NCBI RefSeq assembly: GCF_003261055.1
Contig: NZ_CP030073.1
Span: forward strand, 8,432,001-8,496,000
Length of the DNA stretch: 64,000 bases
Reading direction: 5' to 3'
Source: Streptomyces cadmiisoli
GTDB taxonomy: Bacteria > Actinomycetota > Actinomycetes > Streptomycetales > Streptomycetaceae
Below, piece by piece: positions 1 through 64,000 of this stretch (its first letter is position 1; every line of letters starts with the position of its first letter). Below the pieces are notes generated by a model. It made no database searches. It was not told the origin of the DNA and was given only the letters and a program-made list of their open reading frames with translations. Position numbers and translations under genes: made by a program.

Positions 1-69
1 CCGGAGACCGGCCACGGAGAGTTCACTCTCCCGCTGTTGACTGCCGTGCTGCGCGTCCGGCGGCTGTGA
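1..69 (+). CDS. C-terminal tail of a gene entering from the left
   Basis: An open frame enters from the window edge and ends at TGA 67-69, giving 22 residues that finish in a basic tail (VLRVRRL). Nothing identifies the family. It is called only because the frame is open from base 1 and the codon usage is GC-rich. Confidence 0.25.
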   Translation, partial: PETGHGEFTLPLLTAVLRVRRL

Positions 70-392
70 AGCACCAGTCGGGAACGAACGATGGGACGCC
101 TCTCGCGAGGACGGCGGATGCGCTACGTGAGGCGTCAATTCTGTAAGACGCTCCTCCCAAGACTCGATTTCCCTTGCGTCACGTTGCATGCAAGGGCCTC
201 GAACGATCATTTCGTGCCTCTGGGATCTTGGCGCTCCTGAGTGAAGCCCAGTAGACTTATCAATAGATCGATGGATTACCGCCGCGCTCACCGCCAACAG
301 TGAACAATCCGGCACCCAAGAATTCAGTTCTCAGATCTGACCCGGGCCACGTATTCGCTTCGGTGATACGTTGCAGAGCCGGGAGGTCCGAT
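70..392. other. Intergenic, no gene recognised
   Basis: This 323 bp stretch before the MBL hydrolase is less GC-rich than its surroundings around 120-280. I see no convincing coding frame, tRNA or hairpin. It presumably carries the promoter of the gene at 393, but no hexamer pair stands out. Confidence 0.4.
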
Positions 393-1253
393 ATGGCGGA
401 GCTTCGCCACGAGGTACTGGTTCTCGACGGCGTGCGCCGAGAACGGTCGACGCGCTTGCCCGACGGAGGACCGATCGTATCCTCGCCACTGGCATGCACC
501 CTGATCCTGGGGGAGTCCGAGGCCGTCCTGGTCGACCCGCCCTTCACCCGCGATCAGGCACGCAAGGTCGGCGACTGGATCGAAAGCAAGGGAAAGCACC
601 TGGCTCACATTTATGCCACCCACGGGCATGGCGATCACTGGTTCAGCACCGATCTGCTGATGCAACGATTTCCCGACGCCGTTCCTTATGCGACCGAGGG
701 AACAATCCGACTGATGCGCAAACAAGCGACCGTGGGACGCCAACAGAGCTGGGATATCGATTTTCCAGGCCTCATCCCCGAAAGTCCCGTGGTCTTCCAG
801 GTGATTCCCGCGGAGGGTTTCCAACTTGAGGGTCATCATCTGCTGGCTGTGGAGACCGGCCATACCGACACCGACGACACCACCGTTCTGCACGTTCCGT
901 CGAGCGGACTGATCATCGCGGGAGACGTCGCATACAACGGAGTGCACCAGTACCTGCTGGAAAGCGCCGACGGCGGGATCGACAGCTGGCTTGCCGCGCT
1001 TGACACCGTCGCCGCGCTGCACCCACGTGCGGTTGTCGCGGGTCACAAGAACCGGGATCTGCCCGACGCCCCGTCAATCCTGGCGCAGACCCGTGACTAT
1101 CTGCTTGATCCCAGCGCTTGCTGGCAGCGGAGCCGACCCCACGCGAGTTCTTCGACGAGATGCTGCGGCTCTACCCGGATCGGCTCAATGTCGGTCCGGT
1201 GTGGAACAGCGCACTGGCTCTCCTGTCATGACCGGTGCCCGCAGAAGCGGTGA
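393..1253 (+). CDS. MBL-fold metallo-hydrolase, frameshifted near its 3' end
   Basis: Metallo-beta-lactamase-fold hydrolase of unknown substrate. The zinc site is visible as HxHxDH (H77, H79, D81, H82 in THGHGDHW), followed by GH in VETGHTD, D in the GDVAYN strand and H in AGHKN. The start is ATG 393, set by GGGAGG at 381-386; the same frame is open further upstream but has no better ribosome site. After about residue 240 the frame loses family-like sequence and ends at 1253 in Cys/Arg/Ser-rich residues. The neighbouring frame instead gives a family-like tail (LLAAEPTPREFFDEMLRLYP) ending at TGA 1229-1231. A one-base indel near 1113-1118 therefore breaks the gene, or is a sequencing error. 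The metal site lies before the break, so the core could still fold. Confidence 0.85.
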   Translation: MAELRHEVLVLDGVRRERSTRLPDGGPIVSSPLACTLILGESEAVLVDPPFTRDQARKVGDWIESKGKHLAHIYATHGHGDHWFSTDLLMQRFPDAVPYATEGTIRLMRKQATVGRQQSWDIDFPGLIPESPVVFQVIPAEGFQLEGHHLLAVETGHTDTDDTTVLHVPSSGLIIAGDVAYNGVHQYLLESADGGIDSWLAALDTVAALHPRAVVAGHKNRDLPDAPSILAQTRDYLLDPSACWQRSRPHASSSTRCCGSTRIGSMSVRCGTAHWLSCHDRCPQKR

Positions 1254-1390
1254 TCCACCGGTTTCGCCGCGTCGACGGCCGACGCGGCGGGTACCAGTTC
1301 TGCTCGGAGCAACCACTCCGACCGCGGCCTTTTGGCACCGTCCAGCCGCAGTGCGGCGGCCCGATCGTCCCGTCTGCGGGCCGTGCGGTT

Positions 1391-2347
1391 TCAGACGTCG
1401 GTGGACTGCCAGCGGATGCCGGTCAGCTGCTGCGAGCGCTCCCACAGGCGACGGCCGAGTTCCGGGTCCTGCGCTGCTGCCGACAACTGTCCGGGCTGCG
1501 GATGTCCGGATCGTCCGCCCCGCCCGTCAGGCCCGATGTAGGAGCCCCCGACGAGGCCGGGTTCCGTCGCCGCGAAAAGTTGGGGCAGAGCTCCCATCTC
1601 CTGACTCTGCGCGAAGAGCATGCCGGAAACGCGCATGGCGATCCCGATGAGACCGGTTCCCTTGCTCTGCATGGGCGTGTTGCTGTAGCCCGGGTGTGCC
1701 AGAACGCTCGTGATGGGTGACGATGCCGACTCCTCGCGCCGGGCGAGCTCCACACCGAAGACCGCGTTGGCCAGCTTCGATGCCGAGTAGGCGGCGATGG
1801 GTGTGTACTTCCGCGACCACGCGACGTCGTCCAGATCGAGTTCGCCCTTCTCGTGCATGTAGGACGTCACCGTGACCACCCGCGGTGCCGGTGACCGGCG
1901 CAGTGCCGGTTCCAACAACGCTGTGAGCGCGAAGTGGCCAAGATGGTTCGCGGCGAAATGGCGCTCCGCCCCCTGAGCGGTCACGGCGTGCTCGACCATG
2001 GAGATGCCCGCGTTGTTGACCAGGACGTCGACGGACTCCTCCCTGGCGATTTCCTCAGCCGCCCGGCGGATCGAGTCAAGATCCAGCAGATCGACCCGGC
2101 GCACCTCCACCTCGGCCCCGGGGTACGCATGGCGCAGCGAAGACGCCACCCCTTCTCCCCGTGCCGCGTCACGAACAGCGAGCAGCACCCGACCGCCGTG
2201 CGACGCGAGCTCGCGCGCCGTCACCAGGCCGAGGCCGCTGGTCGCGCCCGTCACGACGAAGGTGCGGCCGCGCTGGTCTGCCATTCGGTCCGCGGCCCAT
2301 CCACTGCCGCCCGATTTGCTGCTATTCGTCCTAGAATCCGTCGTCAT
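1391..2347 (-). CDS. SDR family NAD(P)-dependent oxidoreductase
   Basis: Short-chain dehydrogenase/reductase, 318 aa from ATG 2347 (a second ATG at 2284 is possible). The cofactor motif TGATSGLG is at residues 33-40, NNAG at 111-114, a likely catalytic Ser in VTSYM near 162, and the YxxxK pair is Y187/K191. An Asn in FAANHLGH completes the tetrad. The long insertion after YSASK resembles the retinol-dehydrogenase/light-dependent POR-like subgroup (SDRs with a C-terminal extension); the substrate is not predictable. It is transcribed divergently from a MerR regulator whose operator overlaps this gene's promoter (2424-2448), so it is very likely the regulator's target. Confidence 0.9.
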   Translation of the reverse strand: MTTDSRTNSSKSGGSGWAADRMADQRGRTFVVTGATSGLGLVTARELASHGGRVLLAVRDAARGEGVASSLRHAYPGAEVEVRRVDLLDLDSIRRAAEEIAREESVDVLVNNAGISMVEHAVTAQGAERHFAANHLGHFALTALLEPALRRSPAPRVVTVTSYMHEKGELDLDDVAWSRKYTPIAAYSASKLANAVFGVELARREESASSPITSVLAHPGYSNTPMQSKGTGLIGIAMRVSGMLFAQSQEMGALPQLFAATEPGLVGGSYIGPDGRGGRSGHPQPGQLSAAAQDPELGRRLWERSQQLTGIRWQSTDV

Positions 2348-2423
2348 CTCTTGCTCTCACATTCTTGTTGCCGCGGTCGCGAGCAAACCGCTTCGGCAGG
2401 TCTGGGAACGTGGAAGAAGCTAA

Positions 2424-2450
2424 ACCTTGCCACTAATGTGAAGGTCAAGC
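2424..2450 (-). promoter_or_regulatory. MerR-type operator and promoter for the SDR gene
   Basis: Reading the minus strand, -35 TTGACC (2448-2443) is followed about 20 bp later by a TAGCTT -10 (2422-2417). An imperfect inverted repeat, ACCTTGCCACT/AATGTGAAGGT at 2424-2445 with 8 of 11 positions symmetric, fills the spacer. An overlong 19-20 bp spacer occupied by a dyad is the classic MerR-regulated promoter architecture. Confidence 0.7.
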
Positions 2451-2526
2451 GGACGGCCGTGGAGTCGCCCGCCGGTGCGACAGCGAGGCGCACCGGCTGC
2501 ATGGATGCCGAGCGAGGGAGAGCGAT

Positions 2527-2943
2527 GTGAAGATCGGAGAACTGGCGGAGAGGACGGGTGTCGCGCCGCGCCTGCTTCGCTACTACGAAGAGGTCGGGAT
2601 CCTGCACCCGAACCGCAGCAGCAACGGATACCGCACCTACGGCGAGCCTGCCATCGACCGTGTTCTGCAGATTCGCGAACTTCTCGAGGCCGGCTTGACC
2701 ACGGACATGATCCGGGAGGTCCTGCCCTGCCTCGGGGCCGCGAAAGAACACGGGCAGCCCACGGTATGCCCCGCACCAAGAGATCTGGAGGGGCTGCGCC
2801 GACAGCTCAGCAGCATCGAACGACGCATCGACGTGCTGCAACGCAACCGGCACGCGATCAAGACCTACCTGAGCGCTTGCGTGGATGCCCCGACTGCTGC
2901 GCCGGTGGCTGCCGAGGGTGTATCGAGTCCGGTGGCCGAATGA
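2527..2943 (+). CDS. MerR family transcriptional regulator
   Basis: 138 aa MerR-type regulator starting at GTG 2527 with GAGGGAGAG just upstream. Residues 1-70 carry the winged helix-turn-helix signature (KIGELAERTGV, LLRYYEEVGIL, GYRTYGEPAIDRV). A coiled-coil dimerisation helix follows (LRRQLSSIERRIDVLQ), then a short C-terminus with no obvious metal-binding Cys cluster, so it probably senses a small molecule or drug. It is divergent from an SDR gene with the operator between them. By analogy with the family it would untwist the overlong spacer on ligand binding and activate the SDR. Confidence 0.9.
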   Translation: MKIGELAERTGVAPRLLRYYEEVGILHPNRSSNGYRTYGEPAIDRVLQIRELLEAGLTTDMIREVLPCLGAAKEHGQPTVCPAPRDLEGLRRQLSSIERRIDVLQRNRHAIKTYLSACVDAPTAAPVAAEGVSSPVAE

Positions 2944-3286
2944 CAGCGGTGACACGTCAAGATGCTCCAGGCCGTTTGCTTGCGCAGCCCTGAGGCGTCG
3001 TCCACGGGCGGCGGGATCGAACCCGCTGCCAGGTCAGGGGAGACAGCTAGTACGCGACAACCCGACGTACATCGCCTCGCTGCATGCCCCCGGTCGGTGG
3101 GTTCAGCGCCAGCCACCGTGGCGAGGCTCCGAGATCTCACCGAACGGTGGACCGCACACCTCCCAATCCAGGGTGGTCACCACGTAGTCGGGCTCGGTCC
3201 GTGAGGCTGCTTCCTGCAGCCGAGTGACGAGATCGGCGACGGGTACGACACGAAGTGACCGGGCGGTAGCGGCCTGGGCGCGTCCT
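2944..3286. other. Intergenic, convergent region
   Basis: 343 bp between the convergent MerR and monooxygenase genes. No gene recognised. A small palindrome (GCGGGATCGAACCCGC, near 3010-3026) resembles a tRNA T-arm but does not fit one (see rejected list). Confidence 0.4.
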
Positions 3287-4819
3287 TCATCGGGTTCTCC
3301 CGGGACGGGATGTCGCAGTGGGGACGCCCGCGACGGCGAACCTGAGCGCGCTGTCCTCGACCGGTCCCTGACGCAGCCGCTCGACATCCTTCTCGTAGGC
3401 CATCTCCGCCGTCCACGGGCCGCGCGTCCCCGCGCGAGGGAACGCCTTGATGCCCCGCTCGACGTAGTTCGAGCTGAGGTCCATGTACGGCACGCGTTCC
3501 ATGGCGGGGTCGTCCAGGATCGGTGCGACGGTGTGGTAGCCGTGGGCGTCCATATGGTCGAGGAGGCGGCAGAAGTGCTCGCAGACCAGATCGACCTTGA
3601 GGGTCCAGGAAAGGTTGGTGTAGCCGAGTGCGAAAGCGAGGTTCGGGACGCCGGAGAGCATCATGGCCTTGTACGCCGTGGTGTCCGCGTATTCGACCCC
3701 GCGGCCGTCGACGCTCAACCGGACGTTGCCGAAGGGCGACATGGTGAGTCCGGTCGCGGTCACGATGATGTCGGCGGCCAGTTCCTGGCCGGAGGTCAGG
3801 AGGATGCCCGTCTTGGTGAACCGGTCGATGCGGTCGGTGACGACCGATGCCCGCCCGGACGAGATCGCCTTGAACAGATCGCCGTCGGGTACCACGCACA
3901 GCCGCTGGTCCCACGGGTTGTAGCGCGGAGTGAAGTGGGTGTCCACGTCGTAGTGCCTGGGCAGTTGCCGGCGCGCTTGGGAGATCAGCAGTCTGCGCAT
4001 GAGTTTCGGCGCTCGCCGGCTGGCTTTGAAGACCCCTCGTGTGAATGCGATGTTCTTGCGCCGGACGATGCGATGCGCGCGCTGGTGGTTGAGTACCTTG
4101 CTCAGCGTGCGGGCGATCGCGTCCTCGGCAGGCAACGACAGTACGTAGCTCGGTGAGCGCTGGAGCATCGTGACGTGGCCCGCCGTGTGTGCCATCGAAG
4201 GGATGAGTGTGATGGCCGTGGCGCCGCTGCCGATGACGACCACGTGCTTGCCGGCGTAGTCCAGGTCCCGCGGCCAGTGCTGTGGATGGATCACCGTGCC
4301 CGCGAAGTCCCCGACGCCGGTGAACTCGGGTGTGAAGCCCGCCTCGTGGTCGTACATGCCGGTACCCAGGAACAGGAAGCGTGCGGTGAAGCGGGCTTCC
4401 TGACCACTGCCGGAGGTGCGGGCGGTGACGGTCCAGCGCCCCTTCGACGACGAGAACTCGGCTGCCAGCACTCGATGTCCGAAACGGATGTGGTCGGTCA
4501 GACCGTGCTCGTCGACCGTCTGCCGCAGGTAGTCCAGGATGAGGTGCCCCTCGGCGATCGTCTTGCTTCGGGTCCAGGGCCTGAAGCCGTAGCCGAAGGT
4601 CGGCATGTCCGAGTCCGAGCGGACGCCGGGGTACTGGAACAGGCTCCAGGTGCCCCCGATCGAGTCCCGGCTCTCCAGCATCGCGAACGTCGTTCCCGGG
4701 CGAAGGGATCTGAGATGGACGGCGGCTCCGATTCCCGAGATCCCGGCACCGATGATCAGCACGTCGACGTCGTCGTTGGGAGACGAAGGCGGGTTGGTTT
4801 TCGCGTTCTTGTTCGTCAC
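3287..4819 (-). CDS. Flavin-containing (Baeyer-Villiger type) monooxygenase
   Basis: About 510 aa class B flavoprotein monooxygenase that oxidises ketones or related substrates with NADPH and O2. It has an N-terminal FAD Rossmann motif GAGISGIG, the GGTWSLFQYPG segment typical of BVMO/ETHA-like enzymes, the BVMO fingerprint FxGxxxHxxxW (FAGTVIHPQHW), and a second dinucleotide motif VVVIGSGATA. The start is GTG 4819, preceded by CAGGAG 8 nt upstream. The same frame is open to 4948, but that segment belongs to the neighbouring acyl-CoA dehydrogenase remnant. An FAD/NADPH ATG motif (TATGL) is present in the last third. Substrate unknown. Confidence 0.9.
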   Translation of the reverse strand: MTNKNAKTNPPSSPNDDVDVLIIGAGISGIGAAVHLRSLRPGTTFAMLESRDSIGGTWSLFQYPGVRSDSDMPTFGYGFRPWTRSKTIAEGHLILDYLRQTVDEHGLTDHIRFGHRVLAAEFSSSKGRWTVTARTSGSGQEARFTARFLFLGTGMYDHEAGFTPEFTGVGDFAGTVIHPQHWPRDLDYAGKHVVVIGSGATAITLIPSMAHTAGHVTMLQRSPSYVLSLPAEDAIARTLSKVLNHQRAHRIVRRKNIAFTRGVFKASRRAPKLMRRLLISQARRQLPRHYDVDTHFTPRYNPWDQRLCVVPDGDLFKAISSGRASVVTDRIDRFTKTGILLTSGQELAADIIVTATGLTMSPFGNVRLSVDGRGVEYADTTAYKAMMLSGVPNLAFALGYTNLSWTLKVDLVCEHFCRLLDHMDAHGYHTVAPILDDPAMERVPYMDLSSNYVERGIKAFPRAGTRGPWTAEMAYEKDVERLRQGPVEDSALRFAVAGVPTATSRPGRTR

Positions 4820-4874
4820 GAGTGGCTCCTGGCCGCGGTGGTGAGGGGCTGCGATGGTGAGGGGCTGCGATGGT

Positions 4875-5192
4875 TCGGCTGCTGCCGAGCGCCAGGTGGC
4901 GGCGGTCCTTGTGCGGAGTCCGGCGAGTGCGAGCGCCTTCCTCTGCACTGCGCAGGGTCCGTCGGCGAGGCGCAGCGAGCGGGAAGTCCTGGCTGAGTCC
5001 GGCGGCGCCGCGGGTCTGGATCGCCGTGTCGAGGATCCAATGCACGCTCCGCAGGGTAGCGATCTTGATCGCTTTGATTCCTGTATGCGCGCCCTTGTTG
5101 CCGGCGGTTTTCATCAGCCAGGCGGTCTTGAGTACCAGGAGCCGCATCTGATCGACGCGGACGCGGGACTCCGCGATCCAGTCGCCGATCAT
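4875..5192 (-). pseudogene. Acyl-CoA dehydrogenase C-terminal remnant
   Basis: The minus strand from 5192 encodes MIGDWIAESRVRVDQMRLLV, then KTAGNKGAHTGIKAIKIATL and AIQTRGAAGLSQDFPLA. This is unmistakably the C-terminal helical domain of a fatty acyl-CoA dehydrogenase. A TAG stop lies just upstream of 5192. After SQDFPLA the frame shifts: the family-like continuation SLRLADGP...VQRKALALAGLR is in another frame with several residues deleted. The N-terminal two thirds are absent. It sits directly upstream of the monooxygenase start and is non-functional. Confidence 0.75.
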
Positions 5193-5220
5193 GTCCTACC
5201 GGGTGAAGGCTTCCCGTGGA

Positions 5221-5346
5221 CGCCCCTCTTCGCCACGCAGTCGCAACGGCCAGGGCTTGGAGAACCGCGTACTGCGCACGCTGCGGCACGCCACGAACGC
5301 CGTGATCGACCCCGTGCGCGACTACTTCCGCCACCACCCGAGCTGA
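5221..5346 (+). other. Unassigned coding-like fragment
   Basis: A plus-strand frame ending at TGA 5344-5346 reads LENRVLRTLRHATNAVIDP then VRDYFRHHPS. It looks like the C-terminal helix of some protein but has no start and no family I recognise. It lies between the acyl-CoA dehydrogenase and IS256 remnants, so it is probably another decayed gene end. Confidence 0.25.
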
Positions 5347-5484
5347 ACCCTCAACTCCACCAGGGTGTCTCGTTCAATCGACCGGCGCGCTGGGCCTGTT
5401 CTTAGCGGCAGCGTGCACGGGCATGGAAGCGGTCCGACTCACTCGTATGAATGAGGAGCTAGCGCCGGCGGCTTGCTCTCGCCG

Positions 5485-5742
5485 TCAGCGGCGCGGGCCC
5501 ACGGGTCGTCGCAATCCTCCGGATCGGCCGCGGGTGTCCCACTCGCGTGGGCGGTAGCCGCTGCGGTGGTTGACGCGTTCCTCGCTGACCTGCCCGTATT
5601 CGGCGTTGCAGAGGACATCGGCCGCGGCGGACATGAGTGCGTCGGCGAACGTCTTGACCATCGCGCGCAGCAGATCGGGACTCGCCGCGGCGAGGTTCTC
5701 CTCCGCGAGCACGTGCAGGGGCAGACTGTCTGGTGCGGTCAT
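5485..5742 (-). pseudogene. Truncated IS256-family transposase (N-terminus)
   Basis: Starts at ATG 5742 and reads MTAPDSLPLHVLAEENLAAA followed by the FADALMSAAADVLCNAEYG and NHRSGYRPREWDTR segments. These match the conserved N-terminus of IS256 (mutator-type) transposases of actinomycetes. After REWDTR, where the family continues AGTVEL...PKLR, the frame changes to unrelated residues and stops at about 85 aa instead of about 400. The whole DDE domain is missing, so this is a dead remnant of an insertion sequence. Confidence 0.8.
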
Positions 5743-6155
5743 CGTGCTGATCTCCTTCGAGCCTAGACATCTCGAAGATCAGCCGGTGGCCGTGCTCATA
5801 TCCGGAGCCTCACCCCGACGCCGGGGCATACGCCCGGATCAGGTGAGAACCGGTACACCACTTCCCTGGACGCAACCGTCGGTTCTCCAGATCGCCTTCG
5901 AAGCCGGCAACCCACTCTTCGAGAGGGGTTCCGAAGCAGTCGAACCGGCGACGACGCCACTGTCGACGAGGCCCGTCGTCTTGTGACGGGGACATCGGGT
6001 CACAGCGGCTGACGTGTTCGGTGCGGCCGCATCCGAGGCGGCCACTCGACCCGTGATCGACAACAGCGCGGCGGCAAGGGCGGCGCGGACTTCAGCGGGG
6101 GCACGCCCCGCAAGCCGCATGGCGGCCAGTCGTCCGAATCCTGCTGGGTGGCCTA
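5743..6155. other. Flank between IS256 and IS630 remnants
   Basis: 413 bp without a supportable gene. A minus-strand frame from about 6122 begins like a signal peptide (VRAALAAALLSITGRVAA), but its continuation has no recognisable features. If it was a gene, the IS630 copy beginning at 6156 cut it off from its promoter. Confidence 0.35.
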
Positions 6156-6646
6156 GTGCCTCGTGATCCTGTTCATGGAACCTGAGGCTTCTGTGATCGT
6201 TGAGTCTGGTGTGCATCTGACCTCTGAACAGATGGCGGAACTGCGGGAGTTGGCCGGGTCGCGGGATGTTCCGGCCGATGTGGCGCTTCGCGCAAGGATC
6301 GTGCTGTGGTCCGGCGAAGGACGCCGACGCAAGGACATTGCCGAGCTCGCCGGTGTGGCGCCGCTGACGGTGGACCGCTGCAAGACCCGTTATGCCGAGC
6401 GGGGCCTTGCCGGTCTGGAGGAGAAGCGCCGCGGCGGGCCGCGTACCCAGGTGCCGCCGCAGGTGCGGGCCCGGGTGATCGCTTTGACGAGGATGTCCCC
6501 GCCGGCGGAATCCGGTCTGTCGCACTGGTCGACGCGGACGCTGGCCGACCATCTGAAGCGGCGGGAGGGCATCTCGGTGTCGTGGCATTATGTCGCCCGC
6601 GTCTGGCGTGAGGAGAATCTGAAGCCGCACCGCTCGGGCACCTTCA
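6156..6646 (+). mobile_element. Truncated IS630-family element (left 491 bp)
   Basis: Begins with GTGCCTCGTGATCCTG directly after a TA dinucleotide (6154-6155), one base different from the intact copy's terminal repeat. It is homologous to the complement of 8128-8618 up to 6646, after which similarity stops abruptly. The right two thirds and the right terminal repeat are missing. Confidence 0.9.
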
Positions 6647-6651
6647 CTTGA
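6175..6651 (+). pseudogene. IS630 transposase, N-terminal HTH part only
   Basis: Encodes the N-terminal DNA-binding half of an IS630 transposase (MEPEASVIVESG onward, with LAGVAPLTVDRCKTRYAERG and the RTLADHLKRR second HTH). It is identical to the intact copy at 7469-8599 except for a Trp in place of Gly (IVLWSGEG), caused by one base at about 6307. The frame runs out of the element at 6646 and stops at 6651, so the DDE catalytic domain is absent. It could at most encode a DNA-binding fragment able to occupy the ends of the other copy. Confidence 0.85.
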
Positions 6652-6897
6652 GGGTGGGCACCCCGCGGGCCGTTCCGTGTCGAGGTGAGCCGACCCTGGA
6701 CCGGCGACCCGCGCGGTTTCCGTCACATCGCCCACGCCTTGCCGCAGTGCCATAGCCATGACTTTCGAACGGCTTTTCCCGCGGCCGGACGTCAAAAGCC
6801 TCGCTGCGTAAACGGAGGCAGCTGGCAACGCCAATTCACTGGATATCTTCGTACGCTTCCGAGATGGCCGCAGTTGAGCGCTCGGGACAGGCTACAT

Positions 6898-7329
6898 CTA
6901 CGCGTATCCGTAGTCGCTTGCCACGTCCTTCGCCGCCCCTGTGGAGCCGTTCTGGTGCCAGACTTTGATAGTCACCCGGTTGCCCTCTGGGATGTCGACC
7001 CCGACTCCGTCCTTCACACAGGTGCCGGAGCCCCCCGCGGCCTCGGTGTACTTGATTACGGTACTGCCGGAGGAGTTGACATAGGTGATGGACATCTTGG
7101 CGCGGTCACCGTCGGGTTCGAGGTCGCATACCCGCCAGTCGTCTCCGTCCGAAAAGAAGTAGGCGTTGGCGACATCGACTCCGCAGGAGACAAGATTGCA
7201 ATCCATGCGTATCGAATAGACGTTGACGTCCGTTCCGGCGAGCGATGGCGTCGCCGCCAGAACCACGCATGCGGCGGCGGCAGAACCGACAGTGACCGCG
7301 CTTCTGAGCATCGACATGTGTTTTCTCAA
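6898..7329 (-). CDS. Small secreted protein of unknown function
   Basis: 143 aa. The start is TTG 7329, supported by GAGG seven bases upstream (the next in-frame ATG, residue 5, lies too close to that site). A Sec signal peptide is clear: MRKHMSMLRSA, a hydrophobic core VGSAAAACVVLAA, and an A-x-A-like site in PSLAGT. The mature part of about 110 aa holds four Cys (DCNLVSC, VCDLE, TCVKDG), suggesting two disulfides, and is beta-rich in appearance. No family recognised. It is the only gene between two inverted IS630 copies. Confidence 0.7.
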   Translation of the reverse strand: MRKHMSMLRSAVTVGSAAAACVVLAATPSLAGTDVNVYSIRMDCNLVSCGVDVANAYFFSDGDDWRVCDLEPDGDRAKMSITYVNSSGSTVIKYTEAAGGSGTCVKDGVGVDIPEGNRVTIKVWHQNGSTGAAKDVASDYGYA

Positions 7330-7446
7330 AACACATCCTCACGTTATGGGGTACGGATGAGGCAAGATCGTAAAGCCTGTCTGCGGGCATGGGAAGACGC
7401 CTGGCGGAAATAATTCACGGGCGAAACTCTCGGATTGATCCGACTA

Positions 7447-8618
7447 GTGTCTCGTGATCCTGATTGCATTACTTCGCGTTGTTATTGACGAGTTTCTTCA
7501 CGCTGGTCTGGACGAGTCGGACCTTGGCGAGGATCTCGTCGGTGGTGGCGGTCCAGGTGAAGGGTTTCGCGTTCTCGTTCCAGGAGTTGACGTAGTCGCG
7601 GATCTGTTTGACCAGGACATTGACGCTTGCGAACGTGCCGCGGCGGATGGACTGCCGGGTGATGATCCCGAACCAGATCTCGATCTGGTTCAACCACGAG
7701 GACCCGACGGGGGTGAAATGAAAGTGGACGTGCGTATTCTTCGCCAGCCACGCCTTCACGTCCGGGGTGGTGTGCGTGGAGAGGTTGTCCAGGACGACAT
7801 GGATTTCCTTCTCCGCATGCGGCTTGACGGCCTTCTTCAGGAACGCCAGGAAGGTCGCGCCGTTCCGGTTCGGCCTGCACTCGCCCAGCACTTCACCGGT
7901 CGCGACGTTCAGCGCGGCGAACAGGTTCGTGGTGCCGTGCCGCACATAGTCGTGAGTGCGCTTCTCGGTGGCCGCGCAAGTCACCGGCAGCACCGGCTGG
8001 GTCCGGTCCAGGGCCTGCACCTGCGTCTTCTCGTCGACCGACAGCACCACGGCGCCACCGGGCGGGGCCAGGTACAGACCGACGACATCGGCGACCTTCT
8101 CCGCGAACGCCGGGTCTTTCGAGATCTTGAAGGTGCCCGAGCGGTGCGGCTTCAGATTCTCCTCACGCCAGACGCGGGCGACGTAATGCCACGACACCGA
8201 GATGCCCTCCCGCCGCTTCAGATGGTCGGCCAGCGTCCGCGTCGACCAGTGCGACAGACCGGATTCCGCCGGCGGGGACATCCTCGTCAAAGCGATCACC
8301 CGGGCCCGCACCTGCGGCGGCACCTGGGTACGCGGCCCGCCGCGGCGCTTCTCCTCCAGACCGGCAAGGCCCCGCTCGGCATAACGGGTCTTGCAGCGGT
8401 CCACCGTCAGCGGCGCCACACCGGCAAGCTCGGCAATGTCCTTGCGTCGGCGTCCTTCGCCGGACCCCAGCACGATCCTTGCGCGAAGCGCCACATCGGC
8501 CGGAACATCCCGCGACCCGGCCAACTCCCGCAGTTCCGCCATCTGTTCAGAGGTCAGATGCACACCAGACTCAACGATCACAGAAGCCTCAGGTTCCATG
8601 AACAGGATCACGAGACAC
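7447..8618 (-). mobile_element. Intact IS630-family insertion sequence
   Basis: 1172 bp with perfect 16 bp terminal inverted repeats, GTGTCTCGTGATCCTG at 7447-7462 and its complement at 8603-8618. It is flanked by TA on both sides (7445-7446 and 8619-8620), the target duplication expected for IS630/Tc1-type elements. It contains one complete transposase gene. Confidence 0.95.
7469..8599 (-). CDS. IS630-family transposase
   Basis: 376 aa from ATG 8599 (a GTG at 8611 inside the terminal repeat is an alternative start). The N-terminus has two helix-turn-helix segments (KDIAELAGVAPLTVDRC and LADHLKRREGISVSWHYV). The C-terminal RNase-H-fold domain shows the DDE triad: D in LSVDEKTQVQ, D in VLDNLSTHT and E in SWLNQIEIWF. 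Full length for the family and uninterrupted, so the element is potentially mobile. It probably acts in trans on the truncated copy's single terminal repeat. Confidence 0.95.
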   Translation of the reverse strand: MEPEASVIVESGVHLTSEQMAELRELAGSRDVPADVALRARIVLGSGEGRRRKDIAELAGVAPLTVDRCKTRYAERGLAGLEEKRRGGPRTQVPPQVRARVIALTRMSPPAESGLSHWSTRTLADHLKRREGISVSWHYVARVWREENLKPHRSGTFKISKDPAFAEKVADVVGLYLAPPGGAVVLSVDEKTQVQALDRTQPVLPVTCAATEKRTHDYVRHGTTNLFAALNVATGEVLGECRPNRNGATFLAFLKKAVKPHAEKEIHVVLDNLSTHTTPDVKAWLAKNTHVHFHFTPVGSSWLNQIEIWFGIITRQSIRRGTFASVNVLVKQIRDYVNSWNENAKPFTWTATTDEILAKVRLVQTSVKKLVNNNAK

Positions 8619-9583
8619 TAGGCGTGGCCGGCCGTAGATCGTCCGGCGTCAAAACTCTTCCCATAGACCTGGAGTTGACGGTCAGACAATCGCCCGGAGC
8701 CGTCCGCGGAACCTGCACGTACCGAGGTGTCCGGGTCGTTGATCCAGTCGGCGAGGAACCGCAAGGCTTCGGAAGTCTGCGAGCCGGGTTCAGGCATATT
8801 TAGGGACAGCCACTGTCCGGAGTCCCCGGGAAAAATGAGGTTTTCATAGTTCAAGGTGACTTCACCGAGCAGGGGGTGCCAGTAGCGCCGAGTGCCGTGC
8901 GAGAACTCCTCCACGTCGTGTGCGGCCCACCAACGGTGGAAATCTTCGTCGGATAGCTGATCGATCAACTTGGCCAGCTGTGGATCATTCGGATATTGGC
9001 CCGCATACAGATGCAACCCCTTGACGACCATGCGGGCGGCCTTATCCCAATCAGTGAAAAGTTCGCGTGCCGCAGGATCGAGAAACATAAATCGCACCAG
9101 ATTGCGCTCGCGGGCTGGAACCGCCTCAAAATCGACAAACACCGCACGAGCCATCAAATTAAGGGCCAGAATGTCCAAACGATGCCCCAGGATCATGGCT
9201 GGGGCGTCCCGCAGGGCCTCAAGCAGCGCATACGCCCCCGGACGCACTCGCCGCAAAACGGGGGATCGACTCACCCCGACCGCGGACTGCGGCCTGGCCA
9301 GATTGAACAGATGCGCGCGCTCGGCATCATCCAGTCGAAGAGCTCGGGCCACAGCTTCCAGCACAGCTTCCGAGACGTTTGCCGCTCGCCCGCGTTCGAG
9401 CCGGATGTAGTAGTCCACGCTCAATCCGGCCGAGAGCGCCACCTCCTCGCGGCGCAGACCGGGAACGCGCCGACCACCCCCCGGCGTGACCCCAACCTGT
9501 TCAGGGGTCACCCGGGCGCGCCGCGAGCGTAGAAAATCGCTCAGCGCCTTGTTGTCATCCGAACCGGACAACGCCTTACCCAC
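8618..9583 (-). CDS. XRE-family regulator with MmyB-like ligand domain
   Basis: 321 aa. Residues 10-90 are an XRE helix-turn-helix with the subfamily sequence GGRRVPGLRREEVALSAGLS and VDYYIRLERGR. The remainder is an MmyB-like domain (FMFLDPAARELFTDWDKAAR, RWWAAHDV, GTRRYWHPLLGEVTLNYE), a PAS-like fold reported in this family to bind fatty acids. Such regulators usually control a neighbouring SDR; none is visible here. The stop codon TAG (8620-8618) lies at the junction with the intact IS630. Because the base beyond the far TA is also G on this strand, the pre-insertion sequence would read TAG too, so the protein was not altered. Confidence 0.9.
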   Translation of the reverse strand: MGKALSGSDDNKALSDFLRSRRARVTPEQVGVTPGGGRRVPGLRREEVALSAGLSVDYYIRLERGRAANVSEAVLEAVARALRLDDAERAHLFNLARPQSAVGVSRSPVLRRVRPGAYALLEALRDAPAMILGHRLDILALNLMARAVFVDFEAVPARERNLVRFMFLDPAARELFTDWDKAARMVVKGLHLYAGQYPNDPQLAKLIDQLSDEDFHRWWAAHDVEEFSHGTRRYWHPLLGEVTLNYENLIFPGDSGQWLSLNMPEPGSQTSEALRFLADWINDPDTSVRAGSADGSGRLSDRQLQVYGKSFDAGRSTAGHA

Positions 9584-10147
9584 GTATCAAGTCTATCTCT
9601 CTGTCTAGGACGCGGGCAACACACGCAGCCAAATAGCGTGACGGCAATTGTCCAATCTCCGTCGGCAAAGAGTCCGTCTTTGAATCGATTTCTCGGAAAA
9701 GTCGAGATGGCGACACCATCTTGCTCTTGGATCGAGAATGGGCGGCTAATACATGAGGAGTCTTTGAACGTCATCTCGGCGACCAACTTGATTGCCTATT
9801 GGGCCGCCGGTTGTGCCGAATGCCTCACTGTCGGCCAGGCGTCCGCCGCATCCGCGCCGACGGCCTGTTACCCGGTTGCCGCATCAACGGGATCAAACGG
9901 CGTCCTTCGGATCCTGCACTGTCAGTTGCCTGCCCGGGAAAGGGGGTCTGCCAGTACCCGGACCAATCGGCCTTGGCTGAAGGAGACCTGCCTGACCACC
10001 TCCAGAGGCTTTTCCGGCTGGTTCTCTGGAATTCGACACAAGGCCTGCCGGACACGCGGACCTTGCCGCCCAAGGCGAACCTTTGAGGCCGCCGCAGCGG
10101 CACCCCTCTGAGGACCGGTCTCTAGCCGCGCCTTGCCAGCTGATGGG
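9584..10147. other. Low-GC intergenic stretch, no gene recognised
   Basis: 564 bp. The first 200 bp are clearly less GC-rich than the window average, and the weak frames on either strand look random. It should hold the promoters of the divergent MmyB-like and SpoIIE-like genes, but I cannot point to a hexamer pair. Confidence 0.4.
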
Positions 10148-11440
10148 ATGAATACCGAAATGACCAGTACTGATCAGCCCGAACTCGCTGAGTCGAGGAA
10201 ACCCCGCGAGGCATCGGACGGAGCCAGGGCCCTGTCCGACGGGGACTACGCGTGCGAACGCGCCGCGGCCCTTGAACTCCAGCGCAACCTCCTTCCTCGC
10301 CGTCTGCGGGGAGGGATTGCGGTGGAGGCTGCCTCGCGCTACCTGCCCGCCGACACGGAGGCAGGAGTGGGAGGCGACTGGTTCGACGTGATCCCGCTGT
10401 CCGGCGCCCGGGTGGCACTCGTCGTCGGGGATGTGGTCGGACACGGTATTGACGCCGCAGCGACCATGGGCAGGCTCCGCACCGCCGTGCGCACGCTCGC
10501 GGATCTGGACCTACCTCCCGATGAGCTGCTGCGTCACCTCGATGACAGTGTCCGACGGCTGATCGACGAAGACGGCGACACCCCGGAGCAGGCTCCTGTG
10601 ATGGGTGCGACCTGCCTGTACGCCGTCTACGACCCGATCACCCGGCATTGCACGATGGCGCAGGCTGGGCATCTCCCGCCCGCGATAATCGATCCGCACG
10701 GGCACGTTACCTTCCCTGACCTGCCTACCGGAGCGCCGCTCGGCCTCGGTCTCGGGCTGGTCCCCTTCGAAGCCGTGGACGTCGAGCTGCCCGAGGGAAG
10801 TCTGCTCGCCCTCTACACCGACGGATTGGTCGAATCCCGGGACGAGGACATCGACGACGGCATACACCGCCTGGTCGCCACCTTGGCGCACCCTGACCAG
10901 TCCCTGGAGGACCTGTGCTCGTCGGCGATGGAATCCCTGCCGGCTCGGGCACCATCCGACGACATCACCTTGCTTCTCGTCCGGATCCGCACGCTCAACG
11001 CGAGTCAGATTGCTTCCTGGGACCTGACCACCGAGCCGGCCGTTGTTCGCACCGCCCGACATCTGGCCGCCCGTCAGCTCAGCGAATGGGGGCTGGAGCA
11101 CCTCGTGTCCACCACGGAGCTGGTCGTCAGTGAACTGGTCACCAACGCGATCCGCCACGGAGCTGGCCCGATCCGGCTGCGGCTCATTCAGCATAACGTC
11201 CTGACCTGCGAAGTCTTCGACAGCGGAATCTGCTCCCCGCGTGTGCGTCATGCTCGGATCATCGATGAGAACGGTCGGGGCCTCTACATGGTTGCTCAGG
11301 TGTCCCGCAGATGGGGATTCCGATCCGCAACGGAAGGCAAGCTCGTCTGGGTCGAACAAGACCTGGCCTCCGCGCCTGCGCACTCTCATGGGCTCTGCCC
11401 ACCCCAAGCGGCCGACGCTCACCCGGCGCGCATCGCGTAG
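10148..11440 (+). CDS. SpoIIE-type PP2C phosphatase with HATPase domain
   Basis: 430 aa cytoplasmic regulator. Residues 40-285 are a PPM/SpoIIE serine phosphatase: LQRNLLPRRL, GGDWFD at 75-80, GDVVGHG at 94-100, MAQAGHLPPAI, ALYTDGLVE and SDDITLLLV, which supply the metal-binding Asp residues. Residues from about 295 form an anti-sigma-factor-type HATPase (N-box SELVTNAIRHGAGP, DSG, GRGLYMV). Proteins with this domain order act in partner-switching cascades, dephosphorylating an anti-anti-sigma factor and possibly binding a sigma factor. No sensory GAF/PAS domain is present and no STAS partner lies nearby. The start ATG 10148 is chosen over the in-frame TTG at 10133. Confidence 0.92.
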   Translation: MNTEMTSTDQPELAESRKPREASDGARALSDGDYACERAAALELQRNLLPRRLRGGIAVEAASRYLPADTEAGVGGDWFDVIPLSGARVALVVGDVVGHGIDAAATMGRLRTAVRTLADLDLPPDELLRHLDDSVRRLIDEDGDTPEQAPVMGATCLYAVYDPITRHCTMAQAGHLPPAIIDPHGHVTFPDLPTGAPLGLGLGLVPFEAVDVELPEGSLLALYTDGLVESRDEDIDDGIHRLVATLAHPDQSLEDLCSSAMESLPARAPSDDITLLLVRIRTLNASQIASWDLTTEPAVVRTARHLAARQLSEWGLEHLVSTTELVVSELVTNAIRHGAGPIRLRLIQHNVLTCEVFDSGICSPRVRHARIIDENGRGLYMVAQVSRRWGFRSATEGKLVWVEQDLASAPAHSHGLCPPQAADAHPARIA

Positions 11441-11799
11441 GCGGGTCACCGACTGCCGATTGAACAACCACGTCGGGCTGCGGGGCGAGAGCACTGAGCG
11501 AACGTGGGGAGCGCCACTCGGTGATCCCCGGACAAGGCGTCGCCCCGCTATCTGGACGAGCTGTGGTTGGCGAAGGGTTGTGCGCTCAGATTTCGTTGCA
11601 CTTGTCGCAGGTCACGCCATCACCGTTTCGGGGGGTGCAACCCCGTCGCCTGGCCCTGGGCGGAGCAGAACGAGCCTCGCCGCGAGGGCGCCATAGCCCT
11701 GGCTAAGAACGGCGTCCGACTCGGAGACGGCAAGGACGCCGTTCTTGGCCGGGCAGCGGAACGTGTGTCCCCTCAGCGAGAAGAAGATCGAGGATAGCG
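11441..11799. other. Intergenic with large hairpin
   Basis: 359 bp between the phosphatase and the small protein at 11800. No coding frame is convincing. The main feature is the inverted repeat at 11701-11750, given separately. Confidence 0.4.
11701..11750. terminator. Long inverted repeat, probable terminator
   Basis: Arms of 17 bp (11701-11717 and 11734-11750, AAGAACGGCGTCC against GGACGCCGTTCTT plus four outer bases with one wobble) around a 16 nt loop. It lies downstream of the SpoIIE-like gene and upstream of the gene at 11800, with no T-run, as usual in streptomycetes. The loop is longer than ideal for a terminator. Confidence 0.55.
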
Positions 11800-12048
11800 A
11801 TGCCGAACTCTCACGAGCTCGAAGCCGTACTGATTAGGATGGGCCGCATGACCAGCGGTTTCCGGGAATGTCCCGAGTGCGGCCGGCCCATGAGGCCCGG
11901 TGGTCTTGTACTTGCGCGGCGGGAAGACGATGGCCGGCGGATGTGCCGGTCGCTGTGGGCGTGCGCCAGTCGGCATGTCTGGTGGAAATGGGTGGACGCG
12001 CCGAGCGAGCCCTTTGAGATCTGCCCGTGGCTGCAACTGTTCCGCTGA
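11800..12048 (+). CDS. Small Cys-rich (zinc-ribbon-like) protein
   Basis: 82 aa with ATG 11800 set by GAGG at 11790-11793. A CPECGRPM knuckle at residues 24-31 is followed by further Cys in RRMCRSLWACAS and EICPW, a layout suited to one zinc ion. The C-terminus is rich in Trp (SLWAC, VWWKWVD, PWLQLF). It resembles small streptomycete proteins without assigned function; I do not recognise a named family. Binding of nucleic acid or protein is only an inference from the knuckle. Confidence 0.55.
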   Translation: MPNSHELEAVLIRMGRMTSGFRECPECGRPMRPGGLVLARREDDGRRMCRSLWACASRHVWWKWVDAPSEPFEICPWLQLFR

Positions 12049-12456
12049 CACCGAATGCTGGCTTCAGCGGTCACGTTGCCTGCTGGCCGTCGTCCCCATG
12101 CTCCCGCTGGGGGTGAGCACCGTCCTCCTGCAGGACAATCGTGTTGCTGCCAGGGCGTCCTGGAGGCGTGCCGTGCCGCATATGAATGCCTTCGTGAGCG
12201 TCGACTGGCCGCGGCGACCGCCGAGGTTTCGACTCCGAGTAGCTCCCGCTCGCGGAGCCCAGGCACGAATGCCTGGATGGTAACCCCTGGTAGCCGACAC
12301 CGGCGTTGTCCGTTTCGCCGAACGTCGCCCGATGTGACGTACCAACCTCGCATTCATTGTCCAACTACTTGCTGGAAAGCACACTTGACTACAAACGCGT
12401 GGGTCGCCTGACCTCGGAAGAGTTGCCCCCGCACCCGGCCCATGGGAAGAGAAAGC
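12049..12456. other. Intergenic, no gene recognised
   Basis: 408 bp. Frames are open on both strands but are Arg/Ser/Pro-rich in the way shadow frames are, and none has a good start. Nothing supportable. Confidence 0.4.
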
Positions 12457-12984
12457 ATGCGTAGCAGACACGCTCGGGCGGTTGCGGCGATGGCCTTGGT
12501 ATTGGTGCTCGCCTCGTGCACCAGCGATGGTTCGCAGGAGAGCGGTGACTCGGGGGCATTGCTCGGCCCCGTGCCTGCTGAACCCGCGGCGCAGCCGCCA
12601 CGCAGCGCCGTAACGGCCGCTCAGAACCTTGCTCATGAACTGGACTTCGATCACGTGAAGGACCTCACCGCAGTGTTCGACGAGCGCGGCAGCAATGGGA
12701 ACTGCCGGCTTTCGTACGCGATGCTGACACCGATGAGTCACGCCGTGGCCTACACGCGATCCGAGGACGTGTTGGGCGGCGATGGGAACGGGATAGACGT
12801 CCTCTTGTATGCAGACGCCGGAAAGGCGCGCAGCGCTGCGGATTGGTGGCGGAACTGTGGCCGTGACCTGACCCCGGACGTCGTGACCTACGGCAATTTC
12901 GTTGTCGTCGGCGACTACATCGGCCCTCAGGCTCGCAGTATCCGGATCGAGACCACCCTCGTGGATCTCTACGGCCCTGAGTGA
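12457..12984 (+). CDS. Putative lipoprotein of unknown function
   Basis: 175 aa from ATG 12457, with GGGAAGAGAAAG just upstream. A short basic N-region (MRSRHARAV), a hydrophobic stretch and the lipobox LASC predict signal peptidase II processing and export to the outer membrane face. A flexible Ser/Pro/Ala linker (to about residue 45) leads to a compact domain with two Cys (NCRLSY, NCGRDL) that may pair, resembling small sensor-like lipoprotein domains. It stands alone, in the same direction as the gene at 11800. Confidence 0.75.
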   Translation: MRSRHARAVAAMALVLVLASCTSDGSQESGDSGALLGPVPAEPAAQPPRSAVTAAQNLAHELDFDHVKDLTAVFDERGSNGNCRLSYAMLTPMSHAVAYTRSEDVLGGDGNGIDVLLYADAGKARSAADWWRNCGRDLTPDVVTYGNFVVVGDYIGPQARSIRIETTLVDLYGPE

Positions 12985-13262
12985 TCAAACGAGTTCGCCC
13001 CGGCGTTGCCGCCGATGTCGTACGCGGCTCATACGCTCCCGATGGTGGCGATGGAGACCAACGAGGTCAGCCCCCGAAGAGGACGCCGAACAGAATCCCC
13101 CCGGCCCACTGCCTCGGAGGGCTGGGCGGCCCTGCTTCCACCTTGCTCAGCTCCTGCCCGCCCGATCTGACCGGTCCAGGCCAAACCTGCTGGACCAGGC
13201 TGCACAAGTGCGTAGAACGCTTTCGACATCGCCCACCATGGATCTGCTGCCGGCGGTCTGGC

Positions 13263-13982
13263 CTACTCGGATTTACCGAGGGCAGAGGCGTACGGGCCCT
13301 CGGTCGCCTTCAGCCGCTGCATGCCGGTCAGCCGGACGGCGAAGTGTACGGCCGCCGCCGCTGCGAGAATGTCCAGAGAATCGGCAACTATCACTTGGAG
13401 TACGGCGTCCCGGATCTCTTCGAGAGTTTCCGCTTTCGCGTAGCGTTGCCCGGTGTAGCGGTTGAACAGGACCGAGGAAATGAACAGGCCCCACCACAGG
13501 TTGACCGGCCACAAGGAGACCTTCTGCGTCTCGCCGTCGCTCGGCAGCCGCGTGCTGGCGCCCCACATGTCCACGGCGATCCGGTAAGGCATCCAGAACT
13601 GTGCCAGGGGGATGAACCAGGATCCGATGGCCCAGCCGGGGCCGTTTCGGAACTTGTCCGGCCCGAGCACGCCGGCGTCGCGGCGCACCCAGTGGAACCA
13701 GATGATGAAGACGATCGAGCAGGCGAAATACGTGGAGACCTGGAACGTTCCTGCCGTCTCGTACAGCGTGTCGGCGCTCTCCAACTCCCGTTGCGAGGCG
13801 AACGCAAAGCGCTCCTCACCGTTGATCAGCGTGTACGTCCGTACGCCTGCGTAGACGGCGAACAGGTCACTGAGCGCGACGGCCGCCAGCAGGGCCGACA
13901 CACTGACCACGAGGAAGCGCGGCACGCGCGGCACCCGGTTGGGCAGCGCAGGACGTGGACGAAGATCGCTGGATGCGGACAT
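13263..13982 (-). CDS. DUF4328 domain membrane protein
   Basis: 239 aa from ATG 13982; the frame extends to 14078, but the upstream residues do not fit the family. About five transmembrane segments can be read: VVSVSALLAAVALSDLFAVY, YFACSIVFIIWFHWVRRD, WAIGSWFIPLAQFWMPYRIA, LWPVNLWWGLFISSVLF and LQVIVADSLDILAAAAAVHF. The WFHWVRRDAGVLGPDKFRNG and GSWFIPLAQFWMPYRI region is the hallmark of DUF4328, a family common in streptomycetes with unknown role. It faces the plus-strand methyltransferase. Confidence 0.8.
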   Translation of the reverse strand: MSASSDLRPRPALPNRVPRVPRFLVVSVSALLAAVALSDLFAVYAGVRTYTLINGEERFAFASQRELESADTLYETAGTFQVSTYFACSIVFIIWFHWVRRDAGVLGPDKFRNGPGWAIGSWFIPLAQFWMPYRIAVDMWGASTRLPSDGETQKVSLWPVNLWWGLFISSVLFNRYTGQRYAKAETLEEIRDAVLQVIVADSLDILAAAAAVHFAVRLTGMQRLKATEGPYASALGKSE

Positions 13983-14305
13983 GCAGAAGGCCCCCCACAG
14001 GCAGAGAAACGGGATCAGGCGCGGAAGATCGCGCGCTGAGGAAAGATACGTCCGCCGTGGGCCGCTCGTCCATGACAAAACTGCAGGGCCGGAGCCCGGA
14101 CATGGCGCGTGGCCGAGGGCGGCTCAGATCAAGTGGTTCAGTCGGCAGTGCCTGCCATCTGAAGGGTTCATGCACAGCTCTCGCTTTGCCGCACGGACCC
14201 CGCAGCGTCGCCGTCCTCAGGTCTGCGCGAGACCGCCCGGGCCGCGATCCAATAGCCGATGCCCGGTCCTGGACAACGCAGTCGACTCACACTCCTCGGA
14301 GCGTC
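13983..14305. other. Divergent intergenic region
   Basis: 323 bp between the DUF4328 gene and the methyltransferase. Plus-strand frames continue open through it, but no start in it has a better ribosome site than 14306. No repeat or hairpin noted. Confidence 0.35.
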
Positions 14306-15076
14306 ATGCCGGACATGGTGCTCTTGCGGCTCAATGTGCCCGGGCTCTACAAACGGGTCATGCCACGAAGCGATTTCACCCGCCCAAGCCCTGTGTGGTT
14401 CTTCCGCGAGTACGAGCCCGTCGGCGTCGACCTGGGCAGCCCGGCTGCGGTGGCTGCCTACGATCGGAATCAAGGCACCGATCCGTACGCCGACGATGCG
14501 TTGCTCGACCGTCTCGGTGTTGGCGAGGGTACGCGCCTGGTGGATCTGGCCTGCGGCACCGGCTCGTTGGTCGTTCAGGCGGCCCGACGTGGGGCCGAGG
14601 CGCATGGCGTTGATGTCTCCGAGGAGATGCTTGCCTTTGCTCAAGCCAGGGCCGAACGGGCCGGCGCCAGCGCCCATTGGCACCAAGCCGGGTTCTTGGA
14701 CTACGTGCACCACGCTGAGCCCGCGGACGTGGTGACCACCAAGTCGGCCCTTCACCAGCTGCCCGATTTCTGGAAGCAGCACTCGCTTCTCAACGCGGCC
14801 GGCATGCTGCGCCCGGGCGGCACCTTCTACCTGTGGGACGTCATGTTCAGTTTCCCACCAGGGGACGCCGCGGAGCATCTGCAGCGGTGGATCGACACCG
14901 CTGGCCGCCCTGAGGGCCGGGGTTTCACTCGGTCGGACTTCGAGGCACATGTCCGAGAAGAGTTCTCCACTTACGACTGGATCCTTGAGGGCATGCTGGA
15001 ACGGGCGGGCTTTGAGATCGTCTCGCGAGCGTTCCACTCATCGACACACGGCGAGTTCCGCTGCCGTCGTCGATAG
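14306..15076 (+). CDS. Class I SAM-dependent methyltransferase
   Basis: 256 aa from ATG 14306 (GGAG four bases upstream; ATG 14360 is an alternative close to the family's WFFREYEPVG start). Motif I is LVDLACGTGSLVVQAARRGA, with the acidic motif II in GVDVSEEM and the post-motif segment DVVTTKSALHQLPDFWK. The glycine-rich LRPGGTFYLWDVM strand follows. It belongs to the large UbiE/Mtf25-like group; the methyl acceptor cannot be inferred. It is isolated between DUF4328 and HIT genes, so the context gives no pathway. Confidence 0.85.
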   Translation: MPDMVLLRLNVPGLYKRVMPRSDFTRPSPVWFFREYEPVGVDLGSPAAVAAYDRNQGTDPYADDALLDRLGVGEGTRLVDLACGTGSLVVQAARRGAEAHGVDVSEEMLAFAQARAERAGASAHWHQAGFLDYVHHAEPADVVTTKSALHQLPDFWKQHSLLNAAGMLRPGGTFYLWDVMFSFPPGDAAEHLQRWIDTAGRPEGRGFTRSDFEAHVREEFSTYDWILEGMLERAGFEIVSRAFHSSTHGEFRCRRR

Positions 15077-15229
15077 CTGCCGAGCCTCCGGCGCAAGCGA
15101 GCACCTTGGCCGGCCGGCGTTGCCAGCTAGCCATGGGGGACTTGTCGAGTGCGAAATGGTGGCCGCTGGCGGGATGGCTCACAGAGGGGGAGTCAGTAAT
15201 CATAAGGCCGTTTGGGAGTGGAGGGCGCC

Positions 15230-15697
15230 GTGTCCGAGGGTTCCGGAGCAGATAGCGGTTGTCTGGCGTGTGACCTCATGACGGGCAGAGCTCCGCTGCC
15301 GGGCGGTAGCGTGCTACGGACTGATGTGTGGGTCGTCGAGCACTGTGTGGGGCCACTTGGTCTGGGCACCCTTGTGGTCAAGCCGGTTCGGCATGTGGTG
15401 CACGTGGCTGAGTTGACGGAGCGGGAGTCCGGTGAGCTGGGACGGCTTCTGCAGAGGGTGAGCGCCGCCGTCACGGAGGTCATGGCTCCGGAGCAGGTGT
15501 ATGTCTGCCTGTGGTCGCACGCCGGCGGCGTTCCGGGCCACATCCACTTCGTCGTGCAGCCTGTTGGGAGGCGGGACATGGCGCGGTTCGACGCTTTCGG
15601 TCCCGCACTGCAGGTGGCCATGGGCGGAGCAGGGTGTTTCCCCGATGCAGCCGAGGTCGAGCAGGTCTGCGAACGTCTGAGGCAAGCCCTCGCATGA
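15230..15697 (+). CDS. HIT family protein with degenerate histidine triad
   Basis: 155 aa, start GTG 15230 with GTGGAGGG upstream. The N-terminal CLACDLM knuckle and the LGTLVVKPVRHVVHVAEL strand are typical of HIT hydrolases, which cleave nucleoside phosphoramidates or dinucleoside polyphosphates. The triad region reads PGHIHFVVQP. The first and the middle (nucleophile) His align, but the third His of HxHxHxx is Val. It may be a slower or altered HIT enzyme, or a GalT-like branch. Confidence 0.85.
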   Translation: MSEGSGADSGCLACDLMTGRAPLPGGSVLRTDVWVVEHCVGPLGLGTLVVKPVRHVVHVAELTERESGELGRLLQRVSAAVTEVMAPEQVYVCLWSHAGGVPGHIHFVVQPVGRRDMARFDAFGPALQVAMGGAGCFPDAAEVEQVCERLRQALA

Positions 15698-15972
15698 ACT
15701 GGTCCCGCCAGGTCGGCCTGCTTGCCCGTCGTCATCGTGAGCGGCAGTGGTAAGCCCGGAGTCTTGATCCGCGTCGTACTGATCCGGGGAAAAGCCGGCG
15801 GATCGAGCTGTGTGAGCAGCTTGACCGAGTCCGGCTAGCGCTGCCGAACGAGATGGTGACAACGCCGCGGCCAAGGAACTGCTGGCAGTGAGTTCCGGCA
15901 GCGCAAGAGCTCGTCAGGCTCAGCGCATGACACCGTGCAGAATGCCGGTACGACGAGCTATAGCCTCCGTCT

Positions 15973-16764
15973 GTGACCAGCAGCCACAGGCAGAACGACA
16001 GCGAACACCTCGGCCATCTATCTCCGCATCAGATGATCCTGGACAGCACGGACTGGGCATCTCTCGCCACCCCGTCCGGCACCGGCGAAGCCCTGCCGGC
16101 GGCCCTGAAGCGCATCCTGGACACCGACCCGATTGCCAGGGCGACCGCCGTCAGTGACGTACTCCGGGCCGTCACCCACCAGAACACCATCTACCCAGCC
16201 ACCGTGCCTGTAGCGCTCTGCATCGCAGCTGTCCTTGACCACCCGGCCATCACGGCGGGTGAATTCGAGGACGTCGCAGGCATGCCTCCGCGCCGCCCGA
16301 CTCTCGTGAGTCTGCTCGACTGGCTCAGCGACGCCGCGTATGACGCAAACGACGAGAGCCTCGCCATTTCCGAACGTCCCTACGGGGAGGGAATTCTCCA
16401 TGAGGACGCGGAGATGCGCGCCTTTCGGGACCTGAGACCGGCGATCTTCGCCCCTGTATATCGCCTCCTCTGCCACGGCCGCGCAGACGTACACGACGCT
16501 GCCTTGATCGCCACCATCCCCCTCACAGAACATCCAGTTCTCATCACGTACCGGGGCAAGTTGACCGACCATGCTCACCGCCTGCTGGCCACCAGCACAG
16601 ACCGTCGCAAGCGTGATCGTGTCCTGGACGCACTCAAAGTGTGGGGACACGACGTCCGCAGCCTGGAAAGCGCGGAGGACGTTGCAGCCCGCGAGCTGCG
16701 TGTCCGTCGGGCTACCGGACGGGCTTCCTGGGCGGGTGGCTACTCCGAGTCCCCACCGTTCTGA
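15973..16764 (+). CDS. Conserved-looking streptomycete protein, unknown function
   Basis: 263 aa from GTG 15973; ATG 16033 (MILDSTDWASL) is an alternative and perhaps likelier start. The protein is mostly helical, with paired helices of HEAT-like character (LPAALKRILDTDPIARATAV, DVHDAALIATIPL) and a conserved-looking acidic segment FRDLRPAIFAPVYRLL. No catalytic motif or signal peptide. It may be a cytoplasmic scaffold or an immunity-type protein; this is inference from shape only. Confidence 0.65.
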   Translation: MTSSHRQNDSEHLGHLSPHQMILDSTDWASLATPSGTGEALPAALKRILDTDPIARATAVSDVLRAVTHQNTIYPATVPVALCIAAVLDHPAITAGEFEDVAGMPPRRPTLVSLLDWLSDAAYDANDESLAISERPYGEGILHEDAEMRAFRDLRPAIFAPVYRLLCHGRADVHDAALIATIPLTEHPVLITYRGKLTDHAHRLLATSTDRRKRDRVLDALKVWGHDVRSLESAEDVAARELRVRRATGRASWAGGYSESPPF

Positions 16765-16947
16765 CCGACGAACTCCGCAGTGCTCGTGCCGAAGATCCGT
16801 CGGTTCTCCACCGGGACTGGAAGCGCCGGACAGCGACCGGGGCGGCGGCTTATCCGGCCCTGGAGCGCAGTTGCAGCGTCCGATGTCAGTGCCCTTGTCT
16901 AGGGTGGCGGTGATCTTACCGATGACACATCCGAGGGGAACTCAACG

Positions 16948-17424
16948 ATGGGTGCCAGTGGTTGGGAGTACGTCACTCCGTACAGAGGTAGCGTCGAGGA
17001 GTCCTTGGAGGCCTTGCACGCGCAGGTCTTTGATGAGGACTTCGGCGACGACGACTCCTACCAGGACGTTGAGGAGCTCTGGCGGGACGTGGAGTTCATG
17101 GGCCAGGAAGGAACCCATTCGATCCTGGACATTCAGCGAGTCGTCCGCACAACCGCCGCCCCGTCGGACAAGAACATCGAGGACTACGGGACGCTGCGTC
17201 CACTGGCGCAGGAGCGCATCGTGCACCACTTCGCTACTGATCGCCCGTCACCGGGTCAGTTCGAGGAAACACTCATGCAGGCTCGTGCGGACTTCGGATA
17301 TCGGCCGGACCGTGCGGAAACGCTCCTCGACGAGTGCAGAATGCGGTGGACCGGTCTGTACGTTCTGCTGTACACCGGTGCTGAGCCCACCCACTTGGGG
17401 ATTTTCGGGTTCTCGGGCGACTGA
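16948..17424 (+). CDS. Hypothetical acidic protein
   Basis: 158 aa from ATG 16948, highly acidic in the first third (VFDEDFGDDDSYQDVEELW). No membrane segment, signal peptide or known motif. The C-terminal half (ADFGYRPDRAETLLDECRMRW, YVLLYTGAEPTHLGIFGFSG) looks folded with a beta strand. The length, acidity and isolated position resemble small immunity or inhibitor proteins, but no toxin partner lies nearby, so no function is assigned. Confidence 0.65.
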   Translation: MGASGWEYVTPYRGSVEESLEALHAQVFDEDFGDDDSYQDVEELWRDVEFMGQEGTHSILDIQRVVRTTAAPSDKNIEDYGTLRPLAQERIVHHFATDRPSPGQFEETLMQARADFGYRPDRAETLLDECRMRWTGLYVLLYTGAEPTHLGIFGFSGD

Positions 17425-17534
17425 GCCACATCGGCAGAGCTCTGGCGGAGGCCAATGTGTCACTGTCGCCATCAGCACCCAGGTGCCCTGACTGTCTCGG
17501 CCGGGGTCCCGTCGTTGCGTCGTAGACTCTCAGC

Positions 17535-18176
17535 GTGATTGAGACCATCGTGTTGGACGTCGGCGAGACGATCATTCGTGATGATCGGTACTGGGCGTCG
17601 TGGGCCGATTGGCTGGATGTGTCGCGTCATACTCTCTCCGCCATGGTGGGTGCCGTTGTCGCTCAGGGCCGCGACAACGCGGATGCACTGGGACTCATAC
17701 GTCCGGGCATCGATGTCGCGGCTGAGTACCGTGCCCGTGAAGCGGCCGGCCAGGGCGAGTACCTGGACGACAGCGATCTGTACGACGACGTTCGCCCGGC
17801 TCTCAGCATGCTCCGGAGTGCTGGCCTGCGCGTCGTCGTCGCGGGCAATCAGTCATCGCGCGCCGGCGAGTTGCTGCGTGGCTTGGATATTCCGGCGGAC
17901 CTTATTGTGACCTCGGGAGAGTGGGGCGTGGCGAAGCCGCAGGCTGCGTTCTTCCAGCGGGTGCTGGAGGTCGCGCAGGCGGCTCCGCAGGCGGTCGTAT
18001 ATGTCGGTGACCATCCCGCCAATGATGTGTTCCCGGCGAAGGCAGCCGGGTTGCGGGTGGCGCACCTGCGCCGTGGGCCGCTGGGACATCTGTGGGCTGA
18101 CGCCCCTGAGGTGGTGGCTGCTGCCGACTGGCGCATCGACACCCTCATCGAGCTTGCCGAGGTCGTGAAGAGCTGA
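17535..18176 (+). CDS. HAD superfamily hydrolase
   Basis: 213 aa from GTG 17535. Motif I is LDVGETI: the nucleophile Asp is present, but the general-acid Asp two residues on is Gly, as in several HAD branches (DLGG/DVGE types). Motif II lies in VVVAGNQSS, the motif III Lys in WGVAKP, and motif IV is GDHPANDVFPAKAAG. A helical cap (about 15-80) marks subfamily I. It probably hydrolyses a phosphate ester or a halide; the Gly substitution lowers confidence in classical phosphatase activity. Single gene, promoter upstream of 17535 not identified. Confidence 0.88.
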   Translation: MIETIVLDVGETIIRDDRYWASWADWLDVSRHTLSAMVGAVVAQGRDNADALGLIRPGIDVAAEYRAREAAGQGEYLDDSDLYDDVRPALSMLRSAGLRVVVAGNQSSRAGELLRGLDIPADLIVTSGEWGVAKPQAAFFQRVLEVAQAAPQAVVYVGDHPANDVFPAKAAGLRVAHLRRGPLGHLWADAPEVVAAADWRIDTLIELAEVVKS

Positions 18177-18501
18177 TGAGAACGACTCGGAGTCCTTGAT
18201 CAGCCGGGGTGCGCGCGCGGATCGCCCACGACCGCAGCGTCGTCATGCGTCCGAAGGTGACGCAGCAGCAGCCCTCCAGGCTGCTTTCGCCGGGCTGGTG
18301 AGGCGCAATACGGTGTCGCGCTGGTAGCGGTCCGCTACACACCTCGCATCGCTCTGGCCCGGGTTCTCTCGCAGCCGCTCTCCTGGCCATCACTGCTTCT
18401 GTGCCGGCTCAAGAGACTCCTCATTACGGACAGTGGTCGCTGAGGCAAGAGCTTTGCTGGGGAATACCTCAAGTGGTGTCACCACCGGTAGCGTTTCCGG
18501 T
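18177..18501. other. Intergenic
   Basis: 325 bp. A minus-strand frame with CEVCSGPLPARHR and GCCCVTF (18145-18393) looks faintly zinc-ribbon-like but overlaps the HAD gene end and lacks a ribosome site. It is not called. Confidence 0.35.
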
Positions 18502-19038
18502 GTGAAGGTGGGAACCGAAGGAACCCGGCTGGTCGTGCTGCGCGGCAACAGCGCCTCCGGCAAGTCGTCCGTCGCGGCCGGCCTCCGCGAGGATTTCGGC
18601 CGCGGACTGGCCCTGGTCGGCCAGGACAATCTCCGCCGTGCAGTGCTTCGAGAGCGGGACCGGCCGGGCGCTGCGAACATCGGCCTGATCGACCTGACCG
18701 CCCGCTACGCCCTGGACGCTGGATATCACGTCGTCGTCGAAGGCATCCTCTACGCCGACCATTACGGCGACATGATTGCCCGGCTACGTTCCGACCACCG
18801 AGGCCCGACCCACTGCTACTACCTCGACGTGCCCTTCGCCGAGACTCTTGCCCGACACGCCACCAAGCCGATCGCGGACGCTGTCAGCGAGACGCAGTTG
18901 CGTGACTGGTACCGGCCGTGCGATCTGTTGCCCGGCGGTATCGAGACGGTGATCGGCGCCGAAAGCCCCCTGCGTGAGACCGTGGACCGCGTCATGGTTG
19001 AGACCGGCCTGGCGCACCTGCCCGCGCTCGACCGCTGA
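18502..19038 (+). CDS. P-loop ATP-dependent kinase-like protein
   Basis: 178 aa from GTG 18502 (the frame is open back to GTG 18433). The Walker A motif is GNSASGKSS near the N-terminus, followed by a VGQDNLRR switch, a conserved Glu in VVVEGILY (Walker B-like) and the Arg-rich ERDRPGAANIGLI segment. This is the arrangement of small-molecule kinases of the zeta-toxin/chloramphenicol phosphotransferase/AAA_33 type; the substrate is unknown. A TAGCGT hexamer (18489-18494) ends 7 nt before the GTG, so the mRNA may be leaderless. Adjacent to, but not coupled with, the HAD gene. Confidence 0.8.
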   Translation: MKVGTEGTRLVVLRGNSASGKSSVAAGLREDFGRGLALVGQDNLRRAVLRERDRPGAANIGLIDLTARYALDAGYHVVVEGILYADHYGDMIARLRSDHRGPTHCYYLDVPFAETLARHATKPIADAVSETQLRDWYRPCDLLPGGIETVIGAESPLRETVDRVMVETGLAHLPALDR

Positions 19039-19133
19039 ACTGGCTCACTATGAGCACAGATGCTGCGCCGAGCCGCTGTCACCAGCGCGTACCAGCACGG
19101 TTTGGATGGCCTGGAGACGGCAATGTCGTCGGG

Positions 19134-19883
19134 CTACGGTGTGGGCGAAGCCTGGGTGAGAGACATCCAGCGCTGGACGGTCTCCTGGTGGGAACCAGTC
19201 GCCGTGCCTGCAGTCACTGCTTCCGCGTGGGTGTCGGAGCATGGTGACCCCGCGCGGGTCAGCAGTATCAGCGGCCACTGAGGGACGACGCCGGTCTGTG
19301 CTCCGTCGAAGGGGGTCCAGTCCCAAGGTCCGTCGAATCGCCATGCGCGCCCAGCGGTGTCGGCGACCTCGTCGCCGGTCTGGAGAAATGCGTAGGGGCG
19401 CATCAACAGCTCGATGGTGAACGGGATCCCGTCACCTGGGTGGATGGTGTAGCCGGCGCCGTTGAGATGACTCTCGTCCGGATACTCCCGATAGGACAGG
19501 CCTTGGCGCAGCACAGTCACACTCAGTGTGGGGCGCGGGAGCCAGCCTGTTTCGAGCGGAGGGTCGTGGTGGTCGACGTCCGTGACGTGAACCACGGTCG
19601 GTCGTATTCCGACCTGGCAGATGTCTCCGGCCTTCAGGTGCTCGGGCGGAGGGTCGGTTCGGAACAGCTCAGCTTCCACGTCAGGCGAGACGCGCCGGTT
19701 GCTGTCCAGGCCCAGTGCGACGATTCCGTTCCAGTGCACGAAATCGCTGTCGGTGTCGATTTCCCACCACGGCCACCGCACCGAGACGTGATCCCATGTC
19801 AGACCTCGTTCGACTCTGGTCGGAGTGAAGGGGCAGGCGACAGAGAGCACGTCACCGACCCGGAATGCCACCGCATCCGTCAT
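19134..19883 (-). CDS. Hypothetical protein, unknown function
   Basis: 249 aa from ATG 19883 (the frame is open to 19952). It is rich in Trp, Asp and Pro and beta-like in character (VRWPWWEIDTDSDFVHWNG, FRVGDVLSVACPF, GRAWRFDGPWDWTPF). No signal peptide or transmembrane segment. The repeated pattern of short strands suggests a beta-barrel or sandwich fold. I recognise no family. Its 3' end abuts the convergent kinase-like gene with about 95 bp between them. Confidence 0.65.
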   Translation of the reverse strand: MTDAVAFRVGDVLSVACPFTPTRVERGLTWDHVSVRWPWWEIDTDSDFVHWNGIVALGLDSNRRVSPDVEAELFRTDPPPEHLKAGDICQVGIRPTVVHVTDVDHHDPPLETGWLPRPTLSVTVLRQGLSYREYPDESHLNGAGYTIHPGDGIPFTIELLMRPYAFLQTGDEVADTAGRAWRFDGPWDWTPFDGAQTGVVPQWPLILLTRAGSPCSDTHAEAVTAGTATGSHQETVQRWMSLTQASPTP

Positions 19884-20355
19884 CGGGCCAGGGTAGATGA
19901 GACATCCTTCGCCGTCCGCGTCGGGCCTCGCGGCCACTCTTGAAGGGCCCATACGGGATCGGCAGCCTCCGGGCTGGTCGTGTCGCCGCCCAACGGCTAC
20001 CGGTAGGGGGCAGTGCGAGATTGCGCCAGGTCGCCGTCAGGCGCGGTGTGCCACCTGGTCCCTGGAGTCGAGGTGTCCCCTGGGTAGCGCCGTGTCGTGG
20101 ATATGGTGCAGGGCACCTTTTGGGTGGTTGCGGAAGATCGGCGCGAGTTCGTGCGGGGCCCTGTGCGGCGGTGATGTTGATGGTTGCGCAGACGCTCCTG
20201 CTGGTCATTCCGTCGATGCGGTGCTCGATATGGATGGCCTGAGACATCGCGGGGTAGAGCAGATTGATGACGGTGTCCAGCAGCGGGGCAAAGCGGGTGA
20301 TCTCGCTGGTGTCCTCGCCCACCGACGATGCCGAAGCCCTGGGAGGCAGACACTC
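19884..20355. other. Divergent intergenic region
   Basis: 472 bp between the divergent genes at 19883 and 20356. A minus-strand frame around 20140-20330 (TRFAPLLDTVINLLYPAMS, AIHIEHRIDGMTSRS) has protein-like composition but no start or stop consistent with a gene; it may be a relic. Nothing else supported. Confidence 0.35.
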
Positions 20356-20985
20356 GTGGAGCCCCAGATCATCGTGAGTCTGGCGTCTACAGGAGTCGCA
20401 GGGTTGGCGGTTGTCGCGAGCTTGGTGACGACACTGCTCTCCTTGCGTGCACAGCGGGAGAACACACGCGACACGCTCGAATCGCAAGAGCGGCTGTCCG
20501 CCGTTCAAGAACGGGCGCTTCACGAGCGATCACATGCGCAGGATCTACGCGACAAACGAGCCGGACCCTATCTGTCCTTGATCAAGTGGTCAGACCGACT
20601 GCTCGAAGCGCTCGACGAACTGGACGAAGTCGCCAAGCCCTATTTGTCAGTCGAGGAATGGAATATCAATCCAGAGGTCGACAACCTTCTCGACCTCTAC
20701 GCCTCCGACGTCATCCACGTGAGGTACGCGGCTCTTCGCGGAAAGCTCATGGGGCTCGTCGCCACTGATGGCCTACGGCTTCCACAGCTCGTGACCTGGA
20801 CTGAGTCGAACGGCGAGGTCGACAACGTCAGTATCGAAACCGGTTCGCCGTGGAACGCGTGGCCTGCACGAGCGGCAGCCCGTGCCCAACTGATGGACGA
20901 CGCCATTCAACTCATTGCGCAAGTCCGGGCCGAATTGCAGGGGAGAACGAGTCGCGGATATTTCATCATCTGGCGATTGTCCTGA
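20356..20985 (+). CDS. Membrane-anchored hypothetical protein
   Basis: 209 aa, start GTG 20356 with GGGAGG at 20341-20346. One N-terminal transmembrane helix (IIVSLASTGVAGLAVVASLV) is followed directly by a charged coiled-coil (RAQRENTRDTLESQERLSAV, QERALHERSHAQDLRDKRAG). The cytoplasmic domain is helical (YLSLIKWSDRLLEALDELDE). The layout of one membrane anchor, a coiled coil and a helical domain is frequent among uncharacterised actinobacterial proteins. No enzymatic motif. It ends at 20985 with no recognisable neighbour in the same unit. Confidence 0.7.
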   Translation: MEPQIIVSLASTGVAGLAVVASLVTTLLSLRAQRENTRDTLESQERLSAVQERALHERSHAQDLRDKRAGPYLSLIKWSDRLLEALDELDEVAKPYLSVEEWNINPEVDNLLDLYASDVIHVRYAALRGKLMGLVATDGLRLPQLVTWTESNGEVDNVSIETGSPWNAWPARAAARAQLMDDAIQLIAQVRAELQGRTSRGYFIIWRLS

Positions 20986-21353
20986 TGGGCCACAGGCAAC
21001 ATGGATTGTGCAGAAAGGTGGACTACCTGCTCCGGTTGTGCCCGGAACCGGGCGTCGGAGACTCCAGCTGGTCCCGGGGGACGAGGTCGCCGATTCGTGT
21101 CTCGTCCAAGTCTGACGTGGCCCGTCTCGGCCTGCTCCCGGCTCAGCACGTGACGGATGCGGCGCCGGGCTGACGGCTGCGGAACGTCAGTCCGTACCGG
21201 CTGAATGTGAACAGCTGGCCAGTCGGGAGACGGCCCTGGCCGGCAGGCCCTCGGGCGTAGCCGACTGCCTCGGGTCGATTGGACCCCCAGCCGACAACCA
21301 GAGTTCACCTGCGGGGCCCTGCATGATCGCTACGGCTTCCTAACGTCGCCCGC
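20986..21353. other. Intergenic, no gene recognised
   Basis: 368 bp. No coding frame is convincing. The hexamer TAACGT at 21341-21346 ends 7 nt before the ATG of the next gene and could be its -10. Confidence 0.4.
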
Positions 21354-23249
21354 ATGCCTCGTACCTCACATACCCCCCGTACACGCGTCGCGCTGCTCGC
21401 GTCGGCGCTGGTCGCCGTGTCCCTTCCGACGATCGCCTTCGCCGAGGACTCCGACCCGGAAGCTGGCGCCGACGCAGGACGGGTCGTTGTCTCCTCCGAT
21501 TTCTCCGGGAACACCCTCCCCGAGGGATTCAAGGCGGCGGAGGGTACCTGGCAGGTCAGGGACGGCCGCCTGTACGGCAGTTCTTCGAACTCGTCCCAGC
21601 TGAGCCGGATCACCTTCGGTGAGCACCTCAACGACTTCCGGATCGAGGTCACCGCGCGTTTCGAGTCCGTCGTCGACAACGGCCGCTGGACCGCGATGGG
21701 TCTCGACATGCCGGCGGGCGGGGCAGTCCCGTGGTCCATCGCCACCATGCGGACCGGCACCACGGCCGCCAACGGCCTGGAGTTCGCCCAGCGCACACCT
21801 TCGAACACCTGGAACGTCACCGACACCCACGCGGCGCCGTTCGCCGCGGGTACCGGCAAGGACGTGAAGATAGCCGCCGAGGTTCACGGCACCAAGGCCG
21901 TCTGGTACTTCGACGGCAAGGAGGTCATGCGGACCTCCAAGGTCGCCCGCTCCGCCGACGGCATCCAGGGCCTGCTGGTGAACGGCGCCTCCGCCTCATA
22001 CGACGACCTCAAGGTGACCGAACTCCCGCCGCGGAGCTACATCCGCCCGGCCGGATCCCCGCTGACCGTCATCGCCCACCGCGGTGCCTCTTCGGCCGCC
22101 CCCGAGAACACCCTGGTCTCCCAGGAGATCGCCCGCCGGGGTGGTGCCGACTTCATCGAGAACGACGTCCAGCCCAGCAAGGACGGCGTGCCGTACATCC
22201 TCCACGACACCACCGTGGACCGCACCACCGACGGCACCGGCCCGATCCGCTCGCTGACCTCGGCCCAGCTCGACGGCCTCGACGCCGGCTCCTGGTTCGC
22301 GCCCCACTACAAGGAAGCCCGCGTTCCCACGCTCGCGGCCCAGCTGGACGACCTGCGCACTCGCGGTGGTGACCTCCTGCTCGAGATCAAGGGGTCGCAC
22401 ACCAAGGCCGAGGTGGCCACGATCGTGGACACCATCCGTGCGCATGGCATGACCGGGCGCGTCTTCGTGCAGAGCTTCGAGGTCGACGCCCTGCGCTACA
22501 CCTACGAACTGGCCCCTGACCTGCCGCTCGGCCTTCTGCGCAGCAACCTGGACGCGGACCCGGTCGCGCTCGCCAAGGAACTGCACCTGGCCGCGTACAA
22601 CCCGCAGGACAGCGCGATCAGCAAGAATCCGTCCGTCATCGCCGACCTGCACAAGGCCGGCGTGGCCGTCATGGTGTGGACCGTGGACAGCGCCGACCGC
22701 TGGAAGTCCCTGGAAAGCGCGGGCGTCGACGCCATCATCACCAACCGGCCGACCGAGCTCATCGGCTGGAACAACGCCTACCGCCAGAGCCAGTCGATCC
22801 CCCCGGCGAAGCCGAAGGTCGCCATCACCTCTCCCGCCGCCGACGCGGTGCTGGACCGGGCCCAGTCGCCGCTGCCGACCGTACAGAGCGACGACGCGGA
22901 CTCGGTGACCCTCACCCTCGACGGTAAGCCCGTCCCGGCCGGCACTCCCATGGACCTGACCACCCTGTCGACCGGACCGCACACACTGCGCGCCGTGGCG
23001 ACGGGTGCCGGCGGCACCGCCGAGGACACCCGGACCTTCACCCTCAAGGCCACTCCGACAGGCCTGGCGCACCTGATCTTCACCTCGGGCGCCAAGGAAG
23101 CCTCCATCAGCTCGATGACGGCAATGCTGGGGCTGAAGCAGTACTCGCTGCTCGCCACCTGGGCGAAGGTGCAGTCCGGCAAGTCCCTCGACGCGGACCG
23201 TGCGGCGCTCATCGCCGGCGACGCCCGCGCCCTCGACTCAGCCCGCTGA
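21354..23249 (+). CDS. Secreted glycerophosphodiester phosphodiesterase, multidomain
   Basis: 631 aa exported enzyme releasing glycerol phosphate from deacylated phospholipids or teichoic acids. The signal peptide is MPRTSHTPRTRVALLASALV with cleavage after AFA. Residues about 45-220 form a LamG/GH16-like beta-sandwich (FESVVDNGRWTAMGLDMP, VWYFDGKEVMR), probably for substrate binding. Residues about 235-475 are the GDPD TIM barrel: IAHRGASSAAPENT, FIENDVQPSKDGVPYILHD, LLLEIKG and VMVWTVDSAD, including both catalytic His and the metal-binding Glu residues. The last 150 aa are an Ig-like domain (VTLTLDGKPVPAGT) and a helical tail (FIVAR-type spacer fold). No Shine-Dalgarno site; possibly leaderless. 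A strong terminator follows. Confidence 0.93.
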   Translation: MPRTSHTPRTRVALLASALVAVSLPTIAFAEDSDPEAGADAGRVVVSSDFSGNTLPEGFKAAEGTWQVRDGRLYGSSSNSSQLSRITFGEHLNDFRIEVTARFESVVDNGRWTAMGLDMPAGGAVPWSIATMRTGTTAANGLEFAQRTPSNTWNVTDTHAAPFAAGTGKDVKIAAEVHGTKAVWYFDGKEVMRTSKVARSADGIQGLLVNGASASYDDLKVTELPPRSYIRPAGSPLTVIAHRGASSAAPENTLVSQEIARRGGADFIENDVQPSKDGVPYILHDTTVDRTTDGTGPIRSLTSAQLDGLDAGSWFAPHYKEARVPTLAAQLDDLRTRGGDLLLEIKGSHTKAEVATIVDTIRAHGMTGRVFVQSFEVDALRYTYELAPDLPLGLLRSNLDADPVALAKELHLAAYNPQDSAISKNPSVIADLHKAGVAVMVWTVDSADRWKSLESAGVDAIITNRPTELIGWNNAYRQSQSIPPAKPKVAITSPAADAVLDRAQSPLPTVQSDDADSVTLTLDGKPVPAGTPMDLTTLSTGPHTLRAVATGAGGTAEDTRTFTLKATPTGLAHLIFTSGAKEASISSMTAMLGLKQYSLLATWAKVQSGKSLDADRAALIAGDARALDSAR

Positions 23250-23254
23250 CGCCC

Positions 23255-23287
23255 CGTCGGGGCGGCGCACCTCGCGCCGCCCCGACG
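23255..23287. terminator. Perfect 14 bp hairpin after the GDPD gene
   Basis: CGTCGGGGCGGCGC (23255-23268), loop ACCTC, then its exact complement (23274-23287), starting 6 bp after the stop codon. A GC-only stem without a T-run is the common streptomycete terminator form. Confidence 0.85.
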
Positions 23288-23846
23288 ACAGTGCGAGCGC
23301 GCCCCAGCCCTGCCTTCGACCAGGGCCGGGTTGCCGTGAAGCGCGGCCGGAGAAACACTCCTCGCGCTCAGCCGCCGTAGCCAGGAGCAGCGGTGTCAGG
23401 TCGCCGACGCCTCGAGGCGGGTCGAGTTCAAGCCTCATTCGAATGCTCCTTGGGCGGTTTCGCAGGTCACCCTAGCGTCAGGCTGACGACCCGGTTCCGG
23501 TGGCGGCGGACGGCTGCGCCGCATGTGCTCTTCGCGGCCTGTCGCCGCCGCGAGGTGGCGATCCGGTGATCGACGCAAGCCAGCCACCGTGCGTGCCGGA
23601 CAGGCATTCTGTGGCGTCAGATGCATCAGGCGTTCCTACCTGTGGCAGCCCAACACACGTGTCGGGACGGATGCTCAGTCGTTGCACCGCAGCTCCTCAT
23701 GGATCCCTTGATGCTCGCGCAGGGCCTCAGCCAGAGCCTTTGGCGCTGCGGGTCCTGGCCGAGGCTCTGTGGCGGGCCGGTCATATAGATCTTGACGTGG
23801 ATCTTGCCTTGGTTGAAGGTACTGGTCTGAACAACCGGGGTGGGAC
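23288..23846. other. Intergenic, no gene recognised
   Basis: About 560 bp between the terminator and the next gene. Overlapping open frames on both strands are Arg/Pro/Ala-rich shadows with no preferred start. Nothing supported. Confidence 0.4.
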
Positions 23847-24743
23847 ATGGACGTAGCGCAGCAGTATGCGCAGCAGTGCTCGGAGCTGTACGCAGCTGGT
23901 GGACTCGCCGCCGTGCGGCGGACGGCACAGGCAGGGCTCGACCAGGTGGGGCCGACGGCGGTGCTGTACCGGTGGCTGGGGCAGGCGCACGCCGCGGAGG
24001 ACGAGGACGATCACGATGCCGAGGCGGAGCGCGCCTACCGGCGTGGTCTGGCATTGGCTCCCGACGACCTGGGGCTGCTCGTTTGCTATTTGGAGCTGTG
24101 TCTGCGCGCGGACGCCTTCGACTATCCGGCCAGGGCCGGGCAGGTGGCTACCCTGCGGGCGCGCATCGATGAGTTGGCGCCTGCCGGGTCGCCGGAGCGC
24201 CAGCGCGTTGACGACGCCTTGAGCTGGGCCGGCCGCGGATATTGGGACGACATGGTCGCAGCCGCAGGCCGCGGCGAGCTACAGCAGGCCGAGTCGGCCG
24301 AACTGAGCGAGCGGGTGGCTGGTGCGCTTCGCGCCGGCACCGCCGACGCAGCCCGCCCGGCGGCCGCGGGAGAAGACGTGCGGGAAGCGGAACTGGCCGC
24401 AGCGCTCGAGCTGCTGCAGGGCCGGGCGAACGCGCCCCTGCGCTTCTTGCTGACCCACCGCACCGTCGCCTACGTGATCACGTGTGTCGCGGCCCTCGGC
24501 GTGAACCGCCTGCTCGTCACCACCGGAGTGGTCACCTTCAGCGCCTGGGGCTGGCTGCTGTGGATCCCGTTGTTCGCGGCGGAGGGCAAACTACGTGCCG
24601 CCCGCAAACTGGCTCGTCAGCGTGTCGTCGCACGTATCGAGGAACGGCATGCTCTGGAGGCGGCGGTTGTGGCGAACGCGGAGGATCACGCGGAGACGAC
24701 GCCTCGTACAGATGGCGCGACGGACGGCAGTGGGCACCACTGA
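23847..24743 (+). CDS. TPR-like membrane protein
   Basis: 298 aa from ATG 23847 (GGGGTGGG upstream). The N-terminal half contains TPR-type helix pairs (VLYRWLGQAHAAEDEDDHDA, ERAYRRGLALAPDDLGLLVC) with an acidic loop. A helical linker leads to two hydrophobic segments near residues 205-245 (VAYVITCVAALGVNRLLVT, WGWLLWIPLFAAEGKL), then a basic cytoplasmic coil. It is probably an inner-membrane protein whose TPR region docks a partner; none is adjacent. No family name can be given. Confidence 0.7.
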   Translation: MDVAQQYAQQCSELYAAGGLAAVRRTAQAGLDQVGPTAVLYRWLGQAHAAEDEDDHDAEAERAYRRGLALAPDDLGLLVCYLELCLRADAFDYPARAGQVATLRARIDELAPAGSPERQRVDDALSWAGRGYWDDMVAAAGRGELQQAESAELSERVAGALRAGTADAARPAAAGEDVREAELAAALELLQGRANAPLRFLLTHRTVAYVITCVAALGVNRLLVTTGVVTFSAWGWLLWIPLFAAEGKLRAARKLARQRVVARIEERHALEAAVVANAEDHAETTPRTDGATDGSGHH

Positions 24744-24858
24744 GAAGCAGATGCACCCCCGCAAGATCACTCCGGCCGAGCAGTCCCCCTTCATGGAGGA
24801 CCGCTGGCGGCGCCGTGAACCACCCCCAGAGCCGTCGCCTGCCTCTACAACACAAGGA

Positions 24859-25257
24859 TCAGGCTCCAATTGCTAAGCTCGCAGTCCAGCTCTCTTTGCT
24901 CAGCAGCCAGATATCTCGGCCGCTCTGAACCGCGCGGCCTTCTTCCGGCCAGCCCCGCATTTTCAGCTTGGCAATCACCCGTTTGACGGCCTTCGTGTCC
25001 GGAGTGGTGCTGGTCGGGACTGTGGCCTTTACTACGCATGTGCTGTCGCGATCGGTGGAGTGAGCCAGGAATTCGGGCTGTCCGACGCCTGCGGCTTTGA
25101 CCGCCGCCACGAGGCCGTCGCGCACCGCCTCGACCGTGACTGCCGTTTTGGCCACCGCTTCAGCCGACCGGGCGTTGGCCTTCGGCTCGGCCTTCGAGTC
25201 ACCACGTCCTCCACCGCAACCCGTCAGCAGCACCGCCGCCACCGCAGCCCTTCTCAC
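24859..25257 (-). CDS. Small lipoprotein, translationally coupled
   Basis: About 132 aa from GTG 25257, which overlaps the stop of the preceding gene as GTGA. A short basic start (VRRAAVAAV) and the lipobox LLTGC predict a membrane-anchored lipoprotein. An Ala/Lys-rich linker precedes a small domain (VEAVRDGLVAAVKAAGVGQP, STCVVKATVPTSTTPD) ending in a Trp-rich strand. A rare TTA leucine codon lies eight codons before the stop, so translation might depend on the bldA tRNA. It forms a two-gene operon with the gene at 25254-25655. Confidence 0.65.
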   Translation of the reverse strand: MRRAAVAAVLLTGCGGGRGDSKAEPKANARSAEAVAKTAVTVEAVRDGLVAAVKAAGVGQPEFLAHSTDRDSTCVVKATVPTSTTPDTKAVKRVIAKLKMRGWPEEGRAVQSGRDIWLLSKESWTASLAIGA

Positions 25258-25655
25258 GCAAGCCCCGCAGAGTCCTTCCTGTCCTCGACGTGGACAACGT
25301 GCAAGTCGGTGCCGTCCTGATGACGCTGGGAACGTCCGCACAGCCCGACGGCAAAGTCTTCTTGACCACTGGGCTCGTCGAGCGCGACATAGGTGAGGAC
25401 ATCCGGGTGGTGTCCGGTGACCACCCAGCCGTCGGCTCCTTGGACGTCTATCACCCCGAAGTCTCCTGCTGAAGACCCCGCATGCACAGGGCCGAACTCC
25501 CGGAGGATGTGGGTGGCCTGTTCGGCAAGGTCCCCTTCGGGGGTACTGAGCACGACGCAGGTACCGTGTTCGAACAGAACCCACGACTTGCGAGGGTCGG
25601 CGAGAAGGCGCTGCCAGATGTCGACGAGTATCTCGGTATTCACGGCGTTCATCAT
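25254..25655 (-). CDS. Hypothetical protein, first gene of a coupled pair
   Basis: About 133 aa from ATG 25655 (frame open to 25709). It is a compact alpha/beta protein: TEILVDIWQRLLADPRKSWV, FEHGTCVVLSTPEGDLAEQA, a GWVVTGHHPDVLTYVALDEP strand-loop, and an acidic/His-rich tail. No signal peptide. The tight coupling to a lipoprotein gene (GTGA overlap) implies the two act together, for example as an intracellular inhibitor and surface partner, but the sequence does not show how. Confidence 0.65.
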   Translation of the reverse strand: MMNAVNTEILVDIWQRLLADPRKSWVLFEHGTCVVLSTPEGDLAEQATHILREFGPVHAGSSAGDFGVIDVQGADGWVVTGHHPDVLTYVALDEPSGQEDFAVGLCGRSQRHQDGTDLHVVHVEDRKDSAGLA

Positions 25656-25851
25656 GCCGCAGAGCGCTGACAGACGGTCGCGGCCGACTGAAGACCTGGG
25701 TGAGTACACGCGGCCTCAGCGGGCGAGCTGAGCGCCCTGAGACTGATCACCAACTCCAGCTGCCGGAACGGTCCGCGAGCCGGTCCCGGGCTGTCTGGTC
25801 GAACTGTCTCCGGCCAGGCCCGATGCGAGATCGCCGAACCAGACTGAAGAA

Positions 25852-28482
25852 CTAGGGAGCGGTGTCGTCACCTGGTGGCTCCGCATTCGACCTGCCGATC
25901 TGGTCCTCCGGCTGGATCAGGACCATCGGGTCGTTCCCCTTGAGTTGTTGCCATACGCCCACCAGCGCAACGACCTGCGCCACGAAGAACGCCAGCTGCA
26001 CCGACGCCGTGCGCAATTGGTATATGGACAGCAGCAGGGCGGCCTTCGTAGGCCAGTAGTGGCCTTCCTGGCGAAATGTGTCGATGTCCATCGCCACACC
26101 GGTCGAGGTGAGGACGAGCAGGGTCAGTGCCACGTGGAGGGCCAGTGTTCCGATCGGCTGGCCCACCGCCGTGCTGATGATCCAGTGGGCGACCACGGGC
26201 GTGGCGAACACGACGGAAAGGCCCACAGCTTTCGCCGGGCCACGACGGCCGGGCAGCACCCGCCACAGCGCGCCCAGCACGAAACCGGCCCCGGCCCAGA
26301 TGAATTCGGACGTGATCACGTGGTCCACGAGGCCGATGACACCGAACTCGCTGTTGGCCACATCCCTCCACAGGGGCCCGCGTACGTTGTCCGCCCAGAA
26401 CGAGACCCCGGTGGCGGGTAGGGCGAACAACGCTGCGAGGAGGGCGGCGCGCTGCCCGTTGTGCCACCAGGTGTCACGTGGGCCCCACGCCAGTGCGAGC
26501 TCGACGGCGTCCACCGAGTCCGGCAGTCGTTCGCCCGCGTGCGGGCCGGCGGTGTCGTCGGGGTTCCAGCGATGCAGCTGGTCCAGCTGCTCCTCCAGTT
26601 CCTCCCGCTTGGCGTCTTGGTCACCCTGCTCCAGGCGGCGCAACTGGGAATGCAGGTCGCGGTACTTGCGGGCGGAATCGAACAGCCAGTGGCGATCGGA
26701 CTCCCGTATCACCTCGCTCAGCGGCGTGCCGTTCTCCAGTTTCCGGGACAGCACGGAACGCCGTTCGCCCACGACGCGGAGGAAGAGCCCGGTGAGCAGA
26801 ACGAGGGCCGCGCTCAGCAGCAAGAAGGACAGGCCCACGTACCATCCGGGGATCGGCGCGACGGACAGCACGAAGTACACGGTGATGACCAGGAGCTCCG
26901 GTCTGTCGGGGGACAGCGGTGAACCACCGGGGGCCGCGGCGCGGGCCGAGAGTACGGAGAGCAGTGCGAAGATCCCTCCGTACCACCAGCAGATCGTGCC
27001 CGGGAACCAGTCCGGCCAGTTGGAGGGAAACCAGACCAGTTCGTCGTAGAGGGTCACGAAGTGCCATCGGTCGTAGGAATCGTCGGCCCTGCTCAGCCAG
27101 GACTGATCCTCGAAGGTGTTGTGCTGGGCCCAGACACAGAGGGCGACGACGGCCGTCGCGGCCACGGCGCACAGGACGAGGCCCCACCAGGGGAAGTAGC
27201 CCCGCTGCGGCTCGTCGGCCACCTGGATGTGCCTGGCGGCGCGCAACCGCTGAAGGACGGACAAGAAGCCCACGAGCCAGACGAAGGCCACGCAGACGCA
27301 GGCGAGGGCCAGCCAGAGGAACTGGCCTGTGACCTGCAGGTGTTCGATGGTGGTGACGTCTTCGGTGAAGAGCCAGAGATGTTCGGGTTGCCCTAGCTGG
27401 CCGGGGAGACCCACGAAGAAGCCGGTGTAGGCCGTCGCGACGCCGACCGCCAGCATGGCGTACCACCGAGGCCTGCCGAAGAGGCACAGGGCGGCTCCTC
27501 CGCACACGGCCAGTCCGAAGTGTATGAGGGCCCGGTAGTCCGGCCACCACGTGAACACCTCGTAGTCCTGGGCGATGCTGGGGAGCTGGTCGTCCAGTTC
27601 GAACACCAGCGCGCCAGCGAACCACACCCAGGCCCAGATAAGCAGGTTGCGCCGGGTGGCGTCCTCGGCCGGGGTCGCGAGCGATGTGGCCGGCGCACGG
27701 GACAGTCGGCGCACCAGGAGGAGCAGCACGGGCAAGAGTGGTGTCTCCCAGGAGAGCCAGATTCCAGAGCGCACCAAGTACCAGGGTGCCTCGTTCCAGC
27801 GCGCGATCATGGCCTTGGTCGCCGGAGGTTGGATGCGGACCTCCACCTGGGGCGGTTCGCCACCGGCCTTGGCCCGGGTCCAGATCACCTTCGTGTCCGA
27901 TCCCTTGGTCGGGACCGGTGTCATCGACCGGGCAGCGCGTCCACCGAGGTCGACAGTGATCTCCTGCCACCAGGCAGTCCCCAGGGCAGGAGGATGCACC
28001 AATGTCAGCGTCCAGTACCGCCTGCCGGCGCTGATGCGCCAAGTGCCGAAGTCCCGGTCACGCAGGTCGTCGACGTAGGTGACGGCCCGGTGCTCGACCG
28101 TGATCCACTTCTTCTGGACCGTCACCTTGGGCGGCCACGGTCGCCACTCCGTGTCCCGGTACGGATAGAGCTCATCGGGGTAGCGCAACACGCACCGCAT
28201 GGCCGCGCGGTACTGCTCGGTGTCCCCGTTCAGCAGCAGATCCGCCGCCGGTTTCCATGCCTTGGGCACTTGGACGACAAGGTCGGTCTCGGCTCTCGTG
28301 TAGTCCTGGCCGTCGTGTTCGAGCCGTACGGAGGTGGTGACCTTCGCATCCTTCAACGGCAGGGAGTGGCAGTTGTCCTGTTCGGCCCCCCATGCCACCG
28401 CCGACATGCCGGTTTCGGGCAGGACGAGCAGGGCGAGCAGCCCGATGAGCACCGCAAGCCGTGCCGACCAGAGTGTTCTCAT
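25852..28482 (-). CDS. Large multi-pass membrane protein (DUF6185-like)
   Basis: 876 aa from ATG 28482, preceded by GGGGGAA; an ATG at 28497 lacks a ribosome site. The N-terminal signal sequence LAVLIGLLALLVLP is followed by an extracellular beta-rich region of about 200 aa (TTSVRLEHDGQDYTRAETDL). Then come at least ten transmembrane segments in two blocks, separated by a charged coil (QLRRLEQGDQDAKREELEEQ). I associate the layout with the uncharacterised streptomycete family DUF6185, from memory and unchecked. No transporter or enzyme motif is visible. Function unknown. Confidence 0.75.
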   Translation of the reverse strand: MRTLWSARLAVLIGLLALLVLPETGMSAVAWGAEQDNCHSLPLKDAKVTTSVRLEHDGQDYTRAETDLVVQVPKAWKPAADLLLNGDTEQYRAAMRCVLRYPDELYPYRDTEWRPWPPKVTVQKKWITVEHRAVTYVDDLRDRDFGTWRISAGRRYWTLTLVHPPALGTAWWQEITVDLGGRAARSMTPVPTKGSDTKVIWTRAKAGGEPPQVEVRIQPPATKAMIARWNEAPWYLVRSGIWLSWETPLLPVLLLLVRRLSRAPATSLATPAEDATRRNLLIWAWVWFAGALVFELDDQLPSIAQDYEVFTWWPDYRALIHFGLAVCGGAALCLFGRPRWYAMLAVGVATAYTGFFVGLPGQLGQPEHLWLFTEDVTTIEHLQVTGQFLWLALACVCVAFVWLVGFLSVLQRLRAARHIQVADEPQRGYFPWWGLVLCAVAATAVVALCVWAQHNTFEDQSWLSRADDSYDRWHFVTLYDELVWFPSNWPDWFPGTICWWYGGIFALLSVLSARAAAPGGSPLSPDRPELLVITVYFVLSVAPIPGWYVGLSFLLLSAALVLLTGLFLRVVGERRSVLSRKLENGTPLSEVIRESDRHWLFDSARKYRDLHSQLRRLEQGDQDAKREELEEQLDQLHRWNPDDTAGPHAGERLPDSVDAVELALAWGPRDTWWHNGQRAALLAALFALPATGVSFWADNVRGPLWRDVANSEFGVIGLVDHVITSEFIWAGAGFVLGALWRVLPGRRGPAKAVGLSVVFATPVVAHWIISTAVGQPIGTLALHVALTLLVLTSTGVAMDIDTFRQEGHYWPTKAALLLSIYQLRTASVQLAFFVAQVVALVGVWQQLKGNDPMVLIQPEDQIGRSNAEPPGDDTAP

Positions 28483-28834
28483 ACCCCGTTCCCCCATCTC
28501 CCGGCAGGGCTATACCCACTTCTTCGGACAACTTGATCTGCGACTGCCGCACTTTCCGTTGGCGAGGGCTGCGCGATCGAACCGGAGGAAGGCCGTCCTT
28601 GACCCGGCGGCGTGCTCATGGGTGGCCGATTGGCTCGTGGTTGAGCACAGCCGGGTGCTGTCCGTCGATCCGGTCCAGCAGCAGACACTGGCCGACCTGG
28701 CCGCCGGCTGCGCCGAAGTACTCGGCCGTGTGGCCGACTTGGTTGTCGCGGCTCTTGATCAGCTCACCGTGGCTGTGCTGAGCTGCCTTGGAGCGGAGGA
28801 GGAAGCGATGGGCGCACGCTTCTGCGATCGGGGC
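28483..28834. other. Intergenic
   Basis: 352 bp. A plus-strand frame at about 28600-28846 (LVVEHSRVLSVDPVQQQTLA, GCAEVLGRVADLVVAALDQL) has protein-like composition but no start; possibly a gene relic. It overlaps the 3' end of the HEAT-repeat gene. Confidence 0.35.
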
Positions 28835-30463
28835 TCAGGTGTCTGAGGAGGGTTTGAGCCCGAGGTGAAAGCGCAGGAGGCGGACCCGGTCCGGGCCGAG
28901 TAGGTCTTGGGCGACGGACAGCCGCTCGGCGAGTGCGTCGGCAGTACGGCCGTGCGGCACCGAGTACGTGGTGGCGGCCTCGCGTGTGAGCCAGACGGTG
29001 ATGTCGTTGCCGGCCCGGCTGCGCATCGCGGGGGACGGGTCAGCCACGAGTTCGAGGTCGATGAGCAGTCGAGTCCAGGTGTCCCGTTCGTACAGCAACC
29101 GGTAGCCGGCCATGCGGATGTGCTGCGGATTGCTCTCGTCGAGGAGGTCCCGTAGGCGTTGCAGGTCGAGGCGGGATGCCCAAGGGCGCAGCGCGATCAC
29201 GACCTGCCGGGTGACCGAGCCGGACGGGTCGGTGAGCATCGCGGCGAGGGTGTCCGGGTCGGCTGCGCCAAGGCGGCGCAGTGCGCGTACGGCTTCTGCG
29301 CGTCCGCGGGGCTGCGGGTGTTCGAGCCAGGGCGCGATGAGGCGAGCGTCGTCCGCCGTTCCGGTCTCACCGAGGCCGGCGATGGCCCCGGGCTGGGGAA
29401 GCGGAGTCGTGAGGAGACGCCGGTAGTGCTCCACGGGGTCGGACCCGGCACGGCGCAGCGCGGCCTGGGCGACGGCCCGTACGACTGGATTGCGTTCGGC
29501 AAGCGAGGCGACGGCGGGGGCGATGTCGCCCTCTCGGGCCAGTGTGTGCACCGCCTCTGCACGGACCATTGCAGTACTGCTGGACAGCAGGGGACGGACG
29601 AGGTGAACGGATCCGGCTGCGGTCGCGGTCCTCACCGCGGCTTCGGCGCACCGGATCCGAGTCAGCAGGTCACCGTCGTGTCGGGCGCCGTGGAGCATCT
29701 GCGCCAGGTCGAGCCTGCCGGCGGCGAGCGCGGTCAGGTGTGCGCTGCGGCGGGTGCGCCAGTCCGGGGCGGCGAGGGCGGCGGTCAGCAACTCCGGCGG
29801 CCCTTCGCGGAACACGCTGTCGATGCGGTCGGCCAGCCAGCGGCCCACACGTCTGTCTCTCAGGGCCAAAGCAACTCCCGCGGTCGCGACCAGCGTCGTG
29901 CCGGAGAGTTCGCCGAGGCGGTGCTCAAGCGCCGACCGGGCACGATCGCGGACCTGGGACACCCAGTCCGAAGCCCGCAGAGTCAGCGCTGGCATCGCCA
30001 GGTCGTCGTGGAGTTCGGCCAGATGCGCCACGGAGGCCTCACGGACGTGGCCGTCGGGGTGGGAGGCAGTGAGAGTGAGCCCGAACGCGGAAGATTCGCC
30101 GTGCGAGAGCCGCTGCACCGCGACCGCCGACCAGCTCGGAGCATGCCAGCACGCACGACGTATCGCATCGTTGAGCAGGAGCCACACACGGGGGGATGCC
30201 TGCATCAGGAGCTGTCCGGTCCCGGCGAGCAACTCGGGGTCACCGTCGCGGTCGACGGCGAGCAGCAGACCGGCCAGCTCATCGGCGTCGCGCACGTGAC
30301 GAGACTCGACGGCGGCTGTGGCTTCGCGGAGCTGCTGTGCTGTCGGCCTGATGGGCAGACGGTCCTCGGGCAGGTGGCTCTCGGGCACGTGCTCGAGGAC
30401 GCCTGCAACCTCAGCTTGGCGGCGGAGTCGCCTCAGCAGCTTTCGTCCGAGGCTGCTGGTCAC
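28835..30463 (-). CDS. HEAT-repeat protein
   Basis: 542 aa, start GTG 30463 with AAGGAG eight bases upstream (the frame is open further up to 30613). From about residue 130 the protein is a run of HEAT-type helix pairs, for example HVREASVAHLAELHDDLAMP, LLTRIRCAEAAVRTATAAGS, MVRAEAVHTLAREGDIAPAV, ADAV-like RGRAEAVRALRRLG and SVTRQVVIALRPWASRLDL. Such solenoids are scaffolds or phycobilin-lyase-like adaptors. No signal or membrane segment. It lies 160 bp downstream of the acyltransferase on the same strand and may be cotranscribed. Confidence 0.8.
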   Translation of the reverse strand: MTSSLGRKLLRRLRRQAEVAGVLEHVPESHLPEDRLPIRPTAQQLREATAAVESRHVRDADELAGLLLAVDRDGDPELLAGTGQLLMQASPRVWLLLNDAIRRACWHAPSWSAVAVQRLSHGESSAFGLTLTASHPDGHVREASVAHLAELHDDLAMPALTLRASDWVSQVRDRARSALEHRLGELSGTTLVATAGVALALRDRRVGRWLADRIDSVFREGPPELLTAALAAPDWRTRRSAHLTALAAGRLDLAQMLHGARHDGDLLTRIRCAEAAVRTATAAGSVHLVRPLLSSSTAMVRAEAVHTLAREGDIAPAVASLAERNPVVRAVAQAALRRAGSDPVEHYRRLLTTPLPQPGAIAGLGETGTADDARLIAPWLEHPQPRGRAEAVRALRRLGAADPDTLAAMLTDPSGSVTRQVVIALRPWASRLDLQRLRDLLDESNPQHIRMAGYRLLYERDTWTRLLIDLELVADPSPAMRSRAGNDITVWLTREAATTYSVPHGRTADALAERLSVAQDLLGPDRVRLLRFHLGLKPSSDT

Positions 30464-30623
30464 GACGCTCTCCTTCTCGTTCTGGGGGTCGGCCGGTTCG
30501 CGTGGCCGAGACTTGAGGATCGCCTCAGCCCACGGGCTGATGACAGGCGCAGCCGACGGGCGCTCGACGGATCCCGTCCGGTCGAGTCTGCCCGGCCGGG
30601 TCCGCGGCCGCACCTGCGGTTCC

Positions 30624-31847
30624 TCAGGCGGGCGGACTTCCTGCCGCGTCGAGTGCCGCGGTCCACCGCCGCGGGAGGTCGGCCAGACCCGGCAGTGCGG
30701 CGTCCGATACGAAGTGGACGCTGGTCGTGCCCGCGTAGCTGCACGAGATGATTGACAGCGGATGGTTCTGCGGAAGCCACGTGAACATGCGGACGGAGGT
30801 GACGGGCGCGTCCCCGTGGCACAGAGGGCGGTGGAACGCCACGTGCGAGGTGTCCACCGTCGCCCGCTCGGGCGTCGTGAGTTTCCGCGCCGCCGCGTAG
30901 TAGGAGCGCGCTGGTGTGCGTTCCATCAGTGTGCGCAGGGTACGACGCATCGACGGATGCTTCACGGAGCGGGTGGCCGCAATCACCGCCGCCAGTTGCT
31001 CGTCGAAGGTGGGCAGGTGGCAGGGCAGGTTGATCGGGGCGAAGGCGAAGAGGTTACCTGGCCGGTTCCACTCCTCGGAGCTCCTGCCGTCGACCATCAC
31101 GACCGTGCTCAACCGCTTGCTCCTGCCGCGTGGCCAGTGCTCGGTGGTCCACTCGCGCAGGGCGTACGCCAGGCAGGCCAGGGACGCGTCGTTGCTGCTT
31201 CCGCCTGCCGCCGCCGCCTTCTTGCGCAGCAACTCGGTGGATACGTGTGCCCAGCCCCGCGTCCGTTCGCCGGTCAGGGGAGTGGCGGGATCGTTCCAGA
31301 CCTCGGCGCGGGTGAGGGAGCCCAGTTGCGCCCTCAGCGCGCGTGCGAAACTCGCCGCGGTGGCCCGTCCCTCGTGAGGGGCGTCCGGCGTCGCCCCTCC
31401 GAAGAGGGCGTACAGCGTGTTGCGCAGGCCGATGCCGTCATGCGTGGTGTGCGAGGCCCGGTAGCAGAGCGTGTACGTCCCGGTGGCGTGGCCGCGCAGA
31501 AGCCACAGGTCCCACGGAGGGCCCGAATCCGGCAACGGGAGGGCGATCAATTCGTCCAGCGCGGCATCGAGCCCACCGGCTTCGACCACCCGCTCCCGCA
31601 CCCGCACCTCCAGGTTCGGGAGCGGGTCGTACACCCACCGGGCCCGCAAGCGGGGACCTGCGAGATGGTGGGTGAGAGTGGGCAGCCGGGAAAGGCTGGC
31701 GGCAACGTGCTCCCGTAGGTCATCGAGGGACGGGACGGCACCCGCCAGGTCGAGCACAGCTCCGATGGTCAGTGGGATCGACGATGCGTCCCGGGCGGCT
31801 GCGTCCATACCCAGGTCCATCGGATTGGGGGCAGATGAGGGCGCCAT
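30624..31847 (-). CDS. WS/DGAT-like acyltransferase
   Basis: 407 aa, ATG 31847 with AGGAG nine bases before it. It resembles wax-ester synthase/acyl-CoA:diacylglycerol acyltransferases of actinomycetes, which transfer acyl groups to alcohols or diacylglycerol. The active-site HHxxxDG reads SHTTHDG: the catalytic second His and DG are kept, the first His is Ser. Further family features are the N-terminal PMDLGMDAAA segment, NLFAFAPINLPCH and the C-terminal PLSIISCSYAGTTSVHFVSD strand. At 407 aa it is somewhat shorter than the usual about 460. Wax ester or triacylglycerol synthesis is plausible but not certain. Confidence 0.75.
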   Translation of the reverse strand: MAPSSAPNPMDLGMDAAARDASSIPLTIGAVLDLAGAVPSLDDLREHVAASLSRLPTLTHHLAGPRLRARWVYDPLPNLEVRVRERVVEAGGLDAALDELIALPLPDSGPPWDLWLLRGHATGTYTLCYRASHTTHDGIGLRNTLYALFGGATPDAPHEGRATAASFARALRAQLGSLTRAEVWNDPATPLTGERTRGWAHVSTELLRKKAAAAGGSSNDASLACLAYALREWTTEHWPRGRSKRLSTVVMVDGRSSEEWNRPGNLFAFAPINLPCHLPTFDEQLAAVIAATRSVKHPSMRRTLRTLMERTPARSYYAAARKLTTPERATVDTSHVAFHRPLCHGDAPVTSVRMFTWLPQNHPLSIISCSYAGTTSVHFVSDAALPGLADLPRRWTAALDAAGSPPA

Positions 31848-32024
31848 GCCGCTCCTTACACTTATCGGCTGATCAATGCAGTCCGGCACCCGACCAACAC
31901 ACGTTCATTTGCGCGTTGTCACGATACGCCAATGACCGGCAGGGCACGGTTGTGGGTTGAAGAGGCCCAACCGCCCTTTGGACCTGGGGTGACCAGCGAG
32001 GAATGTGCCCTGGAAGGGGCGGCG

Positions 32025-33389
32025 TCAGACGGGAGGTTCGGTAGAGAATGTGCCCGACCAGACGGGTGTCGGTGTGACCGGCTCGGATGTGCGCTGCTGA
32101 AGGAGTGCTACAGCGTCCTTGATTCGGCCGAGCTCGATCAAGTAGCCGGCCAGAAGCTCGCGGTTGGCGGAGGCGTGCGGTTCGAGTACGGTCACGGCCT
32201 CCTCGATCCATCCGGCATCGGCTAGCAACTCGGCGATGGTCCAGGCCGCATACCAGGTGTCGCTGTCGGGGTGCGCCCGAGCGTGCTCGATCGCTTCATC
32301 GGTCAGACCGCAGTTGATCATGAGCAGAAGCCGCATCCTGAAGAAGAGCCACTCCTCCTCCTCGCCGCCGCTGCCCCGGTTGAGGGAGTCGAGGTACGCA
32401 ATGCCGTCCCGCGAGCGGCCGTGGTCGGCATACAGGGTGCACAGCGCGTCGACGATCCAGTCCTCCGCACCGCCGGGTGAGTCCGCGAGCGCGCGCATCA
32501 CCTCGATCGCCTCGTCGCCGCGGCCGTGCCGGGCCAGGAGCTGTGCCAGATGGACGGTGCCATGACGCCGGTGGAGCGATGAGTCGCCCGGCTGCTGGTA
32601 CACGGCGATCGCGCCCTCCACATCCCCGCGCTCCTCCAGCATTTCGGCGAGACGTTGCGCGGCGTGCCCGAGGTACTCGGATGCCGCGTAAGAGCGCAGT
32701 TCCTCGATCCGGTCGTGCCTCGCCAGCAGGTCGGCCAGCTGGTCGCGACCGTTGAAGGAGGTGCCGTGGCGGGTCCGCAGCAGGGCGATGGCTTCGTCGA
32801 CACGATCCTGACGTTCACGGACCGTGGCAAGCAGCCCGATCGCCGTGTCGATGTCGAGGCCGCGGCAGCACCACGGACTGTCGCACCGGTGCTGGTCCGG
32901 GATCCGGGCCGCCAGCAGCACGGCGGCGTCCTCGTGCCGACCCGCCGCATCGGCCACGTCGACCAGAGCGGTGGCGAGGAGCCGGTCGTCGACTCCGGCA
33001 CTCAGCAATGTGACCGCTTCATCCTGACGTCCGTGCCGGGCCAGCAGCCGCGCGAAGAACTCCAGGGCGCACCCTCCGGTCTCGGCGTACGGCTGGGCCA
33101 GCGTGATGGCCTCCTCCGGCCGGCCCGAGCGCTCCAGCAGTTCCGCCTGGGCTTGGACCGCCGGCCACCAGCCCGTCGCGACGTAGGGAGCGAGCACGTC
33201 CAAAGCCTCTGACTGCCGTCCCCGCTCACTGAGCAGGCACGTCCACTCACGCGCGCAGAACCGTTCCCCACGGCCGGCCTGGAACTGCACCTCGTCTCCG
33301 TGGCCGAGCTCAAGAAGCCGGGAGACCAGGAGCGGAGGAACGCAGCCGGACAGAGTCCGTGCCCGGCGGTCAAGATCAGCAGCGTCCAT
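32025..33389 (-). CDS. TPR-like repeat protein
   Basis: 454 aa from ATG 33389. The sequence is a regular solenoid of about 34-residue repeats: SGRPEEAITLAQPYAETGG, HGRQDEAVTLLSAGVD, RVDEAIALLRTRHG, GDVEGAIAVYQQPGD, RHGRGDEAIEVMRALADS and WIEEAVTVLEPHASANRELL. Cys-rich residues at about 170-180 (RCDSPWCCRG) interrupt one repeat. Streptomycetes encode many such proteins with no assigned role. It sits 40 bp downstream of the nucleotidyltransferase pair on the same strand, so cotranscription is likely. Confidence 0.8.
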   Translation of the reverse strand: MDAADLDRRARTLSGCVPPLLVSRLLELGHGDEVQFQAGRGERFCAREWTCLLSERGRQSEALDVLAPYVATGWWPAVQAQAELLERSGRPEEAITLAQPYAETGGCALEFFARLLARHGRQDEAVTLLSAGVDDRLLATALVDVADAAGRHEDAAVLLAARIPDQHRCDSPWCCRGLDIDTAIGLLATVRERQDRVDEAIALLRTRHGTSFNGRDQLADLLARHDRIEELRSYAASEYLGHAAQRLAEMLEERGDVEGAIAVYQQPGDSSLHRRHGTVHLAQLLARHGRGDEAIEVMRALADSPGGAEDWIVDALCTLYADHGRSRDGIAYLDSLNRGSGGEEEEWLFFRMRLLLMINCGLTDEAIEHARAHPDSDTWYAAWTIAELLADAGWIEEAVTVLEPHASANRELLAGYLIELGRIKDAVALLQQRTSEPVTPTPVWSGTFSTEPPV

Positions 33390-33432
33390 GGCAGTGCACC
33401 TTAGCGACCGCCACTGACATCGGCTTGCGGCT

Positions 33433-34425
33433 TCAGGCCCTCTCGAACGTCGGCGTCACGGCCCGCACCAGCCGGTCCGCGTACTCCCGCTCGGCATCCC
33501 TGAACTGCGGGTACTCGGTGACGAAGTGGTTCCATTCCACATATCCGACGGCCTCCACCACGTCCTCGAGCAAGATCCGCTCGCGGTGCGGGTACGGCCA
33601 TTCGCCCGACAGCCGGAACACCTCGTGCAGAAGCTCGTAGCGGAGCGGATGCCGCTCGGCCAGCAGCACGGCGTCGTACAGGTCCTTACCCTGCGCGTGC
33701 ATGTCGTTGACCAGCCACATCAGCTTCCAGGCCAGGGACAGCTCCGGCGTCGCCGCCTGCGCCACCGTGCCGCTCGGCAGCTCAGCCGGCGCCGGAGCCT
33801 CAGGCAGCCGCTCGTTGAAGACGAAGTCGAGCTGAACATGGCCGCCGGGCAGCCCGGGCGAGTCCCACGGCAGAACCATGCGGCAGCCCGGTACACGGTC
33901 GTAGGTCCAGATGTCCTCGACCACCGCGCCCCGCGCCGAGATCCCGATCTCATCTTCCCGAGCGTCGGCCAGCGTCTGTGCCGCCGCGGCGATGCCCTGC
34001 AGCATTCGTTCCGTGCGGCCGTCGTCGATCTGCCAGGTGTGGGGCACCACGACGAAGTCCAGGTCACCCGGCTCGCGGGCGGAGTCCGAGAACCACACCG
34101 ACATCAGCACGCTGCCCCGCAGCACCAAGGCATCTCCCCATGGCGATGCAGCTATCGCGTCCAGCACGAGGTGAAGTGCTCGGCGCCGGGCGGTCCGCCA
34201 TGCCGCGCTCCGTGCCGGGTCGCCGAATCGTGGGTCGGTCGCGCGATAGGCGTTCCGGTGGTGCTTCTGCGACGGGTCGAAGACGGGACGCTGCACCACG
34301 TCGTCACCTGGCACCCACTGCAACGTCTTCGGCAGATCCTCGACCCTGCGGGTGGTCTCGTCCAGCGGCTCCCGGGGCAGTTCGGTGCTTCCCCAGCCGA
34401 ACCGCTCCCATTCCGTCCCGCTCAT
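33433..34425 (-). CDS. AbiEii/AbiGii-type nucleotidyltransferase
   Basis: 330 aa from ATG 34425 (GGAGG eight bases upstream). The nucleotidyltransferase motif is LRGSVLMSVWF followed by GDLDFVVVP, i.e. GS plus DxD, as in AbiEii toxins; KLMWLVNDMHAQGKDLYDA carries the K and KDxYD motifs of that family. Experimentally studied members transfer nucleotides to tRNA and stop growth. The preceding gene overlaps it by four bases (ATGA), indicating coupling. The partner is not a recognisable AbiEi antitoxin, so this may be a variant system or a housekeeping enzyme of the same fold. Confidence 0.82.
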   Translation of the reverse strand: MSGTEWERFGWGSTELPREPLDETTRRVEDLPKTLQWVPGDDVVQRPVFDPSQKHHRNAYRATDPRFGDPARSAAWRTARRRALHLVLDAIAASPWGDALVLRGSVLMSVWFSDSAREPGDLDFVVVPHTWQIDDGRTERMLQGIAAAAQTLADAREDEIGISARGAVVEDIWTYDRVPGCRMVLPWDSPGLPGGHVQLDFVFNERLPEAPAPAELPSGTVAQAATPELSLAWKLMWLVNDMHAQGKDLYDAVLLAERHPLRYELLHEVFRLSGEWPYPHRERILLEDVVEAVGYVEWNHFVTEYPQFRDAEREYADRLVRAVTPTFERA

Positions 34426-35150
34426 GTCCGTACCTCCACAGGATCCTCGATCCAACCGTCGTCCAAGGACAGGTCACTGTCGTGCAGCACGAACTCCCGT
34501 TCCACGTTCAGCATCACGAACCCGGCCAGCTCCGTCAGCAGCCGCTCCAGCGCCTGCCCCGCCCCGTGGGCGCCCACCTCGCGGCACCGCTGCGTCACGA
34601 ACCGCTCATGCCGCGTGCCGGCGCGTACCCGCCGGGCGTTCCACGACAGATGGGCGCCGTACGGCACCACCAGGGCCCCGAGCGCGGCCAGGTCCGTACC
34701 GGCGTTGAGCATCAGTTTCACGTGGTGCTCGAAGTACCGTTCGTCGTTCCTGCCGAGACGGGCCGGCACCTCCGGGGCCCACGGTGTGCACTCGGTCTTC
34801 ACCCGGACCGGATCGAAACCGTCCGTCCTCAGCCCCGTCACGACGTCCCGCGCGCGGGCGGCTTGCTCGGCGTACGACGAGGAGCCGGACAACGTGAGGA
34901 TGGGCTGGTCGCGCAGTCGGCCACGGGCCAGCACGATGTGCGTGAGCTTCAGACCAGCCGCGGCCGCCCACCGCTGCAGCCGCAGCCACTCGTCGGCGTC
35001 GGCGCAGCGCACCGTCACGTGCGATTCGTACAGGGCAGCGGACACCCACGGATCGTGGCGGACCACTGCCCTTCGCGGCATCTGCGTTTTCCGAGACCAG
35101 CCGGTCGCGAGCCGGTACCCCAGCACATCGAGGAGACCAGCTACGCCCAC
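34422..35150 (-). CDS. Unknown protein coupled to AbiEii-like NTase
   Basis: Up to 242 aa from GTG 35150; ATG 35081 is a reasonable alternative, and neither has a strong ribosome site. The protein is alpha/beta: an ESHVTVRCADADEWLRLQRW strand-helix, LKLTHIVLARGRLRDQPILT, GFDPVRVKTECTPWAPEVPA, EHHVKLML, and LSWNARRVRAGTRHERFVTQ rich in Arg and His. This positions conserved H, R and E residues suitable for phosphate chemistry or RNA binding. No AbiEi winged helix is present. Its stop overlaps the NTase start (ATGA), so the two are made in a fixed ratio and probably form one system. Confidence 0.75.
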   Translation of the reverse strand: MGVAGLLDVLGYRLATGWSRKTQMPRRAVVRHDPWVSAALYESHVTVRCADADEWLRLQRWAAAAGLKLTHIVLARGRLRDQPILTLSGSSSYAEQAARARDVVTGLRTDGFDPVRVKTECTPWAPEVPARLGRNDERYFEHHVKLMLNAGTDLAALGALVVPYGAHLSWNARRVRAGTRHERFVTQRCREVGAHGAGQALERLLTELAGFVMLNVEREFVLHDSDLSLDDGWIEDPVEVRT

Positions 35151-35401
35151 GACGACACGGGCATCATCACGGGCTCACCGCGTTCTCGCCCTCGTGACTT
35201 GTCGCAGGAGGGATTGCTGAGGCTCCTCGTGGTTGCGAGGAAAGAAGCACTTGCCGGTTGAGGAAGCGCAGCCGCAAGTACTGTCGGCCACAGCGGACTT
35301 CACTCCCGTGTCGTCGCCCGGTTCCCTACCGTCACCAGCGTTGGGGTGCTGGTCCCGTCTCCCGCCGGGGGGAAGCCCGCCCGAGCTGGCATCATGATCA
35401 G

Positions 35402-35869
35402 ATGAGACTCCCGCTTCGCGTCGTCCTCTGGATCTACATCGCCTTCAACCTGCTCCAGACCGTCGTGCTCGTCTTCGCTCCCGAGGTCACCGACCGGGCT
35501 TACCTCGGAGGGGAGTTGACACCCACCCGGCACTTCCAGTGGTACGCCGTTGCCGGTTACCACGTGCTGATCATCGCAGTCACGATCGTCGCGATGGGCC
35601 TGAAGCAAGCCGCAGACCGCCGCAAGATCATCATTATCAACGCACTGATGTACATCCTCTGGGACGCCACCTCACAACTTGCCTACTGGGGCAGCACCAT
35701 CGGCATGGCCACCGCGGACCTGCTGACCAATTCCGGCGTCAGTATCGCCACCGGCATCCTCCTCCTCGTCGTGGCATGGCTGGATCGCGACGCCGAGTCG
35801 GTGAACAGCCTCGCGCTTCAGGGGGACGGGCCTCCGAGCGTTGAAGAAGAAGGCGGGAAGTTCTCCTGA
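35402..35869 (+). CDS. Small four-helix membrane protein
   Basis: 155 aa from ATG 35402. Four hydrophobic helices: VVLWIYIAFNLLQTVVLVFA, YHVLIIAVTIVAMGLKQA, IIIINALMYILWDATSQLAY and TGILLLVVAWLDR, with an acidic C-terminal tail. No motif gives a function; size and topology recall DoxX-like or DUF4345-like small membrane proteins. It is transcribed divergently from the NTase pair with 251 bp between them. Confidence 0.7.
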   Translation: MRLPLRVVLWIYIAFNLLQTVVLVFAPEVTDRAYLGGELTPTRHFQWYAVAGYHVLIIAVTIVAMGLKQAADRRKIIIINALMYILWDATSQLAYWGSTIGMATADLLTNSGVSIATGILLLVVAWLDRDAESVNSLALQGDGPPSVEEEGGKFS

Positions 35870-36126
35870 ATCTGCAAATCAAGGACTGCTCCCGAGGTGG
35901 ACTTGAGTACGGAGCGGACGCAGGCCGGCGGCAGCGGTGGAGCGGCATGCGGCAGCACATCCCGCAGCCGTGGAAATCAAGCCTGGGCCAGGAATGGCTG
36001 CGAAGCCCGAGAGACGTTCGTCTGCACCGTGACAGCCGGCCGTTCACCCACGCCGCGACCCCGGGGCAGCGAGCGCGCTTCGCCGTGGTGGCGTAACGGA
36101 CGAGGAGGCCGGCTCCGGGCGGCGTG

Positions 36127-36873
36127 TCAGTTCGATCGAGCAACGACCTGTTGGACCACGGAGAAGCGCCGTTCGCACTGTGGGCAGATTGCCTCACCGA
36201 AGGCGCAGGTCAGAGCGTGCGCCACGTCCTCGTGGCCGTCTGAGAGGGCCAACTCGTAGAGGCGGAGCCCGAGACCGTCAAGGGCGCTGGGGGCGGCCGG
36301 ATGGAGAGGGAGTGTTTCGGCATCATCGGAGAGGGCGTAGTCCTCGGACGTGCTGAAGGAGCCCCGTTCTCCGATGATCACCCATACCGCTGCGTAGCAG
36401 TCTGGATCAGGGCAGTCGAGCTCGTACTCCTCGGAGACGACGCCCCAGATCAGGTCCTCTGCCCAGTGGATGTCGCCTTCCAGGTTCAGGACGGCCTCGA
36501 GCAGGTGGCAATAGCCGTTGCGGTCGGCGAGTGTCTGGCGCCACCGGTTCGCAGCGGCCAGCAAACGTTCGACTTCGGGTGCGTACTGACGGCGGCAGTC
36601 CTGGGCCTCGAAACGTTGGTCGGCCTGGACGAGGAGGGCGCCGGCCAAGTGAAGGGCTGAACCCGCCGTGTCGGGGTGGTCGCTCTCGGCCATGTCCGCC
36701 AGTGTGGGTAGCACGAGCGGATGGGAGATCTCGAGCGAACCATTGTGGTAGAGCTCAGTCCACAGGTCGCTCCAAGCCTGACCGTCCCGACCGGTTCCGG
36801 CGCGGTCCAGCAGGGTGGCCAAGCGGTCGGAATCGGTGTCGTCAGCACGGGGCACTCTGGAACTGTTCATCAT
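36127..36873 (-). CDS. Hypothetical helical protein with C-terminal CxxC
   Basis: About 248 aa; Met codons at 36882, 36873 and 36870 compete and no ribosome site decides. Mostly helical (LVLPTLADMAESDHPDTAGS, ADRNGYCHLLEAVLNLEGD), with one CPDPDCYAAV segment and a C-terminal AICPQCERRFS knuckle that could bind zinc with the former Cys pair. The sequence resembles streptomycete proteins annotated as hypothetical. No neighbours in the same unit. Confidence 0.65.
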   Translation of the reverse strand: MMNSSRVPRADDTDSDRLATLLDRAGTGRDGQAWSDLWTELYHNGSLEISHPLVLPTLADMAESDHPDTAGSALHLAGALLVQADQRFEAQDCRRQYAPEVERLLAAANRWRQTLADRNGYCHLLEAVLNLEGDIHWAEDLIWGVVSEEYELDCPDPDCYAAVWVIIGERGSFSTSEDYALSDDAETLPLHPAAPSALDGLGLRLYELALSDGHEDVAHALTCAFGEAICPQCERRFSVVQQVVARSN

Positions 36874-37056
36874 TCCCGACATCCAAGCAGGCCCTGGAGG
36901 CGCTGGCTCCATGTCCCCTCGGCCTTGTGGTCGGAGTGCTGCACTGCGCTTCTGGCTGCCATGAGCACGGCACTGTCGTCACACGGGTCGGTAAGCTATG
37001 CGTGCCCCGCACGAACGCTGAGCGCCCTGCATTGTTCAGCACCGCGGAGTCGGACT

Positions 37057-37911
37057 TCAAAGGACGCATTCGGCGAGCTGTGTCAGCTCCTCGAGATTGT
37101 CGAGGGCAGGGATGAAGATCAGTTCGTCGGTGCCGATGTCCTCGAACTCCCTCACTGCGGCCCGTACCGCGTCTCGCCCCGGGCGGACGCCCGCGGCCAG
37201 GGCCTGAGCCTGGTCCTGGCCGGCGGCACTGCTGAAGTCCAGAATGTTGCTACGGCCCTTTTCAGGGTCGGTGATTGCGTAATAGGCGAGCGCGACAAGC
37301 CGAGGGGAGCCGGGGCGGCCCGCATCACGCCATGCGGACTTGACACGGGTGAACATCGGTTCGACCATCATCGTCGGCATTGATGCCCCGATGTATCCGT
37401 CCCCTGAGAGGGCGACGCGGCGGAAGGTTGCTGTGACAGCACCCCCGAACAGCACAGGAATCTCACGAGTCCCCGCGGGCACCGCCGGATTCACACCGCC
37501 ACCGACCGGGTCGCCGCGCCAAACTCGCCGGTAGATCTCGAGGTCATGATCCAGTCGGTCGCCTGCCCCTTGGCGGCCGATTCCCTCGACCACGAAGTCG
37601 TCCGGGCTGCCTCCGAGTCCCACTCCGAGTGTGAGGCGACCACCGGACACACCGTCAATCCCCGCAAGCTCTTTGGCGAGAAGGACCGGAGGCCAAACGG
37701 GCGCAATGAGAATGGTGCTGATCAGTCCGATGCGGCTGGTGACGCCAGCGGCAACTGCGAGCGAGACCGTATCCATGACCCCCGGGAACGCGAGGCGTCC
37801 GACACTGGCGAGGGTGGAGAATCCTGCCTCCTCAGCGCTTCGTGCCCACTGAGGGATAAGGCGCGGGGCAATATCGCGAGTCTGGTTCGGAAGGCCAACA
37901 CCGATCTTCAC
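37057..37911 (-). CDS. LLM-class flavin-dependent oxidoreductase
   Basis: 284 aa, GTG 37911 set by AGGAG seven bases before it. Luciferase-like TIM barrel: KIGVGLPNQT, the PQWARSAEEAGFSTLASV strand-helix, RIGLISTILIAPVWPPVLLA, GGRLTLGVGLGGSPDDF and the GDGYIGASMP strand. Members use FMN or F420 for alkane, aldehyde or two-electron reductions. The shortened N-terminal substrate loop is typical of the F420-dependent group found in actinomycetes; the cofactor cannot be settled by eye. Divergent from the methyltransferase at 38147. Confidence 0.88.
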   Translation of the reverse strand: MKIGVGLPNQTRDIAPRLIPQWARSAEEAGFSTLASVGRLAFPGVMDTVSLAVAAGVTSRIGLISTILIAPVWPPVLLAKELAGIDGVSGGRLTLGVGLGGSPDDFVVEGIGRQGAGDRLDHDLEIYRRVWRGDPVGGGVNPAVPAGTREIPVLFGGAVTATFRRVALSGDGYIGASMPTMMVEPMFTRVKSAWRDAGRPGSPRLVALAYYAITDPEKGRSNILDFSSAAGQDQAQALAAGVRPGRDAVRAAVREFEDIGTDELIFIPALDNLEELTQLAECVL

Positions 37912-38146
37912 GATACGACTCCTGAGCCTGCCGATGATCACCGTTTGGAAATGTCGTTCGTTGTCAATATATGCGAGCCTTCACAGATGGCTTGCGACCA
38001 TCAAATCGGCGCGTCCGCGGCACTTGCCTCCTGATACCGCATCATGGAGCCCGGCGCCTCCTCCCACCGGTACGAGGCGCGGCGACATGCGGGCGACAGC
38101 GACAGCGAGTAGAGGATCGGAACTGATAGCGCGTACCTTCAACCGC

Positions 38147-38881
38147 ATGGCTGACGAGTGCTTTCGGCATCCACGGCTCGCCGCGATCTACGACCCGCTT
38201 GATCCGGACCGCAGCGATCTCGACGCGTACGTCCGCATGGCTGAGGAGTTCGAAGCACATCGCGTGCTGGACATCGGCTGCGGGACAGGGGTGTTCGCGC
38301 TCCTGCTGGCTGAACGGGGGATCGAGGTCGTCGGGGTCGACCCCGCTGAGGCGTCCATTGAGGTCGCCGAGGGGAAGCCGGGCAGCGAGGCGGTGCGGTG
38401 GATCCGCGGTGATGTGTCGGCGCTCCCGCCGCTGCAGGTCGATCTGGTGACGATGACAGCCAACGTGGCTCAGGCCATCGTGGACCAGAGGATCTGGCAC
38501 GAGACTCTGTGGAGGGCATACGAATCACTGCGGCCGGGCGGGCGCCTTCTGTTCGAGACTCGGGACCCGGCCAGGCGTGCCTGGGAGGAGTGGAACCGCG
38601 AGGAATCGCACTGTGTCGCGGAGATACGGGATGTCGGCACGGTAGAGAGCTGGGTCGAGGTGACCGACGTGAGCTGGCCGCTCGTGACGTTCCGGTGGAC
38701 TTACGTGGTGGCCCCGGACGGGCAAGTGCTGACATCGGATTCGACGTTGCGTTTCCGTGAGCGCAAGGAGGTCGAGTCGGACCTGATCGCGCACGGGTAT
38801 GTGATCGACGATGTGCGTGACGCTCCTGACCGGCCGGGCCGGGAGTTCGTCTTCGTCGCGCGGCGTCCGGAGGCAGGCTGA
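38147..38881 (+). CDS. Class I SAM-dependent methyltransferase
   Basis: 244 aa from ATG 38147. Motif I is HRVLDIGCGTGVFALLLAER, acidic motif II is in VVGVDPAEASIEVA, motif III in VRWIRGDVSALPPLQVDLVT, and LRPGGRLLFETRDPARRAWE follows. The C-terminal beta half (TFRWTYVVAPDGQVLTSDS, LRFRERKEVESDLIAHGYV) is that of the UbiE/COQ5-like group with an extra antiparallel domain. No Shine-Dalgarno site: TACCTT (38134-38139) ends 7 nt before the ATG, so a leaderless mRNA is possible. Substrate unknown. Confidence 0.85.
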   Translation: MADECFRHPRLAAIYDPLDPDRSDLDAYVRMAEEFEAHRVLDIGCGTGVFALLLAERGIEVVGVDPAEASIEVAEGKPGSEAVRWIRGDVSALPPLQVDLVTMTANVAQAIVDQRIWHETLWRAYESLRPGGRLLFETRDPARRAWEEWNREESHCVAEIRDVGTVESWVEVTDVSWPLVTFRWTYVVAPDGQVLTSDSTLRFRERKEVESDLIAHGYVIDDVRDAPDRPGREFVFVARRPEAG

Positions 38882-39220
38882 GCATGGTGCTGACGATGAG
38901 CGCTCGCCAGGTTGGGCGGGCGGCGAGGTGGTCGGATCAGCAGTCGCCGACCAGCCCGTCTCGGTGGCTGGCGGGGATGGGACTCATGCCGACGAAGTCG
39001 GAGATCACGACGGGTGAGATGCCGGTGAGGGCCGAGTTGCATGGCCCAGCGCATGTGCGCCTCGTGGTCTGTTTCGACTGATCACGGATCTGGGTACTGC
39101 CCGATGCCGGCGACGGCTCGGCTCTTCTCCTTGACCTTGCCGCGACGTCACGGTCTTCACTGAGTGGCACCTGCCCGAACATTCACCGAGCGCGGGCCCC
39201 ACCTTGGAGAGGACACCGAG
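38882..39220. other. Intergenic, no gene recognised
   Basis: 339 bp. Short frames on both strands are not supported. GAGAGG at 39206-39211 belongs to the next gene's ribosome site. Confidence 0.4.
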
Positions 39221-39649
39221 ATGATTACCAGTGCGGAGAAGAACATGGCCCTGTTGCGCACAGCTTTCCAGGCTGTGGAGTGCGGTGATCTGGACGCTGC
39301 CCAGGAGCTGCTGACGGAGAACTTCATCGCCAACATGCCCGGCAGCTCTGAGCCCCGGCTCGGTCGGGAGGTCTGGCGCTTGGGCACACAGAGCATGCTC
39401 GAGGCATTCCCCGACCTGAAGATCGATGTTCAGGACATGTTCGGCGTCGATGACAGGGTCACGGTGCTGCTCCACTTCCACGGAACCCATAGGCGCGCGT
39501 TTCATCAATTCGAGGCGACGGACCGTCAGGTCAGCTACGGGAGTATCGAGGTCTACCGTTTCGAGGGTGACAAGATCGCGGAGGAGTGGGTCGCCCCTGA
39601 CATGATCAGCCTCATGCAGCAGATCTCGCCCGCCCGCGGCGAGTTCTGA
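39221..39649 (+). CDS. SnoaL-like (NTF2-fold) protein
   Basis: 142 aa from ATG 39221, with GAGAGG upstream. The sequence is that of SnoaL-like ester cyclases/NTF2-fold proteins: ALLRTAFQAVECGDLDAAQE, ENFIANMPG, ELWR-type REVWRLGTQSMLEAFPDLKI, a VTVLLHFHGTHR strand and GSIEVYRFEGDKIAEEWVAP with the conserved acid. The His and Asp of polyketide cyclases appear as H in HFHGTH and D in APDMISLMQQ. In this isolated position it could equally be a general-purpose detoxification or carrier protein. Confidence 0.8.
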   Translation: MITSAEKNMALLRTAFQAVECGDLDAAQELLTENFIANMPGSSEPRLGREVWRLGTQSMLEAFPDLKIDVQDMFGVDDRVTVLLHFHGTHRRAFHQFEATDRQVSYGSIEVYRFEGDKIAEEWVAPDMISLMQQISPARGEF

Positions 39650-40227
39650 CGCGGCTGATCAGCCCCGTCAGATGCCAGGCATCCAGGCCGGGCGGCTGCT
39701 CCTGCTGCTCCGGCTCCTCTGCTTCCCGACCGACCAGCGATCCCGGTCCTGCGGTAACGAGACCTGTCAGCCGGCGCACCCCAGGCCAGTCGCCCGAGAC
39801 CGTGGCGCGCGGACCGGACGTGCAGACCGCTCCCTGGCCGACTGCAGCGCTACGTCTCATCAGTTCCGCCGCGTGCCGTAAGCGGAGGGTTACACCCTCA
39901 CACGATCGATCCGCTGATCGATCGTGCGGGTGGGGTAGGTGAGCGCCGTGACTGTGGACATTCAGGCAGCCCGAGGGTTGACGGTGATGCATGTGCGCTG
40001 CCCGGACCGGCTGGCGCAGGAGGCTTGACCAAGCGGCCGGGTGGTCGCTGCTCCTTCAGGCTCGGATGACGGACGCCCGTCCAGGCCCAACAGCAACGTC
40101 GTATCGTCGAGGAGGCCCGTGGCATCTGGTGATCCTTCTGGGTAGAGAACAGAAGAGATCGACCAAGGGCCACGGGCGTCTTGCAGCCATGGGTGTCAGT
40201 TGGCGGCGCGTTGCGGGCGGTACTGGC
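39650..40227. other. Intergenic with palindrome and possible IS relic
   Basis: 578 bp. It holds the palindrome at 39901-39926 and a minus-strand fragment at about 40035-40125 reading DATGLLDDTTLLLGLDGRPS. This resembles the first residues of ISL3-family transposases, but only about 20 residues agree. Confidence 0.35.
39901..39926. promoter_or_regulatory. Perfect palindrome, candidate operator
   Basis: CACGATCGAT, six bases CCGCTG, then ATCGATCGTG: ten-base arms with perfect symmetry and a 6 bp centre, typical of a dimeric regulator site. A short plus-strand frame with GGGGTAG before GTG 39940 (29 codons, ending 40028) follows. Confidence 0.5.
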
Positions 40228-40665
40228 TCACCTGTCGGTCGAAGACGAACTCTTCTCTCCGTCGTCGACTCCCGGCGCGTGCCCCAGGATGATCACCCAC
40301 TTGTCCTTCTCCAGGGACATCTGAATGTACCTACTGAAGGGCCTGCTTTTGTTATCGGTGGCTGACACGTGAGTGCTGGCAAGGTCCTTTTCGAAGTCGT
40401 GAGACACCCGCACATCGCTGATCTTCAGGTAGCGTCCGCCGTGCGTCGCGATGATGTCCTGAGCCTCCGTCTCGGCACCCTCATATCCGGCGGGAGCCAG
40501 TCGTGTGAGGGCGTCGACGTCGCGGGCGTTGAGCGCCGCCACGTAAGCCTTCGCGGTGTCGTGTTCAGTACGTGTGATCGTGGGCGCTTCTTGGCCCGAG
40601 CAACTGCTCAGCAGAGCCGCGCTCACAGCGGCTGCGGCAATGAGCGCACCCCTCTTGATGGACAA
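40228..40665 (-). CDS. Small lipoprotein with NTF2-like domain
   Basis: 145 aa. The start is TTG 40665: GAAGGAGGGG lies directly upstream, while the GTG at 40686 is upstream of that site. Signal sequence SIKRGALIAAAAVSAALLSS with lipobox LLSSC. The mature part is short and alpha/beta (YVAALNARDVDALTRLAPAG, YLKISDVRVSHDF, SRYIQMSLEKDKWVIILG), fitting the common actinobacterial lipoprotein with an NTF2/DUF4878-like fold. Probably an extracytoplasmic binding or assembly factor. Confidence 0.72.
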   Translation of the reverse strand: MSIKRGALIAAAAVSAALLSSCSGQEAPTITRTEHDTAKAYVAALNARDVDALTRLAPAGYEGAETEAQDIIATHGGRYLKISDVRVSHDFEKDLASTHVSATDNKSRPFSRYIQMSLEKDKWVIILGHAPGVDDGEKSSSSTDR

Positions 40666-41152
40666 ATTTCCCCTCCTTCCGGTCACGTGAGGTGGGCGTA
40701 CCGGTGGGCGTCAGAGTACTTCGCCAAGCGGGTGCTCAGCTTGACGTTGTGTTTGCCGGAGTGCGACTGGTGAGGTAGATCTACCCGGCGCTCCCTGTTT
40801 GGTGACGATCCCCGTGCGGTCGACGATGGCGTACCTCTGCCAGTCCACCTGGAGAACGTCGCACCGAGCGGCTTCCACGCGTTGCTCAAGTGTTTCGTAC
40901 GCCTTGAGGGCTCGATCGTGAACCGGCGCCGCGGACCGGCTCCACATCGGTGACCGCGCTCGTCCATGAGGGTCGGCCCCGCTGTGTCGGTGCGGGAACC
41001 GTATTGGTGAGAACTGAGCCCACCTGGCTTGGGGTGGTGGGACGATCCATGTGCTTGCGACGACACGCCCTTGCAGCGGTGATCGCAGGAAAGATCAAGA
41101 ATGGCACCGTGCGACGCACGCGGTCGCTCACGATCACCAGCTGGAGGCACCC
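40666..41152. other. Intergenic with one weak minus-strand frame
   Basis: 487 bp. The frame 40947-40711 (VHDRALKAYETLEQRVEAAR, CDVLQVDWQRYAIVDRTGIV) is protein-like for about 50 residues and may be a small or relic gene, but no ribosome site supports it. GGAGG at 41143-41147 belongs to the GNAT gene. Confidence 0.35.
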
Positions 41153-41629
41153 ATGGGGATAACACTGCGAGGGGTGACAGATGCCGACCTGCCCGTCTTC
41201 TTCGCTCAGATGAACGATCCCGAAGGGATCCGGATGGCGGCGTTCACTGCCAAGGACCCCTCGGACAGCGCTCACTTCCAGGCCCATTGGGCGCGGATCC
41301 GGCAGGATCCGGCGGTCATCGTGCGCACCGTCGTCGACGACGGTGGTGAGATCGTCGGGCATGCTTCCGTGTTCGGCCCACCTGAGGGACGAGAGGTCAC
41401 GTACTGGATCGGGCGGCAGCACTGGGGGCGGGGAGCCGCAACCGCCGCACTGCGAAAGCTGCTCGAACTGGCGCCGGAGCGTCCGTTGCACGCCCGCGCG
41501 GCTGCGGACAACCTCGGCTCCATCCGCGTCCTGGAGAAGTGCGGATTCGTGGTGACCGGCAACGAGCGCGATTTCGCCAACGGGTGGGGCGAGGAAGTTG
41601 ACGAGTTGCTCTTCGCCTTGCCCGACTGA
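41153..41629 (+). CDS. GNAT family N-acetyltransferase
   Basis: 158 aa from ATG 41153 with GGAGG upstream. RimJ/RimL-like acetyltransferase: LRGVTDADLPVFFAQMNDPE at the start, the VVDDGGEIVGHASVFGPPEG beta-hairpin, the acetyl-CoA motif ITGRQHWGRGA-type in WIGRQHWGRGAATAALRKLL, and NLGSIRVLEKCGFVVTGNER, where the Cys takes the usual position in motif B. The acceptor may be a protein N-terminus or an amine antibiotic. It runs directly into a RecQ fragment, so its immediate downstream context is decayed. Confidence 0.85.
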   Translation: MGITLRGVTDADLPVFFAQMNDPEGIRMAAFTAKDPSDSAHFQAHWARIRQDPAVIVRTVVDDGGEIVGHASVFGPPEGREVTYWIGRQHWGRGAATAALRKLLELAPERPLHARAAADNLGSIRVLEKCGFVVTGNERDFANGWGEEVDELLFALPD

Positions 41630-41950
41630 CCTTGCTACCAGCATGCCCGGTGCGAGTCCCTCGCCGACCGGCTGCGGCTCGATGCCTATGGCGTCGCGCT
41701 GTACCACGCCGGCCTGCCTGCCCGTGCCCGCGCGGGCATCCAGGACAAGTTCTTCTCGGGGAGGCTTGACGCAGTCGTTGCCACCAGTGCGTTCGGCCTG
41801 GGAATCGACAAACCCAACATCCGGACCGTGGTGCACGCCGGCGTTCCTGCCAGTATTGACGACTACTACCAGGAGATCGGGCGGGCAGGCCGGGATGGAG
41901 AACCGGCCGCTGCGGTGCTCGTGCACGACCCGCGCACTGTCCGGATACCC
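41630..41950 (+). pseudogene. RecQ helicase fragment (motifs IV-VI)
   Basis: Immediately after the GNAT stop codon the frame reads CYQHARCESLADRLRLDAYG, then VALYHAGLPARARAGIQDKF, LDAVVATSAFGLGIDKPNIR and DDYYQEIGRAGRDGEPAAAV. This is the second RecA domain of RecQ, including the Arg-finger motif VI (QEIGRAGRDG). The first domain (Walker A/B), RQC and HRDC domains are absent. After DPRTVR the sequence becomes unrelated and stops at 42046, inside the convergent regulator gene. A dead remnant. Confidence 0.8.
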
Positions 41951-41972
41951 CCGTGCCATGTGCGGCGGCTGT

Positions 41973-42740
41973 CTATCCGCGGTCCGGATGCGGCTCGGCA
42001 GTGCCGTCGGACGTGGCGTCGAAGCTGGTGTCGGGTCTCGTGCTGAGGATTGCGCGGGCTTGTTCCGCGGCGCGGGCGGTGCTTTCGGAGACGAAGTCCA
42101 GGAAGCGGGCGATGCTTTCGAGTCGGATCGCGACCGGGGTGCCCGGGACGAAGACGCGGACGCCCTGTTGCGCCGTCTCGACGAGGTGGGCGATGGCGCG
42201 AGCGCTGGCCATCATGGACTGGTACCAGACGTCGTCGTCGACGACGTAGCGTTCACGGCGGCGTTCGCCCTGTTCACGGCGGACGAGGCCTTGGCTGTCG
42301 AGGAACGTGATGGCCTTGGAGACGGACGCCGGGCTGACCTGGAGACGCTGGACGAGCTCGGACGCAGTGAGGCTGCCGGAGTCGGTGAGGGTGAGGCAGG
42401 CCATCACCCGGGCCATCATCGTGGGCATGCCGGAAGCCATCATGACGGTGGTGAACAGTTCCTCGTACTCGCGCACGGATTCGGCGTCGCGTCCGTAGGC
42501 CTGCTCGGGTGCGCCACTCCCTCGTGGCGCGGCCTGCCGGCGGCGCTGGGCGCGGCGTTCGGTGGCGCGGTGGGCCAGGTCTGCGCGGTACGCGGTCGGG
42601 CCGCCGTTCCGTATCACTTCACGCGTGATGGTCGAGGTCGGGCGGTCGAGGCTTCTGGCGATTTCCGCGTAGGCGAGGCCGTCGGCCAGCCCCAGCGCGA
42701 TCTGTTGGCGTTCCTGCTGGGTGAGTCTGCCTCCCGGCAT
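41973..42740 (-). CDS. HTH regulator: IS30-type HTH fused to MarR/GbsR-like domain
   Basis: 255 aa, ATG 42740 with AAGGAG seven bases upstream. Residues 1-75 match the DNA-binding head of IS30 transposases (GGRLTQQERQQIALGLADGL, AYAEIARSLDRPTSTITREV). Residues 95-200 are a winged helix of the GbsR/MarR group (LTLTDSGSLTASELVQRLQV, SPASVSKAITFLDSQGLVRR, EQGERRRERYVVDD). The C-terminal helical part (RLESIARFLDFVSESTARAA) should dimerise. It is divergent from the DUF4097-ABC genes, with several TTGCAA-centred palindromes between them, so it probably represses that unit and itself. Confidence 0.85.
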   Translation of the reverse strand: MPGGRLTQQERQQIALGLADGLAYAEIARSLDRPTSTITREVIRNGGPTAYRADLAHRATERRAQRRRQAAPRGSGAPEQAYGRDAESVREYEELFTTVMMASGMPTMMARVMACLTLTDSGSLTASELVQRLQVSPASVSKAITFLDSQGLVRREQGERRRERYVVDDDVWYQSMMASARAIAHLVETAQQGVRVFVPGTPVAIRLESIARFLDFVSESTARAAEQARAILSTRPDTSFDATSDGTAEPHPDRG

Positions 42741-42800
42741 CGCGGTCTCCTTCACGTCTTGTGGTGGCCCTCGGCACCTACAGCATAGCGTTCGCTCCCA

Positions 42801-42857
42801 ATTCATTGCAATGAATCTTATGGCGGACGTTGCGTTATCGGCATGGTCGTTGCAACG
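42801..42857. promoter_or_regulatory. Two perfect palindromes between divergent genes
   Basis: ATTCATTGCAATGAAT (42801-42816) and CGTTGCAACG (42848-42857) are both perfectly symmetric and share the TTGCAA core; a further half-like AATGCAACG lies at 42921-42929. They lie between the regulator (start 42740) and the DUF4097 gene (start 42970) and are the likely operators. Confidence 0.75.
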
Positions 42858-42969
42858 ATTCTGGGCCATCTACCTGCAATAAAAGGGAACTTGAGCAACA
42901 AGAGCGTTGCCAGATCTATGAATGCAACGTAGCTTTTCCTGCATCGGAAACAGCGAGTCACAGGAGAGC

Positions 42970-43647
42970 ATGATGCAGAAGTTCGACACCGCCGCCCCCA
43001 TCTCCGCCGTCGTCGACATCCAGGCCGGACGGGTCCAGGTCATCGCCGCCGACCGCGCCGACACCACGGTCGAGGTCCGGCCCACGGCCCCTTCCAAGGG
43101 CCGGGACGTGAAGCTGGCGGAGCAGACCACCGTCGAATACGCCGACGGCATCCTCCGGATCACGGCAACGGCGGAGACGAAGAACCGGATCCTCGGCGCG
43201 TCCGGGTCGGTCGAGGTGACCGTCCAACTGCCCGCGGGCTCCAGCATCGAGGCGAAGTCGGCCGGCGCGGAGTTCCGGGGAGTCGGACGGCTCGGCGACG
43301 TCGCCATCGACGGCGCCCACGGCCACGTCAAGCTGGACGAGGCCGCAGGCGCCCGCCTGGCCGTCCTGGCCGGAGACGTTTCCGTGGGCCGCCTGGGCGG
43401 CCCGGCGGAAATCAGCACGCAACAGGGCGACATCCGTATCGACGAGGCAGTGCGCGGCACGGTCACACTGCACACCCATCAGGGCCAGATCTTCGTCGGC
43501 GCCGCCCACGGCGTTTCCGCCTCCCTGGACGCCGGCACCTCCTACGGCCGGGTCCACAACGCGCTGAAGAACACCGACGGCGCCGACGCCGACCTGAACA
43601 TCCATGCCACCACCGCCCACGGTGACATCACCGCCCGCAGCCTCTGA
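42970..43647 (+). CDS. DUF4097-type beta-repeat protein
   Basis: 225 aa from ATG 42970 (AGGAG just upstream). A right-handed beta-helix-like run of short strands: VVDIQAGRVQVIAADRADTT, EVTVQLPAGSSIEAKSAGAE, FRGVGRLGDVAIDGAHGHVK and GTVTLHTHQGQIFVG, typical of DUF4097 adhesin-like proteins. No signal peptide, so cytoplasmic. It is the first gene of a three-gene unit with a DrrAB-type exporter, 14 bp before the ATPase gene. In many genomes DUF4097 genes accompany such ABC pairs; the role is unknown. Confidence 0.85.
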   Translation: MMQKFDTAAPISAVVDIQAGRVQVIAADRADTTVEVRPTAPSKGRDVKLAEQTTVEYADGILRITATAETKNRILGASGSVEVTVQLPAGSSIEAKSAGAEFRGVGRLGDVAIDGAHGHVKLDEAAGARLAVLAGDVSVGRLGGPAEISTQQGDIRIDEAVRGTVTLHTHQGQIFVGAAHGVSASLDAGTSYGRVHNALKNTDGADADLNIHATTAHGDITARSL

Positions 43648-43661
43648 AGGAGCTCTCCATC

Positions 43662-44660
43662 ATGACCGACCCGGCCATCACCGCGAACGGGCTGCGCAAG
43701 TCCTACGGCGACAAGACGGTCCTCGACGGCGTCGACCTGACGGTCGCGGAAGGAACCGTCTTCTCCCTGCTCGGCCCGAACGGCGCCGGCAAGACCACCG
43801 CCGTCAAGATCCTCTCCACCCTCATCTCGCCCGCCCCGGCAAGTGGCGAGATCCGCGTCGGCGGCCACGACCTCGCCGCATCTCCGCACGAGGTGCGTGC
43901 CGCGATCGGTGTGACCGGGCAGTTCTCCGCTGTCGACGGTCTGATCACCGGCGAGGAGAACATGCTCCTCATGGCGGACCTGCACCACCTGCCGAAGGCG
44001 GAGGGGCGGCGGGCCGCCGCCGAACTGCTGGAGCGCTTCGACCTCACGGACGCCGCGAAGAAACCCGCCCACAGCTACTCGGGCGGCATGAAGCGGCGCC
44101 TGGACATCGCCATGACGCTGGTCGGCAGCCCGCGGATCATCTTCCTCGACGAGCCGACCACCGGCCTCGACCCCCGGTCCCGTCACAACATGTGGCAGAT
44201 CGTCCGCGAACTCGTCACCGACGGCGTCACCGTCTTCCTCACCACCCAGTACCTCCAAGAGGCCGACGAACTCGCCGACCGGATCGCCGTGCTCAACGAC
44301 GGCAAGATCGTTGCCGAAGGCACTGCCGAGGAGCTGAAGAGGATCGTCCCCGGTGGACACGTCCGCCTTCGCTTCACCGAACCGACCGCGTATCAGGGCG
44401 CCGTCTCGGCACTGAACGAAGCCACCCCGGACGACGACGCACTGTCGCTGCAGATCCCCAGCGGCGGCAGTCAGCGCGAACTGCGCGCCGTCCTCGACCG
44501 ACTCGACGCGGCCGGCATCGAGGCCGATGAGCTGACCGTGCACACGCCTGACCTCGACGACGTGTTCATCGCCCTGACCGGCGGCGCCACCATCCCGAAC
44601 CAGCCGAACCAGCCGAACCAGCCGAACCAGCCGAACCAGCCGAAGGATGCTGTCCGATGA
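43662..44660 (+). CDS. DrrA-type ABC transporter ATP-binding protein
   Basis: 332 aa from ATG 43662 (AAGGAG upstream). The full ABC ATPase set is visible: Walker A GPNGAGKTT, Q-loop GVTGQFSAVD, signature SYSGGMKRRLDIAM, Walker B IIFLDEPTTGLDP and the switch region in FLTTQYLQEADELADRIAVL. The DrrA-type C-terminal domain (GHVRLRFTEP, DELTVHTPDLDDVFIALTGG) follows. At the extreme C-terminus a five-fold NQP repeat precedes KDAVR. It overlaps the permease gene by four bases (ATGA). The pair should export a hydrophobic drug or lipid. Confidence 0.95.
   Translation: MTDPAITANGLRKSYGDKTVLDGVDLTVAEGTVFSLLGPNGAGKTTAVKILSTLISPAPASGEIRVGGHDLAASPHEVRAAIGVTGQFSAVDGLITGEENMLLMADLHHLPKAEGRRAAAELLERFDLTDAAKKPAHSYSGGMKRRLDIAMTLVGSPRIIFLDEPTTGLDPRSRHNMWQIVRELVTDGVTVFLTTQYLQEADELADRIAVLNDGKIVAEGTAEELKRIVPGGHVRLRFTEPTAYQGAVSALNEATPDDDALSLQIPSGGSQRELRAVLDRLDAAGIEADELTVHTPDLDDVFIALTGGATIPNQPNQPNQPNQPNQPKDAVR
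44598..44642 (+). repeat. Five tandem 9-bp repeats encoding (NQP)5
   Basis: AACCAGCCG repeated five times in frame near the 3' end of the ATPase gene. Each unit encodes Asn-Gln-Pro. The repeat is perfect, so copy number can change by slippage without breaking the frame. Confidence 0.95.
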
Positions 44661-45442
44661 GTTCTCCGACCCTCGCCGTACGCGACTCGGCGACCATGCT
44701 GCGCCGCAATCTCCTGCACGCCCGGCGCTACCCTTCCCTCACCCTGAACTTGCTGCTCACACCGATCATGCTGTTGCTGCTCTTCGTCTACATCTTCGGC
44801 GACACCATGAGCGCGGGTATCGGCGGCGGAGACCGCTCCGCCTACATTGCCTATATCGTCCCGGGCCTTCTGCTGATGACCATCGGCTCCACGACGATCG
44901 GCACCGCGGTGTCCGTCTCCAATGACATGACCGAGGGCATCATCGCCCGTTTCCGTACGATGGCGATCCACCGTGGTTCGGTGCTCTTCGGGCACGTTGT
45001 CGGCAGCGTGCTGCAGTCCATCGTCAGCGTGGTCCTCGTCGGCGCCGTCGGTGCGGGTATCGGCTTCCGCTCCACCGACGCGACCGCCCTGGAATGGCTT
45101 GCGGCCTTCGGACTGCTCGCACTGGTCGCGCTGGCATTCACGTGGATCGCGGTCGGGATGGGCATGGCCAGCCCCAACGCCGAAGCCGCCAGCAACAACG
45201 CCATGCCGCTGATCCTCCTGCCCCTCATCTCCAGTGCCTTCGTCCCGGTCGACACCATGCCGGGCTGGTTCCAGCCGATCGCCGAGTACCAGCCGTTCAC
45301 GCCGGCCATCGAAACCCTGCGCGGGCTGCTGCTGGGCACCGAGATCGGCCACAACGGATGGCTCGCGATCGTCTGGTGCCTGGCTCTCACCGCACTCGGA
45401 TACGTCTGGTCGAAGGCGGTCTTCGACCGCGACCCGAAATAG
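44657..45442 (+). CDS. DrrB-type ABC transporter permease
   Basis: 261 aa from ATG 44657, overlapping the ATPase stop codon. ABC-2 family: six transmembrane segments (LTLNLLLTPIMLLLLFVYIF, YIAYIVPGLLLMTIGSTTIG, VLQSIVSVVLVGAVGAGIGF, AAFGLLALVALAFTWIAVGM, LILLPLISSAFVPVDTMPG and WLAIVWCLALTALGYVWSKA). The SNDMTEGIIARFRTMAIHRG coupling helix contacts the ATPase. With the DUF4097 protein it forms one transcription unit ending at the terminator 45488-45526. Confidence 0.93.
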   Translation: MSSPTLAVRDSATMLRRNLLHARRYPSLTLNLLLTPIMLLLLFVYIFGDTMSAGIGGGDRSAYIAYIVPGLLLMTIGSTTIGTAVSVSNDMTEGIIARFRTMAIHRGSVLFGHVVGSVLQSIVSVVLVGAVGAGIGFRSTDATALEWLAAFGLLALVALAFTWIAVGMGMASPNAEAASNNAMPLILLPLISSAFVPVDTMPGWFQPIAEYQPFTPAIETLRGLLLGTEIGHNGWLAIVWCLALTALGYVWSKAVFDRDPK

Positions 45443-45487
45443 CTGCCATGACGGCGCGGGCCGCCTCCCGCAACCCTGCCGGCCCCC

Positions 45488-45526
45488 GGGCGGCGTCCAC
45501 CGACACCCTGTCGGTGGACGCCGCCC
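45488..45526. terminator. 18 bp perfect hairpin between convergent units
   Basis: GGGCGGCGTCCACCGACA, loop CCC, then its exact complement. It lies between the permease stop (45442) and the end of the convergent DUF916 gene (45618), so it can serve both strands. Confidence 0.85.
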
Positions 45527-45617
45527 CATCTGCGTCAACGGTCGCCCGCCGGGCCCGAGCGGCACACATCCACGACCGAGAACACCTTCGGCCCGTCCGG
45601 GCATTCGTCCCGGCTGG

Positions 45618-46778
45618 TCACTCCGTCGTCTGTGCCGGTGACGCCGCCTGCGCCGTCGATCGAGCCGATGCGGGTGCCGCTGCCGGTGCCTGTGCCTCCG
45701 CCTTGTGAGCCTTCTCCTGGCGCAGGGCCTCAGCGACGGCTTCGCGCACGCGGGCGTCCTCGCGCTGCTTCCCGCGCTTTCGATTGCGGCGGGCGAGGAC
45801 GACGGTGGCGACGACGGCGCCGATCACGAAAAGTGCGATCACCAGCAGGATCCAGGGGACCGCCCAGCCGTGCGCGCCGGCCTCGACCGGATCCAGGGAA
45901 GTGGTGGAACCCGACGCGTCGGTGAGCAGTGGGACGAGATGGGCGGTGGCGGTCAGGCCGACCACGGGTGTCACGCCCTGCACGGGAACCTTCACCTTCC
46001 AGCGCTCCCCGGGGAGCAGTTCCGGCGGCGCCGGGATGTCGCCCGCCTGGGTGCGGAACCATCCGAACGGTCCTGCCACGGACACCGACTGCCGGGCCGA
46101 CAGCAGGGCGTTGCCGGTGTTGTGGATCGTGTACGACACGGTGGCGTCGCCCGTCGCGAAGGGGTTGGTGGTGCCTGAGTAGTCGACGTGAAGGTCCTCG
46201 ATGGCGAGCTTCGGGTCGAGTTCGCCGCTGACCCGCAGTTTGACCCGGATGCCAAGTCGGCGGTCCACATTGATGCCCTGGGCGTCGTCGGACTGCTTGA
46301 GGGAGGTCAGGATGCCGCCCACGTAGTCACCGGGTGTGGTGTTGTCCGGCACTGTGAGGGTGAACGGGATCTTGGCAGACTTGCCGGGCTTGATGACCAC
46401 GCTGTCGCGGTCGGCATGCACCCAGGCACCGATCGCCACGGACTTCTTGTCCTTGGTGACCAGGTCGAGCTGTCCCGTGTCGGTGGTGTAGCCGTCGGCC
46501 GCGTAGAGCGCGAGCCGCAGCGGGGACTTGCTGCGGTTGGCCACGACCATGGCGTCCTCGACCTGTCCGCCGGGGTTCACGGTGTAGCTGTAGCTGGATC
46601 GGTCGTCGCCGTAGTCGTTCGCGGCTGTCCTCACCGTCCAGGTGACGTCGCCGTCGGCGGCCAGGGCGGGACCCGCTTGGAGGCCCACGAGGGCGAGGGC
46701 CGCGAGCAGTACGAGGGCGGCGGTCCGGGTGAGAACGGTGACGGGGGCGGGTGTGCGGCGCGTCGTGGACGAACGCAT
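45618..46778 (-). CDS. DUF916-type surface protein, membrane anchored
   Basis: 386 aa from ATG 46778 with CAGGAG upstream. Signal peptide VLTRTAALVLLAALALVGLQ with cleavage after ALA. Residues about 45-290 carry the DUF916 (WxL-associated, peptidoglycan-binding) region: YSYTVNPGGQVEDAMVVANR, IKPGKSAKIPFTLTVPDNTT, PGDYVGGIL and IRVKLRVSGELDPKLAIEDL. A C-terminal transmembrane helix (PWILLVIALFVIGAVVATVV) and a basic, Ala-rich cytoplasmic tail follow. It is the third gene of a minus-strand set with a WxL-like phosphatase and a HupE-like protein, and probably anchors the phosphatase at the surface. Confidence 0.88.
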   Translation of the reverse strand: MRSSTTRRTPAPVTVLTRTAALVLLAALALVGLQAGPALAADGDVTWTVRTAANDYGDDRSSYSYTVNPGGQVEDAMVVANRSKSPLRLALYAADGYTTDTGQLDLVTKDKKSVAIGAWVHADRDSVVIKPGKSAKIPFTLTVPDNTTPGDYVGGILTSLKQSDDAQGINVDRRLGIRVKLRVSGELDPKLAIEDLHVDYSGTTNPFATGDATVSYTIHNTGNALLSARQSVSVAGPFGWFRTQAGDIPAPPELLPGERWKVKVPVQGVTPVVGLTATAHLVPLLTDASGSTTSLDPVEAGAHGWAVPWILLVIALFVIGAVVATVVLARRNRKRGKQREDARVREAVAEALRQEKAHKAEAQAPAAAPASARSTAQAASPAQTTE

Positions 46779-46851
46779 GTCGAGGATCTCCTGGAGCAGG
46801 GGGGCGGGTCAGGCACCCGACGGTGCCTGACCCGCCGTCAATCGGTTCCGG

Positions 46852-48822
46852 TCAGCTGCTCAGGGCAGTGATCGTGAGAGTGGCGCGGTAGCCGCCCTTC
46901 TCGACGCTGTCCGGGATCTTCAGATCCAGGTCGGCGCCGAGCTTGGCGTTGCCGCGCGGGTGGCCCTGCTCGGCGAAGCCGAGACCGCGCGAGACGGCCA
47001 GGCCCTGGCCGTGGTCGACGTAGCCGGAGGCCACCGGGTCGTTGCCCGTGGCGCCGGCACCGCCGTCGAGGACGTACGGAGTCCAACCGAGGTACGAGCC
47101 GGGGAAGGTGTTGTCGGCGTCGCGGAAGTCGCTCACGTTGGCCGAGATCGACCACGGGGCGAGCGACCGGCGGCTGTCCGAGACGACGATGGGGTTGATC
47201 TTTCCGTTCGCCTCGAAGTGGTCGCCGCCCTGCTCCTTGGCGGTGCCGAGGTCCACCAGGCCGTTGTAGCCGTCGATGGTCCAGCCGAACTCACCGGGAG
47301 CCGGGTTGGGGACGTTGACCTGGAGATCCTGCTTGTCGCCGTGGAACGGGTGCACCGTCACCTTGTCGACGACGGAGCCGACGGGCTGGTCGGCCGAGGT
47401 GTTGTTGCACCAGGCGCCCTTTTCGACGGCCGCGTTCGGGGCCGCGCAGGTGCCGCTGCGGACGTTCTGGACCACGAGCCTGTCGTTGCGTACCTGCACC
47501 TTGGCGTAGGTACGCACGTGCTCCTGGTTCTGGACGGAGTTGTACCAGTAGTTGTCCGGGTTCAGCGGGTCGGCGCCGTTGCCGGCGCCGCTGGTGCCGC
47601 TGCTGTCCGGCTTGGTGATGTCGTAGTACTTCGAGCCCGAGGCCGAGTTGGCGGTCACGTACAGGACGCCACCGGGGCCGGGGTAGACGTCAGCGGCATC
47701 CGGCTGCTCGTTCGGATCGGCCTTTTCGCCGTTCTTGATCATGTAGCTGCGGGAGTAGCTGTGGTCGTGGCCCTGCAGCACCAGGTCGACGCCGAGCTTG
47801 GAGAAGGTGGTCGGGAAGTCGACCCGCCGCTTCTTGTTGTCGCCGTCCTTGGCGTGCGAGGCCGGCGAGTAGATCGCGTGGTGGTAGACGAGGACCTTCC
47901 ACTTCGCTTCGCTGCCGTGCTTGTTGATGACGTCGGTGACGTAGTTGACGTGCGCCGCGTCACCGCCGCCTTTGGCCTCGTCGTAGCTGTTGCTGTTGAT
48001 GTCGATGAACAGCGTGTCCTTGTAGATGAACCAGTAGTCACCGCCGGACGTGGTAGCGGTCGCTCCGTCCTTGTAGTACAGGGGAGAGCGGTCGGTGTTG
48101 GGGGTGAAGTGGTGCTGCTCGTAGGCCTTGCCACCGACGTCGTGGTTTCCGATGGTGGCGACGACCGGGAAACGCCGCAGCGGGTCGGGCGCGAGGAACG
48201 AGTTCCACTGCGACTCGTTGTTCGCGCTCTCGACGTGGTCGCCGCCGGACACCAGGAGCTCGCTGTCCGGGTTGGCCGCGGTGGCGACGTTCAGCGTGTC
48301 CTGCCAGCCGGCCTGGTCCTTCAGCGTGTCGCCGGAGGAGCCGATCTGAGGGTCGCCGAAGAACAGGAAGTCGTAGTCGCCCTCGAAGTCCTGCGTCTTG
48401 AAGGAGTAGGTGGCGGACCAGCTGCCTTCGCTGCCCACGCGGTAGGAGTACTGGGTGTGCTCTTTGAGGCCGGTGATCGTCGCGTGGCGGTTGTAGCCGC
48501 CGCTGCTCGCGATGTTCGCCGCGCCCATGGCGTCGAAGGTGGCCGCACCGGCGGGGAACGTGTCCCCCACCAGCTGCGCGGTCGGGGCGACCTGGATGAC
48601 CTGCGCCGTGTCGGCCGAGGAGTACCAGGTCACGGTGCGCTGCGACTCGTTGGCGCCCACGCCGAGTATCACGCCGCTGAGCGTCGTGGACTCGGCGGCG
48701 CCGGCCGGTATGGCCATGCCGCTGCCCAGCACGACGGTCAACCCCAGAAACGCCGCAGTGGCCCCGGTGGCCATGTGGCGCCGCACAGGCCCAGGGGCCT
48801 GCGGGGAAGTGCTCGATCTCAT
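46852..48822 (-). CDS. Secreted purple acid phosphatase-like enzyme with WxL-like tail
   Basis: 656 aa from ATG 48822. Signal peptide with ATGATAAFLGLTVVLGSGMA and AGA site. An N-terminal fibronectin-like PAP domain (RTVTWYSSADTAQVIQVAPT) precedes the metallophosphoesterase core: FFGDPQIG, SGGDHVES, ATIGNHDVGG, LVYHHAIYSP and LQGHDHSYSRSY supply the dimetal ligands. The last 150 aa (RRSLAPWSISANVSDFRDAD, SYLGWTPYVLDGGAGATG, ADLDLKIPDSVEKGGYRATL) match the WxL-like domain found next to DUF916 proteins in actinomycetes. It should release phosphate outside the cell while tethered to the wall through the neighbouring DUF916 protein. Confidence 0.9.
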   Translation of the reverse strand: MRSSTSPQAPGPVRRHMATGATAAFLGLTVVLGSGMAIPAGAAESTTLSGVILGVGANESQRTVTWYSSADTAQVIQVAPTAQLVGDTFPAGAATFDAMGAANIASSGGYNRHATITGLKEHTQYSYRVGSEGSWSATYSFKTQDFEGDYDFLFFGDPQIGSSGDTLKDQAGWQDTLNVATAANPDSELLVSGGDHVESANNESQWNSFLAPDPLRRFPVVATIGNHDVGGKAYEQHHFTPNTDRSPLYYKDGATATTSGGDYWFIYKDTLFIDINSNSYDEAKGGGDAAHVNYVTDVINKHGSEAKWKVLVYHHAIYSPASHAKDGDNKKRRVDFPTTFSKLGVDLVLQGHDHSYSRSYMIKNGEKADPNEQPDAADVYPGPGGVLYVTANSASGSKYYDITKPDSSGTSGAGNGADPLNPDNYWYNSVQNQEHVRTYAKVQVRNDRLVVQNVRSGTCAAPNAAVEKGAWCNNTSADQPVGSVVDKVTVHPFHGDKQDLQVNVPNPAPGEFGWTIDGYNGLVDLGTAKEQGGDHFEANGKINPIVVSDSRRSLAPWSISANVSDFRDADNTFPGSYLGWTPYVLDGGAGATGNDPVASGYVDHGQGLAVSRGLGFAEQGHPRGNAKLGADLDLKIPDSVEKGGYRATLTITALSS

Positions 48823-48969
48823 GAGTTTCGTTCTCTGTTCCGTTGTGCACGCATGAACGTGCATGAATTGGAGAACTGCACGCTCACGCGGCAAGGTGTT
48901 GGTCTGGTGAATGAGAAACCGCTGCTTGGTTGAAACCTGTACAAGGACGGTAAAGACTGTCTCAAGGTC

Positions 48970-50178
48970 TCAAAATCCGGACACGCGTTGCACGAACCAC
49001 AGCAGTCCCATGACCGCAACGCCTGCGGATATCAGGCCCGTGGCCCACAGACCCGCCCTGAGTGAGCGGCGGCGCAGCAGGAACAGCACCGGGAACACGA
49101 CGGCGATGACGACCAACTGCACCACCTCGATCCCGACGTTGAACACCAGCAGCGACCACAGCAACGTCCAGGACCATGCCGCGTCGATGCCCAGCGCGCC
49201 CGCGAAGCCCAGACCGTGCACGAGACCGAAGCAGAACACGACACCCAGGCGCGACCAACCGGCCCGGTCCAGGCCGAGGTGACCGTGCTCCCTCGTTTCC
49301 AGGTCCGTGGCACGGCCGCCGTGCCGCCACAGTCGCCACAGGTACCAGCCGGCGACCACGGCGATCGACAGGGCGATGACCGGCTCGACCACGCGCGAGG
49401 GCACGTCCACGACGCCGAGTGCGGCCAGCATGAACGTCACGGAGTGCGCGGCAGTGAAGCTCGTCGCCGCCAGCACGATCTCCCGCGGTCGGCGCGAACC
49501 GGCGATCAGAGCAAGCAGGAACAGGATGTGATCGACCCCGGTCAGCAGGTGCTCGGCGCCCAGCCGGAAGAACTCCCAGAAGCGCTCGTACCAGGTCTGT
49601 CCCAGGGAGAAGGACGGGTGTGCGGCGTCGAGCGCAGCGCTGCCCGAGCGACCTTCGGCCTCGTACGTGACGATGGTCTTGACGCCCTTGACGTAGCCCT
49701 CCGCATCCGAGAACAGTCCGCTGCGCAGCGCCTGATCGCCGCCGCCGGGGCAGGACCAGTCAAGTCGCAGCCGGGCGTACGGCACACCCTCGCGCCGGTC
49801 CATCGTGAAGCGGTCGGCCTGCGACGGTGTGCAGGGCTTGCCCCCAGCGGTGACGGAGAAGCGCTCGGTGACATAGGCGACGGCGGAACGAGCATGTGTG
49901 TTCAGGGCCGCAGCCTGGTCACGGGCGTCACCGGACTCGAAGGCGGCGGTTCCCGCGCGGAAGAGGGAGTCGTCGTGTTGGGAGTCGGCGGCGGATACGA
50001 CGTACAGGTCGTACTCGAGTTCCAGAGAGGTCCGCAGGTGCCCCCCGCCGGACGTGGAGACTTGGGCGTATACGGTCGAGGAAAAGCCGTGCGCGGAGGC
50101 GGGTTGCTGCCAGACGCTCAGGGAGGCAATCACCACCGCGATGATTCCGACCAGGAAGCGGCGGACGTGCTGTGACAT
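48970..50178 (-). CDS. HupE/UreJ-family membrane protein with exported N-terminal domain
   Basis: 402 aa, ATG 50178 with AAGGAG eight bases before it. Signal sequence FLVGIIAVVIASLSVWQQ with cleavage after ASA. About 170 exported residues with two Cys (GGKPCTPSQ, LDWSCPGGG) are followed by seven hydrophobic helices. The HupE/UreJ_2 signature GAEHLLTGVDHILFLLALIA is present, as is HSVTFMLAALGVVDVP and FGLVHGLGFAGALG. Classic members are metal or disulfide-chemistry related, but this exported-domain type is uncharacterised. It heads a minus-strand unit with the phosphatase and the DUF916 protein (gaps of 147 and 73 bp), suggesting a joint surface role. Confidence 0.88.
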   Translation of the reverse strand: MSQHVRRFLVGIIAVVIASLSVWQQPASAHGFSSTVYAQVSTSGGGHLRTSLELEYDLYVVSAADSQHDDSLFRAGTAAFESGDARDQAAALNTHARSAVAYVTERFSVTAGGKPCTPSQADRFTMDRREGVPYARLRLDWSCPGGGDQALRSGLFSDAEGYVKGVKTIVTYEAEGRSGSAALDAAHPSFSLGQTWYERFWEFFRLGAEHLLTGVDHILFLLALIAGSRRPREIVLAATSFTAAHSVTFMLAALGVVDVPSRVVEPVIALSIAVVAGWYLWRLWRHGGRATDLETREHGHLGLDRAGWSRLGVVFCFGLVHGLGFAGALGIDAAWSWTLLWSLLVFNVGIEVVQLVVIAVVFPVLFLLRRRSLRAGLWATGLISAGVAVMGLLWFVQRVSGF

Positions 50179-50348
50179 GTGGCTCCTTCAGGTTTGCCAC
50201 TGCACCGTGCATGTCCCTGCTGAACCCGAACCGGCACATCGAAGAACCCTGGGCAAACAAGTGTGCCTACGCCGCCTCTCGGGTGGATCCGAGGCGGAGC
50301 AAGAGGTGAGATGAGAGCGCACCACTCACCACCCGGAGAACGATCACT

Positions 50349-51029
50349 TTGCGCTCCTCGCTTCGGTCGGTCGCGGCGCTGGCCGCGGCTGCCGCCCTTG
50401 CCGTACCCCTCGCCGCTTGCGGCTCCGGTGACGACTGGTCCCGCCCGCACCCCCGGCCTTTTGCCGTCGGCACCGCGGGACCGGGCTTCGTCGACCCTGC
50501 CGATCCGCCGGCGCCCGAATCGACCGCCACTCCGCGCCCCGGCTCGTGGTCCGACCTCCACCCGTCGAAGGGCTACCGGGTCGTCCTGGTCGCCTCGGGG
50601 GAGGACCGCCCGGCCAAGAACCTCGTGGCCGCGGTCCGGCAATGGGCGGAAGACGAGGACGTCGACCTCCGAGAAGTGATTGCCGAGCACCCGTCCGAGG
50701 CCGTGCCGAGCATCACCGAGGCACTGGACATGAGGCCCGACCTCATCGTCGGCGCGGGCAACGACCTGATCGACGCACTCGCGGCGGTGACCCCGAGTCA
50801 CCTCTCACAGCAGTTCCTCGTGGTGGGCGCGGAGCTGGCCGAGCCCACCGAGAACGTCACCGCCGTCGACTGGTCCGGTGCGTCGTTCCGTGGCGAGGGC
50901 CTGGGCATGTCCTCGACGTACGACCCCGCCTCCTTCACCGCCGCCCGCTGCGCCGCGGCCGTCCGAGCCGGGGTGGCGGCTGTACTGACCGGCGTGACGG
51001 GAATCGTGCTCTGGCTGGACGAGCACTGA
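50349..51029 (+). CDS. Putative lipoprotein with BMP-like binding domain
   Basis: 226 aa, start TTG 50349 with GGAGAA about ten bases upstream; no ATG or GTG fits the signal peptide. Lipobox LAAC after AALAAAAALAVPLAAC-type core (residues 8-24). A Pro/Ser/Thr linker is followed by an alpha/beta domain (YRVVLVASGEDRPAKNLVAA, VDLREVIAEHPSEAVPSITE, DLIVGAGNDLIDALAAV) recalling substrate-binding proteins of the BMP/PnrA type, but shorter. Divergent from the HupE-like gene. No transporter genes adjoin, so it may be a stand-alone sensor lipoprotein. Confidence 0.78.
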   Translation: MRSSLRSVAALAAAAALAVPLAACGSGDDWSRPHPRPFAVGTAGPGFVDPADPPAPESTATPRPGSWSDLHPSKGYRVVLVASGEDRPAKNLVAAVRQWAEDEDVDLREVIAEHPSEAVPSITEALDMRPDLIVGAGNDLIDALAAVTPSHLSQQFLVVGAELAEPTENVTAVDWSGASFRGEGLGMSSTYDPASFTAARCAAAVRAGVAAVLTGVTGIVLWLDEH

Positions 51030-51172
51030 GCGCTGAGGGCTGACTGATTCCAGCGAGTACGGGCCGGAAGACGCCGACGATGTAGCGCCGTGGTTTGCCC
51101 GAGCCGTGCCCGCGGTTCCGCTCTCACCTTGTCGAGAACGAAGGGGAGCGGGCGCGCCCTGGCCCGTCCACA

Positions 51173-51231
51173 GGAGCAGGCACCGCCGGGCCGGGACGTG
51201 TTCAACGTCCCGGCCCGGCGGTGCCTGCTCC
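51173..51231. terminator. 27 bp perfect hairpin, bidirectional terminator
   Basis: Arms 51173-51199 and 51205-51231 are exact complements around the loop GTTCA, giving one of the longest perfect stems in the window. It lies between the convergent lipoprotein (ends 51029) and exporter (ends 51264) genes. Confidence 0.9.
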
Positions 51232-51263
51232 ATTGTTCTTACGGTGCAGCAGTCCCATCGGTC

Positions 51264-52907
51264 TTACGGTGCAGACACTTCCTGCGGTGTGCGGGGGTTC
51301 AGAGCTGTCGGGGAGTCCTGCTGATCGCTCCTCGTCTTTGCCGCGCTGTGCTTTCCAGTGCTCTTGCGGCGGGGGAGGAGGGCGAGGACGACCATGGCGC
51401 CGCCGGCCATGATGATGCCGCCGACGAGGCTGGTCTGGGCGACGCTGTGGGCGAAGGATTCGTGTACGGCGTCGACGAGGGCTTGTGCCTGCTGGGGGCC
51501 GATCGCGGGGATCTTGGCGGCTTGCTCGGCGACTGCGAGGCCGGCGCCCACCGACTGTTCGGCGATGTCCAGGGCGTCGGCGGGGAGGCGGCCGCCGACG
51601 AGGTCGCCGAGCTTGTCGCGGTACTGGGTGCCCAGGAGTGAGCCGAGGACGGCGATGCCGAGTGCGCCGCCGAGTTCGATCGAGGTGTCGTTGACGCCGC
51701 CGCCGACGCCGAGTTCGGATTCGGGGAAGGAGCCCATGATGGTGTCGGTGGCGGGGGCGACGCTGAGGCCGATGGCGAGGCCGATGAGGATCAGGGAGGC
51801 GGCGAACATGGGGTAGGTGGTGTCCTTGTCGACCTGGATCAGGAGCAGGACGCTCGCGGAGGCGACGAGGATGCCGAAGGCGACTGTGGTCTTCATGCCC
51901 AGCTTGGGGGTGAGCCAGCCGGTGGCTGCGGAGCCGACGAAGACGGCGCCGGCCATGGGGAGGAGGCGTATGCCGGTCTCGAGTGCGTCGTAGTCGAGGA
52001 CGAACTGCAGGAACTGGGTGGTGTAGTAGATCGAGCCGAAGGTGCCGAAGAAGAGGAGTGCCACGGCGATGGTGGAGCCGCTGAAGGCGCGTGTGCGGAA
52101 CTTGCGGACGTTGAGCATGGGGTGGGGGTGCTTCAGTTCCCACAGGACGAAGGTGATCAGGCCGGTTGCTGCGATGACGGATCCGGCGATGACGGGGCCG
52201 GCGCTCCAGCCGCGGTGGGGGCCTTCGATGATGGCGTAGACGAGGGAGCCGAGTGAGGCGATGGAGAGCAGGCCGCCGATGTAGTCGATGCGGCCCATGC
52301 CCACGGCCTTGGACGGGGGCACCAGCATCAGGGCGCCGATGACGCCGGTGAGGGCGATGGGGACGTTGATGAGGAAGGTGGAGCCCCAGCCGTGGTCCTG
52401 GAGGAGCCAGCCGGCGAGGAGGGGGCCGACGGCGACGCCGAGTCCTGAGGTGGCGGTCCATGCGGTGATGGCGCGTGCTCGTTCGTGCTTGGGGAAGATG
52501 GCCACGAGCAGGGAGAGGGTGGCGGGCATGACGACGGCGGCGCCGATGCCCATCATGGCTCGTGCGGTGATGACGAGGTTGGTCTCGTCGACCTGGCTTC
52601 CCATGACGGAGCCGGCCATGAAGAGCAGCAGGCCGGTGATGAGGGCGCCGCGGCGGCTGTATTTGTCGCCGATGGAGCCGAGTACGAGCATCAGTGCGGC
52701 GAAGGGGACCGTGTAGGCGTCGATGACCCATTGCAGGTCGCTGCTGCTGAGTTGCAGGTCCTTGGTCATGTCCGGGATGGCGACGATCAGGGACGTGTTG
52801 GCCATGACGACGATCAGCAGGCTCAGGCACAGCACGATCAGCGCGAACCAGCGTCGTGAGTACGACCCGGTCATTTTCTCGACCGGTGTGGTGACGACGA
52901 GTGGCAT
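51264..52907 (-). CDS. MFS drug exporter, DHA2 family
   Basis: 547 aa, ATG 52907 with CAGGAG upstream. Fourteen-helix major facilitator of the EmrB/QacA (DHA2) type: IVLCLSLLIVVMANTSLIVA, the motif A loop LGSIGDKYSRRGALITG, motif C GLGVAVGPLLAGWLLQDHGW, RIDYIGGLLSIASLGSLVYA and PLLAGW-type repeats. Such pumps expel cationic dyes, tetracyclines or endogenous antibiotics using the proton gradient. The basic C-terminal tail is unremarkable. Three tandem operator-like repeats overlap its promoter (52991-53062), so it is inducible by a drug-sensing repressor. Confidence 0.95.
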   Translation of the reverse strand: MPLVVTTPVEKMTGSYSRRWFALIVLCLSLLIVVMANTSLIVAIPDMTKDLQLSSSDLQWVIDAYTVPFAALMLVLGSIGDKYSRRGALITGLLLFMAGSVMGSQVDETNLVITARAMMGIGAAVVMPATLSLLVAIFPKHERARAITAWTATSGLGVAVGPLLAGWLLQDHGWGSTFLINVPIALTGVIGALMLVPPSKAVGMGRIDYIGGLLSIASLGSLVYAIIEGPHRGWSAGPVIAGSVIAATGLITFVLWELKHPHPMLNVRKFRTRAFSGSTIAVALLFFGTFGSIYYTTQFLQFVLDYDALETGIRLLPMAGAVFVGSAATGWLTPKLGMKTTVAFGILVASASVLLLIQVDKDTTYPMFAASLILIGLAIGLSVAPATDTIMGSFPESELGVGGGVNDTSIELGGALGIAVLGSLLGTQYRDKLGDLVGGRLPADALDIAEQSVGAGLAVAEQAAKIPAIGPQQAQALVDAVHESFAHSVAQTSLVGGIIMAGGAMVVLALLPRRKSTGKHSAAKTRSDQQDSPTALNPRTPQEVSAP

Positions 52908-52990
52908 CCAAGGCTCCTGAGGTGGAGGAACGGCTTCGGGCTTCGCGGGTACGGGTGTGGAGCGCGGCCCCGGGTGGGCGAGACAGTTAC

Positions 52991-53062
52991 TTGCTCATCC
53001 GTGTGCAACGTTAGCCTCATTGCCCGCCCGTGTGCAAGTAGTACTTGCCCATCAGTGGGCAT
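52991..53062 (-). promoter_or_regulatory. Exporter promoter embedded in three operator repeats
   Basis: Three related 18 bp dyads: TTGCTCATCCGTGTGCAA (52991-53008), TTGCCCGCCCGTGTGCAA (53020-53037) and TTGCCCATCAGTGGGCAT (53045-53062). On the minus strand -35 TTGCAC (53037-53032) lies in the middle dyad and -10 TAACGT (53013-53008) touches the first, with 18 bp between. A bound repressor would cover both hexamers. Confidence 0.78.
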
Positions 53063-53567
53063 GTAATGGAGGCGTGGGTCGAACGAAGGTCGCTTGTGGG
53101 TGACGGGCCAGAGCCGCCCGGCTCTGCCGGCCGCGCCTGATGAGACCGGTGGCCTGAAGGGGACGACAGCGAGACGCGCACGCACAGCAAGGCCGCATCG
53201 CCCGGACTCCCGGCCGCCGTGGCTGCCCTTCGTCCCTCATATGGGCAGGTCGGCGGCAGGCTCGTGATCATTGAGGTGCTTGCGTGGGATACCTGCGCGT
53301 GCTGCCGCAAGGGGTGGTCCAACACGCAGTTCTTGCGCCGATGCGGGGGTGGTGTCGTTCCGGGCACGCGGCCTGTGGCCTATTGGTGAGCGCTACGGCA
53401 TGCTGCCGTGCTGCGAAGCAGCCCTTGGTCGAACGCGCTCAGGTCCGCTGTAGAGGTGCCGGTCCCACTGGCGGCGCGGAAATCGCGGGGGCGGGGCGAC
53501 CTCCGTGGGCCGCCGCACGTGGCGGCCTCAACCTCGTGAGGAACCGCCGGTCACGCCGCCTGTTCCG
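53063..53567. other. Intergenic, no gene recognised
   Basis: About 500 bp upstream of the exporter promoter. A divergent repressor gene would be expected here. A GTG at 53074 is followed by nine codons and a stop, and no frame gives a TetR/MarR HTH. The region may be the remains of a lost regulator. Confidence 0.4.
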
Positions 53568-54206
53568 TCAGCCGGCCTCGTCCTTGGCGTCCACGGTGAC
53601 CGCCTCGACCACCTGGCGGGCCCGTTCGGTCGGTACGCCGGCCGTGACCAGCGCGGCAACAGCGGCCCCGGTGCCGTCGTCCTCCCACATCCCCACATTG
53701 ACGCACTCGAGCAGGGAGATCATCAGCGCTTCCAGTCCGGCACTGAGTACAGCCGACGGCAGGTGAGAGTGGAACACGCCGTCACGCTGTCCTCGGTCCA
53801 GGATGGCCGCGGCCTCATCGCGGGCCGGCGCCAGCACCTCCGACACCCGCTGAGCACCGAGGTCCTGATGGATGAGCGCCAACAGCAGCCGGTAGCGATC
53901 ACCCACGGGCCATATCGACAGGACGAATCGCGCCAACTCGTGGGCGGGTGTCTCCGCCGGCTCGGACTGCCCGGACACGGCGCTCCACAGCGCCTGTGAC
54001 GCCTCCTCCGTGAGTGCCTCGACCAGCGCCGCGCGCCCCGGAAAGTGCCCGAACAGGGTGCGGCGCACCACACCCGCGGCCCGCGCGATCTCCTCCAGCG
54101 TGACCTCGGGGTTGCGGCCGAGCTCCTGCCTGGCGGTCGCCAGGATGCGCGCCCGGTTGGAGCGCGCGTTACGCCGGACCGGCTCACGGCCCTTGGGCTC
54201 CACCAC
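53568..54206 (-). CDS. TetR family transcriptional regulator
   Basis: 212 aa from GTG 54206 (AAGGTGGTG just upstream; the frame extends to 54368 without a better start). The N-terminal TetR HTH is NARSNRARILATARQELGRN, VTLEEIARAAGVVRRTLFGH and FPGRAALVEALTEEA. The C-terminal ligand domain is helical (LARFVLSIWPVGDRYRLLLA, LSAGLEALMISLLECVNVGM). It is divergent from the FAD-dependent oxidoreductase at 54450 and is also the nearest same-strand regulator to the exporter, so either gene could be its target. Confidence 0.9.
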   Translation of the reverse strand: MVEPKGREPVRRNARSNRARILATARQELGRNPEVTLEEIARAAGVVRRTLFGHFPGRAALVEALTEEASQALWSAVSGQSEPAETPAHELARFVLSIWPVGDRYRLLLALIHQDLGAQRVSEVLAPARDEAAAILDRGQRDGVFHSHLPSAVLSAGLEALMISLLECVNVGMWEDDGTGAAVAALVTAGVPTERARQVVEAVTVDAKDEAG

Positions 54207-54392
54207 GACGACACCACCTTGCGGACTCAATGCGGCCAACGGCACGCAACTTACGGCGCCCCCATCCTGCCACGGCTGACCAGGCCACTCCTGCAACCTG
54301 TTCCATACCCCCCGAAGCCAGGGCCGCGCCGACGCCTTACTCGGAGAACTTCTGTTCTGCACGTCCATGTGGGCTACGTCTCATCCGTGGGC

Positions 54393-54419
54393 TGTCACAC
54401 CGGAGGTGCGGCTGGTGTC
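54393..54419 (+). promoter_or_regulatory. ECF41-type promoter upstream of the oxidoreductase
   Basis: TGTCACA at 54393-54399, 16 bp, then TGTC at 54416-54419, about 30 bp before ATG 54450. The known ECF41 consensus is TGTCACA-N16/17-CGTC, so only one base of the -10 differs. The sigma factor gene of that group lies just downstream at 55887. Confidence 0.75.
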
Positions 54420-54449
54420 TGAAGGCCGTATCCAAAACGCGAGGGAGAC

Positions 54450-55604
54450 ATGATGAACGCAAACGTCGAGGTGGTCGTGGTCGGCGGCGGGTACGGGGGC
54501 GTGACGGCGGCCAACAGCCTGGCGCAACGCGACGGCGTGTCCGTGACCGTGGTCAACCCGCGTCCCGAGTTCGTCGAGCGGATCCGCTTGCACCAGCTCT
54601 TGACCGGCTCCGATGACGCCACCGTGGGCTTCGGCGAGGTGCTGGGCCGGAATGTGCGTGTGCTGGTCGACACCGTGACCCGGATCGACGCTGCCGATCG
54701 CAAGGTCTCGCTCGCGGGCGGGAGCACCGTCTCGTACGACTACCTCGTCTACGCGGTGGGCAGCGGCGCCTCCGACCCCGACGTCCCCGGAGCGGCGGAG
54801 TTCGCTCACTGGGTGTCCGACCTCGAAGGGGCGGAACGACTGAAGTCGGCGCTGACCGCGACGCCCGCGTCGGATCCGGTGACCGTGGTCGGGGCCGGCC
54901 CGACCGGCCTGGAGACCGCCGCCGAGCTGGCTGAAGCCGGCCGCAAGGTCACCCTGGTCTGTGGGGATGTCCTCGGCCCCTCCCTGCACCCCCGAGGCCG
55001 CCGCCCGGTCGCCCGACGGCTCGCCAAGCTGGGCGTGACCATCCTCCAAGGTCCCGGTGCGCTGGTGACGGAAGTGACGCGCGACGCCGTACACCTCGAC
55101 GACGGCCGTGAGCTGCCCAGCGCGGTGACGATCTGGACCGCGGGATTCCGCGTCCCGGACCTCGCCACCCGCAGCGGGCTGCGCACCGACACCGAAGGCC
55201 GCCTGATCACCGACGCGACCCTGACCAGTGTGGACGACGAACGGATCGTCGCCGCCGGCGACGCGGCCGTCATGACTGATGTGCCGTTCCGCATGAGCTG
55301 CCAGGCCGCCGTGCAGCTGGGCCCGGCGGCAGCCGCCACGATCCTGCGCCGGATCGCGGGGAAGAAGCCCGGACCCGTCCGGATGTTCTTCGCCGGCCAG
55401 TGCCTCAGCCTCGGGCGAAACGAGGGCGTCACCCAGTTCTCCTACCCGAACGACAAGGTGAACGCCCTCTACATCAACGGACGGACGGGGGCCGGCGTCA
55501 AGGAGATCGCCTGCCGGTTCACCCTCAACAAGCTGTTGTCCGGGGCACGCAAGGCCAGTTCCCGCGGTGGCAGCACCACGCACCTGGAAAACACCTCGGC
55601 CTGA
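54450..55604 (+). CDS. FAD-dependent NAD(P)H oxidoreductase (NDH-2/AIF-like)
   Basis: 384 aa from ATG 54450 with GAGGGAG upstream. Pyridine-nucleotide-disulfide-oxidoreductase fold: FAD motif VVVGGGYGGVTAANSLAQ at the start, a second Rossmann motif VTVVGAGPTGLETAAELAEA near residue 145, TIWTAGF, and the FAD-closing DDERIVAAGDAAVM. No redox-active CxxxxC, so it resembles type II NADH dehydrogenases or apoptosis-inducing-factor-like reductases. A C-terminal basic segment (KLLSGARKASSRGG) may touch the membrane. It has an ECF41-type promoter and precedes the ECF41 gene, fitting the usual genomic pairing of this sigma group with an oxidoreductase. Confidence 0.92.
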   Translation: MMNANVEVVVVGGGYGGVTAANSLAQRDGVSVTVVNPRPEFVERIRLHQLLTGSDDATVGFGEVLGRNVRVLVDTVTRIDAADRKVSLAGGSTVSYDYLVYAVGSGASDPDVPGAAEFAHWVSDLEGAERLKSALTATPASDPVTVVGAGPTGLETAAELAEAGRKVTLVCGDVLGPSLHPRGRRPVARRLAKLGVTILQGPGALVTEVTRDAVHLDDGRELPSAVTIWTAGFRVPDLATRSGLRTDTEGRLITDATLTSVDDERIVAAGDAAVMTDVPFRMSCQAAVQLGPAAAATILRRIAGKKPGPVRMFFAGQCLSLGRNEGVTQFSYPNDKVNALYINGRTGAGVKEIACRFTLNKLLSGARKASSRGGSTTHLENTSA

Positions 55605-55886
55605 AGGCCGCACGCCGCGCTCCGGCACCCGAGGCGCGGCACAGCCGCCAAGACCCCTGTTCGGCCGGACCGGCCGGCCCGGCGAAGAAGAACCGGGCCG
55701 GAGTCACGGGGGCAGGAGGCCGCGGCCCGTAAGCCGTGGCCGGGGCGCCGATGCCCACCAGCCCTCCCACCCCAGGTGGCCCGATCAGCGGGGAGGCTAC
55801 CGAAGACCCCGTCATCGGACCGGGTACACGTTTCATAGCCCACTTGCGGCCTGCGGGGCCGACCACGAGAGAGTGAAGCGCACGAC

Positions 55887-56783
55887 ATGAACGACCACGC
55901 CACCGACCCGGCGACGGAGGCTTTCGTCGCCCACCGCGACCTGCTGTTCACCGTCGCCTACGAGATGCTCGGATCGGCCGCGGACGCCGAGGACGTCCTC
56001 CAGGAGACCTGGCTGCGGTGGGTCAAGGTCGACCTGGCGGAGGTACGGGACCAGCGCGCCTATCTCGTACGGATCACGACCCGGCAAGCACTCAACCGGC
56101 TGCGTACCCTCAAACGGCGCAAGGAGGCCTACGTCGGCCCCTGGCTGCCCGAGCCCCTGCTCACCGCGCCCGACGTGGCCGAGGACGTCGAACTCTCCGA
56201 GAACCTCTCGCTGGCGCTCATGTTCATCCTCGAGACTCTCTCGCCCACCGAACGCGCCGTCTTCGTACTGCGCGAGGTATTCGACATCGGCTACGACGAC
56301 ATCGCCGAAGCGATCGACAAGAGCCCTGCCGCCGCGCGCCAGATCGCCCACCGTGCCCGTCAACATGTCGATGCCCGCAGGCCGCGCACACCGGCTTCCC
56401 CGGAAGAAGCCCGGGCCGCCCTCACGTCGTTCCAGCGTGCGCTCGAGACCGGGGACCTGCAGGGACTGCTCGACGTGCTCGCCCCGGACGTTGTCTTCGT
56501 CAGCGACGGCGGAGGTCTCAAGCTCGCGGCCCTGCGGCCGGTCATCGGTGCCGAAAAGGTACTCCGCTACATGGCCGGCAGTGTCGACAAGGCGGGCGGC
56601 ATCCTGGACAGCGAAACCACGACGGTCAACGGCAACCCCGGGCTCATCCTGCGCCTGAACGGCGAGATCGACGGCGTGCTCGCCTTCCGCGTGGAGAACA
56701 ACCGGGTCACGGGCCTCTACTACGTCCGCAACCCCGAAAAGCTCACCCGCGTCGAGTCCGAAACGCCCCTCACCTCCCGCTGA
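55887..56783 (+). CDS. sigJ: ECF41-type RNA polymerase sigma factor (SigJ)
   Basis: 298 aa from ATG 55887. Region 2 is HRDLLFTVAYEMLGSAADAE with DVLQETWLRW; region 4 is LSPTERAVFVLREVFDIGYD and KSPAAARQIAHRARQHV. Group hallmarks are visible: WLPEP in GPWLPEPLL between the domains and DGGG in VVFVSDGGGLKLAAL in the fused C-terminal SnoaL/NTF2-like domain (about residues 175-290), which replaces an anti-sigma factor and modulates activity. The upstream oxidoreductase has a matching promoter, so the pair is probably the sigma factor's own regulon core. The upstream gap of 282 bp shows no second such site. Confidence 0.92.
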   Translation: MNDHATDPATEAFVAHRDLLFTVAYEMLGSAADAEDVLQETWLRWVKVDLAEVRDQRAYLVRITTRQALNRLRTLKRRKEAYVGPWLPEPLLTAPDVAEDVELSENLSLALMFILETLSPTERAVFVLREVFDIGYDDIAEAIDKSPAAARQIAHRARQHVDARRPRTPASPEEARAALTSFQRALETGDLQGLLDVLAPDVVFVSDGGGLKLAALRPVIGAEKVLRYMAGSVDKAGGILDSETTTVNGNPGLILRLNGEIDGVLAFRVENNRVTGLYYVRNPEKLTRVESETPLTSR

Positions 56784-57218
56784 TTCAGTCGGTCGACTGC
56801 ACGGTACGGCGTCGCAGCTTCGGCAGGCAGGATCCCGCCGCATGTCCACCGAGCCGACCGGTACGGGCCACGGCCAGGCCGTGGCCCGCAGCTCCATCGC
56901 GCTGCGTTCGCACAGCGTCAGTTGGTCAGCGGACTGCCGGCGGACTGTGCGCAGAGCACGCTGAGCCGCATACTCCGCGACCAGGCCACCGCAGGGTCGG
57001 GTTCTGTTCAGGTCCGAGGGCACCGGGCAGGCGGGGCGAGCTGCTCATCGTGACGCTGCTGTCCCGGCTGGGCCTGGGGCGGGGTACTGGCACCCACATG
57101 CGCAGTCGTAACCCAAGGCCCGACACGAGTACTCGACGGTCCAGCCGGGCCATGACCAACGGCTTGGCGTACCCGCTAAACCAATCCCAAAGCCAGCGCA
57201 CAGTCCTACTGTTGGCCC
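56784..57218. other. Intergenic
   Basis: 435 bp, no supportable gene. TACTGT at 57207-57212 ends 6 nt before the next ATG and could be a -10 for a leaderless transcript. Confidence 0.4.
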
Positions 57219-57887
57219 ATGCGCGCACACCACATTGACCGCCCAGCCGATCTCGACGTGGTCCGTGACTCCTATGACCGGGTGGCCGACAACTACGTCC
57301 ACATGGTCGTGACGACGGGATTCGGCGACATCCGCACCCATCCATGGCTCAAGGCATCGATCGACGCGTTCGCTGACACCGTGAGCGGGCTCGGCCCTGT
57401 TCTCGACGTCGGCTGCGGACCCGGAACGGTAACCGCCTACCTCGCCGAACGCGGACTCGACGTCTCCGGAGTGGATCTCTCCCCCCGCATGATCGAGAAC
57501 GCGCGCCGTCTCCATCCCCAATGCCGCTTCAGCGTCGCCTCTGCCACCGACCTCGACCTCCGTGAAGCGTCCCTCGGCGGAGTGCTTGGGTGGTGGTCAC
57601 TGTTCAACCTCCCCCGAGACGTACTTCCTCAGGTTCTCGCCCTGTTCGCGCGAGCGCTGAAGCCAGGCGGCCACTTCATCACCGCAACACACGTCGGAGA
57701 CGAAGACGCCGTGCGCACCGAGGCTTATGGGGGAGTACCCGTGCGGTGGACGACACACAAATGGCGGCCGGAACAACTCGTGGACCTGATCGAGCAGGCC
57801 GGCCTGCACCCGGTCGCCGAACTTCGGTTGCCTGCAGATGAGCAGACCGGGCCGGGTCTGGTCGTCATGGCCAAGCGCCCCGACTGA
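57219..57887 (+). CDS. Class I SAM-dependent methyltransferase
   Basis: 222 aa from ATG 57219. Start segment VVRDSYDRVADNYVHMV; motif I VLDVGCGPGTVTAYLAERGL; motif II SGVDLSPRMIENARR; the strand GGVLGWWSLFNLPRDVLPQV; and ALKPGGHFITATHVGDE. Methyltransferase-11 (UbiE/trans-aconitate-like) group. There is no Shine-Dalgarno site and TACTGT ends 6 nt before the ATG, so a leaderless mRNA is likely. No pathway partner adjoins. Confidence 0.87.
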   Translation: MRAHHIDRPADLDVVRDSYDRVADNYVHMVVTTGFGDIRTHPWLKASIDAFADTVSGLGPVLDVGCGPGTVTAYLAERGLDVSGVDLSPRMIENARRLHPQCRFSVASATDLDLREASLGGVLGWWSLFNLPRDVLPQVLALFARALKPGGHFITATHVGDEDAVRTEAYGGVPVRWTTHKWRPEQLVDLIEQAGLHPVAELRLPADEQTGPGLVVMAKRPD

Positions 57888-57942
57888 GGACCGGGCGCCG
57901 ACAACTCGTACTTCCCCGACCACCTCGTCGACCGGGGCAGGG

Positions 57943-58176
57943 CGGCTGTGCGAGCGGATTGAGGCTGAGTATCCTTCGGAGCTGGAGGCTCTGTATACGC
58001 TCACCCAGGCCGCGACGGAGGAGTTCAACCTTCTGGAAGCGGAGTTCGACGCAGCCGGGAGCGAGATCGAGACGGCTGCGCGTGAGTGCATTGCTGAGGA
58101 CTTCTGGTTTGTGGCGTCGGCATACGGTTTCACGGACGCTGATACAGAGGTGCTGATCGCCGGCCGGGACTGGTGA
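57943..58176 (+). pseudogene. 5'-truncated gene of unknown family
   Basis: A 77-codon frame ends at TGA 58174-58176 and reads RLCERIEAEYPSELEALYTL, NLLEAEFDAAGSEIETAARE, FWFVASAYGFTDADTEVLIA. It has good amphipathic helices and codon usage, but no start codon: upstream residues in this frame are Ser/Thr/Arg-rich and unrelated. It is probably the C-terminal part of a gene whose front was lost, next to IS5 debris. Confidence 0.45.
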
Positions 58177-58204
58177 GCCAGAGCCGGAAGGCCACCTGCC
58201 GGTT

Positions 58205-58300
58205 GGAGCCGTTCATTGAAGGCTGCGATCAGTACGGTCGCGCCGTAGCGGACGGCGATCTTGTCGTATCGCGTTGCGACCGCGCGCTCCTGACCCAGGC
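58205..58300 (-). pseudogene. IS5-type transposase C-terminal remnant
   Basis: The minus strand reads GQERAVATRYDKIAVRYGAT then VLIAAFNERL, the conserved C-terminus of IS5-family transposases (typically ATRYDKLAVRYEATV). Only about 30 residues survive. Confidence 0.65.
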
Positions 58301-58613
58301 CTTCAACGCAGAAGAGATCACTGATGAGCGACTTCACTGACGTCATACCGTTGTTCAGCTATCCGGAAGACGCAGCGCTGGAGGACATCGTCAGCCTCGA
58401 CCCCCTCGGTGCTGGTCTCGGCCGCGATGGCTTGAGGTGGGTCAGCGGGGACCAACACCCCGACAGGCTCTTGCCGTGTTCCAAAAGATCGCCGTCCCTC
58501 GTGATGAGCCAGGCGCGTGGAATAGGGAGACTTGAGCGGATTCCGCGAGCCGCGATGAGTTCTGTGGCGTCCGGCGGTCATACGGTGGAACCCGTTCCCG
58601 AGGAGGACTTCAG
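58301..58613. other. Intergenic next to IS5 remnant
   Basis: 313 bp. Plus-strand frame 58324-58626 (MSDFTDVIPLFSYPEDAALE) and a minus-strand frame over the same bases are both open, and neither is convincing. GAGGAGG at 58600-58606 is the next gene's ribosome site. Confidence 0.4.
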
Positions 58614-59183
58614 ATGCGCAGCGTGACCTATTCGATGAGCGTCTCACTTGACGGCTACATCGTCGGGCCGGACGGCGGCTTCGATTGGACGGCCCCCGGC
58701 GACGAGGTCTTTCGCTTCTGGATCGACGAAATCAGAGATGTCGGCGTCCATCTGTTGGGACGACGGCTGTACGAAACGATGCTGTACTGGGAGACCGCCG
58801 ACCAGGATTCAACGCTCGACGAATCAGAACTCGAGTGGACCGCGCTCTGGAAACCCCTTCCGAAGGTGGTGTTCTCCACCACCTTGTCGGAGGTGCAGGG
58901 CCATGCCCGTCTGGCCTCCGGCGGGCTGGCGGAGGAGATCGAGCGGCTGCGAGCCGAGCCGGGGGAGGGCGACATCGCGATCGGCGGTGCGACTCTCGCC
59001 GCCGAGGCTGCCGCGTCGGGTCTGATCGACGAGTACCGGGCCATGGTCTATCCGGTGCTGGTCGGTGGTGGCATCCCGTTCTTTCCCCGCCACGAGCGCC
59101 GGGTGGATCTCGAACTCGTCGAGACCCGCACCTTCAACTCGAGAGTCGTCTACCTCCGCCACCGCGTGGCGCGCCAGTCCTAG
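58614..59183 (+). CDS. Dihydrofolate reductase/RibD-C family protein
   Basis: 189 aa from ATG 58614 with GAGGAGG about seven bases upstream. It matches the DHFR-fold RibD C-terminal group: VTYSMSVSLDGYIVGPDGGF, LLGRRLYETMLYWE, GDIAIGGATLAAEAAASGLI and VYPVLVGGGIPFFP. Members reduce pteridines or related substrates with NADPH, and many have no known substrate. It is flanked on both sides by transposase remnants (IS5 to the left, IS701-like to the right), so it may have arrived by transfer. Confidence 0.88.
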   Translation: MRSVTYSMSVSLDGYIVGPDGGFDWTAPGDEVFRFWIDEIRDVGVHLLGRRLYETMLYWETADQDSTLDESELEWTALWKPLPKVVFSTTLSEVQGHARLASGGLAEEIERLRAEPGEGDIAIGGATLAAEAAASGLIDEYRAMVYPVLVGGGIPFFPRHERRVDLELVETRTFNSRVVYLRHRVARQS

Positions 59184-59249
59184 CTGTGGGCTCCTGGACG
59201 TTCTCGTGGATCGGGTCGGTGTCGTGGTCGGGTGTTGCGCAGTGCGTGA

Positions 59250-59366
59250 CCAGCGCCGGTAGACGGCGAGTTCGCGGGTGGTCCGGTTGTACCGGATGAG
59301 CAGGCGGCGGCTGCCGGTGCCGGTGCGGGTCCAGGCCGAGTCGTAGTGGCGCTGCCCTTCGTACAT
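59250..59366 (-). pseudogene. IS701-like transposase remnant
   Basis: Minus strand from 59366: YEGQRHYDSAWTRTGTGSRR, LLIRYNRTTRELAVYRRWS. This is the KGxRxYDWAW...WLLVRRNRxTGELAYYRCYS segment of streptomycete IS701-type transposases. About 40 residues remain; no terminal repeats are visible. Confidence 0.6.
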
Positions 59367-59743
59367 GGATCAGGCGCGGGGCTGGTGGTGACGCCTGCGC
59401 GGCGGGCGGCGGCCCAGAGTCTCCCAGTTCCATGGGGTATCGGGAAATTGTTCGAGCGGATACACGAACGAAGTCTCCTGCTGAAGGGCAGCGTTCCTGG
59501 CGTTCCTGGAAGTCGCCGGCATCCCTGACTCCGATGAGCTCCCTCAAGGTGTGGGTCGGCGGTCGCGCGCCCACCTCGGTTCGCAGGCACAGCAGTGCTC
59601 TGGCGCCCGTTCCCGGTGAAGTCGACGGTCGCGACCCGCCCACCGCCACCTCCGACGGCACCGGCATCGCGACGGCTTGACCAAGGGCGACGAGCTGAAC
59701 GCCGGACGGACGGCTGGCACAACCACACCACACGACAACCTAT

Positions 59744-59753
59744 AGTGATCACT
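59744..59753. promoter_or_regulatory. Short perfect palindrome upstream of the biosynthetic operon
   Basis: AGTGATCACT, about 85 bp before the dehydrogenase start, inside an A/T-richer patch. It could be a dimeric regulator site; no regulator gene is in view, so this is inference. Confidence 0.35.
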
Positions 59754-59836
59754 CGTCAACCCTGCGTAACGCCGGGACGGTTTGGCCCGGCCGATACCTT
59801 CGCCTGGCCATGACTTGTGGGAGTGACTGGCCAGTG

Positions 59837-60613
59837 ATGGACGTCGAGTTGGGCGAGTTCGCGGGGCAGTGCGCGGTCGTCACCGGCGCGCGAGGGGCGA
59901 TCGGTTCTGCGATCGTGAAACAACTCGCCGTACGGGGCGCGCATGTGGTCGCCGTGGACCGTAGGGAACCGGTGAATCCGGCACCGCCCAGCAGTTGCGG
60001 ACGCATCGTTGAGGTGCGCGGCGATGTGACACGTCCGACCGATGTGCGGCAGGTGCTGAACATTGCCCAGGACCAGGTGGGACCGGTGGGACTGCTGGTC
60101 AACGCGGCAGGGGTGCTCTACGGCGGGCCGGTGGCCAAGGCCCAGCTTGCGGAGTGGGAGCACACGTTTGCGGTGAACGCGACCGGCGTCTTCCTCATGT
60201 CGCAGGCCGCGGCGGCCGGCATGGCCGAGCGAGGCCGGGGCGCGATTGTCACCGTAGCTTCCAACGCATCGGACCTGGCCCGGACCGGCATGGCCGCGTA
60301 CGCGGCTTCCAAAGCGGCTGCGACCGCCTTCACCCGTTGCCTCGGACTGGAGCTGGCCGGGTACGGCGTGCGCTGCAACACGGTCGCCCCCGGCTCCACG
60401 GACACTCCGATGCTGACCGGGCTGTGGGCGGATGCGGAAGATGCGCGCAGGCACTCGGTCGACGGGGTTCTCGCCGAGTTCCGGCCGGGCATCCCGACGG
60501 GTCGGGTGGCCGTGCCTGACGACATCGCGGACGCGGTGGTGTTCCTGCTCTCCGACCGGGCCAGGCACATCACGCTGCAGACCCTGACCGTGGACGGGGG
60601 CGCATCCCTGTGA
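59837..60613 (+). CDS. EntA-like 2,3-dihydro-3-hydroxyanthranilate dehydrogenase (SDR)
   Basis: 258 aa from ATG 59837 (the frame is open from 59810). Short-chain dehydrogenase: TGARGAIGSAIVKQLAVRGA cofactor site, DV in GDVTRPTDV, NAAG in LLVNAAGVLY, Ser in VTVASNASDLAR and YxxxK in AAYAASKAAATAF. The segment NTVAPGSTDTPMLTGLWADA is characteristic of 2,3-dihydro-2,3-dihydroxybenzoate dehydrogenases (EntA/DhbA) and of their 3-hydroxyanthranilate counterparts. Followed by PhzD- and PhzE-like genes, it most likely oxidises DHHA to 3-hydroxyanthranilate with NAD+. Its stop overlaps the next start (GTGA). Confidence 0.88.
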   Translation: MDVELGEFAGQCAVVTGARGAIGSAIVKQLAVRGAHVVAVDRREPVNPAPPSSCGRIVEVRGDVTRPTDVRQVLNIAQDQVGPVGLLVNAAGVLYGGPVAKAQLAEWEHTFAVNATGVFLMSQAAAAGMAERGRGAIVTVASNASDLARTGMAAYAASKAAATAFTRCLGLELAGYGVRCNTVAPGSTDTPMLTGLWADAEDARRHSVDGVLAEFRPGIPTGRVAVPDDIADAVVFLLSDRARHITLQTLTVDGGASL

Positions 60614-61305
60614 CCGGTTCCCTCTCGCAAGAACGTTCCGTCGCGTCGGCGGGAATCCCCGCGATCAGCTCCTACGATCCCAGGCAGGTGTGGGATTCCG
60701 TTCGTCCTTCGACGGGCCCTGCCCGAACCTGGCGGCCGGAGCCGCACCGGACGCTGCTGCTCGTCCATGACATGCAGCGATTCTTCCTCCGGTCCTTCCC
60801 CGCCGACACACAGCCGCTGGACACCCTCCTCGAGCGTGCGGGGCGTCTGCGCGCCGCGGCCGACGGCATTCCCGTCGCATACACCGTTCAGCCGGGGTCG
60901 ATGACCCCACAGCAGCGAGGACTGCTCGCCGACTTCTGGGGCCCGGGTATGCGGGCGGCGGAGGCGGACCGCGCGGTGGTGGCCGAAGTGGCTCCGCGTG
61001 AGGGGGACACGATGCTCACCAAATGGCGTTACAGCGCCTTCCACCACACCGACCTGCTGCGCATGATGCGGGAGCAGGGGCGGGACCAACTGGTCCTGTG
61101 CGGGGTCTACGCGCACATCGGCGTCCTGGCCACCGCCATCGACGCCTTCTCCCATGACATCCAGACCTTCCTCGTCGCCGACGCCGTCGCCGACTTCTCC
61201 GCCGACTGGCACCGTCTCGCCCTCCAGTACGCGGCCGAGCGCTGTGCCGCCGTCGTACGCACCCAGGACGTCCTGGACGCATGGTCGGGGCAGGTCGGCC
61301 GGTGA
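60610..61305 (+). CDS. PhzD-like isochorismatase (ADIC hydrolase)
   Basis: 231 aa from GTG 60610. Isochorismatase fold: catalytic Asp in LLVHDMQRFFLR, Lys in LTKWRYSAF, the CGVYAHIGVLATAIDAFSHD loop in which Gly replaces the Cys of amidase relatives, and TFLVADAVADFSADWHRLAL. The match is closer to PhzD (ADIC to DHHA plus pyruvate) than to EntB: no carrier-protein domain follows and the length is PhzD-like. It overlaps the flanking genes by GTGA on both sides, so the three proteins are made in step. Confidence 0.92.
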   Translation: MTGSLSQERSVASAGIPAISSYDPRQVWDSVRPSTGPARTWRPEPHRTLLLVHDMQRFFLRSFPADTQPLDTLLERAGRLRAAADGIPVAYTVQPGSMTPQQRGLLADFWGPGMRAAEADRAVVAEVAPREGDTMLTKWRYSAFHHTDLLRMMREQGRDQLVLCGVYAHIGVLATAIDAFSHDIQTFLVADAVADFSADWHRLALQYAAERCAAVVRTQDVLDAWSGQVGR

Positions 61306-63360
61306 TCCACGACCAGATCACCGGCAGCGCACCGGCACTGTGGGCCCGTGCGCTGCGCGGCGACCTCACGGACTACGCGGTACTGCACCGCGCAGCGCAC
61401 TCCCCCGGCGACACGGTGGAGGTCCTCACCGGGACAGTGCTCACATGCGCACACCTGGCTGAACTCCCCGTCGACCACAAGGGTCCGGCCCATGCAGACG
61501 GAGGCAGTCACGACCTGCTGGTCCTGGTGCCCTACCGTCAGATCGGTGAGCGAGGATTTGCGTGCCACGACGACGCCGAACCTCTGCGGGTACTGCTGAT
61601 CGAGCAGGCCGCGCGGCTGCCGCTGCACATGGTCACCGGTGCCTGCCCACAGGACGCCGCCCCGCTGCGCGACCTGGCCTTCGACCTGGACGACGACGCC
61701 TACGCCCGGCTGGTCCGCACGGTCATCGAGCAGGACATCGGGCGCGGTGAAGGCGCCAACTTCGTCATGCGCCGGGAGATCCACGCCCGTGTCGCTGCCT
61801 GGGGCCCGTCCGGTGCCCTCGCGGTTCTGGGCAGGCTGCTGCGTGCCGAACGCGGAGCCCACTGGACCTTCGCCATCGGCCTGAACGGGCGCAGCTGGAT
61901 CGGTGCCTCCCCTGAACCGCATGTTCTCCTCGCCGGCGGTGAGGCCGTGATGAACCCGATCAGCGGGACCCTGCGCTATCCGCCGCAAGGCCCGGCGCCC
62001 GACGACGTCCTGCGTTTCCTGGCCGACCACAAAGGAACGCGACGAGCTGTTCATGGTCCTGGACGAGGAACTGAAGACCATGGCCGCCTTGTGCCCGCAG
62101 GGCGGACGGGTCCATGGCCCCTGGCTCAAGGAGATGACCCACCTCGCGCACACCGAGTACTACCTGCGTGGTGCCTGCCCGCTGGACGCTCCTGAGATGC
62201 TGCGGCGCAGCATGTTCGCACCCACCGTCACCGGAAGTCCGCTGCGCAACGCCTGCCGTGTGATCGCGCGTCGGGAGCTATCGGGTCGGGGCTACTACAG
62301 CGGGGTCGCAGCGCTCATGGGCCGGGACCGGCACGGCCGTTCCACGCTGGACTCCACGATCCTCATCCGCACCGCGGACGTCAGCGAGGCAGGGCAGTTG
62401 CGGCTCGGGGTGGGCGCCACCATCGTGCGGGACTCCCAGCCCGAACTCGAGGCCTCCGAGACCCGGACCAAAGCGCGGGGCGTCCTTGAGGCGTTCCGCG
62501 GTCCCGCCCCGTCGAACCCGCCACACCGACCCGTCTCCCATGCCTTCGGCAGTCCGCAGCCCCCACCCGCTCCGGCGCTCGGCAAGCACCCACTGGTGGT
62601 GCGCGCGCTCGCCGACCGCAATCGCCTCCTCGCCCCGTTCTGGCTGACCGGCGCGCCCGCGAGTACCCCCCTCGTCACATCGCCGGTCGCCACCGGCACC
62701 GCGCACGGCACACCACAGGGGACGACGGACGGCACGGCGGACGGCCCGGGGGAGACCGTCACACCGCTGCACGGTCGCCGACTGCTGCTGATCGACGCGG
62801 AAGACGACTTCACCGGCATGCTCGCGCTCCAGCTCCGCTCTTTGGGAATGCACGTCACCCTGCGGCGCTACGACGATGTGGATCCCGCCTTGGCCGACCA
62901 CGACATCGTCATGCTGGGGCCGGGCCCGGGCGATCCGCAGGACCCCGCGGACCGCAAGATCACACGTCTGCACGACCTGGCCCGCTCACTCCTCGAGACC
63001 CGTACCCCCCTGGCCGGCGTATGCCTGGGCCACCAAGTGATCGCCTCCCGTCTGGGGCTGCCCCTTCGCCGTCGTCCCCACCCCGGCCAAGGCAGACGCG
63101 CACGTATCGAACTGCTCGGCCGCAGCGTCGACGTGGGCTTCTACAACTCCTTCTCCGCGATCAGCCACACCGACCGGGTCGACTGCCCCACGACCCGGCT
63201 CACCGTACGGGTCGACCGCGATCCGCACACCGGAGAGGTGCACGCACTCTCCGCGCCGGGGCTGGCCACTGTGCAGTTCCACCCGGAGTCCGTCCTCACC
63301 GCGGACGGCCCCGCGATCCTGACGTCCTGGCTCACCCCGCTGATCACACTCGCCGCCTGA
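61302..63360 (+). CDS. PhzE-like ADIC synthase (TrpE-GATase fusion), one-base frameshift
   Basis: About 685 codons from GTG 61302 if repaired. The N-terminal TrpE-like part includes MNPISGTLRYP, then after the break ELFMVLDEELKTMAALCPQG, HLAHTEYYLRGACP, NACRVIARRELSGRGYYSG and ASETRTKARGVLEAFRG. A spacer (about 62500-62760) leads to a class I glutamine amidotransferase with GPGPGDPQDP, the nucleophile loop LAGVCLGHQVIASRLGL and FHPESVLT (His/Glu). The frame breaks at 62034-62035, where AAAGGAACGC has one G too many; removing it restores HKERDELFMVLDEEL. It would convert chorismate and glutamine to ADIC. As read, only the 298-residue front piece or a piece starting at ATG 62053 can be made. 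Confidence 0.85.
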
Positions 63361-63410
63361 CCGGCGAACACACCGAAACCCAACCCCACACCTCACCCCG
63401 GGAACCGCAC

Positions 63411-64000
63411 ATGCAGACGGCCCCTGCCCAAGAGATCTACGGCGAACGCCTGTTCAGCACCCGCCAGGACACCGAACGAGAACGGCTCGACCTCCTCGCA
63501 CAGACCTGGGACCCTGCCACCACCGCCCACCTGCGCACGCTGCCGCTCGCCGAAGCCCGCAGCATTCTGGAGATCGGCCCCGGCGCCGGCAGCATCGCCG
63601 ACCTGCTCGCCGAAAGCGCCCCCCACGCCGAGGTCACCGCCCTGGACCGCGACACCACCCTGCTGCGCCTGCGCAACCCGCGCGTCCGGCCGCTCCAGGC
63701 CGACATCACCGACGCCGGTCTCGAACTCGGCCCCTTCGACCTCATCCACGCCCGCTGCGTCCTCATGCACCTGCGCGACCACGAAGCCGTCCTCGCCCGG
63801 CTCGTCTCCTGGCTGCGGCCGGGAGGCCACCTCGTCCTCAGCGACACCGCCGAACTCGGCTTCCCCCACTCCTCCAACGCGGATTACCGCGCCACCATGC
63901 AGGCCCTGTCCCAGGTCATCACCACCCATCTGGGAAGCGACCAGAACCACGGGCTCGGACATCCGGCGCGCTTCCGTCAGCACGATCTGACCGACATCTG
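63411..64000 (+). CDS. SAM-dependent methyltransferase, cut by window end
   Basis: At least 196 codons from ATG 63411 (GGGAA upstream); the frame is open at base 64000. Motif I is ARSILEIGPGAGSIADLLAE, motif II EVTALDRDTTLL, then FDLIHARCVLMHLRDHEAVL and SWLRPGGHLVLSDTAELGF. Methyltransferase of the UbiE/Methyltransf_25 type. It follows the PhzE-like gene by 50 bp in the same direction and so belongs to the operon; it may N- or O-methylate the 3-hydroxyanthranilate unit or the final product. Confidence 0.85.
   Translation, partial: MQTAPAQEIYGERLFSTRQDTERERLDLLAQTWDPATTAHLRTLPLAEARSILEIGPGAGSIADLLAESAPHAEVTALDRDTTLLRLRNPRVRPLQADITDAGLELGPFDLIHARCVLMHLRDHEAVLARLVSWLRPGGHLVLSDTAELGFPHSSNADYRATMQALSQVITTHLGSDQNHGLGHPARFRQHDLTDI

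What the first reader, a model, noticed from the sequence alone, without database searches (positions are those of the whole stretch)
59837..64000. Start of a 3-hydroxyanthranilate-based biosynthetic operon
EntA-like dehydrogenase, PhzD-like isochorismatase and PhzE-like ADIC synthase are joined by two GTGA overlaps and followed by a methyltransferase. The set predicts chorismate to ADIC, DHHA and 3-hydroxyanthranilate. The same trio supplies calcimycin and benzoxazoles such as nataxazole and A33853. No PhzF is seen, which argues against phenazines. The product-defining genes lie beyond the right edge, and IS debris to the left marks the cluster boundary.
Basis: partly seen in the sequence, partly recalled or inferred. 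Interest (0 to 1): 0.72.

Follow-up and report, generated by a model that had tools for sequence, protein, structure and literature searches.

The report
Lone 3-hydroxyanthranilate operon with broken synthase
A Streptomyces-like chromosome carries a small four-gene operon that is predicted to turn chorismate into 3-hydroxyanthranilate and likely to methylate it; none of the antibiotic-assembly genes we probed for lie beside it, and in this assembly the gene predicted to make its first intermediate is split by a frameshift, so the pathway would likely have to borrow that intermediate from another cluster or stay silent.

Summary
The three enzymes and both GTGA overlaps are real and look like the known chorismate/DHHA route to 3-hydroxyanthranilate (3-HAA): EntA-like 59837-60613, PhzD-like 60610-61305, PhzE-like 61302-63360. 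Two points of the finding change. First, the PhzE-like gene is split by a frameshift near 62029-62045, in its chorismate-binding domain; an intact 99%-identical protein (P0001) exists in the database. Second, nothing product-defining was found to the right: the operon ends with a methyltransferase (63411-64229), and 99 kb around it held none of the companion genes probed. By contrast 20 of 20 PhzD/PhzE regions from related genomes (13 with an EntA match) carried a DAHP synthase, FAD monooxygenase or PhzF. All three proteins are among the most divergent of those sampled, and the methyltransferase was beside none of the 20. The genome holds two further sets: one intact (7.69 Mb), one whose PhzE has lost its chorismate-binding domain (3.25 Mb). 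So of three EntA/PhzD pairs, one sits with an intact ADIC synthase. Best reading: a divergent, stand-alone 3-HAA module, likely dependent on ADIC made elsewhere, or decaying. Orphan back-up 3-HAA sets are already known from the caboxamycin producer.

The parts
59837..60613 (+). EntA-like short-chain dehydrogenase, predicted DHHA > 3-hydroxyanthranilate (258 aa; an in-frame upstream ATG at 59810 also exists)
   Evidence: Best NCBIfam models are 2,3-dihydro-2,3-dihydroxybenzoate dehydrogenases, 279 and 277 bits, below their cut-offs of 312 and 300; best PDB chains 8sbv and 2fwm of that enzyme.
60610..61305 (+). PhzD-like isochorismatase, predicted ADIC > DHHA (231 aa, GTG start, GTGA overlap)
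   Evidence: Best PDB matches PhzD 1nf9, 1nf8 and 3r77 (249-235 bits), then siderophore-type isochorismatases (193 bits and lower); PF00857.
61302..63360 (+). PhzE-like fused chorismate-binding + glutamine amidotransferase gene, predicted ADIC synthase, split by a frameshift at about 62029-62045
   Evidence: Two-frame match to intact P0001, 97% over the first part and 99% over the second; P0001 matches only PhzE 3r74 in PDB at E<=1e-30.
61302..62195 (+). N-terminal fragment in the first frame
62053..63360 (+). C-terminal fragment in the second frame: rest of the chorismate-binding domain plus a class-I glutamine amidotransferase domain
   Evidence: PF00425 (positions 119-257) and PF00117
63411..64000 (+). 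Class I SAM-dependent methyltransferase, 272 aa, continues to 64229 outside the window

Best explanation
This is a stand-alone four-gene operon that is predicted to make 3-hydroxyanthranilate from chorismate (via ADIC and DHHA) and likely to methylate it or a derivative, but whose predicted ADIC synthase gene is frameshifted in this assembly, so that here it would work only on ADIC supplied by another locus. Shown: gene order, overlaps, frameshift, absence of the probed companion genes in 99 kb, one intact PhzE-like gene next to EntA and PhzD elsewhere in the genome (7.69 Mb), and a third set (3.25 Mb) whose PhzE lacks the chorismate-binding domain. Inferred: the enzyme activities, the substrate of the methyltransferase, co-transcription, sharing of ADIC or 3-HAA between loci, and that the frameshift is biological rather than a sequencing error.
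For: Family and structure-sequence matches of the trio. Frameshift; intact 99% relative P0001. No companion gene in 99 kb, while 20 of 20 PhzD/PhzE regions (13 of them with EntA) had at least one of DAHP synthase (15), FAD monooxygenase at >=59% (10) or PhzF (2). To the right lie PF03601, PF05995 and LysR genes on the other strand. Own genome: three PhzD-like genes in all; PhzE-like genes at 8.49, 7.69 and 6.35 Mb and an amidotransferase-only remnant at 3.25 Mb. In relatives 14 pairs of PhzD and amidotransferase matches listed are 1231-1472 nt apart, against about 100 nt at 3.25 Mb (gaps worked out by hand from a capped list). Precedent: in Streptomyces sp. NTK937 the unlinked set cbx[FGHI]' backs up the caboxamycin set (PMC5481532, passages).
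Against: The frameshift may be a sequencing error; no reads or second assembly of this strain were available. Two fragments could in principle complement each other. The methyltransferase is linked only by position and belongs to a broad family (198 of 394 family genomes have a relative at E<=1e-20), so it may not belong to the pathway. No promoter-like or terminator-like site was found by a consensus scan, so co-transcription is untested. ADIC may not be shared between loci. A relic without function (rival 2) fits the same facts, so the odds of the two overlap.
Confidence: 0.5

Rival explanations
1. The operon is intact and self-sufficient; the frameshift is an assembly or sequencing error, and the operon makes (methylated) 3-HAA as end product or feeds the 3.25 Mb cluster, which lost its own chorismate-binding domain.
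For: P0001, 99% identical and 668 aa, is intact, and its cluster has 7 member sequences; EntA, PhzD and the methyltransferase are open; GC pattern of coding DNA continues on both sides of the frameshift; the 3.25 Mb locus needs an ADIC source.
Against: The assembly is near complete (2 contigs, completeness 100), though that does not exclude indel errors. P0001 lies on a 25 kb contig and differs at other residues, so it probably comes from another strain and does not test this one; its source is printed as '-'.
Confidence: 0.27
2. A decaying relic: the operon was acquired, lost its purpose and is becoming a pseudogene cluster, without any role in this strain.
For: Broken PhzE; lowest or near-lowest mean identity of the sampled sets for all three proteins, which fast evolution could also give; no companion genes.
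Against: EntA, PhzD, the amidotransferase part and the methyltransferase are open with coding GC pattern (third position 0.83-0.86), and PhzE is intact in P0001.
Confidence: 0.22
3. Start of a large benzoxazole, pyrrole-ether or phenazine cluster.
For: The same trio sits inside such clusters (PMC5481532, PMC5958127, passages).
Against: No AMP ligase, KASIII, amidohydrolase or PhzF match in about 60 kb left and 35 kb right; longest stop-free frame 975 codons (gene lists).
Confidence: 0.03
4. A 2,3-dihydroxybenzoate (siderophore) module rather than 3-HAA.
For: The SDR's best family is 2,3-dihydro-2,3-dihydroxybenzoate dehydrogenase; EntA and EntB can substitute in 3-HAA synthesis (PMC5481532, passages).
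Against: The isochorismatase matches PhzD better than siderophore-type proteins (249 against 193 bits and lower); the synthase is a PhzE-type fusion with an amidotransferase; no megasynthase-sized frame nearby.
Confidence: 0.03

Closest known systems
cbx[FGHI]' orphan 3-HAA set of Streptomyces sp. NTK937 (PMC5481532)
   Same: Unlinked PhzE/PhzD/EntA-type genes not ascribed to another pathway; shown there by deletions to back up a benzoxazole cluster.
   Different: The NTK937 set includes a class II DAHP synthase; this one has none nearby, has a methyltransferase and a frameshifted synthase.
Paulomycin Pau18-Pau20 / Plm15-Plm17 (PMC4802897)
   Same: Anthranilate-synthase-like, isochorismatase and dihydroxybenzoate dehydrogenase genes side by side, proposed to give 3-HAA.
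   Different: Embedded with a DAHP synthase, a 3-hydroxybenzoate 6-hydroxylase and sugar genes; no DAHP synthase or such monooxygenase near this operon.
Limazepine Lim4-Lim6 chorismate/DHHA pathway (PMC5958127)
   Same: Same three enzyme families; Lim6 (ADIC) and Lim5 (DHHA) assayed in vitro.
   Different: Part of an NRPS cluster with DAHP synthase. The PhzE-like protein here lies apart from the set sampled; limazepine itself is not in the tree.
PhzD and PhzE of phenazine producers (1nf9, 3r74)
   Same: Best solved-structure matches of the two proteins.
   Different: No PhzF nearby; an EntA-like dehydrogenase instead.

Membership tests
Chorismate/DHHA 3-HAA pathway | PhzD-like protein closer to PhzD than to siderophore isochorismatases | tested here: met
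   249 bits to 1nf9, 193 bits to the best siderophore-type chain
Chorismate/DHHA 3-HAA pathway | EntA-like dehydrogenase next to PhzD | tested here: met
   GTGA overlap read
Chorismate/DHHA 3-HAA pathway | Intact PhzE-type ADIC synthase | tested here: not met
   Frameshift in this assembly; intact in P0001. So it is described as a module of this pathway with a broken first enzyme, not as a complete pathway.
Chorismate/DHHA 3-HAA pathway | Conversion of chorismate to 3-HAA | not testable with these tools
   needs enzyme assay or expression
Phenazine clusters | PhzF isomerase in the cluster | tested here: not met
   PF02567 in the own genome only at 7.28 Mb (full length) and, as partial matches, 6.18 and 3.57 Mb
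Benzoxazole clusters (caboxamycin, nataxazole, A33853) | KASIII-like synthase, AMP ligase, amidohydrolase in the cluster | tested here: not met
   No tblastn match at E<=1e-20 in 99 kb with the own 3.25 Mb genes as probes
Catechol siderophore clusters | Isochorismate synthase and NRPS beside EntA/EntB | tested here: not met
   Synthase is a PhzE-type fusion; no stop-free frame over 975 codons in 99 kb

The most novel reading that the evidence does not exclude
The operon is a separate, deep-branching lineage of the chorismate/DHHA route that evolved as a complete four-gene pathway to a methylated 3-hydroxyanthranilate, and this strain has gone over to one shared ADIC synthase (7.69 Mb) that feeds three EntA/PhzD branches after two of the three local synthases were lost.
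Probability: 0.15. Interest if true: 0.6.

Novelty: new variant of a known kind. Interest (0 to 1): 0.35.

Why it matters
3-HAA is a building block of benzoxazoles, paulomycins, pyrrolobenzodiazepines and others. Reading such a trio as a cluster start would here mislead genome mining. The genome also offers a clean test of whether several 3-HAA branches can live on a single ADIC synthase: three EntA/PhzD pairs, one of them beside an intact synthase.

Tried and rejected
Rejected: large cluster to the right or left; phenazine; siderophore. A 3-HAA dioxygenase (PF06052) as a catabolic outlet gave no match in the own genome, but no control genome rang either, so this shows nothing. Methyltransferase relatives: 198 of 394 family genomes (own included) matched at E<=1e-20, best identity outside the own genome 45%; in another draw of 197 class genomes only the own one passed E<=1e-55. 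None of 19 methyltransferase-homolog loci (L053-L071, about 1.5 kb flanks) held the trio, and none of the 34 loci L018-L051 (about 1.5 kb flanks; up to 10 kb for the last five) held the methyltransferase at E<=1e-15. The fold searches of the methyltransferase named no substrate. The consensus promoter/terminator scan found nothing. Genome-contig scan: 5 loci, 47-49%.

Limits: the probes came from the own 3.25 and 7.69 Mb clusters and from three of the 20 regions, so self-matches are in the counts. The 20 regions were chosen by hand from the 30 loci that laid out, most from the top of its list. The trees are quick searches without bootstrap and warn of long branches. The home-made GC-frame gene caller chose antisense frames over PhzD, the PhzE N-part and the methyltransferase, so its gene lists are rough; labels of genes there and that no family search covered are by eye.
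Full report
The window is G000:C1:8432001-8496000 of a 10.24 Mb genome in two contigs. It is called Streptomyces-like here because four of the five named related loci are titled Streptomyces; the strain itself is unnamed.

Observation. Three + strand genes overlap by GTGA at 60610-60613 and 61302-61305. The first is an SDR whose best NCBIfam models are 2,3-dihydro-2,3-dihydroxybenzoate dehydrogenases, though under their cut-offs (279 of 312 and 277 of 300 bits), which fits a related substrate. The second matches PhzD (1nf9, 249 bits) better than siderophore-type isochorismatases (193 bits or less) along its length. The third is a PhzE-type fusion, but not one open frame: residues 1-231 of the intact relative P0001 align in one frame and 226-668 in another, the change lying at about 62029-62045 inside the chorismate-binding domain. 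Both parts keep the coding GC pattern. P0001 (668 aa, 99% over the C-terminal query, 7 member sequences, on a 25 kb contig, source printed as '-') shows that an intact copy exists, probably in a sibling strain. It matches PhzE 3r74 over both domains. A 272-aa class I methyltransferase begins 50 nt downstream and ends at 64229.

Surroundings. To the right, the opposite strand carries PF03601, a cysteine dioxygenase-type protein and a LysR regulator. Ten proteins of the right flank were given to Pfam: nine matched ordinary families and one none; the rest of the right flank to about 98.9 kb in window coordinates was judged by eye and by the longest frame. In 99 kb (the window plus 35 kb) no match at E<=1e-20 was found to the DAHP synthase, trio-linked FAD monooxygenase, AMP ligase, KASIII, amidohydrolase or PhzF probes; a generic flavin monooxygenase (26%) was the only hit outside the operon. 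In the same of 20 PhzD/PhzE regions from related genomes had at least one of DAHP synthase (15 of 20), the FAD monooxygenase at 59% or more (10 of 20) or PhzF (2 of 20); AMP ligase at 73-74% was in 3 of 20. Thirteen of the 20 have an EntA match and seven do not. The methyltransferase matched in 0 of the 20.

Lineage. In a quick tree of 37 PhzE-like proteins P0001 groups only with P0002 (about 60%, one contig, source ena), apart from the rest, with 100% SH-aLRT support. The tool warns that long branches meet there. Mean identity to the other 36 is lowest for P0002 (50.5%) and P0001 (50.7%), then for the own 7.69 Mb protein (53.7%); the median is 62.5%. PhzD and EntA likewise have the lowest means (55.4% in a set of 27, 52.8% in a set of 16), again closely followed by the own 7.69 Mb proteins (56.8 and 54.7%). 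This may be an old separate lineage or fast evolution; the data do not decide.

Genome context of the pathway. The genome has three PhzD-like genes. The 7.69 Mb locus has open PhzE, EntA and PhzD frames with SRPBCC (label by eye), AMP ligase, acyl-CoA dehydrogenase and UbiA genes. The 3.25 Mb locus has EntA and PhzD among amidohydrolase, KASIII, N-acetyltransferase, AMP ligase and FAD monooxygenase genes. Its PhzE has lost the chorismate-binding domain: about 100 nt separate PhzD from the amidotransferase part, against 1231-1472 nt in the 14 relatives' pairs that I could make from the capped list (gaps worked out by hand). The amidotransferase-only protein P0145 (99%, 5 member sequences) has as its longest contig one of 9,269,371 bases, the length of C1 here. 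A fourth PhzE-like gene at 6.35 Mb has no PhzD and no EntA match within the 40 kb held around it, and groups with genes of other species that have no PhzD within about 5 kb (L050 within 18 kb). So the window's operon and the 3.25 Mb set both lack an intact local ADIC synthase in this assembly.

Mechanism. By homology: the PhzE-type enzyme makes ADIC from chorismate, PhzD-type removes pyruvate to give DHHA, the SDR oxidises DHHA to 3-HAA. The first two steps were assayed for the limazepine homologues Lim6 and Lim5, and the third assigned to Lim4 (PMC5958127, passages). In this assembly the first step is likely lost, so the operon would depend on ADIC from the 7.69 Mb synthase, or on nothing. 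Support by back-up sets is documented: in Streptomyces sp. NTK937, deleting the four cluster genes cut caboxamycin by about two-thirds, and deleting the unlinked set cbx[FGHI]' as well gave a non-producer (PMC5481532, passages). The same paper reports a methyl ester product whose O-methyltransferase lies outside the cluster and is unidentified. An unlinked 3-HAA operon with a methyltransferase is a plausible kind of candidate, but that is inference; the model of the methyltransferase (pLDDT 93.7) matches many methyltransferases and names no substrate.

Verdict. The biochemical reading is supported and ordinary; the cluster-start reading is not. What is unusual is the bare, divergent, four-gene form, the broken synthase, and a genome in which only one of three EntA/PhzD pairs keeps an intact ADIC synthase beside it. 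On rechecking, the confidence of the best explanation was lowered from a draft value of 0.55 to 0.5 and that of the relic rival from 0.25 to 0.22, because the draft odds added up to more than one.

Noticed in passing
L011:11900-13812 (G000:C1 about 3.257-3.259 Mb): Second EntA-PhzD set whose PhzE has lost the chorismate-binding domain, near amidohydrolase, KASIII, N-acetyltransferase, AMP ligase, FAD monooxygenase and (by eye) sugar genes; resembles benzoxazole or paulomycin clusters.
   Followed up: partly
L013:10179-15982 and L014 (G000:C1 about 7.69-7.71 Mb): Intact PhzE, EntA, PhzD set with SRPBCC (by eye), AMP ligase, acyl-CoA dehydrogenase and UbiA prenyltransferase genes; product unknown.
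   Followed up: partly
window 58980-59134: Part of a RibD_C-domain gene matches at 71% two places about 36.8 kb from either end of contig C1 on opposite strands, which suggests long terminal inverted repeats and a nearly complete linear chromosome.
   Followed up: no
P0003: A PhzE relative (48%) is named Pseudomonas aeruginosa by its source on a 5.4 kb contig; possibly a mislabelled or contaminating contig.
   Followed up: no
L009:5429-8067 (64428-67066 in window coordinates, beyond the window): PF03601 (YeiH-like, name recalled) protein, cysteine dioxygenase-type protein and LysR regulator on one strand next to the operon: possibly a sulfur metabolism set.
   Followed up: no
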